IMG/VR virus record: IMGVR_UViG_3300025815_000030
Coordinates: 1 to 38,735 of that record
DNA from: a virus
Length of the DNA stretch: 38,735 nucleotides
Reading direction: 5' to 3' (one strand)
Of the stretch, positions 1-38,735 are shown piece after piece. Position 1 is the stretch's first letter; the number at the start of each line of letters is the position of its first letter. The translations under genes and the position numbers were made by a program. Below the pieces are notes generated by a model, which saw nothing but the letters and a program-made list of their open reading frames with translations, was not told where the DNA came from and did no database searches.

Positions 1-2
1 CC

Positions 3-167
3 TCACCGAACGTGAACAATTTGAATCTTTGGCAGCCACCTACATTGCATCTCAAGGCGGGAACAAAGGTTCAGACAGTGGAGGGAATCTATCAAGCCCA
101 GACAAATGAAGTTTGGCATTCTGATAAACGCTTTCGCGAACTAGAGCGAAAGGTTTACAACAATTGA
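3..167 (+). CDS. C-terminal end of an unidentified protein (5' truncated by window edge)
   Basis: An open frame runs from the window edge to TGA at 165-167 and gives about 54 residues that look protein-like, including AGTKVQTVEGIYQAQ and EVWHSDKRFRELERK. Its stop overlaps the TTG start of the next gene (TTGA), the tight coupling usual in this genome. I do not recognise the family. A competing frame (2-109, ending SSPDK) is also open, so the choice rests on the protein-like sequence and the clean junction with the next gene. No function is inferred. Confidence 0.45.
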   Translation, partial: SPNVNNLNLWQPPTLHLKAGTKVQTVEGIYQAQTNEVWHSDKRFRELERKVYNN

Positions 168-496
168 AATACCGACCAACATCAATCTCTGTTGCTGGTG
201 TTGATTTTCAAATCAAATACTGCAAAATAAGTGAGTATGGTTTGTATGAGTTGGAAGACAAGGTAATCAAGATTCGTAACACTCTCACTGATGAACAGGT
301 ATTTGATACTCTGATGCATGAATGCGTTCATGCTGCTTTTGATATGAGCGGTATTGCATACATGATTGATGATGATCAGAAAGAAGAGGCAATCGTCAGG
401 GCAATAGAGAATCTACTGTTTCCAGTGTATCAGCAAGAATATGAAAAATTCCGCACCGCTAAAAGCAGTGCGGAATTATCCCCTAAGAAGAAGTAA
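164..496 (+). CDS. Small HExxH-motif protein, putative zinc metallopeptidase-like
   Basis: This 110-aa protein carries HECVHA at about residues 52-57, inside a predicted helix (LMHECVHAAFDMSG), the classic HExxH zinc-binding signature. Small single-domain proteins of this kind occur in many phages and are usually annotated as putative metallopeptidases; the substrate is unknown. The TTG start overlaps the previous stop, and an AAAGG sequence lies about 10 nt upstream. The C-terminus ends in PKKK and its stop directly abuts the convergent gene. The 3' end also contains a hairpin that acts as a terminator for the opposite strand. The motif is clear, but whether the protein is an active protease is not. 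Confidence 0.6.
   Translation: MKYRPTSISVAGVDFQIKYCKISEYGLYELEDKVIKIRNTLTDEQVFDTLMHECVHAAFDMSGIAYMIDDDQKEEAIVRAIENLLFPVYQQEYEKFRTAKSSAELSPKKK
443..477 (-). terminator. Rho-independent terminator for the leftward 77-aa gene
   Basis: A perfect 10-bp stem pairs AATTCCGCAC (447-456) with GTGCGGAATT (468-477) around an 11-nt loop. Read on the minus strand it is followed by a run of T (443-448). It lies inside the 3' end of the opposing rightward gene, so the two convergent genes share this DNA. Confidence 0.75.
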
Positions 497-730
497 TCAA
501 CCCTTCTTCTTCTTTTCCTTTGGAGCAGGAGCCTCAACGGGCTTTACTCCGGTTTCCTTGGCTTTACCTACGTTAATCGCCAACCAGTCAATACCCTTGT
601 AGACCTTTGCCCAGATAGTGCCTTCCTTTGGTGTAGGTGTGACACTGGCGATAACGGAAGCAATCGTGACGGCAGCGGTGACATATTCAAACCACCCCTT
701 TTCAGTCAAGAATTGAATTACAGTTTCCAT
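497..730 (-). CDS. Small single-span membrane protein, holin-like candidate
   Basis: The 77-aa product has a short N-terminal helix, a hydrophobic segment at about residues 14-31 (FEYVTAAVTIASVIASV), a TPTPKEG turn, an amphipathic stretch (KVYKGIDWLAINVGKAK) and a charged tail ending KEKKKKG. Size, one membrane span and lysine-rich C-terminus fit small phage holin or membrane proteins. The SleB-like lysin in this window is about 4 kb away, so context gives weak support only. The gene is isolated on the minus strand. A late-promoter-like CATAAATA (806-799) lies upstream and a strong terminator downstream, so it appears to be its own transcription unit. Confidence 0.5.
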   Translation of the reverse strand: METVIQFLTEKGWFEYVTAAVTIASVIASVTPTPKEGTIWAKVYKGIDWLAINVGKAKETGVKPVEAPAPKEKKKKG

Positions 731-798
731 ATTACTTTGCTTTCGTTTGTATTGTTAGTGTAGTCATGACATCACTATATACATAATAAATACTTCTT

Positions 799-806
799 TA
801 TTTATG
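799..806 (-). promoter_or_regulatory. T4-type late promoter candidate CATAAATA (leftward)
   Basis: On the minus strand positions 806-799 read CATAAATA, one base from the T4 late consensus TATAAATA. It points to the 77-aa membrane protein and would leave a leader of about 60 nt. It overlaps the ATG of the rightward gene at 804. AATAAATA on the plus strand at 785-792, 11 nt before that ATG, may serve the opposite direction. Confidence 0.4.
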
Positions 807-1358
807 CCAGAAAAAAGAATCGCACATTTGATTGGTAATGGTCCTTCCAAGAAGTTCTTTCGGAATGAGCCTGTTGGTGATGTGTATGGTTGCAACTTTG
901 GGACAGAGGGTATAAAGCACAAGGGTGTATTCATACATGACAAGAGACCTCTTAGGCACATGCAGAATCATAACACCAAACTTCAAGATCCTCTCATTGC
1001 AAGAATCAAATATGAAGCAATGGTGAAACCTTTGGTGATAAAAGGATTGATTGATAAATCGACCTTACGATGGATTCCTGATTCGGTTCGAACAAGAAAC
1101 TCTGGGCACGATGGAATCATCTACCTTCTAGGACATGCTGAAGAGAATTACACTGAACTTCACCTTTGGGGTTTTGATTCTCTGACTCACGGGACAGTTG
1201 AATCAGATTCAAAGGGTAAGATTGATGGTTCGAACCCAAGGCAGAAGATGTTGAAAAGTTGGGTTCATACGTTTGCCAAGATAACTCATAAATTCAAATC
1301 CAAAGGGAAGTCGATCTTCCTTCACCATGATGATATTAAAGTAGAAAAGGTAGCGTAA
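804..1358 (+). CDS. GNGPS-motif glycosyltransferase-like protein
   Basis: The 184-aa protein begins with a Rossmann-like strand and GNGPS loop (AHLIGNGPSKKF), followed by GCNFG and later SGHDGIIYLLG and LHLWGFDSL. This pattern (GNGPS near the N-terminus, then a conserved SGHxGI helix and WGFDS) occurs in DUF115/GT42-like, sialyltransferase-related proteins and in hypothetical proteins of T4-like marine phages. The gene heads a tight cassette (2-nt gap, then a 1-nt overlap) with kdsA last, so a role in surface-glycan modification is a reasonable inference. Donor, acceptor and activity cannot be read from the sequence. Confidence 0.45.
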   Translation: MPEKRIAHLIGNGPSKKFFRNEPVGDVYGCNFGTEGIKHKGVFIHDKRPLRHMQNHNTKLQDPLIARIKYEAMVKPLVIKGLIDKSTLRWIPDSVRTRNSGHDGIIYLLGHAEENYTELHLWGFDSLTHGTVESDSKGKIDGSNPRQKMLKSWVHTFAKITHKFKSKGKSIFLHHDDIKVEKVA

Positions 1359-1359
1359 T

Positions 1360-1611
1360 ATGTCAGACAAAGACTTTTTTGATTTCGGTTTCACGGCAAT
1401 GGATGAGGATGAATTGGATATAGTCCAAAGCGCATCCCAGACTGCTGATGAACTTCAAGAGACTAAAGAGAAACTTGAGAAACTCCATAAGGCAATACTG
1501 CCACTCTTGGCGAATCTTGAAAAGAATCCCACGAAGCCTTACATCTATTGGGCAGATCGCAAGGAGAAGATTCAGCAGTTTCGTAAGCACCTTCAGGGAA
1601 TTGTATCTTGA
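1360..1611 (+). CDS. Small conserved T4-like phage protein, unknown function
   Basis: This 83-aa acidic protein begins MSDKDFFDFGFTAMDEDEL, has a coiled-coil-prone centre (ADELQETKEKLEKLHKAI) and ends with PYIYWADRKEKIQQFRKHL. Small proteins with an acidic FDFGF start and a KPYIYWxxR end occur in T4-like cyanophages, as far as I recall, but I know no function. The start lies 2 nt after the previous stop with AAAGGTAG upstream; the stop overlaps the kdsA ATG by one base. The gene is therefore co-translated with the glycosyltransferase-like protein and KdsA. Confidence 0.65.
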   Translation: MSDKDFFDFGFTAMDEDELDIVQSASQTADELQETKEKLEKLHKAILPLLANLEKNPTKPYIYWADRKEKIQQFRKHLQGIVS

Positions 1612-2381
1612 TGCGAGTCATTGCCGGTCCATGTCAGCATGAGACTCTGGAGATGAGTCTTGAGATTGCAGAGGAGTGCAAACGCATATGCGAAAAGTTT
1701 GATTGCGATTACTTCTTCAAGGCAAGCTATGACAAGGCAAACAGAACCAGTCTTGATTCACCAAGGGGAGTTGGTATCAATAAGACTCTGAGTGACTTTG
1801 GTGAAATCAAAAAAGAACTTGGTGTCAAGATACTCACTGATGTTCATAATATTGAAGAGTCTCGTATGGTAGCGCGTTCTGTGGTAGATGCAATTCAGAT
1901 TCCTGCTTTCCTTTGCCGACAGACTGACCTGATTGTTGAGGCATCATGGAGTCAGAAGATCGTGAACATCAAGAAGGGGCAATTCCTCTCACCGCAAGAT
2001 GTTCGCGGTATCCTGACCAAGACAAAGATTGCAAAGGAGGTTTGGATTACCGAAAGAGGTTCCTCGTTTGGATACAACAATCTGGTGGTGGATTATGCTG
2101 GTATTCAATACATGCTCCAGAACTACGATTGCCCAATCGTCTTTGATGCAACTCACAGTGTTCAGAGACCGGGTGGCAATGGAACCACTAGTTCAGGGAA
2201 TCGTGAGTATGCACCGGGAATGGCAAGGGCAGCAGCAGCAGTTGGGGTGACTGACTTCTTTTTTGAAGTTCATCCTGACCCTGACAATGCCCCTTCGGAC
2301 GGTCCAAACATGGTTTTTTTGGATAAATTTGAAGAAATCCTGAAATCCGTCCACTTTATCGTTAAAAACGGTAGTTTCTAG
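1611..2381 (+). CDS. kdsA: 3-deoxy-D-manno-octulosonate 8-phosphate synthase (KdsA), phage-encoded
   Basis: The 256-aa protein carries the KdsA/DAHP-synthase family motifs in order: IAGPC (residues 4-8), FKASYDKANRTS, DVH, IPAFLCRQTDL, KKGQFLSP, ERGSSFGYNN, FDATHSVQ, REYAPGMARAA, and EVHPDPDNAPSDGPN. KdsA condenses phosphoenolpyruvate with arabinose 5-phosphate to give Kdo-8-phosphate, the precursor of the LPS inner core. Cys8 of the GPC motif, with the downstream His, Glu and Asp, indicates the metal-dependent class II enzyme rather than the E. coli type, which has Asn there. The ATG at 1611 (stop of the previous gene overlaps it, AGGGAA about 10 nt upstream) is preferred over TTG at 1608. 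It is probably an auxiliary metabolic gene supporting or remodelling host LPS during infection. Confidence 0.93.
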   Translation: MRVIAGPCQHETLEMSLEIAEECKRICEKFDCDYFFKASYDKANRTSLDSPRGVGINKTLSDFGEIKKELGVKILTDVHNIEESRMVARSVVDAIQIPAFLCRQTDLIVEASWSQKIVNIKKGQFLSPQDVRGILTKTKIAKEVWITERGSSFGYNNLVVDYAGIQYMLQNYDCPIVFDATHSVQRPGGNGTTSSGNREYAPGMARAAAAVGVTDFFFEVHPDPDNAPSDGPNMVFLDKFEEILKSVHFIVKNGSF

Positions 2382-2382
2382 G

Positions 2383-2445
2383 GTAAAAAAAGTTCAAAAA
2401 AAGTGCTTTTAGGGGTTGACGGGAATCCAGAAATGGTCTAGTATG
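2383..2445 (+). promoter_or_regulatory. Strong sigma70-type promoter with phased A-tract UP element (copy 1)
   Basis: The -35 is TTGACG (2416-2421) and the -10 is TAGTAT (2439-2444), with a 17-bp spacer. Two 7-A tracts, centred about 11 bp apart, lie at 2385-2402 in the UP-element position. The whole 63-bp block recurs at 4318-4380. The predicted start (~2451) is only about 4 nt before the ATG at 2455. Confidence 0.85.
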
Positions 2446-2454
2446 ATTTCCGTA

Positions 2455-2718
2455 ATGAGAAAGCACTACTACCTCACCAATACTGAGCATCAGGATGAAG
2501 CCCAACTGCTTGGATACTCCTTCAATGTTCATGAGAACGGGACTGTCACAGTCAAGACTGAATACACCTGTGATGAATACCAGAATGAATGGGGCGAAGT
2601 CATTGAGATGACCAAGAATGAAGCCCTTAATTTCTGGAAGAAACTCACTGCTGGCGGTTGGTTCGCCTCCCAACCAGAAGTTGACCAAGCAATTTCCGAA
2701 TTACTCTCGGACCACTAG
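2455..2718 (+). CDS. Small protein of unknown function behind a strong early promoter
   Basis: The 87-aa product (starting MRKHYYLTNTEHQDEAQ) has a beta-rich N-terminus (YSFNVHENGTVTVKTEY) and a helical C-terminus (KNEALNFWKKLTAGGW). It contains no motif I recognise. The frame is open further upstream, but that would place the start inside the -35 element at 2416. The ATG at 2455 is the first one downstream of the predicted transcription start, which leaves almost no leader and no Shine-Dalgarno sequence. It may be an early host-takeover protein, judged only from the promoter and size. Confidence 0.75.
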   Translation: MRKHYYLTNTEHQDEAQLLGYSFNVHENGTVTVKTEYTCDEYQNEWGEVIEMTKNEALNFWKKLTAGGWFASQPEVDQAISELLSDH

Positions 2719-2797
2719 TCGCCACATCAATAACTACCTTGATGGAGTGAAGGCAGTGGATATGCACCAAGACCACTTTGACAAATTCTTTGGTTAA
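2681..2797 (+). CDS. Possible very small protein (about 38 aa), overlapping the previous gene
   Basis: A frame open through 2618-2797 reads NYSRTTSRHINNYLDG, then HQDHFDKFFG and TAA at 2795-2797. The TTSRHINxYL pattern resembles the ends of short proteins common in phage genomes. The only start candidates are TTG at 2681 and ATG at 2618, both inside the previous gene; neither has a clear ribosome-binding site. The terminator at 2831 follows closely, consistent with this being the last gene of the unit. The start is uncertain. Confidence 0.4.
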   Translation: MTKQFPNYSRTTSRHINNYLDGVKAVDMHQDHFDKFFG

Positions 2798-2830
2798 TTC
2801 GTCTGTTGGTTGTTAATGTTGTGTCATGTT

Positions 2831-2876
2831 CTCCCGCCCTTGGTTTTTGGTGTTACCAAGGGCGGGAGTTTTCTTT
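2831..2876 (+). terminator. Strong Rho-independent terminator
   Basis: A perfect 13-bp stem pairs CTCCCGCCCTTGG (2831-2843) with CCAAGGGCGGGAG (2856-2868) around a 12-nt loop, followed by TTTTCTTT. It closes the cassette that begins at the 2416 promoter. Confidence 0.92.
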
Positions 2877-2894
2877 ACCTTCACCATGAGGGTG

Positions 2895-2923
2895 TTGACT
2901 TCAAAAATTAACTGTGATAGACT
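2895..2923 (+). promoter_or_regulatory. Sigma70-type promoter of the ParB-like gene
   Basis: The -35 is TTGACT (2895-2900), the spacer 17 bp and the -10 TAGACT (2918-2923). The predicted start (~2930) leaves a leader of about 80 nt, unlike the neighbouring early genes. Confidence 0.8.
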
Positions 2924-2927
2924 CTTT

Positions 2928-2993
2928 TCTGTCGTTAGAAACAAGTGTTTCTGACAGACAAACCACATAACGGCTCGCGAGAAACGTGAAGCC
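2928..2993 (+). promoter_or_regulatory. Structured 5' leader with two hairpins upstream of the ParB-like gene
   Basis: Hairpin 1 pairs TCTGTC + AGAAAC with GTTTCT + GACAGA (2928-2958), 12 bp with a 3-nt bulge and AAGT loop, starting at the predicted mRNA 5' end. Hairpin 2 (2972-2993) pairs GGCTCGCG with CGTG(A)AGCC around AGAAA, using one G-U pair and one bulged A. They may stabilise the mRNA or control translation; nothing identifies a ligand. Confidence 0.55.
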
Positions 2994-3011
2994 ATAACCC
3001 AAAACTAACAT

Positions 3012-4214
3012 ATGAGAAACACAAAAAACATAAGTAAAGAAAGTATCCACGCTGCAAAGACTGCTCATAATAACAAACATTATACAGATGCCGTGAATTC
3101 TGAACTCGCAGATCGCGGCACACGTCTGAAAGTCGAAAGATGGGATGTTCTTGACTATGCTGCCCTTAATAAACTCGAAGAAGTTTCGCTTGGTAATGAA
3201 GACCTTGGTGGTCGAGTTGTTGAACCCATTGCAGTCAAAAAGCTGACGGCGAGCTTGTCGGGGAAGAAGGGGTTTGTTTATGAAGTTGGTTCAACACCAA
3301 TCATTGCTGCTAGTGTCAATGGCAAAGACTACATTGTAGAGGGGCGGCATCGAAGGGAGGCTGCAAAGAAGCTAAATGCATCTTGGCTTGTGGCATATGT
3401 CACCAGAACAGATGGGAATGCACTGAGTGAGGAGGAGATCGAAGAAGCGGCATATGAAGCAAATGATCGCCACCCCCAACTACCAACTAAGCCAAACGAT
3501 ATGCAATCAGATGTTGACAGATTGTTGTCTCTTCATGCCAAGGGTAAGTGGAAGGTTATCGAAGACAGATTCAAGAACAAAAAGGACAGAAAGGAACGGG
3601 ATGATGCTCTTTTCTCCGCGGCAGAAAACTACGTTTATGATAAGATGTGCGGTCGGGAAAAAGACTCCGGTGTTGTCACATCAACGGTGAAGTCTTTTGT
3701 TAGGCAGTCTAAATCTGGTTCCTTATATCAGGTTACCAAAGATGATTCTGGTATGTTCAGAAAAACCACTGCTGCTTATGTTGCAAATGCAATGAACAGT
3801 CAAGATTACCTAACACTGTCCTTTCAAGGTGTTATGCAAGCTCCACGGCTAATCAACAAAGCAAAGAAACAGTTTAATGATAATGGCAATGCCACATTCA
3901 AGGTTGGGTTGTTTGCGAGTCAAGTCCAGTCAAAGTCTCAGGACGATTACATGCGTGAACTCAAGGGATTCATGGATAGTCTTGAATCACTTCAGAAAAC
4001 CGACAATGTTTGTCTCAAGAATAACAATAAGAGCTTCTTTAAGAAGAAGGAAAATCAAAAAGTTGAATTCCCACAATTCAAATTTGATATCGTGATGATT
4101 CCGCAAAGGCGAAACGTCGATGAGGATGCGATTAGCTCCGGTAAGGTTCTGACTCTTGAAGAGTTGGGATATAAAGAGTGGGTTAATAGAAATACTCCCG
4201 TCACGGTGATCTGA
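3012..4214 (+). CDS. ParB/sulfiredoxin-like domain protein, unknown role
   Basis: The 400-aa protein has a ParB N-terminal-type core at about residues 66-130: a strand with PIAV, then PIIAASVNGKDYIVEGRHRR and EAAKKLNASWLVAYV. EGRHRRE (110-116) corresponds to the GxxRRxA box that binds nucleotide or phosphate in ParB/Srx and ParB-type nuclease domains. The remainder is lysine- and glutamine-rich, with no motif I recognise and no obvious ParB helix-turn-helix. Such stand-alone phage proteins are annotated as ParB-like nucleases, but partitioning is not expected in a lytic T4-like phage. It forms its own unit: promoter 2895, structured leader, terminator 4228. It could be a nuclease or a host-DNA/plasmid-directed factor. 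Confidence 0.7.
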   Translation: MRNTKNISKESIHAAKTAHNNKHYTDAVNSELADRGTRLKVERWDVLDYAALNKLEEVSLGNEDLGGRVVEPIAVKKLTASLSGKKGFVYEVGSTPIIAASVNGKDYIVEGRHRREAAKKLNASWLVAYVTRTDGNALSEEEIEEAAYEANDRHPQLPTKPNDMQSDVDRLLSLHAKGKWKVIEDRFKNKKDRKERDDALFSAAENYVYDKMCGREKDSGVVTSTVKSFVRQSKSGSLYQVTKDDSGMFRKTTAAYVANAMNSQDYLTLSFQGVMQAPRLINKAKKQFNDNGNATFKVGLFASQVQSKSQDDYMRELKGFMDSLESLQKTDNVCLKNNNKSFFKKKENQKVEFPQFKFDIVMIPQRRNVDEDAISSGKVLTLEELGYKEWVNRNTPVTVI

Positions 4215-4227
4215 CCTAAACCCACAC

Positions 4228-4279
4228 ACTCTCCCTCATGGTTTTTGCTGCTTTTCGCCATGAGGGAGAGTTTTCTTCT
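4228..4279 (+). terminator. Strong Rho-independent terminator after the ParB-like gene
   Basis: A perfect 14-bp stem pairs ACTCTCCCTCATGG (4228-4241) with CCATGAGGGAGAGT (4258-4271), followed by TTTCTTCTTT. It lies 13 nt after the stop codon. Confidence 0.92.
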
Positions 4280-4317
4280 TTCGTAAGTCGTTGATTACCA
4301 ACACCTTTAACGATAAC

Positions 4318-4380
4318 GTAAAAAAAGTTTAAAAAAAGTGCTCTAGGGGGTTGACAGGATTCATGGGATAGTCTAGTATG
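4318..4380 (+). promoter_or_regulatory. Strong sigma70-type promoter with phased A-tract UP element (copy 2)
   Basis: The -35 is TTGACA (4351-4356), the spacer 17 bp and the -10 TAGTAT (4374-4379), preceded by the same two 7-A tracts and GTGCT sequence as copy 1 at 2383. Only 6 nt separate the -10 from the ATG at 4386, so transcription should start on or beside the A of the start codon. Confidence 0.88.
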
Positions 4381-4385
4381 TTCTC

Positions 4386-4574
4386 ATGGTTAAGCATACG
4401 ATAACTTACTTCAACACTTCAATTTCTCCCTATGCGGAGATCGAACAAGAAGGGGACTCGTTCCTCGTCTTCAACCTTGTCACTGGGCTTCTGTTCGCGA
4501 CTTTCTCAAACTACGACGAAGCGTGGGCTGCTGCTCGTGAAATCTTTCATCGCTATGAAGCGATGGAGGCTTGA
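4386..4574 (+). CDS. Small protein of unknown function on a predicted leaderless mRNA
   Basis: The 62-aa product has a beta-hairpin-like N-terminus (YAEIEQEGDSFLVFNLVTG) followed by a helix (NYDEAWAAAREIFHRYEAM). The pattern is typical of small phage proteins in which a strand pair is followed by 'xYxEAxxxAxxxF', but I assign no family. There is no Shine-Dalgarno sequence. The predicted transcription start coincides with the ATG. Its stop codon overlaps the -35 element of the next promoter (TTGACA at 4571), so the lysin gene has a separate promoter with no gap. Confidence 0.7.
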   Translation: MVKHTITYFNTSISPYAEIEQEGDSFLVFNLVTGLLFATFSNYDEAWAAAREIFHRYEAMEA

Positions 4575-4599
4575 CAGGAATCCAAAAGTAGATTACTCT
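4571..4599 (+). promoter_or_regulatory. Sigma70-type promoter of the lysin gene
   Basis: The -35 is TTGACA (4571-4576), the spacer 17 bp and the -10 TACTCT (4594-4599). The spacer begins GGAATCCA as in the 2416 promoter, which suggests promoter duplication. The ATG at 4609 lies 9 nt beyond the -10. Confidence 0.7.
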
Positions 4600-4608
4600 T
4601 TTACTGTA

Positions 4609-5049
4609 ATGCGAAACATGAAAAAACTTCTTCTTACTCTTATCATGTGCTTCCCAGTCTTTCAATCCCATGCCTTCACTCCTGAAGAGACGGTGGCAAT
4701 CACCATTCTTGCTGAAGCCCGTGGAGAGGGTGAATCCGGTATGTATGCCGTCGCTTGTGTCATCTCTCAAAGAGCGATTGAGCGCAAGATCAGTGCCGAC
4801 AAGGTTTGCACTCAGAAGTGGCAGTTCTCCTGCTGGAATCCCAATGATCCCCAGAAGGGAAAGCTTGGGCGCCTCTTGAATCTCCCCCAAGCAAAGTATG
4901 CCAAGATGCTCGCCAAGAACATCATGAACCTTGACCGTTCCTTTGTTGGTTTTGCAAACCACTATCACACTCATCGTGTTAAGCCTTACTGGAGCAAGGG
5001 CAAGACTCCCGTCAAGGTGTTGGGTAACCACAAATTTTTCAAACTCTAA
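4609..5049 (+). CDS. SleB-type cell wall hydrolase with signal peptide (endolysin candidate)
   Basis: The 146-aa protein starts with a typical signal peptide: MRNMKK, a hydrophobic core LLLTLIMCFPVF, and an SHA|F cleavage site at about residue 22. The mature part begins TPEETVAITILAEARGEGESG, then MYAVACVISQRA, the signature of the Hydrolase_2/SleB family (transglycosylase-like peptidoglycan hydrolases); Glu36 in AEARGEG is the likely catalytic acid. FSCWNPND and GFANHYHT further match the family. Sec-dependent export would let it reach the periplasm without a canonical holin. ATG 4618 is an alternative start. Expression from a sigma70-like promoter rather than a late one is unusual for a lysin, so it might act in another step, such as limited wall remodelling. 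Confidence 0.82.
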   Translation: MRNMKKLLLTLIMCFPVFQSHAFTPEETVAITILAEARGEGESGMYAVACVISQRAIERKISADKVCTQKWQFSCWNPNDPQKGKLGRLLNLPQAKYAKMLAKNIMNLDRSFVGFANHYHTHRVKPYWSKGKTPVKVLGNHKFFKL

Positions 5050-5051
5050 TT

Positions 5052-5405
5052 ATGAAACACAAAAACCTGATCAAACTACTGAAGTCCATCCGTAAGGATA
5101 CCGTGAAACGAAGCGAACTGATTGCGAAAGCAGAGAGTCGAGGAATGGAGGCAAAGGAAATCAAGCCTGCACTACGTGTCCCTGATGCATCTGTTTCCCG
5201 TGGTCAATACAGTGTCCCCAAGATGCTCAAGGCAATGGAATCTGGGTTTGCTGCTCAGAAGCGTGGTCGCAAGGTTGCGAGTCCAGTGAGCAAGTCCAGT
5301 GTTGATGTTGTGAAGGTCTCTAATGACCGGAATCTGGAAGGAACCTTCTATCCATCTCAAAGTGATATTGAGGATGAACTGAGCCTCATGGGAACCTATC
5401 TGTAG
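5052..5405 (+). CDS. Basic protein of unknown function downstream of the lysin
   Basis: The 117-aa product is lysine-rich at the N-terminus (MKHKNLIKLLKSIRKDTVKRSELIAK), with a possible helix-turn-helix-like segment (ESRGMEAKEIKPAL), a basic linker (QKRGRKVASPV) and an acidic C-terminus (SDIEDELSLM). Basic charge suggests nucleic-acid binding, but there is no diagnostic motif. It starts 2 nt after the lysin stop with no Shine-Dalgarno sequence and is presumably transcribed with it. Confidence 0.65.
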   Translation: MKHKNLIKLLKSIRKDTVKRSELIAKAESRGMEAKEIKPALRVPDASVSRGQYSVPKMLKAMESGFAAQKRGRKVASPVSKSSVDVVKVSNDRNLEGTFYPSQSDIEDELSLMGTYL

Positions 5406-5407
5406 GG

Positions 5408-5436
5408 TTGACAACTGGTGAGTAGTTTGCTACTAT
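5408..5436 (+). promoter_or_regulatory. Consensus sigma70-type promoter of the Mom-like gene
   Basis: The -35 is TTGACA (5408-5413), the spacer 17 bp and the -10 TACTAT (5431-5436). The ATG at 5444 lies 7 nt past the -10, again predicting a leaderless mRNA. Confidence 0.88.
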
Positions 5437-5443
5437 TATCTGC

Positions 5444-6292
5444 ATGAAGTTGAACTTAAAATGTGAATCGATCTTGTCTCGCCAAGTTGCGATTGATTTC
5501 ATTCAGGAGCATCACTACTCACCAGTTCTTCCCAAACTTACCAAGCACTACCTTGGGTATTTTCTGGATGGTAAGCTTCGTGGTGTTCTCACACTCGGAT
5601 GGGGGACACAACCGAAGGCAACCATCAACAAAATGTTTAATGGTCTGGATTCAAGTCATTATTTTGAAATCGGAAAGATGTGCATGGATGATGACATGCC
5701 CAAGAATTCTGAGTCTCAGATGATGTCTCTGACTGTGAAATGGATGAAGGAGAAAACCGATTGCCTCTTTCTCTACACAATGGCTGATGGCATCATGGGT
5801 AAGTGTGGTTATGTCTATCAGGCATCTAATTTCTACTTTGGTGAACGCTATCTGACCGATGTGTATATGATGGACAATGGCGAGAAGCTTCACCCTAGAT
5901 CTACCAAGTCTCTATGCCTTGAGAATGCCAAGGAGCTTGGCAAAGAAAGAGTCTTCTGGTTGACCAGTGACTTCATGCTCAGGCGTGGAATCAAGCGCAT
6001 CAAGGGGTATATGTTTCGCTACATTTACCCACTTAACAAGACTGCCAAGAAGCTTCTGAAGAAGGGCAAGGTCATCACTATCAATGACAAACAGATTGAG
6101 GGTAAATTGGAGTGGACACAAACCAAAGCCAATTATCCAAAGGACAAGTCACTTGAGTGGTTTGATGGAACCAAACCACCCAAAGTTAAAATTGAAAAAC
6201 CAAAATTCGTTTTGGATTTGAACAACATCAAATACAACAAAAAAAATGTAGAGGTAGCAGGAAACACTTCCTCTCGACTCCCCGGTTACTGA
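5444..6292 (+). CDS. Mom-like GNAT-fold protein, putative DNA adenine modification
   Basis: The 282-aa protein resembles the Mom family, GNAT-fold proteins that convert adenine in phage DNA to a methylcarbamoyl form resistant to restriction. Shared features include an early HHYS segment (23-26), HYLGYFLDGKLRGVLTLG (35-52), a conserved FEIGKMCMDDDMPKNSES block (74-91; compare LNRMxxxxxLPRNSES in Mom relatives), and ADGIMGKCGYVYQASNF (114-130), the Mom-type ADGxxxxxGxxYxASxF signature. The basic tail of about 100 residues could bind DNA. It heads a promoter-driven unit followed 4 nt later by a 385-aa unknown. Family resemblance is good; the chemistry is inference. Confidence 0.65.
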   Translation: MKLNLKCESILSRQVAIDFIQEHHYSPVLPKLTKHYLGYFLDGKLRGVLTLGWGTQPKATINKMFNGLDSSHYFEIGKMCMDDDMPKNSESQMMSLTVKWMKEKTDCLFLYTMADGIMGKCGYVYQASNFYFGERYLTDVYMMDNGEKLHPRSTKSLCLENAKELGKERVFWLTSDFMLRRGIKRIKGYMFRYIYPLNKTAKKLLKKGKVITINDKQIEGKLEWTQTKANYPKDKSLEWFDGTKPPKVKIEKPKFVLDLNNIKYNKKNVEVAGNTSSRLPGY

Positions 6293-6296
6293 TATT

Positions 6297-7454
6297 ATGA
6301 AACGCACAAAAGCATTCCTTCGCAACGGTCGAATCAAGACGCCCGACTCCGCATTCACTGGTGAAGAACCAGTATGGGATTCCAATACAACTGATCTTGA
6401 CTCGTATCTTACCAAGGCATTCGGTTTCTACAATTACTACCTTGAGAAACCGGACTTTCTTTATGCGCTTCACGAATACATGGTATCAGATTCCCGGTAT
6501 GGTTCAGCAAAGGCATCCCTCTTGACTAGGAACTATCCTCAAAACGAGGTTTGTTCTCTTGTTGGGAGTCTTGCCCGGATGGCAACACAAGGTGCTCCTG
6601 TTCAGGGCAAGGTTAGGAAGCTGATTGACCGTCTCCTGAGAACAGTTCGTCCTGTTGCTGCCACAGCACCAAAGAAGACTGGACTTTCTCCTATCGAGAT
6701 TGCAAGGGCAAGAATCCCTCAACGCTCAAGGGAGAAGGTCCAGTCTCTTATCACTGACCTTGAGGCACTCATTGATTCATGGACAGTGAAGACTACTGGC
6801 AAGATTCGTGAATTTGATATCATTGCGGCATTGAACGAAATCAATGTCGAGAAAGAGTATCATCGACCGCTTCAAGAATGGATCAAGAAGTATCACGATG
6901 AGTATTGGCAAGCCTACGATAAGTCTGACCCTGACCTTGTTGAAGGATTTTCCTATCTTGGTAAAGCAGCATTGAAGCATCGCATCAAAGCCCTTCAGAC
7001 CATGTTTCAGTCTGTTGAGGGATGGAAGAAACCAGTCAAGGCACGTAAGCCTCGAAAGAAGCGTGTCAAGACTGCTGACAAGCAAATCAAGTCCCTGAAG
7101 TTTGCACCAGAGAATGACGAATTTAAATTGAATTCCATTAACCCTGTGACCATTCCCGGTTCCCAGCACCTCTATGTCTTCAATACTCGCTACAAGACAC
7201 TGAATGTCTATCATGCAGAGGGACCAGATGGGTTTGGTGTCAAGGGATGCACACTACAGAACTTCGATTCCAAGACAAGCTATGTCATCACACTACGTAA
7301 ACCCAAGGAGATTCTGCCACAAGTTGCTGGTAAGACTCCAAAGCAAATTGAAAAGATTGTCAGCAAGTTAACCACCAAGAAAAAGACTGCCACTGGTCGC
7401 ATCAATGGGCACTGTATCCTTCATCGAGTTGTGGCATCACGTAAATCACTGTAA
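6297..7454 (+). CDS. Protein of unknown function, possible partner of the Mom-like protein
   Basis: The 385-aa protein has a helical N-terminal half, a proline/lysine linker (AATAPKKTGLSPIE), a second helical region, a strongly basic stretch (KKPVKARKPRKKRVKTADK, about residues 243-261) and a beta-rich C-terminus (GSQHLYVFNTRYKTLNVYHA). I do not recognise the family; proteins of this general shape occur as hypotheticals in T4-like marine phages. It follows the Mom-like gene by 4 nt, so the two are probably co-expressed. The basic linker suggests nucleic-acid contact. No Shine-Dalgarno precedes the ATG; the context is ATTATGAAACGC, like several neighbours. Confidence 0.7.
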   Translation: MKRTKAFLRNGRIKTPDSAFTGEEPVWDSNTTDLDSYLTKAFGFYNYYLEKPDFLYALHEYMVSDSRYGSAKASLLTRNYPQNEVCSLVGSLARMATQGAPVQGKVRKLIDRLLRTVRPVAATAPKKTGLSPIEIARARIPQRSREKVQSLITDLEALIDSWTVKTTGKIREFDIIAALNEINVEKEYHRPLQEWIKKYHDEYWQAYDKSDPDLVEGFSYLGKAALKHRIKALQTMFQSVEGWKKPVKARKPRKKRVKTADKQIKSLKFAPENDEFKLNSINPVTIPGSQHLYVFNTRYKTLNVYHAEGPDGFGVKGCTLQNFDSKTSYVITLRKPKEILPQVAGKTPKQIEKIVSKLTTKKKTATGRINGHCILHRVVASRKSL

Positions 7455-7470
7455 CACTAAACACTGTCAT

Positions 7471-7740
7471 ATGAGAAACCTAGAAGAGACTCAAAAGAAA
7501 CTCAGCATTGAAATGGAAATTGGAATCAATCAGACTCGCCTGATTCGTGAGGTTGTTGGTCATGTCAAGAGAGATAATCTCACCTACATGGAGGCACTAA
7601 TGCAAGTCTGTGAGGACCATGAAGTGGAACCAGAAGATCTAGCCAAGCTCGTCTCTGGTAATCTCAGGGATCGTCTTCATGCCGAGTCTGTCCAACTTAA
7701 CTGCATCAAGGATGAGTCTCCAGTCAATACACTTTACTGA
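7471..7740 (+). CDS. 33: gp33-like late transcription coactivator
   Basis: The 89-aa protein (from ATG 7471) has the layout of T4-like gp33, the small protein that bridges RNA polymerase and the sliding clamp for late transcription: LTYMEALMQVCEDHEVEPEDLAKLV, then LRDRLHAESVQLNCIKDE. The C-terminal 'L+xKLxxEAxxLNxxK' pattern matches that of cyanophage gp33. Gene order supports it: T4 has 33-59-32, and here gp59 and gp32 follow, separated by two small insertions. The frame is open upstream, but ATG 7471 fits the previous stop (16 nt gap) and the family length. Late promoters of TATAAATA type elsewhere in the window fit a gp33/gp55 system. Confidence 0.68.
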   Translation: MRNLEETQKKLSIEMEIGINQTRLIREVVGHVKRDNLTYMEALMQVCEDHEVEPEDLAKLVSGNLRDRLHAESVQLNCIKDESPVNTLY

Positions 7741-7741
7741 T

Positions 7742-8461
7742 ATGAGAAAATACGAAATCACAAACGAAACTCACCCGAATAACAAGAATCTGAAGCGCAT
7801 TCGTGCCCTGAAGGATTTCAGTAACGTCAAGAGGGGTGAGCTTGGTGGATTCATTGAGTCCGAGAAGAACTTGGATCAGGAAGGCAATTGCTGGCTCTCT
7901 GGGAATGCAAAGGTCTTTAGAAATGCAGTGGTCTCTGGGGATGCAGTGGTCTCTGGGAACGCAGTGGTCTCTGGGTATGCAAAGGTCTATGGGGATGCAG
8001 TGGTCTCTCATAATGCAGTGGTCTCTTGGAACGCAGTGGTCTCTGGGGATGCAGTGGTCTCTTGGAACGCAGTGGTCTCTGGGTATGCATGGGTCTCTGA
8101 TAATGCAGAGATTTGTGGCAATGCAAGGGTATCTGGTAATGCAGTGGTCTTTCATAATGCTCAGGTCTATGGTAATGCAGAAGTCTCTGGGGATGCAAAG
8201 GTCTATGAGGATGCAAAGGTCTATGGGGATGCAGTGGTCTCTTGGAACGCAGTGGTCTATGGCGATGCAGAAGTCTCTGGGTATGCAAAGGTCTATGGGG
8301 ATGCAGTGGTCTCTGATAATGCACAGGTCTATGGGGATGAAAAATCGAAACCCAACGACAACCCAGAAATCCTTTTGAGCCTTCCCGAAGAAGTGACTAG
8401 CATCACTATCAGTGGCATCACATACACCCAAAAGGTCACTTGGGTTGCTGAAGAGAAATGA
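7742..8461 (+). CDS. Hexapeptide-repeat (left-handed beta-helix-like) protein
   Basis: The 239-aa protein has an N-terminal domain of about 55 residues (MRKYEITNETHPNNKNLKRI; ALKDFSNVKRGELGGFIES), then about 24 hexapeptide repeats of the type NAxVSG/DAxVYG (about residues 56-200), and a short C-terminal segment (DNPEILLSLPEEVTS). Repeats with Ala/Gly at fixed positions and Val between predict a left-handed beta-helix of about eight coils, a fold shared with acyltransferases of the hexapeptide family, but no catalytic His loop is visible. Proteins with this N-terminus (KFxxVKxGELGGFIES) and VSGNA repeats occur widely in phages and bacteria with no known function. It sits within the 33-59-32 block, where T4 has no such gene. 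Confidence 0.8.
   Translation: MRKYEITNETHPNNKNLKRIRALKDFSNVKRGELGGFIESEKNLDQEGNCWLSGNAKVFRNAVVSGDAVVSGNAVVSGYAKVYGDAVVSHNAVVSWNAVVSGDAVVSWNAVVSGYAWVSDNAEICGNARVSGNAVVFHNAQVYGNAEVSGDAKVYEDAKVYGDAVVSWNAVVYGDAEVSGYAKVYGDAVVSDNAQVYGDEKSKPNDNPEILLSLPEEVTSITISGITYTQKVTWVAEEK
7906..8337 (+). repeat. 18-bp tandem repeats, about 24 units, coding for hexapeptides
   Basis: Units vary around GATGCAGTGGTCTCTGGG. The array is in frame and encodes the beta-helix region. Near-identical neighbouring units could be gained or lost by recombination or slippage in whole-codon steps. Confidence 0.9.
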
Positions 8462-8479
8462 ACTGAATCCTACGGAATA

Positions 8480-8635
8480 ATGATACTAGGACCAAATGAC
8501 CCAAGAGCAGTGCGATTGACGAAAAAGCAAATCGCGAAACGCAGATCGAAGATGACTTCGACTGAACGGAAACAGGAGGATGATCTGATCGCATTTCTTA
8601 GAAGTAAGAAGATATTGCCAACAGAATCACTGTGA
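8480..8635 (+). CDS. Small basic protein of unknown function between the repeat protein and gp59
   Basis: An ATG at 8480 opens a 51-aa frame ending at TGA 8633-8635. It reads MILGPNDPRAVRLTKKQ, a basic helix (KKQIAKRRSKMTSTERKQ) and EDDLIAFLRSKKILPTE. Its stop overlaps the GTG start of gene 59 (GTGA), the usual translational coupling, which supports it as real. It fills an otherwise empty 170-bp gap. I recognise no family. Confidence 0.6.
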   Translation: MILGPNDPRAVRLTKKQIAKRRSKMTSTERKQEDDLIAFLRSKKILPTESL

Positions 8636-9195
8636 ACGGATTCAATGCATATTCATTATACCAAGCAATCAAGCTACACTTTTCAGGGAGTTATGATGCC
8701 ATTAAGTATGGCTTCAAGACCAGAGTCAAGCAGAGCACCTATGAAGCAAGAAAAGACAGATACTTCTATGAGAAGATTGCCAGCAAGTTTCAGAGGCAAG
8801 ATGATTTGGTCAGATATTATGTTGCCAACTTCGTCTACCAAGGAACATCAATCTGGATAGGTGATATGAACGAGGAGCACCTAGACACCCTGAACACTCT
8901 CCTAGATACTTTCACGTATCACACAGTGAGTTCAGTGAAGAAGTTTCCAGTGAAATTCGATGAGATGTTTCAGGGTGATGACCCCTTGATAATGAAAATT
9001 GAAATTGAAATTCAAGTTGCCCTGAATGCAATTCTCAACTTCACTCAGGATTTAAGGAAACGTCTTCGTGACCCTCTTGGTATTCATGCCACTCGCTTTG
9101 ACCTGATTGAGAACTACCAACCGTTCTTGGTGTCATGGGTGGACCTGAATCGTGTCAAGAGGGGTCTTAAACAAGCACTTGAGTTCAATAATTAA
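8632..9195 (+). CDS. 59: gp59-like loader of the gp41 replicative helicase
   Basis: The 187-aa protein aligns by eye with T4 gp59 (217 aa): YSLYQAIKLHFSGSYDAIKY matches the N-terminal HMG-like domain (T4 VYKLYLMIKQHMNGKYDVIKY), followed by Y.+R+D+YFYEKIA (T4 KRRDKYFFQKLS) and a VANFVYQGTSIWIGD block (T4 NLVANQDAWIGD). gp59 loads the gp41 helicase onto gp32-coated forked DNA. The GTG start overlaps the stop of the small upstream gene. It lies directly before gene 32, as in T4, whose promoter begins inside the gp59 stop region (9179). Confidence 0.9.
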   Translation: MNGFNAYSLYQAIKLHFSGSYDAIKYGFKTRVKQSTYEARKDRYFYEKIASKFQRQDDLVRYYVANFVYQGTSIWIGDMNEEHLDTLNTLLDTFTYHTVSSVKKFPVKFDEMFQGDDPLIMKIEIEIQVALNAILNFTQDLRKRLRDPLGIHATRFDLIENYQPFLVSWVDLNRVKRGLKQALEFNN

Positions 9196-9207
9196 GTGTG
9201 CTATACT
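9179..9207 (+). promoter_or_regulatory. Sigma70-type promoter of gene 32
   Basis: The -35 is TTGAGT (9179-9184), the spacer 17 bp and the -10 TATACT (9202-9207), overlapping the last codons of gene 59. The predicted start is ~9214, giving a leader of about 60 nt. Confidence 0.78.
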
Positions 9208-9211
9208 ATTT

Positions 9212-9274
9212 GTATTCCTTGAGTGAGGAATACGTAAAACAAAAGTAAAACAGATAATACATCAGATAAAACAT
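9212..9274 (+). promoter_or_regulatory. Gene 32 leader: 5' hairpin plus unstructured A-rich segment
   Basis: GTATTCCT (9212-9219) pairs perfectly with AGGAATAC (9226-9233) around a 6-nt loop at the predicted 5' end. The next 40 nt to the ATG are A-rich with no evident structure and no Shine-Dalgarno. This resembles the T4 gene 32 translational operator, where gp32 nucleates at a 5' structure and spreads over unstructured A/U-rich RNA. No clear pseudoknot partner for the loop is visible. Confidence 0.5.
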
Positions 9275-10171
9275 ATGTCATTCGAACAACTGAAAAAGAA
9301 TCGTGCCTCGTCCCTCCAGAGCCTAGTGAATGCTGCCTCTGAAGGAAACACTGAAAAGAACAAATACGTTGATGAGCGTTTTTGGTCTCCCGGTGTTGAC
9401 AAGGCTGGTAACGGATTTGCCGTCATCCGTTTCCTTCCAGACCCCGATGGCAAACAGTTCACTACTTACTATCAGCATGGATTTCAAGGTCCGACTGGTA
9501 AGTGGTATATCGAGAAGTCTCGCACTTCTCTGAACAATCAACCTGACCCTGTAAGTGAGATGAATACTCGTCTCTGGAACAGTGGAAGGGATGAGGACAA
9601 GGAACTTGCTCGTTCTCGGAAGCGCAAGGTGAATCACGTCTCCAACATCTATGTGGTGAGTGACCCTGCTAATCCTGAGAATGAAGGCAAGGTTTTCTTG
9701 TATCGCTATGGTGCCAAGATCAAGGACAAGATCATGGATGCTGCAAATCCCAAGTATCAGGATGAGACTCCACTGAATCCGTTCTGCCTCTGGGATGGTG
9801 CTGACTTCAAGATCAAGATTGCTCAGGTTGCTGGTTATCGCAACTATGACAAATCTGAGTTTGGTCAAAGCAGTTCCCTTCTGGGTGGTGATGATGCCAA
9901 GCTTGAGGAAATCTACAAGCAGACTCATGCTCTGAGTGAGTTCCTTGACCCTTCCAACTACAAGTCATACAATGAACTCAAGGCTCGCTTGAATGAAGTT
10001 CTTGGCGATGCTGAAGTGGAGCGTGATTATGAGAATGATGATGTCCCTATGGACTATGCTCCTGCACCTAAGTCTGCTCCTGATCCAATGGAGAATGCTC
10101 CTGCTGCATCTTCTTCTGGTGATAAAGATGACGAGACTCTGAGTTATTTCGCCAAGCTCGCGCAATCGTAG
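9275..10171 (+). CDS. 32: gp32-like single-stranded DNA-binding protein
   Basis: The 298-aa protein (T4 gp32: 301 aa) begins MSFEQLKKNRASSLQSL with the basic LAST-like segment needed for cooperative binding. It continues with a core OB-fold region (NGFAVIRFLPDPDGK, ARSRKRKVNHVSNIYVV, GKVFLYRYGAKIKDKI, NPFCLWDGADFKIKI) and ends with an acidic, flexible tail finishing YFAKLAQS, the part that contacts partner proteins in T4. The Cys/His zinc cluster of T4 gp32 is not visible: only one Cys is present in the core, so this version appears zinc-free. It has its own promoter, a probable autoregulatory leader and a terminator. Confidence 0.93.
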   Translation: MSFEQLKKNRASSLQSLVNAASEGNTEKNKYVDERFWSPGVDKAGNGFAVIRFLPDPDGKQFTTYYQHGFQGPTGKWYIEKSRTSLNNQPDPVSEMNTRLWNSGRDEDKELARSRKRKVNHVSNIYVVSDPANPENEGKVFLYRYGAKIKDKIMDAANPKYQDETPLNPFCLWDGADFKIKIAQVAGYRNYDKSEFGQSSSLLGGDDAKLEEIYKQTHALSEFLDPSNYKSYNELKARLNEVLGDAEVERDYENDDVPMDYAPAPKSAPDPMENAPAASSSGDKDDETLSYFAKLAQS

Positions 10172-10195
10172 TAGTTGTAACCTCTCATTACAATG

Positions 10196-10227
10196 CCCTG
10201 CCCTGAGAAATCGGGGTGGGGTTTTTT
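10196..10227 (+). terminator. Rho-independent terminator of gene 32
   Basis: CCCTGCCCT (10196-10204) pairs with GGGGTGGGG (10213-10221), using some G-U pairs, followed by TTTTTT. The T-run contains the stop codon of the convergent tape-measure gene. No T-run follows on the minus strand, so it works mainly rightward. Confidence 0.75.
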
Positions 10228-11641
10228 ATCTGCTGCCAACACCACTGCGTCTTTGTCTCGGTTGCCTCTCCGCTGCCTCAGTCTGGGCAGCAATACTTGT
10301 ATTTGAAGTTGGTGCAGAGATAGTGCTTCTATTATCGTTTGAAATCTGATTGATGACCACTGGTTGTGTTGCTACACCAGATACCGTATTTGCTGCATTT
10401 GCTGCCCGAATGTTCTGGAGTTTTGTCATATCGACTCCTTCCATTAGGTCTATCTCTTTTGTCTTCAAATCAGGTGCCTTGACAAAAGTCCTAATCGATT
10501 CGGGAATAATATCCCCCATAGAAAACTCCGGTAAGTCCACTCCAACTTTACTGAGGACTTTGCCAGCAATACTTCTCTTACCTCCAATTACTATCCCATC
10601 CAGCCATGATACGATATTTGCAAGAACCCCTTTCACTGCATTTACAATATTGAAGATGAAGTTCTCAATGAAAGTTGGAACTGCCTTGATTGCATTCCAC
10701 AATACCTTGAATCCAACAATTGCGGTTTGAATTGCCTCGTTGTTGTCAATGAAGTCCCTTATTGGTGCTATGACATTTTCATTAAACCAATCTTTGAGTT
10801 TGCCAAAGAATTCTCCAATTGAATTTGGGATATCCTCAGTGAACATCTTGGTAAAGGAGCCATCCATGAAGAACATAATGGCATCCTCCAGCATAAGCGA
10901 AAGCGTATCAACTAGAAGCTTGATTTCCTCCTTCAGATTAAACTCTTTGAGCATGTCTGTAAGCCATTCAGGGGCACCAAAGAACTCCAGAACATGACCA
11001 GCAAGTGTTGGAATCCATCCAAAGATTGCACCAAGAACACTTGCTCCAAACTCCTTCAATGCTGCCCCCAACTTCTCTGAGAAACCCCCCTCCGTCTCAT
11101 CAAAAGCTTTCTTGGCATCAAAAAATGCAGTGATCGCAGTGAAGATAGCAAATACTCTACCAAAGATTCTTCCAAGAAACTTGAGTCCTTTCTTGAGAAC
11201 AGGCTTTGCTTTTTTGATTCTCTCTAGAACCTTTCTGGCTCCACCTTCCTTACCAAAGAATCCTTTAATCTTTTCAAAGATACTGACAAATGTTTTCGCA
11301 ACTCCGCTTTGTTTGAATTTTGTAACCGCAAGACCAAGAGGGCTTTTCGCTCCAAGTATCGCTACAATTGAACCAACAACCTCAACCGCGCCAGCCAGTA
11401 ATCCACCAAGCCCACCCTTCTTGGTCTCACCTCCACCAGAATCAGCGGCTGGAGCAGCACCTCTACCACCACCAAGAGACGATGCAATCCTTTCCATCAA
11501 TGCACGATTCTTATCAGCGTCCTCCTTGTCTGCTAATTTAGACGCCCTTACAGCATTCTGTTGATTCTGGAGTTGGGTGCTAATACTTTCCAGAATTGTA
11601 TTCTGCTTTTCCAGTAAGGATATTGTAGCGTCAAGTGCCAT
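10226..11641 (-). CDS. Tape measure protein (tail length determinant, gp29-like)
   Basis: The 471-aa protein has a coiled-coil N-terminus (LEKQNTILESISTQLQNQQ), a glycine-rich linker (SSLGGGRGAAPAADSGGG), several hydrophobic segments (GLLAGAVEVVGSIVAILGA; FAIFTAITAFF; LGAIFGWIPTLAGHVLEFFG) and a Ser/Thr-rich C-terminus. Hydrophobic spans plus helical regions are typical of tape measure proteins, which set tail length and enter the host membrane at infection. Its position right after a frameshifted chaperone-like pair (gp26/gp51) fits the canonical layout. At 471 aa it is shorter than T4 gp29 (590 aa). The ATG overlaps the end of the gp51-like frame. Assignment to gp29 is by context, not by sequence identity. 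Confidence 0.6.
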   Translation of the reverse strand: MALDATISLLEKQNTILESISTQLQNQQNAVRASKLADKEDADKNRALMERIASSLGGGRGAAPAADSGGGETKKGGLGGLLAGAVEVVGSIVAILGAKSPLGLAVTKFKQSGVAKTFVSIFEKIKGFFGKEGGARKVLERIKKAKPVLKKGLKFLGRIFGRVFAIFTAITAFFDAKKAFDETEGGFSEKLGAALKEFGASVLGAIFGWIPTLAGHVLEFFGAPEWLTDMLKEFNLKEEIKLLVDTLSLMLEDAIMFFMDGSFTKMFTEDIPNSIGEFFGKLKDWFNENVIAPIRDFIDNNEAIQTAIVGFKVLWNAIKAVPTFIENFIFNIVNAVKGVLANIVSWLDGIVIGGKRSIAGKVLSKVGVDLPEFSMGDIIPESIRTFVKAPDLKTKEIDLMEGVDMTKLQNIRAANAANTVSGVATQPVVINQISNDNRSTISAPTSNTSIAAQTEAAERQPRQRRSGVGSR

Positions 11642-11825
11642 AGTCTTTTTTGTCCTTTTCTTCTTGTTCTTCTATGTGTTTGATCAACATAGCGCAGTAT
11701 ACTTCCCTCTCCCAAGGAAGCATATTTTCAAGGTCACTCAACGAGTATTTATGATGTTGCATCAGCCCAAAATTCACACGATAGTAATTAGAGAGAGAAT
11801 CGTGTGCTAGGCTTAGACGAAAAAA
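11631..11825 (-). CDS. gp51-like -1 frame, probably expressed by frameshift from gp26
   Basis: The -1 frame of gene 26 is open from the slippery site to TGA at 11633-11631. It continues after the shift as RLSLAHDSLSNYYRVNFGL, then MQHHKYSLSDL, ENMLPWEREVYCAML and a charged tail, about 62 residues past the shift. The MLPWEREVY segment resembles the short gp51-type (baseplate hub assembly catalyst) proteins of marine T4-like phages and the second half of tail assembly chaperones. An internal ATG at 11762 would give a 43-aa free protein, but it has no ribosome-binding site, and the protein-like sequence starts well upstream. A gp26-gp51 fusion of about 291 aa is the preferred reading. The stop overlaps the tape-measure start. 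Confidence 0.68.
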   Translation of the reverse strand, partial: FFRLSLAHDSLSNYYRVNFGLMQHHKYSLSDLENMLPWEREVYCAMLIKHIEEQEEKDKKDYGT

Positions 11826-11829
11826 TTTT
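11775..11829 (-). promoter_or_regulatory. Programmed -1 ribosomal frameshift signal (slippery site + hairpin)
   Basis: In the gp26 frame the mRNA reads GAA AAT TTT TTC GTC TAA. This contains two overlapping X_XXY_YYZ heptamers: A_AAT_TTT (11828-11822) and T_TTT_TTC (11825-11819), just before the gp26 stop. A perfect 8-bp hairpin CACACGAT/ATCGTGTG (11806-11775, 16-nt loop) starts 12 nt after the second heptamer. The site, its position before the stop, the open -1 frame and the downstream tape measure all fit a programmed frameshift. Confidence 0.72.
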
Positions 11830-12505
11830 CTGCTCCCTGAACCAACTTGCTATTCTCGCTATTACACTTTGAACACTGGAATTTCACTGTATGTTGAATC
11901 TTTGGTGCGGTATCGACAAAATCCTGAATCTTTTTCAACTGCTGAAAGTTCAGGGTCTCAATGAACTTGTTAATCTCCTCTGGACTCTCCTCCTCAAGAT
12001 TGTATGTGTTCTCTTTGTCAAAGATTGACTCAATGGCACAAGAAATAATCTCAGTAGGGTCATCCTTCTTGACTCGCATCACAGATTTCACTGTAGGATA
12101 TGTGCAGACAACACCAACGTCATCTGTGAGTTGAATCGTTGGTTCTACTTTCTTGCGAGAATATTTCACCTTGATATCATCGATATTAATAGAGATTGGA
12201 TTCTCATGTTTGCATTCATCACAAATCATGTTCAATTCTACTGTTTCTCCAACAGACTTGGCTCGGAGTTTCAGAAAGATGTATTCAAGGTCCACATTGG
12301 ATAGCTTATCAACCAGAAGTTTATTGAATGTGCAAGCATCAACGATATCGATCATTGCACGAAACATTGTGTTTGAATCATCAGATTGCTGGGCAATCAT
12401 CAAAACTTTCTCCTCCTTCACCAAGAAGGGGCGATATTCAATCTTCTGTTTTGTGGATGGTAGTGTGAGGGTATATTTCGGTGTCTCAAGTGTAGGTAGT
12501 GGCAT
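11813..12505 (-). CDS. 26: gp26-like baseplate hub subunit / tail assembly chaperone-like protein
   Basis: The 230-aa protein matches the T4 baseplate protein family (T4 gp26, 208 aa): EYRPFLVKEEKVLMIAQQSDD near the N-terminus, LPSTKQKIEYRPF, then KLSNVDLEYIFLKLRAKSVGE, and two Cys pairs (CDECKHEN; CSKCNSEN) that could bind zinc. In T4, gp26 works with gp51 and other hub proteins to build the central hub. The gene ends on a slippery sequence (ENFFV, stop), which allows extension into the gp51-like frame. It lies 3 nt after gp54 in a leftward run. Confidence 0.85.
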   Translation of the reverse strand: MPLPTLETPKYTLTLPSTKQKIEYRPFLVKEEKVLMIAQQSDDSNTMFRAMIDIVDACTFNKLLVDKLSNVDLEYIFLKLRAKSVGETVELNMICDECKHENPISINIDDIKVKYSRKKVEPTIQLTDDVGVVCTYPTVKSVMRVKKDDPTEIISCAIESIFDKENTYNLEEESPEEINKFIETLNFQQLKKIQDFVDTAPKIQHTVKFQCSKCNSENSKLVQGAENFFV

Positions 12506-12508
12506 AAC

Positions 12509-13201
12509 TTATATCAATCTTCTTAGTGATCCGGTAACTTGGTTTTTGATTCCACCAAGCAGGCTTGCAATGGCACCTTCTGGTTTGAAATCAGTGTATG
12601 ATATAGTGACTGACAGTTTTGTAATCTGGTCAGTCGCATTATTATCTAGCTGAACAGCAGTAATCTCAGTTGGAAACGCTTCAATCAATTTTACACCATA
12701 GATGGGGCGATTGTTACGATCCAGTGCTTGAATAATCACATCTGTCTTATATGTATCATCATGAGCAACCAGATACGTATTCTGGTCAACGATAGATGCA
12801 ATCCATCGCTCAAAGAATTTCTTCATGTAGTAATCATTGGTCAGGATAAAAGAGAATGTTATAGGTTCTGTATTGTATCCTGTAGGGGTATTTGTAGTAT
12901 ACCAGTCTTGATTGGATGCATACTCAGTGGTATTCAATCGTCTACCGGGAAAGGAGCAGGATTCACATAGCAATGCCACATCACGCGGGTCATTAATCAG
13001 GTCATTGAATCCGAAGTTTCCACTCAGTGCTTGAGATGCAATATTTTGCAAATCCAAATTGAAAAGACTTTGTGTGGGTGGGGTGATAATGACATTAAAG
13101 CGATTACTCTGGGCGAATCCAGCATGTTTTGAAACAGTGGACTTGAAGTCATCAATCGTTGATGGATTTACCGTATTTGTGATTCTATCGAGGAGTCCCA
13201 T
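12509..13201 (-). CDS. 54: gp54-like baseplate tail tube initiator (gp19 tube fold family)
   Basis: The 230-aa protein has the T4 tail-tube fold signature: NRFNVIITPP near the start, ALLCESCSFPGRRLNT, TGYNTEPITFSFILTNDYYMKKFFERWI, IYGVKLIEAFPTEI and ITKLSVTISYTDFKPE. Two tube-like proteins, gp48 and gp54, sit between baseplate and tail tube in T4. The longer tube-cap homologue lies across the divergent promoter (14265), so this shorter one is called gp54. The ATG at 13201 overlaps the previous stop (TAATG). The open frame extends upstream, but that would run inside the preceding gene. gp19 itself (tail tube) is the alternative, less likely in this context. Confidence 0.72.
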   Translation of the reverse strand: MGLLDRITNTVNPSTIDDFKSTVSKHAGFAQSNRFNVIITPPTQSLFNLDLQNIASQALSGNFGFNDLINDPRDVALLCESCSFPGRRLNTTEYASNQDWYTTNTPTGYNTEPITFSFILTNDYYMKKFFERWIASIVDQNTYLVAHDDTYKTDVIIQALDRNNRPIYGVKLIEAFPTEITAVQLDNNATDQITKLSVTISYTDFKPEGAIASLLGGIKNQVTGSLRRLI

Positions 13202-13794
13202 TATCTTCCTTTGATTATTTTTCTTGAGTCTGACCAGACCTTGTTTCTTGATGCTCCACTGAAGGAGTCGAATGGTAAAAAGAGAACAACCTCCCATTCA
13301 CTTGCAGGAACAAGGATGGGTTTGCTCTTCATTTGTGATGTGAGATAGCGTTTAAAGCAGGGTGCAAATTCTTTATACTTGGTAACACCCTTGAGAATGT
13401 CATATGAAATTCTTAGCTTTGTTGTCTCATCAAATTTATTATTATTTGCCACATCAGTAATCTTATCAAAGAAAACAGCACGAACATTTGGTGGCAAGTA
13501 GTGTAGATTGATGCCATAGAAACCCTTTGGAGCACGATCTACCATGAATATCAGTGGGTATTGGTCAAAGTATGGAAGGGTTGCCTTGGTCTTGGCATCA
13601 TACTTATAGAGAAACATCTTTCCTACCACGGTTTTCTGACGTTGAATCAGAGCATCATCCTTCAGTAGTTCTCTGCGGTTGACATTCTTGATGTTCTGAA
13701 CGCGCTTGCGAAACCAATCCAAGGACTGCTTGGTTCTTGGAGTAATCCCCTTACGAAATGCTTCGATTTCCAGTTTCTCTAGGTAAGATGCCAT
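13201..13794 (-). CDS. gp2-like candidate (DNA end protector) or conserved structural protein
   Basis: The 197-aa protein begins MASYLEKLEIEAFRKGI, has a basic helix (SLDWFRKRVQNIKNVNRREL) and the conserved-looking block LFLYKYDAKTK-like KMFLYKYDAKTKATLPYFD, then PLIFMVDRAPKGFYGINLHYLPP. The YDAKTK...LPYxDxxPL...GFxGxNxHYLPP pattern recurs in T4-like marine phages, where I recall it annotated as a DNA end protector (gp2) or structural protein. T4 has gene 2 next to gene 4, as here, which supports gp2, but T4 gp2 is longer (274 aa). Its ATG follows a CATAAATA late box by 8 nt. Basic charge fits DNA contact. Confidence 0.45.
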   Translation of the reverse strand: MASYLEKLEIEAFRKGITPRTKQSLDWFRKRVQNIKNVNRRELLKDDALIQRQKTVVGKMFLYKYDAKTKATLPYFDQYPLIFMVDRAPKGFYGINLHYLPPNVRAVFFDKITDVANNNKFDETTKLRISYDILKGVTKYKEFAPCFKRYLTSQMKSKPILVPASEWEVVLFLPFDSFSGASRNKVWSDSRKIIKGR

Positions 13795-13802
13795 GTCTAC
13801 TC

Positions 13803-13810
13803 TATTTATG
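13803..13810 (-). promoter_or_regulatory. T4-type late promoter candidate CATAAATA
   Basis: CATAAATA at 13810-13803 (minus strand) overlaps the gp4 stop codon. It lies exactly 8 nt before the ATG at 13794, the same spacing seen at both promoters in the 14247-14267 palindrome. Confidence 0.55.
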
Positions 13811-14249
13811 TCAGCAAACGAATACCAAGTTTCTTGAGAGTCTTCTCTGTCCAGATTTCAAATATCCAGCCACGATTCTCACAGTAACTGGTTGCTGCTT
13901 CCCACTTAGAGGTATTCTTGGCATAGGTCATGACCTCCTTGAGATACTTTTTTGACTGTCTCTTGGGTTGCTTAGGTGGCTGAGTCTGTTTCTCTGGTTT
14001 GATTTCAATGAGATACACCTGACCAGTCTTGAACTTGATATAGAGATCCATGAAGTATCGATGTGGTCTACCGTCTGTCTTGCATCGATAAGGAATGACT
14101 ACCTCCTCACTGTTCCATTCCAAGACATCAGGGTTATCATCCAGCCAGCGAAAGGCTTGACGTTCCCAGAGAGAACGATAAGTAATAGCAGAGGCATCAC
14201 CACGATACTTTGCGAGATTTCGAGGCTGGAACTTTCCACGATAGGTCAT
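13806..14249 (-). CDS. 4: gp4-like head completion protein
   Basis: The 147-aa protein (T4 gp4: 150 aa) carries the family landmarks: MTYRGKFQPRNLAKYRGD, ITYRSLWERQAFRWLDDNPDV, EWNSEEVVIPYRC, RPHRYFMDLYIKF and VYLIEIKPEKQTQPP. The E...D...E-x-K arrangement (SEE, RYFMDLY, LIEIKPEKQ) is a restriction-endonuclease-like core, as proposed for gp4. In T4 it acts with gp2 to finish the packaged head before tail joining. The ATG lies at the edge of the 21-bp divergent late promoter palindrome. Confidence 0.92.
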   Translation of the reverse strand: MTYRGKFQPRNLAKYRGDASAITYRSLWERQAFRWLDDNPDVLEWNSEEVVIPYRCKTDGRPHRYFMDLYIKFKTGQVYLIEIKPEKQTQPPKQPKRQSKKYLKEVMTYAKNTSKWEAATSYCENRGWIFEIWTEKTLKKLGIRLLT

Positions 14250-14267
14250 ATAAATACAATTTATATG
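14247..14267. promoter_or_regulatory. 21-bp near-palindromic divergent late promoter between gp4 and gp48
   Basis: The left arm CATATAAATA (14247-14256) and right arm AATTTATATG (14258-14267) are inverted repeats with 9 of 10 matches. They hold a TATAAATA late box on the plus strand (14249-14256) and TATAAATT on the minus strand (14265-14258). The two outward ATG codons are the ends of the palindrome, each 8 nt beyond its own late box. With T4 late spacing, both mRNAs would have about 3 nt of leader. Confidence 0.7.
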
Positions 14268-15395
14268 GTCACGAATCTCATCAGAAGTACGGCAACAAAG
14301 GTTGGGGATAATTTCAATTCTCAGTTGAATGAACTCAAGGATTCGATTTTCCCGAGGAAGATCGAAGAACTTGGTGATGGATTCTTTGTCGATAATCCTG
14401 CTGGGAATAGAATTATTTTTCCACTATCCATGAGGAGTGAGACTGCTGCATCTCGTCCCATGATATCGTTTACAATTGAATTCGAAAGAGACAAGCCACC
14501 TAGCACAATTTACTTCCCGTGCCCCGGAGGGATTGCATTTAATGACCAAGGGAATTACGGAACAGTGGAATTGGGTGCCCTTGGTGCTTTGGCAGGAGAT
14601 ATCGCTGATGTTGCATCTGCTGGAAGCCTGAAAGAAGCAGGAGAAATGATTGCCACTAAGATAAAAGACAAGGCTTCTGTTGGTGGAGTTAAGAATTTGA
14701 TTATTGAGCAAGCAATGGAAGCTGCGTCTGGAACTAGTTTTGCTGGTGTTGATGTCGGAGGAGTGGCAAAGTTCGCAACCAAGAGAGTACAGAATCCAAG
14801 GGTGAATACCTTGTTTGAATCTAATTCTATGCGAACCTTTTCCTTTAATTTTAAGTTGATTGCTTCCTCTGCTCAAGAGTATCAAGTAATTGATGCGATC
14901 CATACACTCTTTCAGGCAGCAATCTACGCGCAACCAGTGAAAGGTTCTATCAATAGCCTTCATTTTCCTCCCACAACTGAGGTTCGTTTTCTATTCAAGG
15001 GTAAAGAGAATCCAAATATTCCAAAGATTCATAAGACCTATCTCACAGGGATGTCAAGCACATACAACTCCAGCGTGAACTCATGGAGAACAAATGGTGA
15101 ACCTCTAGAGGCAGATTTTTCTCTGAATTTTCAGGAGATACGAGTCCTGACACGCGACGATATTGAAGAACTTCGTAAAGATTCACCAGACCGCAATAAG
15201 GGCGCCAGAGGAAATTTTGATCGTATCGGTAAAGAGGTAAATAAGAAGGTGAACAAGGCGACAGAAGAAGTCAAGGCACTAAACGATCTCGGAAGAGAGA
15301 ATATTGCCAATACTGGTTCTGCTGGGACTGGTAATGCTCTGTTTGATAACCTGATTGAATTTGGCGACCGCTTTAATAATTTTCTAACAAGATAA
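14265..15395 (+). CDS. 48: gp48-like baseplate tail tube cap
   Basis: The 376-aa protein (T4 gp48: 364 aa) starts MVTNLIRSTATKVGDNFNSQ and has PRKIEELGDGFFVDNP, a central Ala/Gly-rich region (LGALGALAGDIADVASAG), then RTFSFNFKLIASSAQE, DAIHTLFQAAIYAQ, PPTTEVRFLFKG and LTGMSSTYNSSVNSW; the FxFKLxAxSxxE and Y.P motifs are typical of the tube-like fold of T4 gp48/gp54. The start is the ATG inside the divergent late-promoter palindrome. The longer open frame starting upstream lies antisense within gp4 and is not used. It heads the rightward structural operon. Confidence 0.85.
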   Translation: MVTNLIRSTATKVGDNFNSQLNELKDSIFPRKIEELGDGFFVDNPAGNRIIFPLSMRSETAASRPMISFTIEFERDKPPSTIYFPCPGGIAFNDQGNYGTVELGALGALAGDIADVASAGSLKEAGEMIATKIKDKASVGGVKNLIIEQAMEAASGTSFAGVDVGGVAKFATKRVQNPRVNTLFESNSMRTFSFNFKLIASSAQEYQVIDAIHTLFQAAIYAQPVKGSINSLHFPPTTEVRFLFKGKENPNIPKIHKTYLTGMSSTYNSSVNSWRTNGEPLEADFSLNFQEIRVLTRDDIEELRKDSPDRNKGARGNFDRIGKEVNKKVNKATEEVKALNDLGRENIANTGSAGTGNALFDNLIEFGDRFNNFLTR

Positions 15396-15396
15396 A

Positions 15397-16722
15397 ATGT
15401 CATTCTTTAAGCAATTCCCAAAGCTACCTATTGATATCAATCGTGATGGAGTGGTTGATATCTCCACTGATTTCTGGAGATACGTAGACATCATCGATTC
15501 GTTTGCAGACGACTCCTTTGCATACAAAAAAGTTCGTGTTCCCAATGAGGTTCGACCTGACCAACTCTCAAATCAACTCTATGGAACACCAGAGTTTTAC
15601 TGGACATTCTTTATTCTGAATGACTTCCTAAAAGATGGTGGCATCAATGCATGGGCAAAGGGAGACCAAGAGCTTGATACCTATATCAAGGATGCTCATG
15701 AAAGATTTGCAGTTCTGGTATTTCCTCCCGTGGAAGACCCAAATGATGCTGGTCAGTATAATTTGATTGATGGTATGCCTATCAATAATCCTGACTACAA
15801 GGACCAGTTATATCTTCTCTTTGATATTGACGAATCTCAGGAGACTTATGCAGCAGTCAAGATTGTTCATTGGGATCAGTCTCGATATCAACTCTGGGTG
15901 GACAAGACACAGATGTATGAATACACACCAGAAGAACCGGGTGGTGCATCAGAAGGTCCAGATTTAATTGTAAAAACTGATAGTCATTTCAATACATTTT
16001 TTACACTCTCTGGTGGATATAAGGAATTTCATATTCGATATCTTGATAATCCAGAGAAGATTGGATATGCAGACAGTGAATTTGATTCACAGTATGAACT
16101 TGGCAGTGACTTTGATAGCGACTACACAGCAGTAAAACAGAATGCATGGCAGACAGCACTGGATGACCTTGGATACTCTACCAGTGAAGAAGAAAACACT
16201 GTGTATGCTTATCAAATCTTTACAGATGCAGAGAGAGCACCTTACCGATATACCGGAACCATATCTTTTGAAGAAGACGAATTGACACAGGCTGGTCAAT
16301 TGACAACTGTTGGTGATGGAACATATTTAGTAATAACATTGCCTATTTCCACTGTTGGTCATAGATATTATCTCAAGGGAAAACCAGAGATTGTTGGTCC
16401 CTATAACATAACAAAATTTTACAACGAGGATAATGTGGAAGTCTCATTTCTTGATGGCACTGGAGAGGCTTTAACCTTCAAGATTAACACATCTGAATGG
16501 GGCGCGGACCAAGGATACTTTCAGGTCTGGTATTCTCGTCAATTGTCCAAGGAGGTTCTCAGTGCTTATGATGCACTCAGTGTCAATGGAACATACAGTG
16601 AATTCACCTCATACTATGACCATCTGGTAGAAGAGAATGATGAAGCCAGAGAGGTTCGTGTCCTTAGACCTGATCGTGTTCGTGAGTTTGCGCGTGAATA
16701 CAAATCACTTCTGAATAAATGA
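15397..16722 (+). CDS. 53: gp53-like baseplate wedge subunit, enlarged
   Basis: The 441-aa protein has the gp53 domain at the N-terminus: MSFFKQFPKLPIDIN, DIIDSFADDSFAYKKVRV, ERPDQLS-type RPDQLSNQLYGTPEFYWTFFILND, and the family end at the C-terminus (VRVLRPDRVREFAREYKSLL). T4 gp53 has 196 aa, so about 240 residues are inserted between these conserved ends, rich in beta structure (SDSHFNTFFTLSGGYKEFH; YTGTISFEEDELT). gp53 joins adjacent baseplate wedges. The insert may be decoration or a binding domain. It starts 1 nt after the gp48 stop and overlaps gp27 by 4 nt (ATGA). Confidence 0.85.
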   Translation: MSFFKQFPKLPIDINRDGVVDISTDFWRYVDIIDSFADDSFAYKKVRVPNEVRPDQLSNQLYGTPEFYWTFFILNDFLKDGGINAWAKGDQELDTYIKDAHERFAVLVFPPVEDPNDAGQYNLIDGMPINNPDYKDQLYLLFDIDESQETYAAVKIVHWDQSRYQLWVDKTQMYEYTPEEPGGASEGPDLIVKTDSHFNTFFTLSGGYKEFHIRYLDNPEKIGYADSEFDSQYELGSDFDSDYTAVKQNAWQTALDDLGYSTSEEENTVYAYQIFTDAERAPYRYTGTISFEEDELTQAGQLTTVGDGTYLVITLPISTVGHRYYLKGKPEIVGPYNITKFYNEDNVEVSFLDGTGEALTFKINTSEWGADQGYFQVWYSRQLSKEVLSAYDALSVNGTYSEFTSYYDHLVEENDEAREVRVLRPDRVREFAREYKSLLNK

Positions 16723-18041
16723 GCAACAAGGTAGCAAAAAATTTATCTACGGCATCAGGTTCTTGTGATATTCAGAATATTTTCATGGTGAATTATCGTG
16801 GTGATGTGAAGGATATCATCACGATGGTCAAGACAGTAACTCTCACTGAATCTCTGTATAATCCATATGTGACAATCAAACTTGGTATCAAGGATGAGTC
16901 TAATTTCTTTGAGTTCTTTGAGATAAATGGCAATGAGAAAATTATCCTGAATGTCAGGCAGAAACCCTTTGGTGAGGATGAATATGAATCAGAACTCATC
17001 TATCGAGTCACTGGGTATCCGAAATATTCCAGAGGGAATTCTGGTGATTACCAGCTTTATGTCATTGATGCTGTAAGTGAGGTTGCCTATCTTTCATCCC
17101 TCAAAAATATCTCTCGCGGTTTCAATGGAGCAATCTCAAAGGAGATTGAGAAAATTATCACAAATGACCTAAAGCAAAAGATTGTTGTTCGTGGCGATCC
17201 AGTTACCGCATATGCTGGTGTAATTGAGTGGACAAAACCTCTTGATCAAGCCCTTGAATTTACCAACACACTCTACGATAATAATCTTTCACCATTCTTC
17301 CTCTGGCAGAATGTGCATGACCTGATTCAGTTAAGGTCATATGATTCAATGATTGGTGATGAAAGAAACTTCTACAACACCTACTATGAGAAGACCTTCT
17401 TTACTGATGGTGTGCCGGGAAATCGTAGCACAGATGCAGAGAATATGCTGACGATTCAGAACATGAATTCGTTTCTGGGTCTGAATAGAGTATCCGCAGC
17501 AAATGCTGGGGCGTATGCTTCGCACAATTTGTCTTTTGATCTATCAAATAGAGTCTATACAGACAATGTGTTTAACTGCTTTCGAGTTCCGAATGATAGG
17601 TATCTGACAGGGAAGAGTAATTATTATCCTGAGTTTTCTCCATTGGGTAACAAGAAATCTTTTTCTCAATCGCCTGATATTGTAAGAAATTTTTCATATC
17701 GTAATAGCCTTGCTTTTGGTGGTCTAAAGAATTCAGGTGATGCTGAGAAACTTTCTGCTCCTGTTCTGGACTCTTATACTGCAAACATGGATACCCTCTC
17801 GCATGAGATTACCGTATCAGGAGATCTCTTTTTGAATCCCGGTAAAATTGTGGCACTTGAGGTTCCAAAGGCAACTGACCTAAAAGCACTCAAGAATTAT
17901 ATTGGTGATGATGCAGAGGTGAATGACCTTGTTTTCTCTCGAAAGTATTTGGTCACAACATCAATACATACAATAAACCTTAGCACTGGCAACTACACCA
18001 CGACCTCAAAGATTGTCACGGATTCTGTCAGAGTAATATGA
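16719..18041 (+). CDS. 27: gp27-like baseplate hub protein
   Basis: The 440-aa protein (T4 gp27: 391 aa) begins with a hub-type beta domain (FMVNYRGDVKDIITMVKTVTLTES; NPYVTIKLGIKDESNFFEFF) and continues with ISRGFNGAISKEIEKIITNDL, SPFFLWQNVHDLIQLRSYDS, a Ser/Asn-rich centre and ANMDTLSHEITVSGDLFLNPGKIVAL, which reads like the second tube-like domain. gp27 forms the trimeric ring that holds the gp5 spike. Position directly before gp5 with an ATGA overlap strongly supports the call. Confidence 0.82.
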   Translation: MSNKVAKNLSTASGSCDIQNIFMVNYRGDVKDIITMVKTVTLTESLYNPYVTIKLGIKDESNFFEFFEINGNEKIILNVRQKPFGEDEYESELIYRVTGYPKYSRGNSGDYQLYVIDAVSEVAYLSSLKNISRGFNGAISKEIEKIITNDLKQKIVVRGDPVTAYAGVIEWTKPLDQALEFTNTLYDNNLSPFFLWQNVHDLIQLRSYDSMIGDERNFYNTYYEKTFFTDGVPGNRSTDAENMLTIQNMNSFLGLNRVSAANAGAYASHNLSFDLSNRVYTDNVFNCFRVPNDRYLTGKSNYYPEFSPLGNKKSFSQSPDIVRNFSYRNSLAFGGLKNSGDAEKLSAPVLDSYTANMDTLSHEITVSGDLFLNPGKIVALEVPKATDLKALKNYIGDDAEVNDLVFSRKYLVTTSIHTINLSTGNYTTTSKIVTDSVRVI

Positions 18042-18880
18042 ATTGCATTGGAGTAATTGAAGATACGAATGACCCACAGGAACTTGGAAGAGTTCGTGTT
18101 CGACTTGTTGGCAAGCATAGCGAAGTTCTTGCTGACCTTCCATTGAACTCTCTGCCGTGGACTCCAGTTATCAATGGAGTATTCCTTGAGGTCAGCGATT
18201 GGGTTCTGGCAACACAGGTAAGTGCTGATGAGTATGTGATTGTTGGTAAGGTCAATGGTGTATCAAACACTCATTGGGAACCGAATAAAGGATTCTTTGA
18301 TCCCAATGAATCGCTTCCAAAAAATATTTTACCTGATATTGGAAAACAAGCACGGATTGACTATAAAAATTCCACATCGTATATCTCCAAGGAGGCAACT
18401 CACAAGGAAGATGTTCCGATTGCAGGTGGTGGGGCATGGAATATGCCTCAGATTGCAGACACCAATGCACCAGTGTATCCAAATAATGAGGTAAAGGTAT
18501 CAAAGAATGGGCACTCTCTGGAGATTGATGATACTCCATGTCATGAAAGAATTTCTCTATATCATTCCAGTGGAACCTATACAGAGATGCAAGCAAAGGG
18601 TGATAGAGTCACTGTGATTACTGGAGATGATTATGAGGTTGTAATCAAAGATAAAAATGTGTATATTGCCGGAAACTGTAATGTGACCATCTCTGGAGAT
18701 TCAACCATGCTTGTAAAGGGAAATCATACTCTGGAGGTTGAGGGTGACTACAATGTAAATGTCAAGGGGGGCATGAATACCCATGTGAATGGAAACCTAG
18801 TGACTGATGTTGTTGGTGATAGTAACCTTACCAATACAGGAAAGACCAAGATTCAAGCAGCAAGAATTGATTTGAACTGA
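18038..18880 (+). CDS. 5: gp5-like central spike protein lacking the lysozyme domain
   Basis: The 280-aa protein has an N-terminal OB-fold (MNCIGVIEDTNDPQELGRVRVRLVGKH, LPWTPVING, GDWVLA-like SDWVLATQVSADEYVIVGKV), a linker with KNGHSLEIDDTPCHERISLYHSSG and a C-terminal triple beta-helix with octad-like repeats (VTVITGDDYEVVIKDKNVYI; VTISGDSTMLVKG; LEVEGDYNVNVKG). T4 gp5 (575 aa) has a lysozyme domain between these parts; none is visible here, as in VgrG-like and many marine T4-like spikes. Wall digestion at entry must then come from elsewhere. Overlaps gp27 by 4 nt and the next gene by 1 nt. Confidence 0.9.
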   Translation: MNCIGVIEDTNDPQELGRVRVRLVGKHSEVLADLPLNSLPWTPVINGVFLEVSDWVLATQVSADEYVIVGKVNGVSNTHWEPNKGFFDPNESLPKNILPDIGKQARIDYKNSTSYISKEATHKEDVPIAGGGAWNMPQIADTNAPVYPNNEVKVSKNGHSLEIDDTPCHERISLYHSSGTYTEMQAKGDRVTVITGDDYEVVIKDKNVYIAGNCNVTISGDSTMLVKGNHTLEVEGDYNVNVKGGMNTHVNGNLVTDVVGDSNLTNTGKTKIQAARIDLN

Positions 18881-19431
18881 TGGCAATTACAATTGACAAG
18901 ACACAACTGAGTGCCATTCATAAGCCTGATCTCACTGCCGTGGGGACAGTGACTTTTACGGAAGCTGCGGGTGATACCATTACGAATATCCAATGCACCA
19001 TTCAGAATGACCCGAGTGTGGTGATTACCATTGATGTATCTGCAAAGACAATCACGTTCTCTGGTGAGTATCTTGATCCATACAGAGACCTTTTTTACCT
19101 TGTAGATAAGGGCAAAAGCACCTTTGAAGATGAGGAACTAAAGGAAGCATACAAGGAAGCTTCAAGGGGTCTAACAAATGACAAGCAGATATACATGGAA
19201 CCTATTGTGCAACAGGGTATGTCAAATTTTCCAGAAGGAAAGAGTCTCTATAAATTAGAGCAGGATAGAACTCCATCGTATCAGAAAACATTTACAGCAG
19301 TGGTGACATATGATAGGACAAGCCCAGCTCTTGTTGGTATTGAGCAAGAGTTCACAATCACTCAAGAAATCTTGAATGACAGTGATGCAATTCAAAGTTT
19401 TGTTGAGAGTTATGTAAGGAGGAACCAGTAG
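18880..19431 (+). CDS. Baseplate-region protein of unknown function (between spike and tip)
   Basis: The 183-aa protein has a beta-rich N-terminal half (VGTVTFTEAAGDTITNIQCT; VVITIDVSAKTITFSGEY) and a second half with SLYKLEQDRTPSYQ-type sequence and a final helix (DAIQSFVESYVRRNQ). It is translationally coupled to gp5 (TGATG overlap) and precedes the PAAR tip gene behind a strong AAGGAGGA ribosome-binding site. Constant position suggests a baseplate or spike accessory. I recognise no family. Confidence 0.75.
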   Translation: MAITIDKTQLSAIHKPDLTAVGTVTFTEAAGDTITNIQCTIQNDPSVVITIDVSAKTITFSGEYLDPYRDLFYLVDKGKSTFEDEELKEAYKEASRGLTNDKQIYMEPIVQQGMSNFPEGKSLYKLEQDRTPSYQKTFTAVVTYDRTSPALVGIEQEFTITQEILNDSDAIQSFVESYVRRNQ

Positions 19432-19435
19432 TATT

Positions 19436-19726
19436 ATGCCAGCAGTCACAAGAATAGGAGACCAAGATGTCATTCATTGCTCTACTCCAATAAGAGCACA
19501 GGGTTCGCCAAATGTCTTTTGTAATGGAAGAGCAATCTCTCGTCAGGGTGATATGAACAGTGTTCATTTGCTGCCGGGATCGCCTTGTCCACCTCATGCT
19601 GCTCCTATTACCACTGGTTCATCAAAGGTCTTTGTAAATGGCAAAGGGTGTGGTCGAGTTGGTGATGGTATTACTAGCTGCACAATCGTAGCTGGTGGTT
19701 CACCTAACGTATTTGCAGGAGGATAA
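19436..19726 (+). CDS. PAAR-repeat spike tip protein (gp5.4-like)
   Basis: The 96-aa protein has the PAAR layout: PAVTRIGDQDVIHC at the start, repeated short strands (GSPNVFCNGRAISRQGD; SSKVFVNGKGCGRVGD; GSPNVFAGG) and a central NSVHLLPGSPCPPH with His and Cys suited to bind the metal of the cone tip. PAAR proteins sharpen the beta-helical spike of contractile tails and type VI secretion systems; the T4 version is gp5.4. Strong Shine-Dalgarno (AAGGAGGA). Its position two genes after gp5 fits. Confidence 0.92.
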   Translation: MPAVTRIGDQDVIHCSTPIRAQGSPNVFCNGRAISRQGDMNSVHLLPGSPCPPHAAPITTGSSKVFVNGKGCGRVGDGITSCTIVAGGSPNVFAGG

Positions 19727-19729
19727 TAT

Positions 19730-20383
19730 ATGGCACTACCATCAGCAAAACCAGCAGCAGGAGCAGACCCATTGGACAAATCTCTGAGCCTTGAAGCAAC
19801 TCCCTTGGCAACTGAGTATGGATACACCTATGAAGCCGCAGTTGCTGCAAAAACAGAGTGGGATACAAAGGTTTCTTCTGCATTCGCAGCATATGATATC
19901 ACGGATGTCTTTAATGAACTGGAAGGCAGTCAAAATAAATCGGATTATCGTGAATTGATCTATAGGCAATCTGTCTATAATATTATTGGAAGTAACCTCA
20001 CAAACCTCTTTGTCGAGCTTACAGATAAGGATATTGCTGTATGGTATACTCAACAGGCAAGGAAATATCTTCACTATTTTGTCAAGTTGATTCAGAATAA
20101 GATCGAAAGAAATCCCGGTGCCTTTCTGAGTCTGAGTCAAAGTATTCCATTTGATGATATCATTCGACCCAATAAGGAAATTGCCAAGGATATCGTAATG
20201 CTTCCCGGTAAATTCATGAATCCTGTAACAAGGACACGATTTACAAAGGAAGAATATGACCGACACATAGAGTTGTTGGATAGCATTCGTAACACTGTCA
20301 AGGGCATCTATGCTGATGAGGGTGGGGCGGAACTTTATGCGATATATGTCATTGGGACAGGTAGAAACTTTCCGAATAAATAG
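19730..20383 (+). CDS. Conserved structural-region protein of unknown function
   Basis: The 217-aa protein begins with a low-complexity Ala/Pro segment (MALPSAKPAAGADPL), then LATEYGYTYEAAVAAKTEWDTKV, helices (DIAVWYTQQARKYLHYFVKLI) and DIIRPNKEIAKDIVMLPGKFMNP. It is preceded by GGAGG and sits between the PAAR tip and gp25, so a baseplate role is likely. No assignable domain. Confidence 0.72.
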   Translation: MALPSAKPAAGADPLDKSLSLEATPLATEYGYTYEAAVAAKTEWDTKVSSAFAAYDITDVFNELEGSQNKSDYRELIYRQSVYNIIGSNLTNLFVELTDKDIAVWYTQQARKYLHYFVKLIQNKIERNPGAFLSLSQSIPFDDIIRPNKEIAKDIVMLPGKFMNPVTRTRFTKEEYDRHIELLDSIRNTVKGIYADEGGAELYAIYVIGTGRNFPNK

Positions 20384-20388
20384 TTCAT

Positions 20389-20826
20389 ATGTCAACAGCA
20401 TCTTCAGATAAAAACATAGATGGAGTCAGACCAATTGATGTCGTCCCAACTTTGTTTGCAGACTTGTCTCTTGGCTTTAATCTTCATCCAAACACCAAAG
20501 ATATTCGACCTATCACTGACCTGAATGCAGTTCGTTCAGCAGTGAAGAACCTTGTTTTGACGAACTTTGGTGATAGACCTTTTCATCCTGAAATCGGAGG
20601 CAATGTAGCTGGTCTTCTCTTTGAGAATGCTGATTTCTTTACTGCTGATGCAATGAGAACAGAGATTCACAGAGTATTAAGTAGGTTTGAACCTAGAATC
20701 GATAATGTCGTGGTTCAGGTATTTGATGACATTGATCGCAATGCGTTCAAGGTCAATATCGGTTTTAATATCACTGACTCTAGCATAGAGCAGGAAGTAA
20801 ACTTTTATCTCACAAGAATAAGGTAA
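20389..20826 (+). CDS. 25: gp25-like baseplate wedge subunit
   Basis: The 145-aa protein (T4 gp25: 132 aa) matches the GPW/gp25 family: FADLSLGFNLHPNTKDI, LNAVRSAVKNLVLTNFGDRPF, HPEIGGNVAGLLFEN, and the helix TADAMRTEIHRVLSRFEPRI followed by NVVVQVFDD. gp25 is the sheath initiator and belongs to the most conserved proteins of contractile tails (TssE in T6SS). The PFHPEIG motif corresponds to the family's EPR-type core. gp6 follows 6 nt later, as in other T4-like phages. Confidence 0.95.
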   Translation: MSTASSDKNIDGVRPIDVVPTLFADLSLGFNLHPNTKDIRPITDLNAVRSAVKNLVLTNFGDRPFHPEIGGNVAGLLFENADFFTADAMRTEIHRVLSRFEPRIDNVVVQVFDDIDRNAFKVNIGFNITDSSIEQEVNFYLTRIR

Positions 20827-20832
20827 TCCAAC

Positions 20833-23217
20833 ATGGCAGGAAAAAAACTCAATGTAACGGAACTAGACTTTGATGCAATCAAACAGAACATCAAGGACTA
20901 CTATAAGCGAGATGGAGGACCATATAAGGATTGGGACTTTGAGGGTTCTGGTCTGAATCATCTTCTGGATATCCTTGCATACAACACACACTATAATGCG
21001 ATTCTTGCTCACCTTGCTGCCAATGAAGGTTTCATTGGATCTGCCCAGCTAAGAAAGAATGTTGTTGCTCGCGCCAAGACTCTTGGATATCTACCTCGTT
21101 CATTCACTGCTGCAACTTCTACCATCAAATTGACTGGTGCAGATGTTGGTAGCCTTACAACAGTTCCCAAGAACACTGTTTTCTCTACCTCTGTTGGCGG
21201 CAATTCATACGAATTCATTACACTGAATGCCTTCACTGGAACCTTCGGGGCATCTGGAAAGGAGATTCAGGTCAAGCAAGGAACTCTCAAGACAGTCCAG
21301 TATACATTCGATGCTTCTGATACCAATGTGAGATATGAGATTCCTGATTCCAAGGTTGATGTCTCTACTCTCAGAGTCACTTCATTTCCTCATGGTAATA
21401 CCTCAAGCAGCACTCTCTATACAAAGTTTACTGAGTTGTCTAATGTGACTTCAACCAGTGATACATATTTTGTCTTTGAGAATCCAAGTGGGTTTTATGA
21501 AATTGAATTTGGTAACGATGTTGTTGGTAAAAAACCATCACCCGGAAGTGTAATTTCTATTGAGTATCTTTCCACTGATGGGGCTGAAGCCAATGGCGCA
21601 TCTGAGTTTACTCTGAGCAGCAATCTTTCATCCTCTGGTGGATTAGTTCTTACAGATATTGTTGTTTCTAGTGCCACTATTTCTTCTGGTGGTGGTGACC
21701 GTGAATCCATTGAAGAGATTCGTTTCAATGCTCCACTAAGTTTTACCTCTCAGGACCGTGCTGTTACTGTGGATGACTATAAGGCTCAGATTCTCAATGC
21801 CTCTGATGCAACTGCTGTTTCCGTCTGGGGTGGTGAGGATAATGATCCTGTTGACCTTGGTGCTGTTTATATTAGTGCCAAGCAAGCAGACAATGCCGTT
21901 CTTACTGATTCTCAAAAGTCAGACCTTAGAAAACTTTTAAGAGATAAAGGCGTCTTGACGCTGAGACATGAATTTGTTGATCCGAAATTCATCTATATCT
22001 ACTTTGATATCTTTAGCAAATTCAATCCCAACTTGACGACACTGAATTCTGATACTCTGGGTGCAAAGATTACCACCACGGTAAGTAATTTTGATTCCAC
22101 TGCCTTGATTGAATACAACTCAATTTTTAGATTCTCCAAGTTTCTTCGGGAGATCGATAACACAAGCCCTGCTATTCTTAGCACTGCTGCTAGACTCTAT
22201 GCATATCGTAAACTAGAGTTGAACCAAAAACTTTTTGATACGGATACAGACACGGTAAGTGTAGTTGATTTAAGTGGCAGGAACGCGGTTCAGGAATGGA
22301 AACCAAACAGATTCTTTCCTGAAGATGACCTGTTTTTCTTTGGTAACAATGTCTACAAGGTCACCAAAAGTGGTCAGACTGGCAGAAATGCACCAAAGAC
22401 AAATGGGGACGGAACATCAAACACCCTTGAGTATAGTTTTGAGGGTCTGTTCTCTGAAAAAGCCTTGACAGACCAAGAGAAAAAACTGCTATCATTTGAC
22501 TTCACCTTTGCACTTGATGAAGAGGAAACTGATATTGTCTATAGTAAAGAAACTGCTACAGATAACTTTAAGATTGGGGGACAGATTTATCGCTTTGGGA
22601 CACAAAAACTTGACAATCTTCCTTCTCATATTCTTGCGCTCACAATATATCAAACAGTAGATGGTAAAAGAAGTCACTACAGCACAGGAACAGAGACAGG
22701 TTCAGTATTTTATGGTCTTGTCAATGTTTCAACTGGTGTTGTATATCTTGGTAAACCAGCAGCAGAACTTGCGGGTGTTGCCAATAAAAGGGGTGCAGCG
22801 TTCACACCCAGTAAGGAGTATAGGGTTGGTGATATCTTTCATATCAACAGTTATGTGTATGAAGTTACTGCTGCTGTTGATGGGGAGGATGATGACGCAA
22901 CTGCAACCAGTGGAACAACCACACCTTCCAACTCCAAGGATGAGGGATTGGTTTCCGGTGAGATTACCTATAAGTTCGTGAGAGAATATATCAATATTCA
23001 GAAACTGCCTACGATTGATGATGCTGCGAACAATAAAGTAATCAACCTATACACTCGCCCTGCATCAAATGACATTGCAGCAAAGAGAAATACGATTATT
23101 GAAATTGATGATACCTTGACATCAATAACAGCAGAGATTGATGATGCTGCTCTTAGAGGTAACAACTCAGCTATCAAGGACTATGTAACACATAACAGAG
23201 ACAAAGATATCACGTAA
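20833..23217 (+). CDS. 6: gp6-like baseplate wedge subunit
   Basis: The 794-aa protein (T4 gp6: 660 aa) carries the conserved N-terminus of the family: KLNVTELDFDAIKQNIKDYY, DWDFEGSGLNHLLDILAYNT, and LAANEGFIGSAQLRKNVVARA followed by KTLGYLPRS. The middle shows a baseplate J-like region (RESIEEIRFNAPLSFTSQDRAVTV, then DDYKAQIL). The C-terminal 250 residues hold two segments with YSFEG and YKFV ends (FFGNNVYKVTKSGQTG; FHINSYVYEVTAAVDG) that resemble small carbohydrate-binding-like repeats. gp6 forms the iris ring of the baseplate. Upstream AAGG is a modest ribosome-binding site. Confidence 0.93.
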   Translation: MAGKKLNVTELDFDAIKQNIKDYYKRDGGPYKDWDFEGSGLNHLLDILAYNTHYNAILAHLAANEGFIGSAQLRKNVVARAKTLGYLPRSFTAATSTIKLTGADVGSLTTVPKNTVFSTSVGGNSYEFITLNAFTGTFGASGKEIQVKQGTLKTVQYTFDASDTNVRYEIPDSKVDVSTLRVTSFPHGNTSSSTLYTKFTELSNVTSTSDTYFVFENPSGFYEIEFGNDVVGKKPSPGSVISIEYLSTDGAEANGASEFTLSSNLSSSGGLVLTDIVVSSATISSGGGDRESIEEIRFNAPLSFTSQDRAVTVDDYKAQILNASDATAVSVWGGEDNDPVDLGAVYISAKQADNAVLTDSQKSDLRKLLRDKGVLTLRHEFVDPKFIYIYFDIFSKFNPNLTTLNSDTLGAKITTTVSNFDSTALIEYNSIFRFSKFLREIDNTSPAILSTAARLYAYRKLELNQKLFDTDTDTVSVVDLSGRNAVQEWKPNRFFPEDDLFFFGNNVYKVTKSGQTGRNAPKTNGDGTSNTLEYSFEGLFSEKALTDQEKKLLSFDFTFALDEEETDIVYSKETATDNFKIGGQIYRFGTQKLDNLPSHILALTIYQTVDGKRSHYSTGTETGSVFYGLVNVSTGVVYLGKPAAELAGVANKRGAAFTPSKEYRVGDIFHINSYVYEVTAAVDGEDDDATATSGTTTPSNSKDEGLVSGEITYKFVREYINIQKLPTIDDAANNKVINLYTRPASNDIAAKRNTIIEIDDTLTSITAEIDDAALRGNNSAIKDYVTHNRDKDIT

Positions 23218-23219
23218 TT

Positions 23220-26200
23220 ATGCACGATTCTGTTGCCAATGCCACACCAAGAGCGCATGAGTCCGCAAGGGTAAATGATCTTTTACCAGAGCAACTCAGA
23301 GGTTCTTCACAAAACCTTGTCAACTTCCTCAAGGAATACTATGACTATCTGAATCAGGATGGTCTTCCTTCCAAGGAACTTCGTCATATCGTTGTGGAGA
23401 ATGATATTGATGAAACATCTGCAAAGTATCTTGACTCGATTCAGGATGAAATTGCATCGATTGTTCCCAATTCAGACTACATGGATCGAGTAACTCTGTA
23501 TAAGAGAATTGTCCACTACTATCGCTCCAAGGGGACCATTGAATCAGTTTATACTTTCTTTCGCATCTTCTTCAATGATGTAGATGACCTTCAGATTGAG
23601 TATGGAGACAAACCATACACCTATCGTATTCGAACATCAAAACTTCCTGCTGGTGGTCAGGAATGGAGAAGTAAATTCCGCAAGCTTGCTCATCCTGCTG
23701 GTCTTAAATTTAACGTCGCAACTTTGGTTGAGGCTGGTGTTGTTGGTGGTGGAGATTTGTCCAAGGTAAGACCGGGATGGGACCCTGATTACTGGTTCGA
23801 TGGCGACTCCCAGAATGAAGATTATTGGGCAGAACATGATAAGTGGCATTATGATCTCCTCCCTCCTAATCGCAGAAAGGAGATAGAGACTTTTGCAGAA
23901 CCCATCTTGAGGTACGCCTTGGATAAGGAATCCAGTATTTCGGGCGCATCAGGTTTTGTAGTCGAGGAGGTTACGAACACGATAGAGGGTCAAAATGGTT
24001 ATATCAGCCCATCTCAAGGACCCACATGGAATAGCACAGAGGAAGCTTTTGAGTTTGATGGAGTTGATGATAGAATTTATGCCAATACAGATTTTAGAAT
24101 GGATGGTCTGGACCCTTCGAACGAAGGGGATCTCAGTTGGGACTACTTCACTGATTCTGAAGGAAACCGAGTTGGTCTATACCAGTTTGATGAGGAAGAT
24201 GCCTTTACAATTTCATTATGGCTGAAGACAAGCCAGACAGCAGACAGTATTCTGGTTTCTTCCCGTGATGCAAATGGTGTTGGTCTTGGGAAGATTGATG
24301 AGAAGTTTGCTGTGATTTACATTCAGGAAGGTGGGGACTCTGATGCATCAGATGGTATTCCAGTGATTCTTTCATCAACCACCTCAATCGCTGACGGTCA
24401 ATGGCACCACTTGGCGTATGTCTATGATGGAAACCGCTCAGGTTCCCTCTGGGTTGATGGTGTGAAGGAAGCCACAGACACAAGTATCAACCTTGAGTCT
24501 TTCTTGGATGATGGTGTTTCCCGACAACACACTTTCCATCTGTCACAAATCATGGGAGGGTATGTTCCTAATGAGTCTCAGGGGAATGAGGGAACTGTCC
24601 ACACATCAGGGTATCTCCGAGATTTTCGAGTCTATAATTCAAATCTCACTGTCCTGAACGCTCGATTTCTATATGGGTCTGGAGCTAATTCCACGGCAAA
24701 TCCATATCAAGCTCTTGACCTAGACCCATTCACTGCATACTTTCTTTCCAAGTATGAACCTCCGGTAGATGTCTTGGTGAAAACTCTGGTCAATGCACAG
24801 GCTGGTCTTCGCTGGAGGTCTGGTGCAATTGACAGAATCAGTGGAGATGATTATGCAGCAAACATTTATGGTGATGATTCTGATGGTGAAATCTATGGTG
24901 ACCCGCCAGCAGAAATTATTGAATCTCGCGTTCTTGATATCATGTTTGTCATGTCTCCTTTCCTTGAGGATGCCAGAGATTCCTTTGTCCATACTCAATA
25001 TCAAGCACAAGATAAATTCTTTGACCCCGGTGAATCTATTGGCTCATATGCAAAGCTAGACTTCAATGAACTTGAGAAGGAATTTGACTTTAGTGTAAAT
25101 CGTTCACCATTTTCTGTCTTTGGGGCTGATGTTGATGTCATTCCTCATACACTTAAATTCCTTGAGGGTGTTAACGATTCTGATGATGCAAATATCAATG
25201 AGCGTGCATCCGAAGACGGTGATGGTCTACGCATTCAATTGAATAGTGCCACTTCAGCGGGTAATAATTTTAAATTCAATATTAACCTTGAGAACGAAGA
25301 CAATCTTGATGATGCCGATTACACTTTGTATGATGACTCTGATAACTACAATGATTCTCAGGGAGATGCATTCTTGATTGTTCGCCCAGAAAGATATCAA
25401 GACTATAATCAGGAAATTCTGAATAATGGATACTATGCAGCAGGGGCAAGCACTACTGCATACCTCAAAGTCTATCAAGCCAATACAGCATCTCAAACTG
25501 TTGGTGTTCCACTAACAATTACAGCAGAGAGTGCTACTGCAATTGATACTACCGTGCAAGGTGTGTGGGGTTGGGGAACGATTAACAGTGATGGCTCCAT
25601 TTTGGATATCAATATTGTTGATCAAGGGGCAGGGTTTACAACCACGCACACAATTGCTGATGTGGAAGACAATGTGACAGATAAGACTACACCAGATCCT
25701 CATTATTTGATTAAGGTTGGAATGGAATGGAGTGAAAGTTCTACATATGTTGTGGGTGACCATCTTTATAATGGAGATGAATTGTATGAGGTCACTGTTG
25801 CAGGAACAACTGGATCAACTGCGCCAACACACACATCAGGGAGTGCCGTTGACGGTGATGTGACATTCCTTCATATTGGTAAGGTTGCCAAGGCAGTTGT
25901 CCAGACTTTTGATGAGTCAACAAATACTACTGTTGGTAAAGGTGGCATTGGTTCTTGGGGATGGATTACGAAGGGTTCTGGATATAAGACTCTTGCTCCT
26001 AGCCACTCTGATGGTTTTGATTATGACCAATCCCGTTGGAGACTAGGAACTAGAGCACAAAACAACGAGGATCACCTTCACAACGTAAGGTGGACATCTT
26101 ACATTCAAAATACAGCAGGGTCAAATGCAGACATCAACACATCAGATGGACCCGGATATCGCCCTTGGTTTATTGATGGTCTTCAAGACCTGACTTCATA

Positions 26201-26363
26201 TCCACTAGAATGGCACTACCAGAACACTCAACTCACGAATGGAAACACATCTACAATACGACTAGATATTGTAGACGATGGTTCTTCTGAAGGAACAGGA
26301 ACACTTAGAGTTAGATCTTTGGACTATAGAACTTTGACAGATTCAATCTTTATTGAAGAATGA
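23220..26363 (+). CDS. 7: gp7-like baseplate wedge protein with LamG-like insert
   Basis: The 1047-aa protein (T4 gp7: 1032 aa) begins with a gp7-type N-terminus of marine T4-like phages (NDLLPEQLRGSSQNLVNFLKEY, YYRSKGTIESVYTFFRIFFND; LPAGGQEWRSKFRKLAHPAG). Residues of about 255-490 form a concanavalin/LamG-like domain: FEFDGVDDRI, AFTISLWLKTSQTADSIL, GQWHHLAYVYDGNRSGSLWV, and GYLRDFRVYNSNLT. The remaining part is beta-rich with a YVVGDHLYNGDELYEVT repeat similar to that in gp6. gp7 is a core wedge protein between gp6 and gp8; the lectin-like insert suggests glycan contact. Position between gp6 and gp8 supports the call. Confidence 0.8.
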   Translation: MHDSVANATPRAHESARVNDLLPEQLRGSSQNLVNFLKEYYDYLNQDGLPSKELRHIVVENDIDETSAKYLDSIQDEIASIVPNSDYMDRVTLYKRIVHYYRSKGTIESVYTFFRIFFNDVDDLQIEYGDKPYTYRIRTSKLPAGGQEWRSKFRKLAHPAGLKFNVATLVEAGVVGGGDLSKVRPGWDPDYWFDGDSQNEDYWAEHDKWHYDLLPPNRRKEIETFAEPILRYALDKESSISGASGFVVEEVTNTIEGQNGYISPSQGPTWNSTEEAFEFDGVDDRIYANTDFRMDGLDPSNEGDLSWDYFTDSEGNRVGLYQFDEEDAFTISLWLKTSQTADSILVSSRDANGVGLGKIDEKFAVIYIQEGGDSDASDGIPVILSSTTSIADGQWHHLAYVYDGNRSGSLWVDGVKEATDTSINLESFLDDGVSRQHTFHLSQIMGGYVPNESQGNEGTVHTSGYLRDFRVYNSNLTVLNARFLYGSGANSTANPYQALDLDPFTAYFLSKYEPPVDVLVKTLVNAQAGLRWRSGAIDRISGDDYAANIYGDDSDGEIYGDPPAEIIESRVLDIMFVMSPFLEDARDSFVHTQYQAQDKFFDPGESIGSYAKLDFNELEKEFDFSVNRSPFSVFGADVDVIPHTLKFLEGVNDSDDANINERASEDGDGLRIQLNSATSAGNNFKFNINLENEDNLDDADYTLYDDSDNYNDSQGDAFLIVRPERYQDYNQEILNNGYYAAGASTTAYLKVYQANTASQTVGVPLTITAESATAIDTTVQGVWGWGTINSDGSILDINIVDQGAGFTTTHTIADVEDNVTDKTTPDPHYLIKVGMEWSESSTYVVGDHLYNGDELYEVTVAGTTGSTAPTHTSGSAVDGDVTFLHIGKVAKAVVQTFDESTNTTVGKGGIGSWGWITKGSGYKTLAPSHSDGFDYDQSRWRLGTRAQNNEDHLHNVRWTSYIQNTAGSNADINTSDGPGYRPWFIDGLQDLTSYPLEWHYQNTQLTNGNTSTIRLDIVDDGSSEGTGTLRVRSLDYRTLTDSIFIEE

Positions 26364-26367
26364 AGCG

Positions 26368-26375
26368 TATAAATA
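26368..26375 (+). promoter_or_regulatory. T4-type late promoter TATAAATA upstream of gp8
   Basis: An exact TATAAATA lies in the 35-bp gap between gp7 and gp8, 23 nt before the gp8 ATG. With T4 late spacing the leader would be about 18 nt. It gives gp8 and the adhesin region a separate late start. Confidence 0.75.
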
Positions 26376-26398
26376 AAGCAAATACTTAACACACTATT

Positions 26399-28009
26399 AT
26401 GGCAGCAATTATCACAGACGATTTTAGAAGAAACGCGGCACAACTCCTTGTAAGTGATGTCACTACTGGTGGCAGCAATTACTACGTGGGCATTGGTAAA
26501 TCAGATGCATATGACCCCGATAGTGCTGGTTTGGCAGAAACCGATGGCTCTTTTTCTTTGCCTGTTCCAGCAGCAAGTCGCGCAGAAGAACTTGAGGTTC
26601 TTAACAACCTTGCAACACTTTCAAAGGTGGGAACCAATAGTGCTTTCCGAGTGATGCCGCGTGTGTATTATCAGGCAAGTAAGCGTTATAAAGTGTATGA
26701 CCCCAATGACGCAAACTGCTTTTTCGCAGAGACCGTTGATGGTGTTGAGTTTGAGCCATGCTATGTCATTAATAGTGACCTTGAAGTCTTTATCTGCCTG
26801 AAGAATGATGGCACTACGACTTCTAACAGTGATGATGAACCTACAATGACTGCTACCTTGAATAGCATCTTTGGTGCGACTGAGACAGGTAAAAATAATG
26901 GTTTGATCACAACTGCTGACGATGATTTTCGTTGGGCATATGTCTGCACACTGAATCGTGATAGTGGATTCTTTACCACACAATTTGCTGCTATTGGTAA
27001 CGCTGGTTCTAGTGCTGTTGACAATCCTGCTTTGACTGCATATAGTGGGAGCGACCATCCATCTGAAACCTCTGGTGGATTGATTTATGGATTCAAAGTC
27101 ATTGATGGTGGTTCTGGATATACTGCTGGTGACCTCACTGTTAATTGCACTGGTCTGAGAACTGATGGCACTGGTGGTGATGATACTGACCTTGTTCAGT
27201 TTAACCAAAGCATCGATTGCACTATCACTGTTGATGGCGGGGCAATCACACAATGCGTTACCAAGCTTTCATCTAGTCAGATTAATACATCCAATATTCT
27301 AGGTGTTGTAAACGCAAATGCCGTTGTCGATGGCGTGAATAAGACTGCAATCCTAGAACCAATGATTCTTCCTCTGGAGGGTGTTGGAACAGATAACCTC
27401 AAGTTGCTTCCATCTTACTATTGTGGTATTCGTGCCAACTTCGAAGACGACCTTGGTGGTGATGGTCTTATCATTCCTTTTCGTCAGGTTTCTCTGCTGA
27501 AAGATCCTTCACTTGGCAGTGGTGATACTCCTAGTGCTACATCTTCGTATGCTGCTGGTGATGCTGCTAAGGCTCTACGTTATGTTACATGCACTGCATC
27601 ACTTCCTGCTGGTATTACAACAGGAACAGTTTTGTTTGATAATGTAGATGGAGACACGACCATTCAACAGGCTATTGAGGGTGAAGTTCCCATCATTATT
27701 TTCGACCACCTCGATACAGACCTTGATCGTTTGTATTATCATCAAAACTTTGATGATGATGATTCTCAGAATCTCTTGGAACTTGCAAGCGGCAGAACAT
27801 TGAGGAATGAAGCTGGCGATACCATTGCCTATACTGGTGCGCCACAGTATCCAGAGTTTACTATTGTTGACTACACAAATGCAAATACATCTACTGGCAC
27901 AGAGAAGTATGGCAGATTAAACAGTGAGGTTCTGTTTATTGAAAACCGTTCATCTGTCACTCGCGCCACTGACCAAATCGAAGAAGTCAGAATGATCATT
28001 CAATTCTAA
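26399..28009 (+). CDS. 8: gp8-like baseplate wedge protein
   Basis: The 536-aa protein starts MAAIITDDFRRNAAQLLVSD and continues YYVGIGKSDAYDPDSA, LNNLATLSKVGTNSAFRVMPR, FAETVDGVEFEPCYVINSD and DDFRWAYVCTLNRDSGFF, the conserved first half of gp8 in marine T4-like phages. The second half contains GGSGYTAGDLTVNCTG and the closing LNSEVLFIENRSSVTRATDQ, then IEEVRMIIQF. T4 gp8 has 334 aa; this longer form has an inserted beta-rich region. gp8 is a wedge protein that binds gp7 and gp10. It has its own late promoter. Confidence 0.87.
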   Translation: MAAIITDDFRRNAAQLLVSDVTTGGSNYYVGIGKSDAYDPDSAGLAETDGSFSLPVPAASRAEELEVLNNLATLSKVGTNSAFRVMPRVYYQASKRYKVYDPNDANCFFAETVDGVEFEPCYVINSDLEVFICLKNDGTTTSNSDDEPTMTATLNSIFGATETGKNNGLITTADDDFRWAYVCTLNRDSGFFTTQFAAIGNAGSSAVDNPALTAYSGSDHPSETSGGLIYGFKVIDGGSGYTAGDLTVNCTGLRTDGTGGDDTDLVQFNQSIDCTITVDGGAITQCVTKLSSSQINTSNILGVVNANAVVDGVNKTAILEPMILPLEGVGTDNLKLLPSYYCGIRANFEDDLGGDGLIIPFRQVSLLKDPSLGSGDTPSATSSYAAGDAAKALRYVTCTASLPAGITTGTVLFDNVDGDTTIQQAIEGEVPIIIFDHLDTDLDRLYYHQNFDDDDSQNLLELASGRTLRNEAGDTIAYTGAPQYPEFTIVDYTNANTSTGTEKYGRLNSEVLFIENRSSVTRATDQIEEVRMIIQF

Positions 28010-28011
28010 AG

Positions 28012-28539
28012 ATGCCTATTGAACCATCATATGCATTCAATACATTCAACACTATGGGAGCCTCAAACGGCTCCGGTGTTGAGATGACTGATAGCTTTGA
28101 GGACTTTCGTAAGAAGACCAATGGTATCATTAATCGGATTGAGAATTTTGCAGTAGCACCAGTAGCGTATGGTCTAGTGACATGGACGCTTAATGGTAAC
28201 ACTCCTACATTTTCTATTGAGAATTCATTCAATGTCAAGGAGATACGCTTCGATACTGAAACTGGAATCAAGATTAATTTTAATAAACCCACAAAGGATT
28301 CAAACTTTATGCCTTATGGAAATCTGGGTTCCAGAGATTCCACGATAAGCCCAAGTGGATGGGGTAGCACTTCCGAAGGAAGAGACACAAGAAATAAGAC
28401 TGATTTTGGAACAGTTGTTTTTCACACACCAACAACAACTTCAATCAATATGTTTCTCTATCGAGCAGGTTCTAAGAACTATGCAATAACCGATGGTGGA
28501 TGGAGGTCTGCATCCTTTATCATATTTGGATTACTATGA
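28012..28539 (+). CDS. Fibre/baseplate-peripheral protein, member of a local paralogous family (copy 1)
   Basis: The 175-aa protein contains MTDSFEDFRKKTNGIINRIENFA (about residues 25-47), which recurs as SFDRWRRKTNGITKFLVDRK in the lectin gene, and then a beta-rich part with INFNKPTKDSNFMPY, DTRNKTDFGTVVFHT and SASFIIFGLL at the end. A helix followed by a beta domain is usual in trimeric tail-fibre heads. It starts 2 nt after gp8 and overlaps the next gene (ATGA). Function is inferred from position only. Confidence 0.7.
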   Translation: MPIEPSYAFNTFNTMGASNGSGVEMTDSFEDFRKKTNGIINRIENFAVAPVAYGLVTWTLNGNTPTFSIENSFNVKEIRFDTETGIKINFNKPTKDSNFMPYGNLGSRDSTISPSGWGSTSEGRDTRNKTDFGTVVFHTPTTTSINMFLYRAGSKNYAITDGGWRSASFIIFGLL

Positions 28540-29042
28540 TTTCAGAAAATGTAATACCAATTACTAGCTTTGGAAATGTTGGGATTTCGAAAGACTATGA
28601 TGTTCAGGAGTGGTCTGCTTGCACGAATGGAATTATTAATGCAGTCAATGGCACTACTAGAGCATTTGCCACAACATATCTTCTATATGATAATGTCAAT
28701 AGTTCAATAATCAAATCAAGTAACATTAGCACTGTTACGCTCGATCCTGCTGGCTACTGGTCCTTGACGTTTGAGACTGAATATGATAGAGACTATATTC
28801 CGTTTGTGAATGCGTATAGAAACGGCGCAGGCGAATTTCCAGTCAGGTCAGACCTTCTTTTTGCTGGGTATCGTGGCGCAGACACATCTGGTATTGATGT
28901 TCTAGTATCTTGGACTGACCCTAACAGTTTTCCCCGTGGTGGGGGTAACAGTGATGATACAAGATACAATGCTGCGAAGTCAATGAGCGGCATTTCTGGT
29001 GCAGATGGTGGATTTGAATATTTTTCAGTTGTAATCTTTTAA
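28536..29042 (+). CDS. Fibre/baseplate-peripheral protein, local paralogous family (copy 2)
   Basis: The 168-aa protein from ATG 28536 (4-nt overlap with the previous stop) has the same order: a short lead, a helix with WSACTNGIINAVNGTTRAFA, then beta segments (YWSLTFETEYDRDYIPFVNAY; GIDVLVSWTDPNSF) and a closing YFSVVIF that parallels SFIIFGLL and VSIVVY in its neighbours. Similarity is at the level of pattern, not strong identity. It is probably a trimeric adhesin or fibre tip component. Confidence 0.68.
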   Translation: MISENVIPITSFGNVGISKDYDVQEWSACTNGIINAVNGTTRAFATTYLLYDNVNSSIIKSSNISTVTLDPAGYWSLTFETEYDRDYIPFVNAYRNGAGEFPVRSDLLFAGYRGADTSGIDVLVSWTDPNSFPRGGGNSDDTRYNAAKSMSGISGADGGFEYFSVVIF

Positions 29043-29046
29043 AATT

Positions 29047-30495
29047 ATGGGAGCACGATTTCAAGTAGTAGAAACACTGGGGGAAAAGCTTACTTATCAG
29101 CAAGCTTCAGCAGCAGCAGCACTCTTGACACACAACGGTATCAATGGTCGTCTTGCTGTTCTGAATACTCAGGAGAAATATAATACCGCAATTGCTACTC
29201 TTGAGGAATTTAAAACACCAACCAGATATCTCTTTTATAGAGAAGCTCAATCGAATCTGCAATCTCCAGTGGCATTGTTCAATAGATCACTTCTCCCAGA
29301 CGCATGGGCGGGTGCTATTCAAGCAGCAGCAACATTGAACCCAACCACTTCTCAGGGTCTCCAAAGGGAAATAGCTGGGATTGGTGCATCGAGAAGGTTC
29401 AGCAATAGAATACTAAACGATATTAATACATTCTGGAGTAATGCCGGAACTGATGTTGTAGAGATATCTAAAGATGAATATGATGCACTATTCAATTTCT
29501 CTTTTGTTTTTCGCACCGGCAGAAGAGCTCTCAATTTTGTTCAAGACTATCTTGAGGTTGAAGAAGGCATCGCAGATTACCCTACAGTCTGGGTTGGGTT
29601 GACTGATACCGAAGAAGAGGGTGAATGGAAATGGATTGATGGAAGTCCGCTTGAGAATGGTGTCAATAATATCTATTGGGCAGATAATAGTGACCTTCAT
29701 TCAACAGGACAATCATTTAATGAACCTAGTAATTCTGGACAAGGCGAAGACTTTGCTGTAATTCTTGGTTCAGAGAGAAGTCAACCGGGTCTATACTCAG
29801 ATGATGATGGTGACCTGACAAATACCAGAGATGGAAGATATGGATACTTGGTTGAGTTCTTTGTCCCCAATCCCCAGATTGATGAAGACCTTGTAAATGA
29901 AGTTGAAGACCCAAACCTCAATGCACCAGAACCCGATCAGGTAGTATCAAATATTACTGACTTTATTCCTTATGATGACTTCAAGGAGACAGGTGTTACT
30001 TTGGCAGATTCTTTTGACAGATGGAGGAGAAAGACAAATGGCATCACAAAGTTTCTGGTTGACAGAAAAGCTGCATTTGCTCTTTGCACGATGGAGAGGA
30101 TAGAAGAGTCACCTTATAGCTGGACTATCCTAGCTGACCCAAGCAAAAAGAGAAACATTAGTTCTGCCAGCTTTGGTTCTGAGGGGACTCTTACTATCAA
30201 CTTTGAAAATGAACGAGAACACAATAATCATGTCATCATTTTTACTGTTGGCAGAGACCATTCTGATGATGCGGGATTGGACCTGTATGGAGATAGCACA
30301 ATATTTTGTCGAGATGAACTGACTGGAGTCTGGACACAAAATTACACTACAAGTGGTTTTGAAATATCAAGCCTGAAGACTACTTCAATTCAGGGCAACA
30401 AGGACCGCTCTTGGTATACGAGTGGTCGAACAAGTGTTTTTGCTCTAGCTGATCCAGACAATACGTGGAATAGAGTAAGCATTGTTGTCTACTAA
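29047..30495 (+). CDS. C-type-lectin-like receptor-binding protein
   Basis: The 482-aa protein carries a C-type lectin fold: an N-terminal half-domain (LTYQQASAAAALLTHNGINGR, then LAVLNTQEKYNTAIATL, residues 14-52), an insert of about 125 residues, and the second half (VWVGLTDTEEEGEWKWIDGS, 181-200; FNEPSNSGQGEDFAVILG, 224-241; GRYGYLVEFF, 263-272). WVGL, EGEWKWIDG, EPSNSGQGED and the acidic DDDGD are the usual CTLD landmarks, including plausible calcium ligands (EPS, ED). The C-terminal 170 residues repeat the TNGI module of the two preceding genes. It is likely a tail-tip adhesin that recognises host glycan or protein. Confidence 0.78.
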   Translation: MGARFQVVETLGEKLTYQQASAAAALLTHNGINGRLAVLNTQEKYNTAIATLEEFKTPTRYLFYREAQSNLQSPVALFNRSLLPDAWAGAIQAAATLNPTTSQGLQREIAGIGASRRFSNRILNDINTFWSNAGTDVVEISKDEYDALFNFSFVFRTGRRALNFVQDYLEVEEGIADYPTVWVGLTDTEEEGEWKWIDGSPLENGVNNIYWADNSDLHSTGQSFNEPSNSGQGEDFAVILGSERSQPGLYSDDDGDLTNTRDGRYGYLVEFFVPNPQIDEDLVNEVEDPNLNAPEPDQVVSNITDFIPYDDFKETGVTLADSFDRWRRKTNGITKFLVDRKAAFALCTMERIEESPYSWTILADPSKKRNISSASFGSEGTLTINFENEREHNNHVIIFTVGRDHSDDAGLDLYGDSTIFCRDELTGVWTQNYTTSGFEISSLKTTSIQGNKDRSWYTSGRTSVFALADPDNTWNRVSIVVY

Positions 30496-30503
30496 ATCAT
30501 AGT

Positions 30504-30938
30504 ATGCAAAATGGTTATGTGCTATATCAATCTGGTGAGGATGTAAGACTGGAAATTTACCTCAAGAATCCATCTCAACAAGCCTTGGACTGTCTTAGAT
30601 GCGGCAAGGCTATTTCATTTGATTCCCCTAAAGATGTCCCAGACTCCGGTGAATTGAAATTTATGAATATTGAGGACGGTGAGATATCATATGATGAATC
30701 AAAGGTGCGGAAAGAAGCACTTGATATTCTTAGGTATAGAAGAAATGAGGCACTGGAGGAACTCGATAAAGCTTGCTTGAGGTATATCACAAATCAAGAA
30801 CGTCTTCATAATATCGAAAAATACAAGCAGCAGCTTAGAGACCTACCAGAGACCGTAGATTTTACTTCTGTAAAAGTTCCTGTTGACATTGGTCATGTCG
30901 ATCCTCCTGCATTAACAATGTATAAGGAGGTTCTATGA
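30504..30938 (+). CDS. Tail-fibre assembly chaperone-like protein
   Basis: The 144-aa protein shows an N-terminal domain of mixed structure and a C-terminal helical part with ALDILRYRRNEALEELDKACL and KYKQQLRDLPETVDF. The RxxRNxxLxxxD...YxxQLRDLPE pattern is that of phage tail-fibre assembly chaperones of the gp38/TAP type. It sits directly downstream of the lectin adhesin. The next gene starts within its last codons behind AAGGAGG. Confidence 0.55.
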   Translation: MQNGYVLYQSGEDVRLEIYLKNPSQQALDCLRCGKAISFDSPKDVPDSGELKFMNIEDGEISYDESKVRKEALDILRYRRNEALEELDKACLRYITNQERLHNIEKYKQQLRDLPETVDFTSVKVPVDIGHVDPPALTMYKEVL

Positions 30939-31492
30939 TTCATCAGAGATTTGAAGATGAATATCTAGACGAGATGGCAAATCGTCTCTTGTATGAATGG
31001 AAAGACCTTGATATTAACTACCCCAAGAAAGAAGAAGGATTCTATACCTCAGACGATTCACTTTCACTGGCAATGGAAAGTGGAGTTGATGTTGACCAAA
31101 ACTTTGGAAAAGGGCAACCATTTGATATCGAGGAATCATATTTAATAAAGGATCAAATCTACATTACAAAAATGTTGATGGGGCGATTTCCAAAATGCTC
31201 AATATCTCGTTCTGGTTTCTTCTACTATCCACCGGGAGAAGGTATGAGATGGCACACTAATGCAGATACTCCATATCTCAGGTGCTACCTAAACTATTCT
31301 CAAAATGGAGATTCATACTTCAAGTATTATGACCAAGAGACCAAGAAGACTGTTGTGGACATGGACTTTCCCGGCTGGAACATACGTCACTTTCATATAA
31401 ATAACGAGAAAGACAATTTGTTCTGGCATTCGGTGTATTCAAGGACTCATCGTATTAGTGTCGGATTCAGAATCATAAATAACCTAAAGTAA
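30935..31492 (+). CDS. 2OG-Fe(II)-oxygenase-like protein in the fibre cluster
   Basis: The 185-aa protein has a jelly-roll-like pattern: FFYYPPGEGMRWHTNAD (95-111), RCYLNYSQNGDSYFKYYD, then GWNIRHFHINN and NLFWHSVYSRTHRISVGFRI (161-180). His107 and His165 with Arg173 fit the metal and 2-oxoglutarate ligands of Fe(II) dioxygenases, but the expected HxD Asp is Asn109; Asp111 is two residues later. Similar WHTNxD proteins are common in T4-like cyanophages. Activity is therefore uncertain. Its strong Shine-Dalgarno and place between fibre genes suggest it acts on a fibre or a surface ligand, which is inference. Confidence 0.55.
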   Translation: MIHQRFEDEYLDEMANRLLYEWKDLDINYPKKEEGFYTSDDSLSLAMESGVDVDQNFGKGQPFDIEESYLIKDQIYITKMLMGRFPKCSISRSGFFYYPPGEGMRWHTNADTPYLRCYLNYSQNGDSYFKYYDQETKKTVVDMDFPGWNIRHFHINNEKDNLFWHSVYSRTHRISVGFRIINNLK

Positions 31493-31493
31493 T

Positions 31494-31826
31494 ATGGCAA
31501 GCCACGAAGACATTTACATCGATCAGGGTGCGGTTTATACTGCTGAAGTCACTGTTAAGAAAGATAATGTAGACTTTGACTTGTCTACCTACACCTTCAG
31601 CGGACAGATTCGTAAAACAGTAGGTAATTCAACTGTTGCTGCCACCTTTGATATTAACACTGATTCTCAACTTTCAAATGTCCTTGAGATTTCTCTTACT
31701 AATACCCAGACATCCGCATTGACCTCAAGAAGATATGTGTATGACATCGAAGCAACTGACTCTGATGGGACCACGTATCGAATCGTTCAGGGTAATGTTG
31801 TTGTTTCACCAAATGTAACTCGCTAA
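31494..31826 (+). CDS. Ig-like/BppU N-terminal-type connector protein
   Basis: The 110-aa protein is all-beta: EDIYIDQGAVYTAEVTVKKD, VDFDLSTYTFSGQIRKTV, ISLTNTQTSALTSRRYVYDIE, TYRIVQGNVVVSPNVTR. The 'dlSgytf.aqiR...F.i..t.....i.Lt..qTs.l..g.YvYDie..' pattern matches the small phage proteins that precede long fibres in many marine phages and resemble the BppU N-terminal domain. It probably links the fibre to the baseplate. Confidence 0.65.
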   Translation: MASHEDIYIDQGAVYTAEVTVKKDNVDFDLSTYTFSGQIRKTVGNSTVAATFDINTDSQLSNVLEISLTNTQTSALTSRRYVYDIEATDSDGTTYRIVQGNVVVSPNVTR

Positions 31827-31831
31827 AAATT

Positions 31832-34800
31832 ATGCCTGAGAAATATTTAACTCAAGTTGCCGCTCAGACTGATGCCCTTGCAGATGGAGATCTTTTTCTG
31901 ATCACAGATGTATCTGATACCTCAGAGAAAAGCGATGGAACTAACAAGAAGCTGACATTCACTCAGATCAAATCTGGATTGGATACTGCTGGTTACATCA
32001 AGCTGACCGACATCTCTGTTACAGATTCTGGTGGTGATGGATCCTTGAGTTATGATAGCTCCACTGGTGTATTCACATATACAGGACCAAGTGCCGCAGA
32101 GGTCCGGGCTCACTTGAGTGTTGGTAGTGAAGCTACTGCATCTGGTGATGGAGCAATCTCCTATAACAATTCTACAGGTGTCTTTACCTATACTCCTCCA
32201 ACACTTGCTGGTCTCAATGGTTCTATTGATGACCTAAGTGATGTTACTCTGACATCTGCTGCCACTAATGATATCCTGAGATGGAATGGTTCAGCCTTTG
32301 TAAATACAGATGCACCTACACTTGATGCCCTTCAATTTGACCTGACTGCTGCTGAGACTGCTGCTGTTGGTCAGCTTGCATGGAACAGTGAAGACCTGAC
32401 ACTTGATCTTGGTCTGGATACAAATGTCACTCTTCAGATTGGTCAAGAACAAGTGGCAAGAATCAAGGCGACAACTGCCATCCGTAATGGTATGGCAGTC
32501 TATGTCTCTGGTGTCACTGGTGGTTCTGACAATCTTGAGGGAACTCCATTCTCTGCTAATTCTGGTAGTGGTATTGATGAACTTCGTTTTCTTGGTATTG
32601 CCACAGAAACACTTTCCACAAACGATATTGGATTTGTAACCACCTTTGGTAAGGTTCGTGGAGTCGATGGAACAACATATGCCTCTGGTGGTATTCGTGA
32701 TAATGCAGACACAGAGTCATGGAGCGTTGGTGATATTCTTTATGCTTCAGCTAATATTGCTGGCACACTTACCTCAGTGATTCCAACTGCTCCAAACCGT
32801 CGAATGCCAATTGCAATTGTCCTCAAAGTAACTTCGGAGACGAACTTAACTCTTTTTGCTCGTGCTGAGGTGGAGCGAAACATTCTCGATGAACTGCATG
32901 ACGTTCTGATTTCTGGAACTCCTGCTAATAATGAGGTTCTGGCATATGATTCTGCTTCAGGTAACTGGATTAATCAGACTGCCGCAGAAGCTGGTATTGC
33001 TGCTACAGGTCACACACATTCTACAAGTGATATTACAAGTGGGACCTTTGCTGATGCTAGAATTGCAGAATCAAATGTTACACAACACCAAGCAGCATTA
33101 AGTATTACTGAATCTCAAATCAGTGACCTTGGTTCTTATATCACTGCATCATCTACAGATACCCTTACTAACAAGACTTTTGATGCCAATGGAACTGGAA
33201 ACAGTCTATCAAATGTAGAGACTGCTGATATTGCTTCAGGTTCTAAGAGTGGTTCTGACACAACCCTAATCACTGGAACTGCTGGTACGAATGGTAATGT
33301 TGTCACTTGGAATGCAGATGGTGATGCAGTCGATTCTGGATATGCTGTTTCTGCATTTGTGGGTGGAGTGAACTATCAGGGGACATGGAATGCCTCTACA
33401 AACTCACCTACAATTCCTACTGCTTCAAGTAGTAATAAGGGTTATTACTACAAGGTGTCTGTTGCTGGTTCTACTTCAATTGATGGTGAGACTGACTGGA
33501 AGGTTGGTGATTGGATTATCTCCAATGGAACTACATGGGATAAGGTTGACAATACAGAGAGTGTATCAAGTGTCTTTGGTAGAACAGGTGCGGTGACTGC
33601 ATCTTTCTCTGATATCAGTGGCACCGCAACTCACGAACAGGGTGGTCTGGAGGCAGATGTAAGAGCATATTCAGGTCTCATTAAAATCTCTGGTGGAGCA
33701 ACCTCTGCAATCACTGATAATTCCTCCGATTGGGACACTGCTTTTGGTTGGGGTGATCATAGTTTGGAAGGATACCTCACTAACATCGATGCGGAGAGCA
33801 TTTCATCCCTTGCAGATGTAACCATCACATCAATTGCTTCTGGTGAAATCCTAAAATGGTCTGGAACTGCTTGGATTAATAATACCTTGGCAGAAGCCGG
33901 TATTCTTTCGAATGTTCTTGGAGATACTGAACCACAATTAGGTGGACAGTTGGATGTCAATGGTAACGCTATTGGTGATGGAACAAGGGAGCTTCTTACC
34001 TTTACTGAAGATGGTTCTGCTGTAAACCATATTAATATTGAGAATGAAGCAACTGGTGGTGGTCCTATTATCCGTTCAACCGGAACAGATACCAACGTGG
34101 ATCTCAACCTTCAGACAAAGGGGTCTGGGGACATCAACCTTGAGTCACTCATCTACAGTGAGACTAACAAGAAGTTATTTTACTCTGATATCACTGGAGT
34201 AGGAACAGGGACCGCCCTGACCATCACCTCGGCTGGTGTTGATTCGGGAAACACTGATGGAGCAACTGGTGGGGCTTTATCTCTGGGATCGGGCGATGCC
34301 GGGGACAGTGCGGGTGGGAATACTGGAAATGTTACCTTGGTGTCAGGAGCGAGTACCACGGGGAATTCCGGTTCAGTTGAAATCAATAGTGGAGGAAGTG
34401 CTACTGGCTCCGGGTCGATTACCCTTCGGACTGGATCGGTTTCATCAAGTGGTAGTGCTGGTGACATCATTTTGGCACCAGAGGCAGATGTCGGAGGAGG
34501 AACATATGGTGATGTTCGACCTGATGGAGATGGTGTTCAGAATTTGGGAACTGCGAGCAATCGTTGGAAGGCTTTTTATCAAACCACAAATTACTTTGTA
34601 GAAACTGGAGCAGGGACAAATTATGTTGCCTTCACTGCACCATCCTCAATTGCGTCTGATGTTACATGGACTCTCCCTAATGCTGATGGTTCTAGTGGTC
34701 AGGTTTTGTCTACCAATGGTTCTGGAACACTTTCTTGGGTAACTGCCAGCGGTGGTGGTGGTATTGCCCTTACTGACCTGAGTGTTGGTGCTGAAGCTTC

Positions 34801-36535
34801 TGCATCTGGTGATGGTGCAATATCTTACGATAATACCACTGGTGTCTTTACCTATACACCACCGACTGCTGCTGGTATTAGTGCTATCACGGCGTCATCT
34901 ACAGATACCCTTACTAACAAGACTTTTGATGCCAATGGAACTGGAAATTCTCTCTCTAACGTAGAGACTGCTGATATTGCTTCAGGTTCCAAGACTGGCT
35001 CTGATACAACTCTGGTGACTGGTACTGCTGGAACAAACGGTAATCTGGTTTCATGGAATGCAGATGGTGATGCAGTTGATTCCTCCATTGTTGCCTCAAA
35101 TGTTGCACTGACAGATGGTGACACTTATACTGGAACTCATGATTTCGGTGGAGCCACCCTTGAGATTCCCAATGGTGCTGCACCTTCTCTTTCTGTTGCT
35201 GGTCAGATTGCTCTTGATACATCAACCACAGATCATACTGCTCTCCTGAAGTATCACGATGGAACCAATGAGTTTGTGATTCCTGCCATCCTGTCTTCTG
35301 GTCTCTCAACCACAGACAATGATGTCATTGCCTACAATGCGGCAAACAATCGATTTGAGATGGAAGCCCAGAGTGGTTCTGGTGGTGGAACAGTAACCAG
35401 TGTTGACATGAGTGTTCCTACTGGTTTTGCTATTAGTGGCAATCCGATCACATCATCTGGAACACTCGCTCTTGCTTTTGATACAGGATATTCATTACCA
35501 TCCGATGCAACTCAAGCAACTTGGATCACAGCATCAAGCACAACCACATTCACCAACAAGACCTTTGACGCAGATGGAACTGGTAATATAATAACCAACA
35601 TTGGCTCCTCAGAGATTAAGGCAGAAATCGTCACAGGTTTAAGTGAGGAAACTAACCCCGAATCTGGTGACTACCTCTTAGGCGTTGAGGCTGGAGGCGG
35701 GGCGTTACGTAAATTTGATGTAGGTGATCTTCCATTTGCCCCTGTAAATTTCACAGAGAATGCACAAACTGGAACTTCATATACTCTTGTCCTATCAGAC
35801 GATGGTAAAGTGGTGACGATGAATAATGTTTCGTCGAACACATTGACAGTTCCACCCAATTCTTCTGTCGCTTTTCCAACAGGAACACAAATCACTGTTG
35901 TGCAAGAAGGGGCTGGTGCAACCACTCTTGCTGGAGGTTTAGGTGTAACAATCAATTCTTTGAATGGAGAATTGACATTCAGTGGTCGTTATGCCGCCGC
36001 AACGTTAGTAAAAGTAGACACTGACACTTGGTTTGCATTTGGTGCTCTAGGAGATCCCGCTGCACCGTCTAGCGAATTTGCAGACAATGTATTTAAGATT
36101 CAAGATGATTCTGATGATACTAAAGCTCTAGCTTATGAAGTTTCTGCTATTGCAACAGCCACGACCAGAACCTGGACAGTTCCAGATCGTGATATTGATT
36201 TTTCAGCTAATGGAACTTTCGCTGAACGCGACATAGATTTTCAAAATCAAACCGGCACGACCTATACTCTTGTGCTGACAGACGCTGGAAAAATGGTCGA
36301 ACTGAATAACGCTTCAGCAATAACTTTGACAATTCCTACTAATGCTAGCGTCCCATTCCCAATTGGAACACAGATCGCCATTATCCAACAAGGTGCAGGA
36401 CAAGTTACTGTGAGTAGTAGTGCGACTATTCGTAGTAAAGGTGGAAATCTTAAACTATCTGACCAATACTCGGGTGCTTCGTTGACAAAACGTGGCACCG
36501 ATGAATGGTATCTGGTCGGCGATCTTACTGCGTAA
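31832..36535 (+). CDS. Long tail fibre protein with internal repeats
   Basis: The 1567-aa protein starts with a baseplate-attachment-type head (DALADGDLFLITDVSDTSEKS), followed by beta-rich repeats (DGAISYNNSTGVFTYTPPT occurs twice in variant form) and two copies of a module beginning SSTDTLTNKTFDANGTGNSL (about residues 440 and 1022). Residues of about 800-900 are Gly/Ser-rich beta-helix-like (SLGSGDAGDSAGGNTGNVTL). The C-terminus has two related ~95-aa domains (GTSYTLVLSDDGKVVTMNN; GTTYTLVLTDAGKMVELNN), each ending in a LVKVDTDTWFAFG/LTKRGTDEWYLVG segment. No peptidase or chaperone C-terminal motif is visible. It is the main host-range determinant candidate. Confidence 0.88.
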   Translation: MPEKYLTQVAAQTDALADGDLFLITDVSDTSEKSDGTNKKLTFTQIKSGLDTAGYIKLTDISVTDSGGDGSLSYDSSTGVFTYTGPSAAEVRAHLSVGSEATASGDGAISYNNSTGVFTYTPPTLAGLNGSIDDLSDVTLTSAATNDILRWNGSAFVNTDAPTLDALQFDLTAAETAAVGQLAWNSEDLTLDLGLDTNVTLQIGQEQVARIKATTAIRNGMAVYVSGVTGGSDNLEGTPFSANSGSGIDELRFLGIATETLSTNDIGFVTTFGKVRGVDGTTYASGGIRDNADTESWSVGDILYASANIAGTLTSVIPTAPNRRMPIAIVLKVTSETNLTLFARAEVERNILDELHDVLISGTPANNEVLAYDSASGNWINQTAAEAGIAATGHTHSTSDITSGTFADARIAESNVTQHQAALSITESQISDLGSYITASSTDTLTNKTFDANGTGNSLSNVETADIASGSKSGSDTTLITGTAGTNGNVVTWNADGDAVDSGYAVSAFVGGVNYQGTWNASTNSPTIPTASSSNKGYYYKVSVAGSTSIDGETDWKVGDWIISNGTTWDKVDNTESVSSVFGRTGAVTASFSDISGTATHEQGGLEADVRAYSGLIKISGGATSAITDNSSDWDTAFGWGDHSLEGYLTNIDAESISSLADVTITSIASGEILKWSGTAWINNTLAEAGILSNVLGDTEPQLGGQLDVNGNAIGDGTRELLTFTEDGSAVNHINIENEATGGGPIIRSTGTDTNVDLNLQTKGSGDINLESLIYSETNKKLFYSDITGVGTGTALTITSAGVDSGNTDGATGGALSLGSGDAGDSAGGNTGNVTLVSGASTTGNSGSVEINSGGSATGSGSITLRTGSVSSSGSAGDIILAPEADVGGGTYGDVRPDGDGVQNLGTASNRWKAFYQTTNYFVETGAGTNYVAFTAPSSIASDVTWTLPNADGSSGQVLSTNGSGTLSWVTASGGGGIALTDLSVGAEASASGDGAISYDNTTGVFTYTPPTAAGISAITASSTDTLTNKTFDANGTGNSLSNVETADIASGSKTGSDTTLVTGTAGTNGNLVSWNADGDAVDSSIVASNVALTDGDTYTGTHDFGGATLEIPNGAAPSLSVAGQIALDTSTTDHTALLKYHDGTNEFVIPAILSSGLSTTDNDVIAYNAANNRFEMEAQSGSGGGTVTSVDMSVPTGFAISGNPITSSGTLALAFDTGYSLPSDATQATWITASSTTTFTNKTFDADGTGNIITNIGSSEIKAEIVTGLSEETNPESGDYLLGVEAGGGALRKFDVGDLPFAPVNFTENAQTGTSYTLVLSDDGKVVTMNNVSSNTLTVPPNSSVAFPTGTQITVVQEGAGATTLAGGLGVTINSLNGELTFSGRYAAATLVKVDTDTWFAFGALGDPAAPSSEFADNVFKIQDDSDDTKALAYEVSAIATATTRTWTVPDRDIDFSANGTFAERDIDFQNQTGTTYTLVLTDAGKMVELNNASAITLTIPTNASVPFPIGTQIAIIQQGAGQVTVSSSATIRSKGGNLKLSDQYSGASLTKRGTDEWYLVGDLTA
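33149..33201 (+). repeat. 53-bp intragenic direct repeat in the long fibre, copy 1
   Basis: These 53 bp are identical to 34895-34947 and lead a 190-bp region that stays similar, with mainly synonymous changes. They encode SSTDTLTNKTFDANGTG. Confidence 0.9.
34895..34947 (+). repeat. 53-bp intragenic direct repeat in the long fibre, copy 2
   Basis: Partner of 33149-33201, 1746 bp apart and in the same reading frame, so recombination between copies would delete or duplicate 582 codons without a frameshift. Confidence 0.9.
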
Positions 36536-37599
36536 TGTTTATCAATCAATTTGGCATTTGGGCAAGTCAGGTTGCTGACGCTACTGGTGAGACTTACAAC
36601 CTCACACAAGAGGGATCTGATCTTATTCTTTTAGAAGGGAATTCAGACGAATTACTAACCGAGGCATACCCAGACATTTATAGAGTCTTGCAAGAAGGGG
36701 CTTTTCCAATCTTTCAGGAAGATGGTGCACGCTTACTACAAGAGGATTATGTACCACCGCCCTTGCTGCTGGATACATACTCAACCGACGTTTACGCGGC
36801 ATACTCTGTTCGCGAGCTAAACCGCTCTTATTCCGGAGACTGCTTACGAATACGTGAAGACGGTGGGGATACTGAAATAGACATTGGATTCAGTGACGGT
36901 TGGATTGATACCGCAGCTATAGCTTCTCATTGCGGGGCAAATAATGGATACGTTACTACTTGGTATGACCAATCCGGTAATGAAAAAAACATCACACAAA
37001 GCACCGCCGCAAATCAACCTTTAATTTTTAATGGCTCTGCTGTATCAACAGACGACAATGGAAATGTCCAGCTAGAATTTGATGGTGCAAACGATAGCCT
37101 TTTATATTCAGAAGCTAACGCGGGGGCAAATGATACTTCTGAAATTTGGGTAGGAGAAATTGCCACGAATAATAGGTTCGACTACTGCTGGGGAGGTGGC
37201 GACTTTGGAGCAGGACAAGGTTATGCAGTCATGCTTAACAACAATGGTGTAGATAGAATTGTATTAAGATACGATCTTTCTACGGGAAATAAACCAGAAG
37301 TAGATACTAATGGTTCTAATATAACAAATAATGACCCATTTTTAATTGTTGTAAGGAGAAACTATAGTGGACGTACTGCAAACCTCAAATTAAATAACGA
37401 CGACGAATTATACTCTGCTGTATCTAGCACGGGCACAGTAATTCACGAAGGTCTGCTTTTAATGGGGAAATTTAACAGCGGAACCAATTATACGGAAGGG
37501 AAAGTTAGCGAATTTATTCGTTTCAATGAAGAAATTTCTGACGCTATTGCAACCAGTATCGCAAATGATATTAATGGAGAATATACACTTTACGTCTAA
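36535..37599 (+). CDS. Fibre-associated protein with arabinofuranosidase-like concanavalin domain
   Basis: The 354-aa protein (ATG 36535 overlaps the fibre stop, TAATG) has an acidic N-terminus with repeated LQEG/FQEDG/LLQED segments (about 50-65). A domain at about 80-165 shows AAYSVRELNRSYSGDCLRIRE, DIGFSDGWIDTAAIASHCGA, NNGYVTTWYDQSGNEKNITQ and AANQPLI, the signature of the alpha-L-arabinofuranosidase B-type concanavalin fold (PF09206-like), common on phage fibres. A LamG-like second half follows (NVQLEFDGANDSLLY; RRNYSGRTANLKLN). Probably a glycan-binding module; hydrolysis is not shown. The longer upstream frame would overlap the fibre and is not used. Confidence 0.72.
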   Translation: MFINQFGIWASQVADATGETYNLTQEGSDLILLEGNSDELLTEAYPDIYRVLQEGAFPIFQEDGARLLQEDYVPPPLLLDTYSTDVYAAYSVRELNRSYSGDCLRIREDGGDTEIDIGFSDGWIDTAAIASHCGANNGYVTTWYDQSGNEKNITQSTAANQPLIFNGSAVSTDDNGNVQLEFDGANDSLLYSEANAGANDTSEIWVGEIATNNRFDYCWGGGDFGAGQGYAVMLNNNGVDRIVLRYDLSTGNKPEVDTNGSNITNNDPFLIVVRRNYSGRTANLKLNNDDELYSAVSSTGTVIHEGLLLMGKFNSGTNYTEGKVSEFIRFNEEISDAIATSIANDINGEYTLYV

Positions 37600-37853
37600 T
37601 GAAATACTTTGTCTTTACAGATTTTGAAAAATGGGATGCTATAAATCGTCGCCCCTTTATTGGTAAGAACACAACCACTACGCAATTGTTAGATGTGGAA
37701 AAGCATCCGGATAGAGATGAATGGTTAGTTCAAATTCCTGAGAATTCTTTAATGAAGATGAATAAATATCTAACAGATCAAGAACGAAATGAATTCTTGT
37801 CGGGGCTATTAGATAGTTACCCTGACAATTGGTTGATGAAGAAAGATAAATAA
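37599..37853 (+). CDS. Small protein of unknown function downstream of the fibre
   Basis: The 84-aa product starts at an ATG overlapping the previous stop (TAATG) and reads KYFVFTDFEKWDAINRRPFI, DVEKHPDRDEWLVQIPEN and a helical end YLTDQERNEFLSGLLDSYPD. I do not recognise a family; its position suggests a fibre chaperone or accessory. The DNA coding its last 20 or so codons is duplicated 98 bp downstream. Confidence 0.65.
   Translation: MKYFVFTDFEKWDAINRRPFIGKNTTTTQLLDVEKHPDRDEWLVQIPENSLMKMNKYLTDQERNEFLSGLLDSYPDNWLMKKDK
37762..37834 (+). repeat. Direct repeat, copy 1 (inside the 84-aa gene)
   Basis: ATAAATA, one variable base, then 65 bp identical to copy 2. It covers codons for YLTDQERNEFLSGLLDSYPD. 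Copy 2 starts exactly 98 bp later. Confidence 0.95.
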
Positions 37854-37859
37854 AGAAAG

Positions 37860-37932
37860 ATAAATAACTAACAGATCAAGAACGAAATGAATTCTTGTCG
37901 GGGCTATTAGATAGTTACCCTGACAATTGGTT
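37860..37932 (+). repeat. Direct repeat, copy 2 (remnant of the 84-aa gene end)
   Basis: This non-coding copy repeats ATAAATA, one variable base, and the 65 bp of copy 1 without change. It sits between the 84-aa gene and the next fibre gene, with no start codon of its own. A short tandem of AGAAAGATAAATAA lies just before it. It is a partial gene duplication remnant, apparently recent. Confidence 0.93.
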
Positions 37933-37949
37933 TAAAACGAGATTTAACT

Positions 37950-38630
37950 ATGGCAGACGCAAAGATTAGTGGATTATCAGAACTCACCAGCCCAGCGGAC
38001 GGTGACTTGATCCCTATTGTCGACGTGTCAGACACGACACAGGCAGTCAGTGGAACGACGAAGTATATTCAGAAGTCGAATCTTGCCCCCAGTGCAGTCT
38101 GGTCGTTGCTGGAAGAGGTAGCTTGCGCCTCTCAGACTTATATCGATTTTAACGGGGACGGCAGCAATTACACTGATCTTACGGATACGAACTTTGAGGA
38201 GTTCCGGATCGTGTTTGATGGGGTGGTGCCCTCGGCGACCTCCGAGGGACAGTGTTACATAATCGACAATGGGAGCCGTATCACGAGCGGTAGCGCATAC
38301 CACTACCACGAGTTGGCTTTGCTTGATTCTACACCGACTCCCACCAACAATAATTCAGCAGGTGTTAACACCGGCTACTTTCACAAGCGTTCGCATGCGG
38401 CTGCGGGGAAGTTGTTTGGTGAAATACTTATCCCACGATTTACGGCGACGGAGTATCCGGAATGGATGTCAAACATCCTGTTATGGGCGTCATCGTCGTC
38501 TTTAGCCAGAGCCATGTTGATGTGTGGCGCCAATAGCGCCTATTCCACAATTGAGGGCGTATCTTTGAAAAGAAGCACAGGCAACTGGGGAACCTCTGGG
38601 TCAGTTAAACTCTACGGAAGGGCAGCATAA
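37950..38630 (+). CDS. Second, short tail fibre protein
   Basis: The 226-aa protein begins with the fibre-head motif DAKISGLSELTSPADGDLIP, then IVDVSDTTQAVSGTTKYI, the same pattern as the start of the 1567-aa fibre (ADGDLFLITDVSDT). The rest is a distinct beta-rich domain (EVACASQTYIDFNGDGSNYT; SGSVKLYGRAA at the end), resembling phage fibre tips with a final 'SGxxxLYG' strand. Its codon choice looks richer in G+C third positions than that of the structural genes, consistent with module acquisition. Confidence 0.72.
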   Translation: MADAKISGLSELTSPADGDLIPIVDVSDTTQAVSGTTKYIQKSNLAPSAVWSLLEEVACASQTYIDFNGDGSNYTDLTDTNFEEFRIVFDGVVPSATSEGQCYIIDNGSRITSGSAYHYHELALLDSTPTPTNNNSAGVNTGYFHKRSHAAAGKLFGEILIPRFTATEYPEWMSNILLWASSSSLARAMLMCGANSAYSTIEGVSLKRSTGNWGTSGSVKLYGRAA

Positions 38631-38632
38631 TT

Positions 38633-38735
38633 ATGGCACTACTAATGATACACAAGAAGGGCGTTACTCGCGAGATGACGCCGGAAGAAGAAGCAGCTTA
38701 CAACGCCGAGCAGGCAGCAGAAGCTCAACATGAAG
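38633..38735 (+). CDS. N-terminal part of a gene running off the window
   Basis: An ATG 3 nt after the previous stop opens MALLMIHKKGVTREMTPEEE and then an Ala/Glu-rich helix (AAYNAEQAAEAQHE) to the edge. The MTPEEEAAYNAEQA pattern resembles small tail-fibre assembly or accessory proteins that follow fibre genes, but too little is present to assign it. Confidence 0.55.
   Translation, partial: MALLMIHKKGVTREMTPEEEAAYNAEQAAEAQHE

Follow-up and report, generated by a model that had tools for sequence, protein, structure and literature searches.

The gp26 locus and its -1 frame

The window, a whole virus record of 38,735 bases, bears T4-like structural genes. Those surrounding gp26 are transcribed in the order head-closure protein, DNA end protector, tube-type protein, gp26, -1 frame and tape measure protein (Table 1). 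The match of gp26 to PF12322 scored 200.4 bits against a curated cut-off of 24.5. Its gene ends GAA AAT TTT TTC GTC TAA, with a single codon (GTC) between TTTTTTC and the stop. Two overlapping heptamers that an earlier note had pointed out at this end from the letters alone are both present and both lie in the gp26 frame.

The -1 frame is free of stops from 11819 to a TGA at 11633-11631. A slip would add 62 codons and give a predicted fused product of 291 residues with its junction after residue 229, matching the lengths put forward in the earlier note (about 62 and about 291). The -1 frame matched phrog_634 ('baseplate hub assembly catalyst'; E 2e-26, profile positions 60-115 of 121) and also the end of the gp26 family phrog_150 (E 6.1e-5), which implies that phrog_150 includes members carrying both parts as one protein, such as T4 gp51. 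Both phrog_150 matches in the 38.7-kb record, a piece that extends no further than the window, fell at the gp26/-1 frame locus, and a search of the record for a second copy of the family found none. The tape-measure gene follows directly, as had been noted, with its ATG at 11641 overlapping the final 11 nt of the -1 frame.

Table 1 Features of the gp26 region of the window
Feature	Position	Strand	Evidence or remark
Head-closure protein	14249-13806	minus	
DNA end protector	13794-13201	minus	
Tail-tube / baseplate tube initiator protein (gp54/gp19 type), upstream neighbour of gp26	13297-12509	minus	PF06841 E 2.2e-9; phrog_45 E 3.5e-39
gp26, short tail assembly chaperone (TAC-N), 230 aa	12505-11813	minus	PF12322 E 3.9e-59; phrog_150 E 5e-63
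Overlapping heptamer A_AAT_TTT (AAATTTT)	11828-11822	minus	in gp26 frame; unconserved
Slippery heptamer T_TTT_TTC	11825-11819	minus	in gp26 frame; conserved as T_TTT_TTN
gp26 stop codon TAA	11815-11813	minus	
Bulged 15-bp stem-loop, probable frameshift stimulator	11813-11764 (11813-11799 with 11782-11775 and 11770-11764)	minus	
-1 frame, predicted gp51 C-terminal tail of the long form (TAC-NC, 291 aa)	11819-11631	minus	62 codons and TGA
Tape measure protein, 471 aa	11641-10226	minus	phrog_58 E 9.3e-7

Conservation of the slippery site and of the -1 frame

We compared 200 sequences, the window and 199 other loci. A search with the gp26 of the window itself supplied the first 80 loci (L001-L080); the remainder were obtained with gp26 of nt-1, phiM12 and Mooltan and with T4 gp51 as queries, or were taken from named records, and the sample is uneven because of this difference in query origin. 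Six loci without a gp26-type ORF closed inside the locus were dropped (L011, L134, L155, L156, L171, L198) and ten T4-type loci were set apart, leaving 184 non-T4-type gp26 ORFs, which formed 61 clusters at 80% identity. Within the first IMG/VR set (80 loci fetched, L011 excluded as cut off), an in-frame T_TTT_TT[C/T/A] lay 0-3 codons from the gp26 stop in 79/79 loci, ending in C in 58, T in 19 and A in 2. Across the full sample, T_TTT_TTN occurred within the last 20 gp26 codons in 163/184 ORFs and 56/61 clusters (last base by cluster: 40 C, 14 T, 1 A and 1 G). In all 56 of these clusters the -1 frame was open beyond the gp26 stop, and in 55 it stayed open for 120 nt or more; the exception, L058, has a contig ending 26 nt after the heptamer and was left out of tests needing the downstream stretch. 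The earlier note had proposed a search for the heptamer and the open frame in marine T4-like relatives, where both proved to be conserved, as they are in several other lineages.

Elsewhere in the same genes the heptamer was rare: of 11,967 other in-frame positions, 6 carried it. The long ORFs of the loci contained 217 further Phe-Phe pairs, of which 10 had this spelling. The codon 5' of TTT ended in T throughout while its amino acid varied (Ser, Asp, Asn, Ala, His, Thr); treating clusters as independent gives log10 P -15.5 for this pattern, a value that is overstated and merely indicative because 80% clusters share kinship. In 45/56 clusters the -1 frame has a stop no more than 30 nt ahead of the heptamer, so that a shift there must fall within that stretch. 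The other heptamer singled out at the outset, A_AAT_TTT, was rejected as the main site since it was found in 6/56 clusters only; the working heptamer is T_TTT_TTC.

Substitution ratios in the -1 frame (median pN/pS 0.264, below 1 in 42/42 pairs passing a filter of pS<0.6 and pN<0.4) indicate that it is under purifying selection, and both remaining frames downstream of gp26 hold stops in 55/55 clusters. Ahead of the conserved block the -1 frame lacked any ATG, GTG or TTG in 39/56 clusters, including that of the window. A start was present in the other 17: in 9 it was an ATG lying 4-5 codons downstream of where the heptamer begins, in 3 a GTG or TTG, and in 5 it lay only upstream of the heptamer.

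We conclude that gene 26 very probably gives both a short and a long chaperone by means of a -1 ribosomal slip on T_TTT_TTC. This gp26-gp51 frameshift had been suggested in the earlier note, and it is supported by the conservation, by the missing starts and by end-to-end homology to T4 gp51. If ribosomes re-initiated beyond the gp26 stop or began at an internal start codon, gp51 would be a separate small protein. This would agree with the annotation of ten named cyanophage, pelagiphage and methylophage GenBank records, where gp51 is a separate ORF in 7, unannotated in 3 and joined to gp26 in none, and the ATG 4-5 codons after the heptamer start makes a separate short gp51 possible in those 9/56 clusters. 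However, the 7 annotated ORFs all begin at -1 frame ATGs, 3 to 90 nt after the end of gp26, and so drop 5-34 residues of the -1 frame (21 in five records, 34 in one and 5 in one), whereas the 39 clusters described above offer no start at all before the conserved block. The stretch ahead of the internal Met is itself constrained (median pN/pS 0.64 over 239 pairs, 84% below 1) compared with medians of 1.08 and 1.77 in the other two frames, and re-initiation leaves the retention of T_TTT_TTN in all 56 clusters unexplained. We therefore regard a separate gp51 as improbable. Transcriptional slippage on the T run, in place of ribosomal slippage, could also yield the long form, the site being a homopolymer run. 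Efficient transcriptional slippage usually requires a run of about 9 or more, but the T run is 6 long in 42/56 clusters, 7 in 11 and 8 in 3; slippage of this kind would not require the codon phase or the downstream structure, both of which are kept, and its likelihood is lower still. Sequencing error or gene decay, for which we found nothing in favour, is refuted by recurrence and has a negligible chance of being correct: the shifted frame also occurs in eight further IMG/VR contigs from the cluster of the window (six identical in the -1 frame, two differing at 4 and 5 codons, with 3 synonymous each), in 56 clusters and in named isolates including S-PM2, P-SSM2, HTVC008M and Aeh1.

We examined the RNA around the site for stimulatory structure. 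The perfect 8-bp hairpin described in the earlier note, 12 nt after the second heptamer, is present (11806-11799/11782-11775), although it is part of a longer stem and is specific to the window's lineage. Folding adds 7 outer pairs and a 4-nt bulge outside the 8-bp stem, so that the stem begins 5 nt after the heptamer; the resulting stem-loop has an MFE of -18.6 kcal/mol over 61 nt (z -3.95), and 1 of 200 shuffles was equally or more stable. For the 60 nt beginning 3 nt after the heptamer the mean z was -1.22 over 55 clusters with 13 below -2 (15/55 in a separate run), compared with mean z of -0.40 to +0.17, and 2 to 6 clusters below -2, in eight other segments from -360 to +130. The enrichment of RNA structure is confined to the stretch immediately 3' of the heptamer. 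A single conserved downstream hairpin was rejected, as the structures vary by lineage; S-PM2, for example, has a 14-pair hairpin of a different form. A Shine-Dalgarno-like GAGGGA also lies 5' of the site and is mostly accounted for by conserved Glu-Gly codons. The 18 nt before the site fell within the lowest 10% of anti-SD energies in 26/56 clusters, and against synonymous randomisation the mean z was -0.44, with z below 0 in 31/56 clusters; synonymous randomisation thus explains most of the signal for an upstream Shine-Dalgarno-like stimulator.

T4 gp26 and gp51 and the predicted fold

T4 serves as a natural control, since it differs from the window in having two genes on opposite strands and a gene 26 without T_TTT_TTN. 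The earlier note had treated T4 gp26 and gp51 as separate genes, which they are; yet T4 gp51 is itself a full-length homologue of the fused product. PF12322 covers residues 1-201 of T4 gp51 (249 aa; E 3.9e-52), phrog_150 matches it over nearly its full length (profile positions 13-280 of 282) and residues 147-246 match phrog_634. A profile of 55 predicted fused products aligned by hhalign to T4-type gp51 across the junction (E 9.3e-23), and T4 gp26 aligned to the same profile (E 2.3e-29) but ended no more than 4 residues past the junction. These alignments, one running through the junction and the other ending at it, imply that T4 gp26 is the counterpart of the short form and that T4 gp51 is that of the long form. 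T4 gp26 and gp51, the T4-like tail assembly chaperones (Vladimirov, Gautam & Davidson 2022, through papers citing it), are thus homologous to the proteins studied here, with T4 gp51 equivalent to the whole predicted frameshift product.

T_TTT_TTN was found in the last 20 codons of gene 26 in 0/12 distinct T4-type records. The Phe-Phe of GLKEFF was lost in 3 of these and kept in 9, where it was written TTC TTT in 8 and TTT TTT after G in 1; phage Moon also has TTC TTT. Judged from these records, phages that encode the long form separately lack the slippery site, even those that retain the Phe-Phe peptide. T4-like phages would thereby offer a natural comparison of a frameshift and a second gene for one protein pair. 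A tree addressing the timing of the T4 duplication joined long branches and gave no resolved order.

AlphaFold2 modelled gp26 with a pLDDT of 92.5 and T4-type gp51 with 84.5, the latter showing a similar order of elements followed by helices (196-203, 206-221, 226-231 and 234-248, the final three in the gp51 tail). In VIA-align, gp26 residues 1-85 resembled the HK97 tail assembly chaperone 2ob9 with Z 7.5 (83 aligned, 3.8 A), a value in the range below 8 that may reflect a common arrangement, and residues 5-94 resembled 3fgx, an uncharacterised protein, with Z 8.3; the next row after both was Z 3.5. Foldseek of the gp26 model against the PDB gave nothing significant (2ob9 at E 3.1), profiles of gp26 and gp51 searched against PDB sequences brought up only weak hits to unrelated proteins (best E 0.3 and 0.1, respectively), and when the T4-type gp51 model was compared with known folds no row exceeded Z 4.7. 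The gp26 comparison lends moderate support to gp26 being a tail assembly chaperone in its fold as well as in its gene layout. Since its N-terminal domain resembles the HK97 chaperone, gp26 and gp26-51 probably act like lambda G/GT. Cysteine pairs in the gp26 family recall a zinc ribbon, with Pfam matches that were weak and below cut-off.

Proposed expression mechanism and its reach across T4-like phages

In the mechanism that we propose, most ribosomes would halt at the gp26 TAA and release the 230-residue short form. A minority would slip back one base on T_TTT_TTC, with both Phe tRNAs re-pairing in the -1 frame, and in the window's lineage the stem-loop 5 nt downstream would aid the slip. 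The shifted ribosomes would pass the stop and complete the 291-residue long form, whose last 62 residues would be the helical gp51 tail. As in lambda G/GT, the tape measure protein may then be coated by the short form, and tail-tube subunits may be brought to it by the long form.

The slippery site of lambda G/GT is G_GGA_AAG and that of gp26 is T_TTT_TTC. The lambda G/GT-type tail assembly chaperone frameshift was reportedly treated by Xu, Hendrix and Duda in 2004. Both systems have a short chaperone and a -1 long form encoded just before the tape measure, but they share layout with low homology, gp26 being a distinct sequence family (PF12322). The available part of PMC5009743 describes the lambda frameshift and names T4 as an exception to it. 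The concept of a frameshift in T4-like phages appears to be in print already (Vladimirov et al. 2022, through papers citing it), a point on which the earlier note had professed no knowledge. As far as the accessible text goes, PMC10885494 cites that work for some T4-like phages having a short gene and a longer fused gene in place of a frameshift, and PMC12846349 cites it for poly-T sequences as -1 signals already known from T4-like TAC-N genes. The same part of PMC12846349 reports a TAC frameshift with a GTTTTT motif in Vandenendeviridae and Andersonviridae, including phage Adele, where every allele studied had an open -1 frame. On this account, Adele-type phages and the window both have a poly-T -1 site at the end of TAC-N before the tape measure; they differ in the motif, GTTTTT, and in phage family. 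The portions available of PMC12859696, PMC11131426, PMC3004832 and PMC7650644 hold nothing on this frameshift. Beyond the corresponding portions of PMC10885494 and PMC12846349, our analysis goes further in testing the site against chance across clusters, in showing that starts are missing, that RNA structure is enriched at one position and that T4-type gene 26 lacks the site, and in recovering the Aeh1 tail and describing the unusual junctions of Ackermannviridae.

A gp26 relative is contained in 694 phage records. Among 20 named loci, 17 have the heptamer and a -1 tail (including S-PM2, P-SSM2, Syn30, P-HM2, S-RIM2, HTVC008M, Mosig, Melnitz-3, phiM12, AF3, Ps15, ACP17 and nt-1), the three without being D528, 2050H1 and Mooltan. 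Six further phages divided into three with this combination (VmeM-32, 6E35.1a, RHph_I46) and three others (Ackermannvirus 0507-KN2-1, K444 and T4-type Moon). A poly-U -1 shift would be the mode of marine phages, pelagiphages, KVP40- and Aeh1-type phages, and rhizobial and Stenotrophomonas phages.

The earlier note had named as counter-evidence relatives that lose the heptamer while keeping both frames, with a clear ribosome-binding site and start for gp51. Such cases occur in part and in far lineages only. The 5/61 clusters with no canonical heptamer are Ackermannviridae-type phages and Vibrio D528, and they keep the -1 tail, which matches phrog_634 at E 9.8e-8 in Serratia 2050H1 and at only 0.1 in D528. 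An ATG overlaps the gp26 stop in 4/21 heptamer-less loci (D528 and three Ackermannviridae) and also in Vibrio phage K444. The junctions in these exceptions (Ackermannviridae-type, D528/K444) read R_ATT_TTC, G_GTT_TTC, A_CTT_TTC or G_CTT_TTT. Perhaps one chaperone pair is expressed in at least three modes across T4-like phages, by a poly-U shift, by two genes, or by a non-canonical NTT_TTY or stop/start overlap. If this tentative scheme were true, the Ackermannviridae/D528/K444 group would use a shift site not described before, or would have changed its mechanism.

The frameshift also bears on a puzzle of annotation. According to the available text of Sullivan et al. 2010 (PMC3037559), cyanophage and vibriophage gp51 lacks about its first 200 residues, cyanophage gp51 is about a fifth of the normal length, and Aeh1 is listed without gp51. 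On the frameshift reading, the missing N-terminus of gp51 would be gp26 itself. The heptamer and a -1 tail are present in 3/3 of Aeh1, S13 and CC2, where the tails are unannotated and match phrog_634 (E 2.5e-13, 5.5e-10 and 1.2e-11, respectively), and the 'missing' gp51 of Aeh1 would be this -1 frame.

gp51 annotation in named phage records

Among ten cyanophage, pelagiphage and methylophage GenBank records (L208-L217), gp51 was left without annotation in three, and in seven its annotated start lay 5 to 34 codons 3' of the heptamer. The real gp51 product in these phages is probably the fusion to gp26. Tails of gp51 in the -1 frame, 3' of gp26 and unannotated, were found in Aeh1, S13 and CC2; gp51 of Aeh1 was earlier reported missing (PMC3037559). 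In the record of Citrobacter phage Moon, a tape measure chaperone is annotated as a 'GT-like fusion' of gp27 with gp28, but gp26 and gp51 are more likely to be the chaperones.

Junctions lacking the canonical heptamer

Ackermannviridae-type and Vibrio D528/K444 phages have no canonical heptamer, yet their -1 frame still encodes the gp51 tail. Their gp26/gp51 junctions carry an NTT_TTY core, and in some loci an ATG overlaps the gp26 stop.

Neighbouring open reading frames

With the TTG start assigned to it, the gp48-like ORF runs into the head-closure gene on the opposite strand; the true start probably lies downstream of this TTG. The tape measure ORF is only 471 codons long and gave a modest match to tape measure profiles (phrog_58, E 9.3e-7).

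Loci and window positions of the features discussed
Feature	Locus or position	Strand	Phage
gp26 3' end, no canonical heptamer	L088, L089, L090, L172-L189, L218, L221		Ackermannviridae-type, Vibrio D528/K444
Unannotated -1 frame gp51 tail after gp26	L224, L225, L226		Aeh1, S13, CC2
gp27/gp28 'GT-like fusion'	L222:57-1695		Citrobacter phage Moon
gp48-like ORF	13968-15395	+	window
Head-closure gene	13806-14249	-	window
Tape measure ORF	10226-11641	-	window
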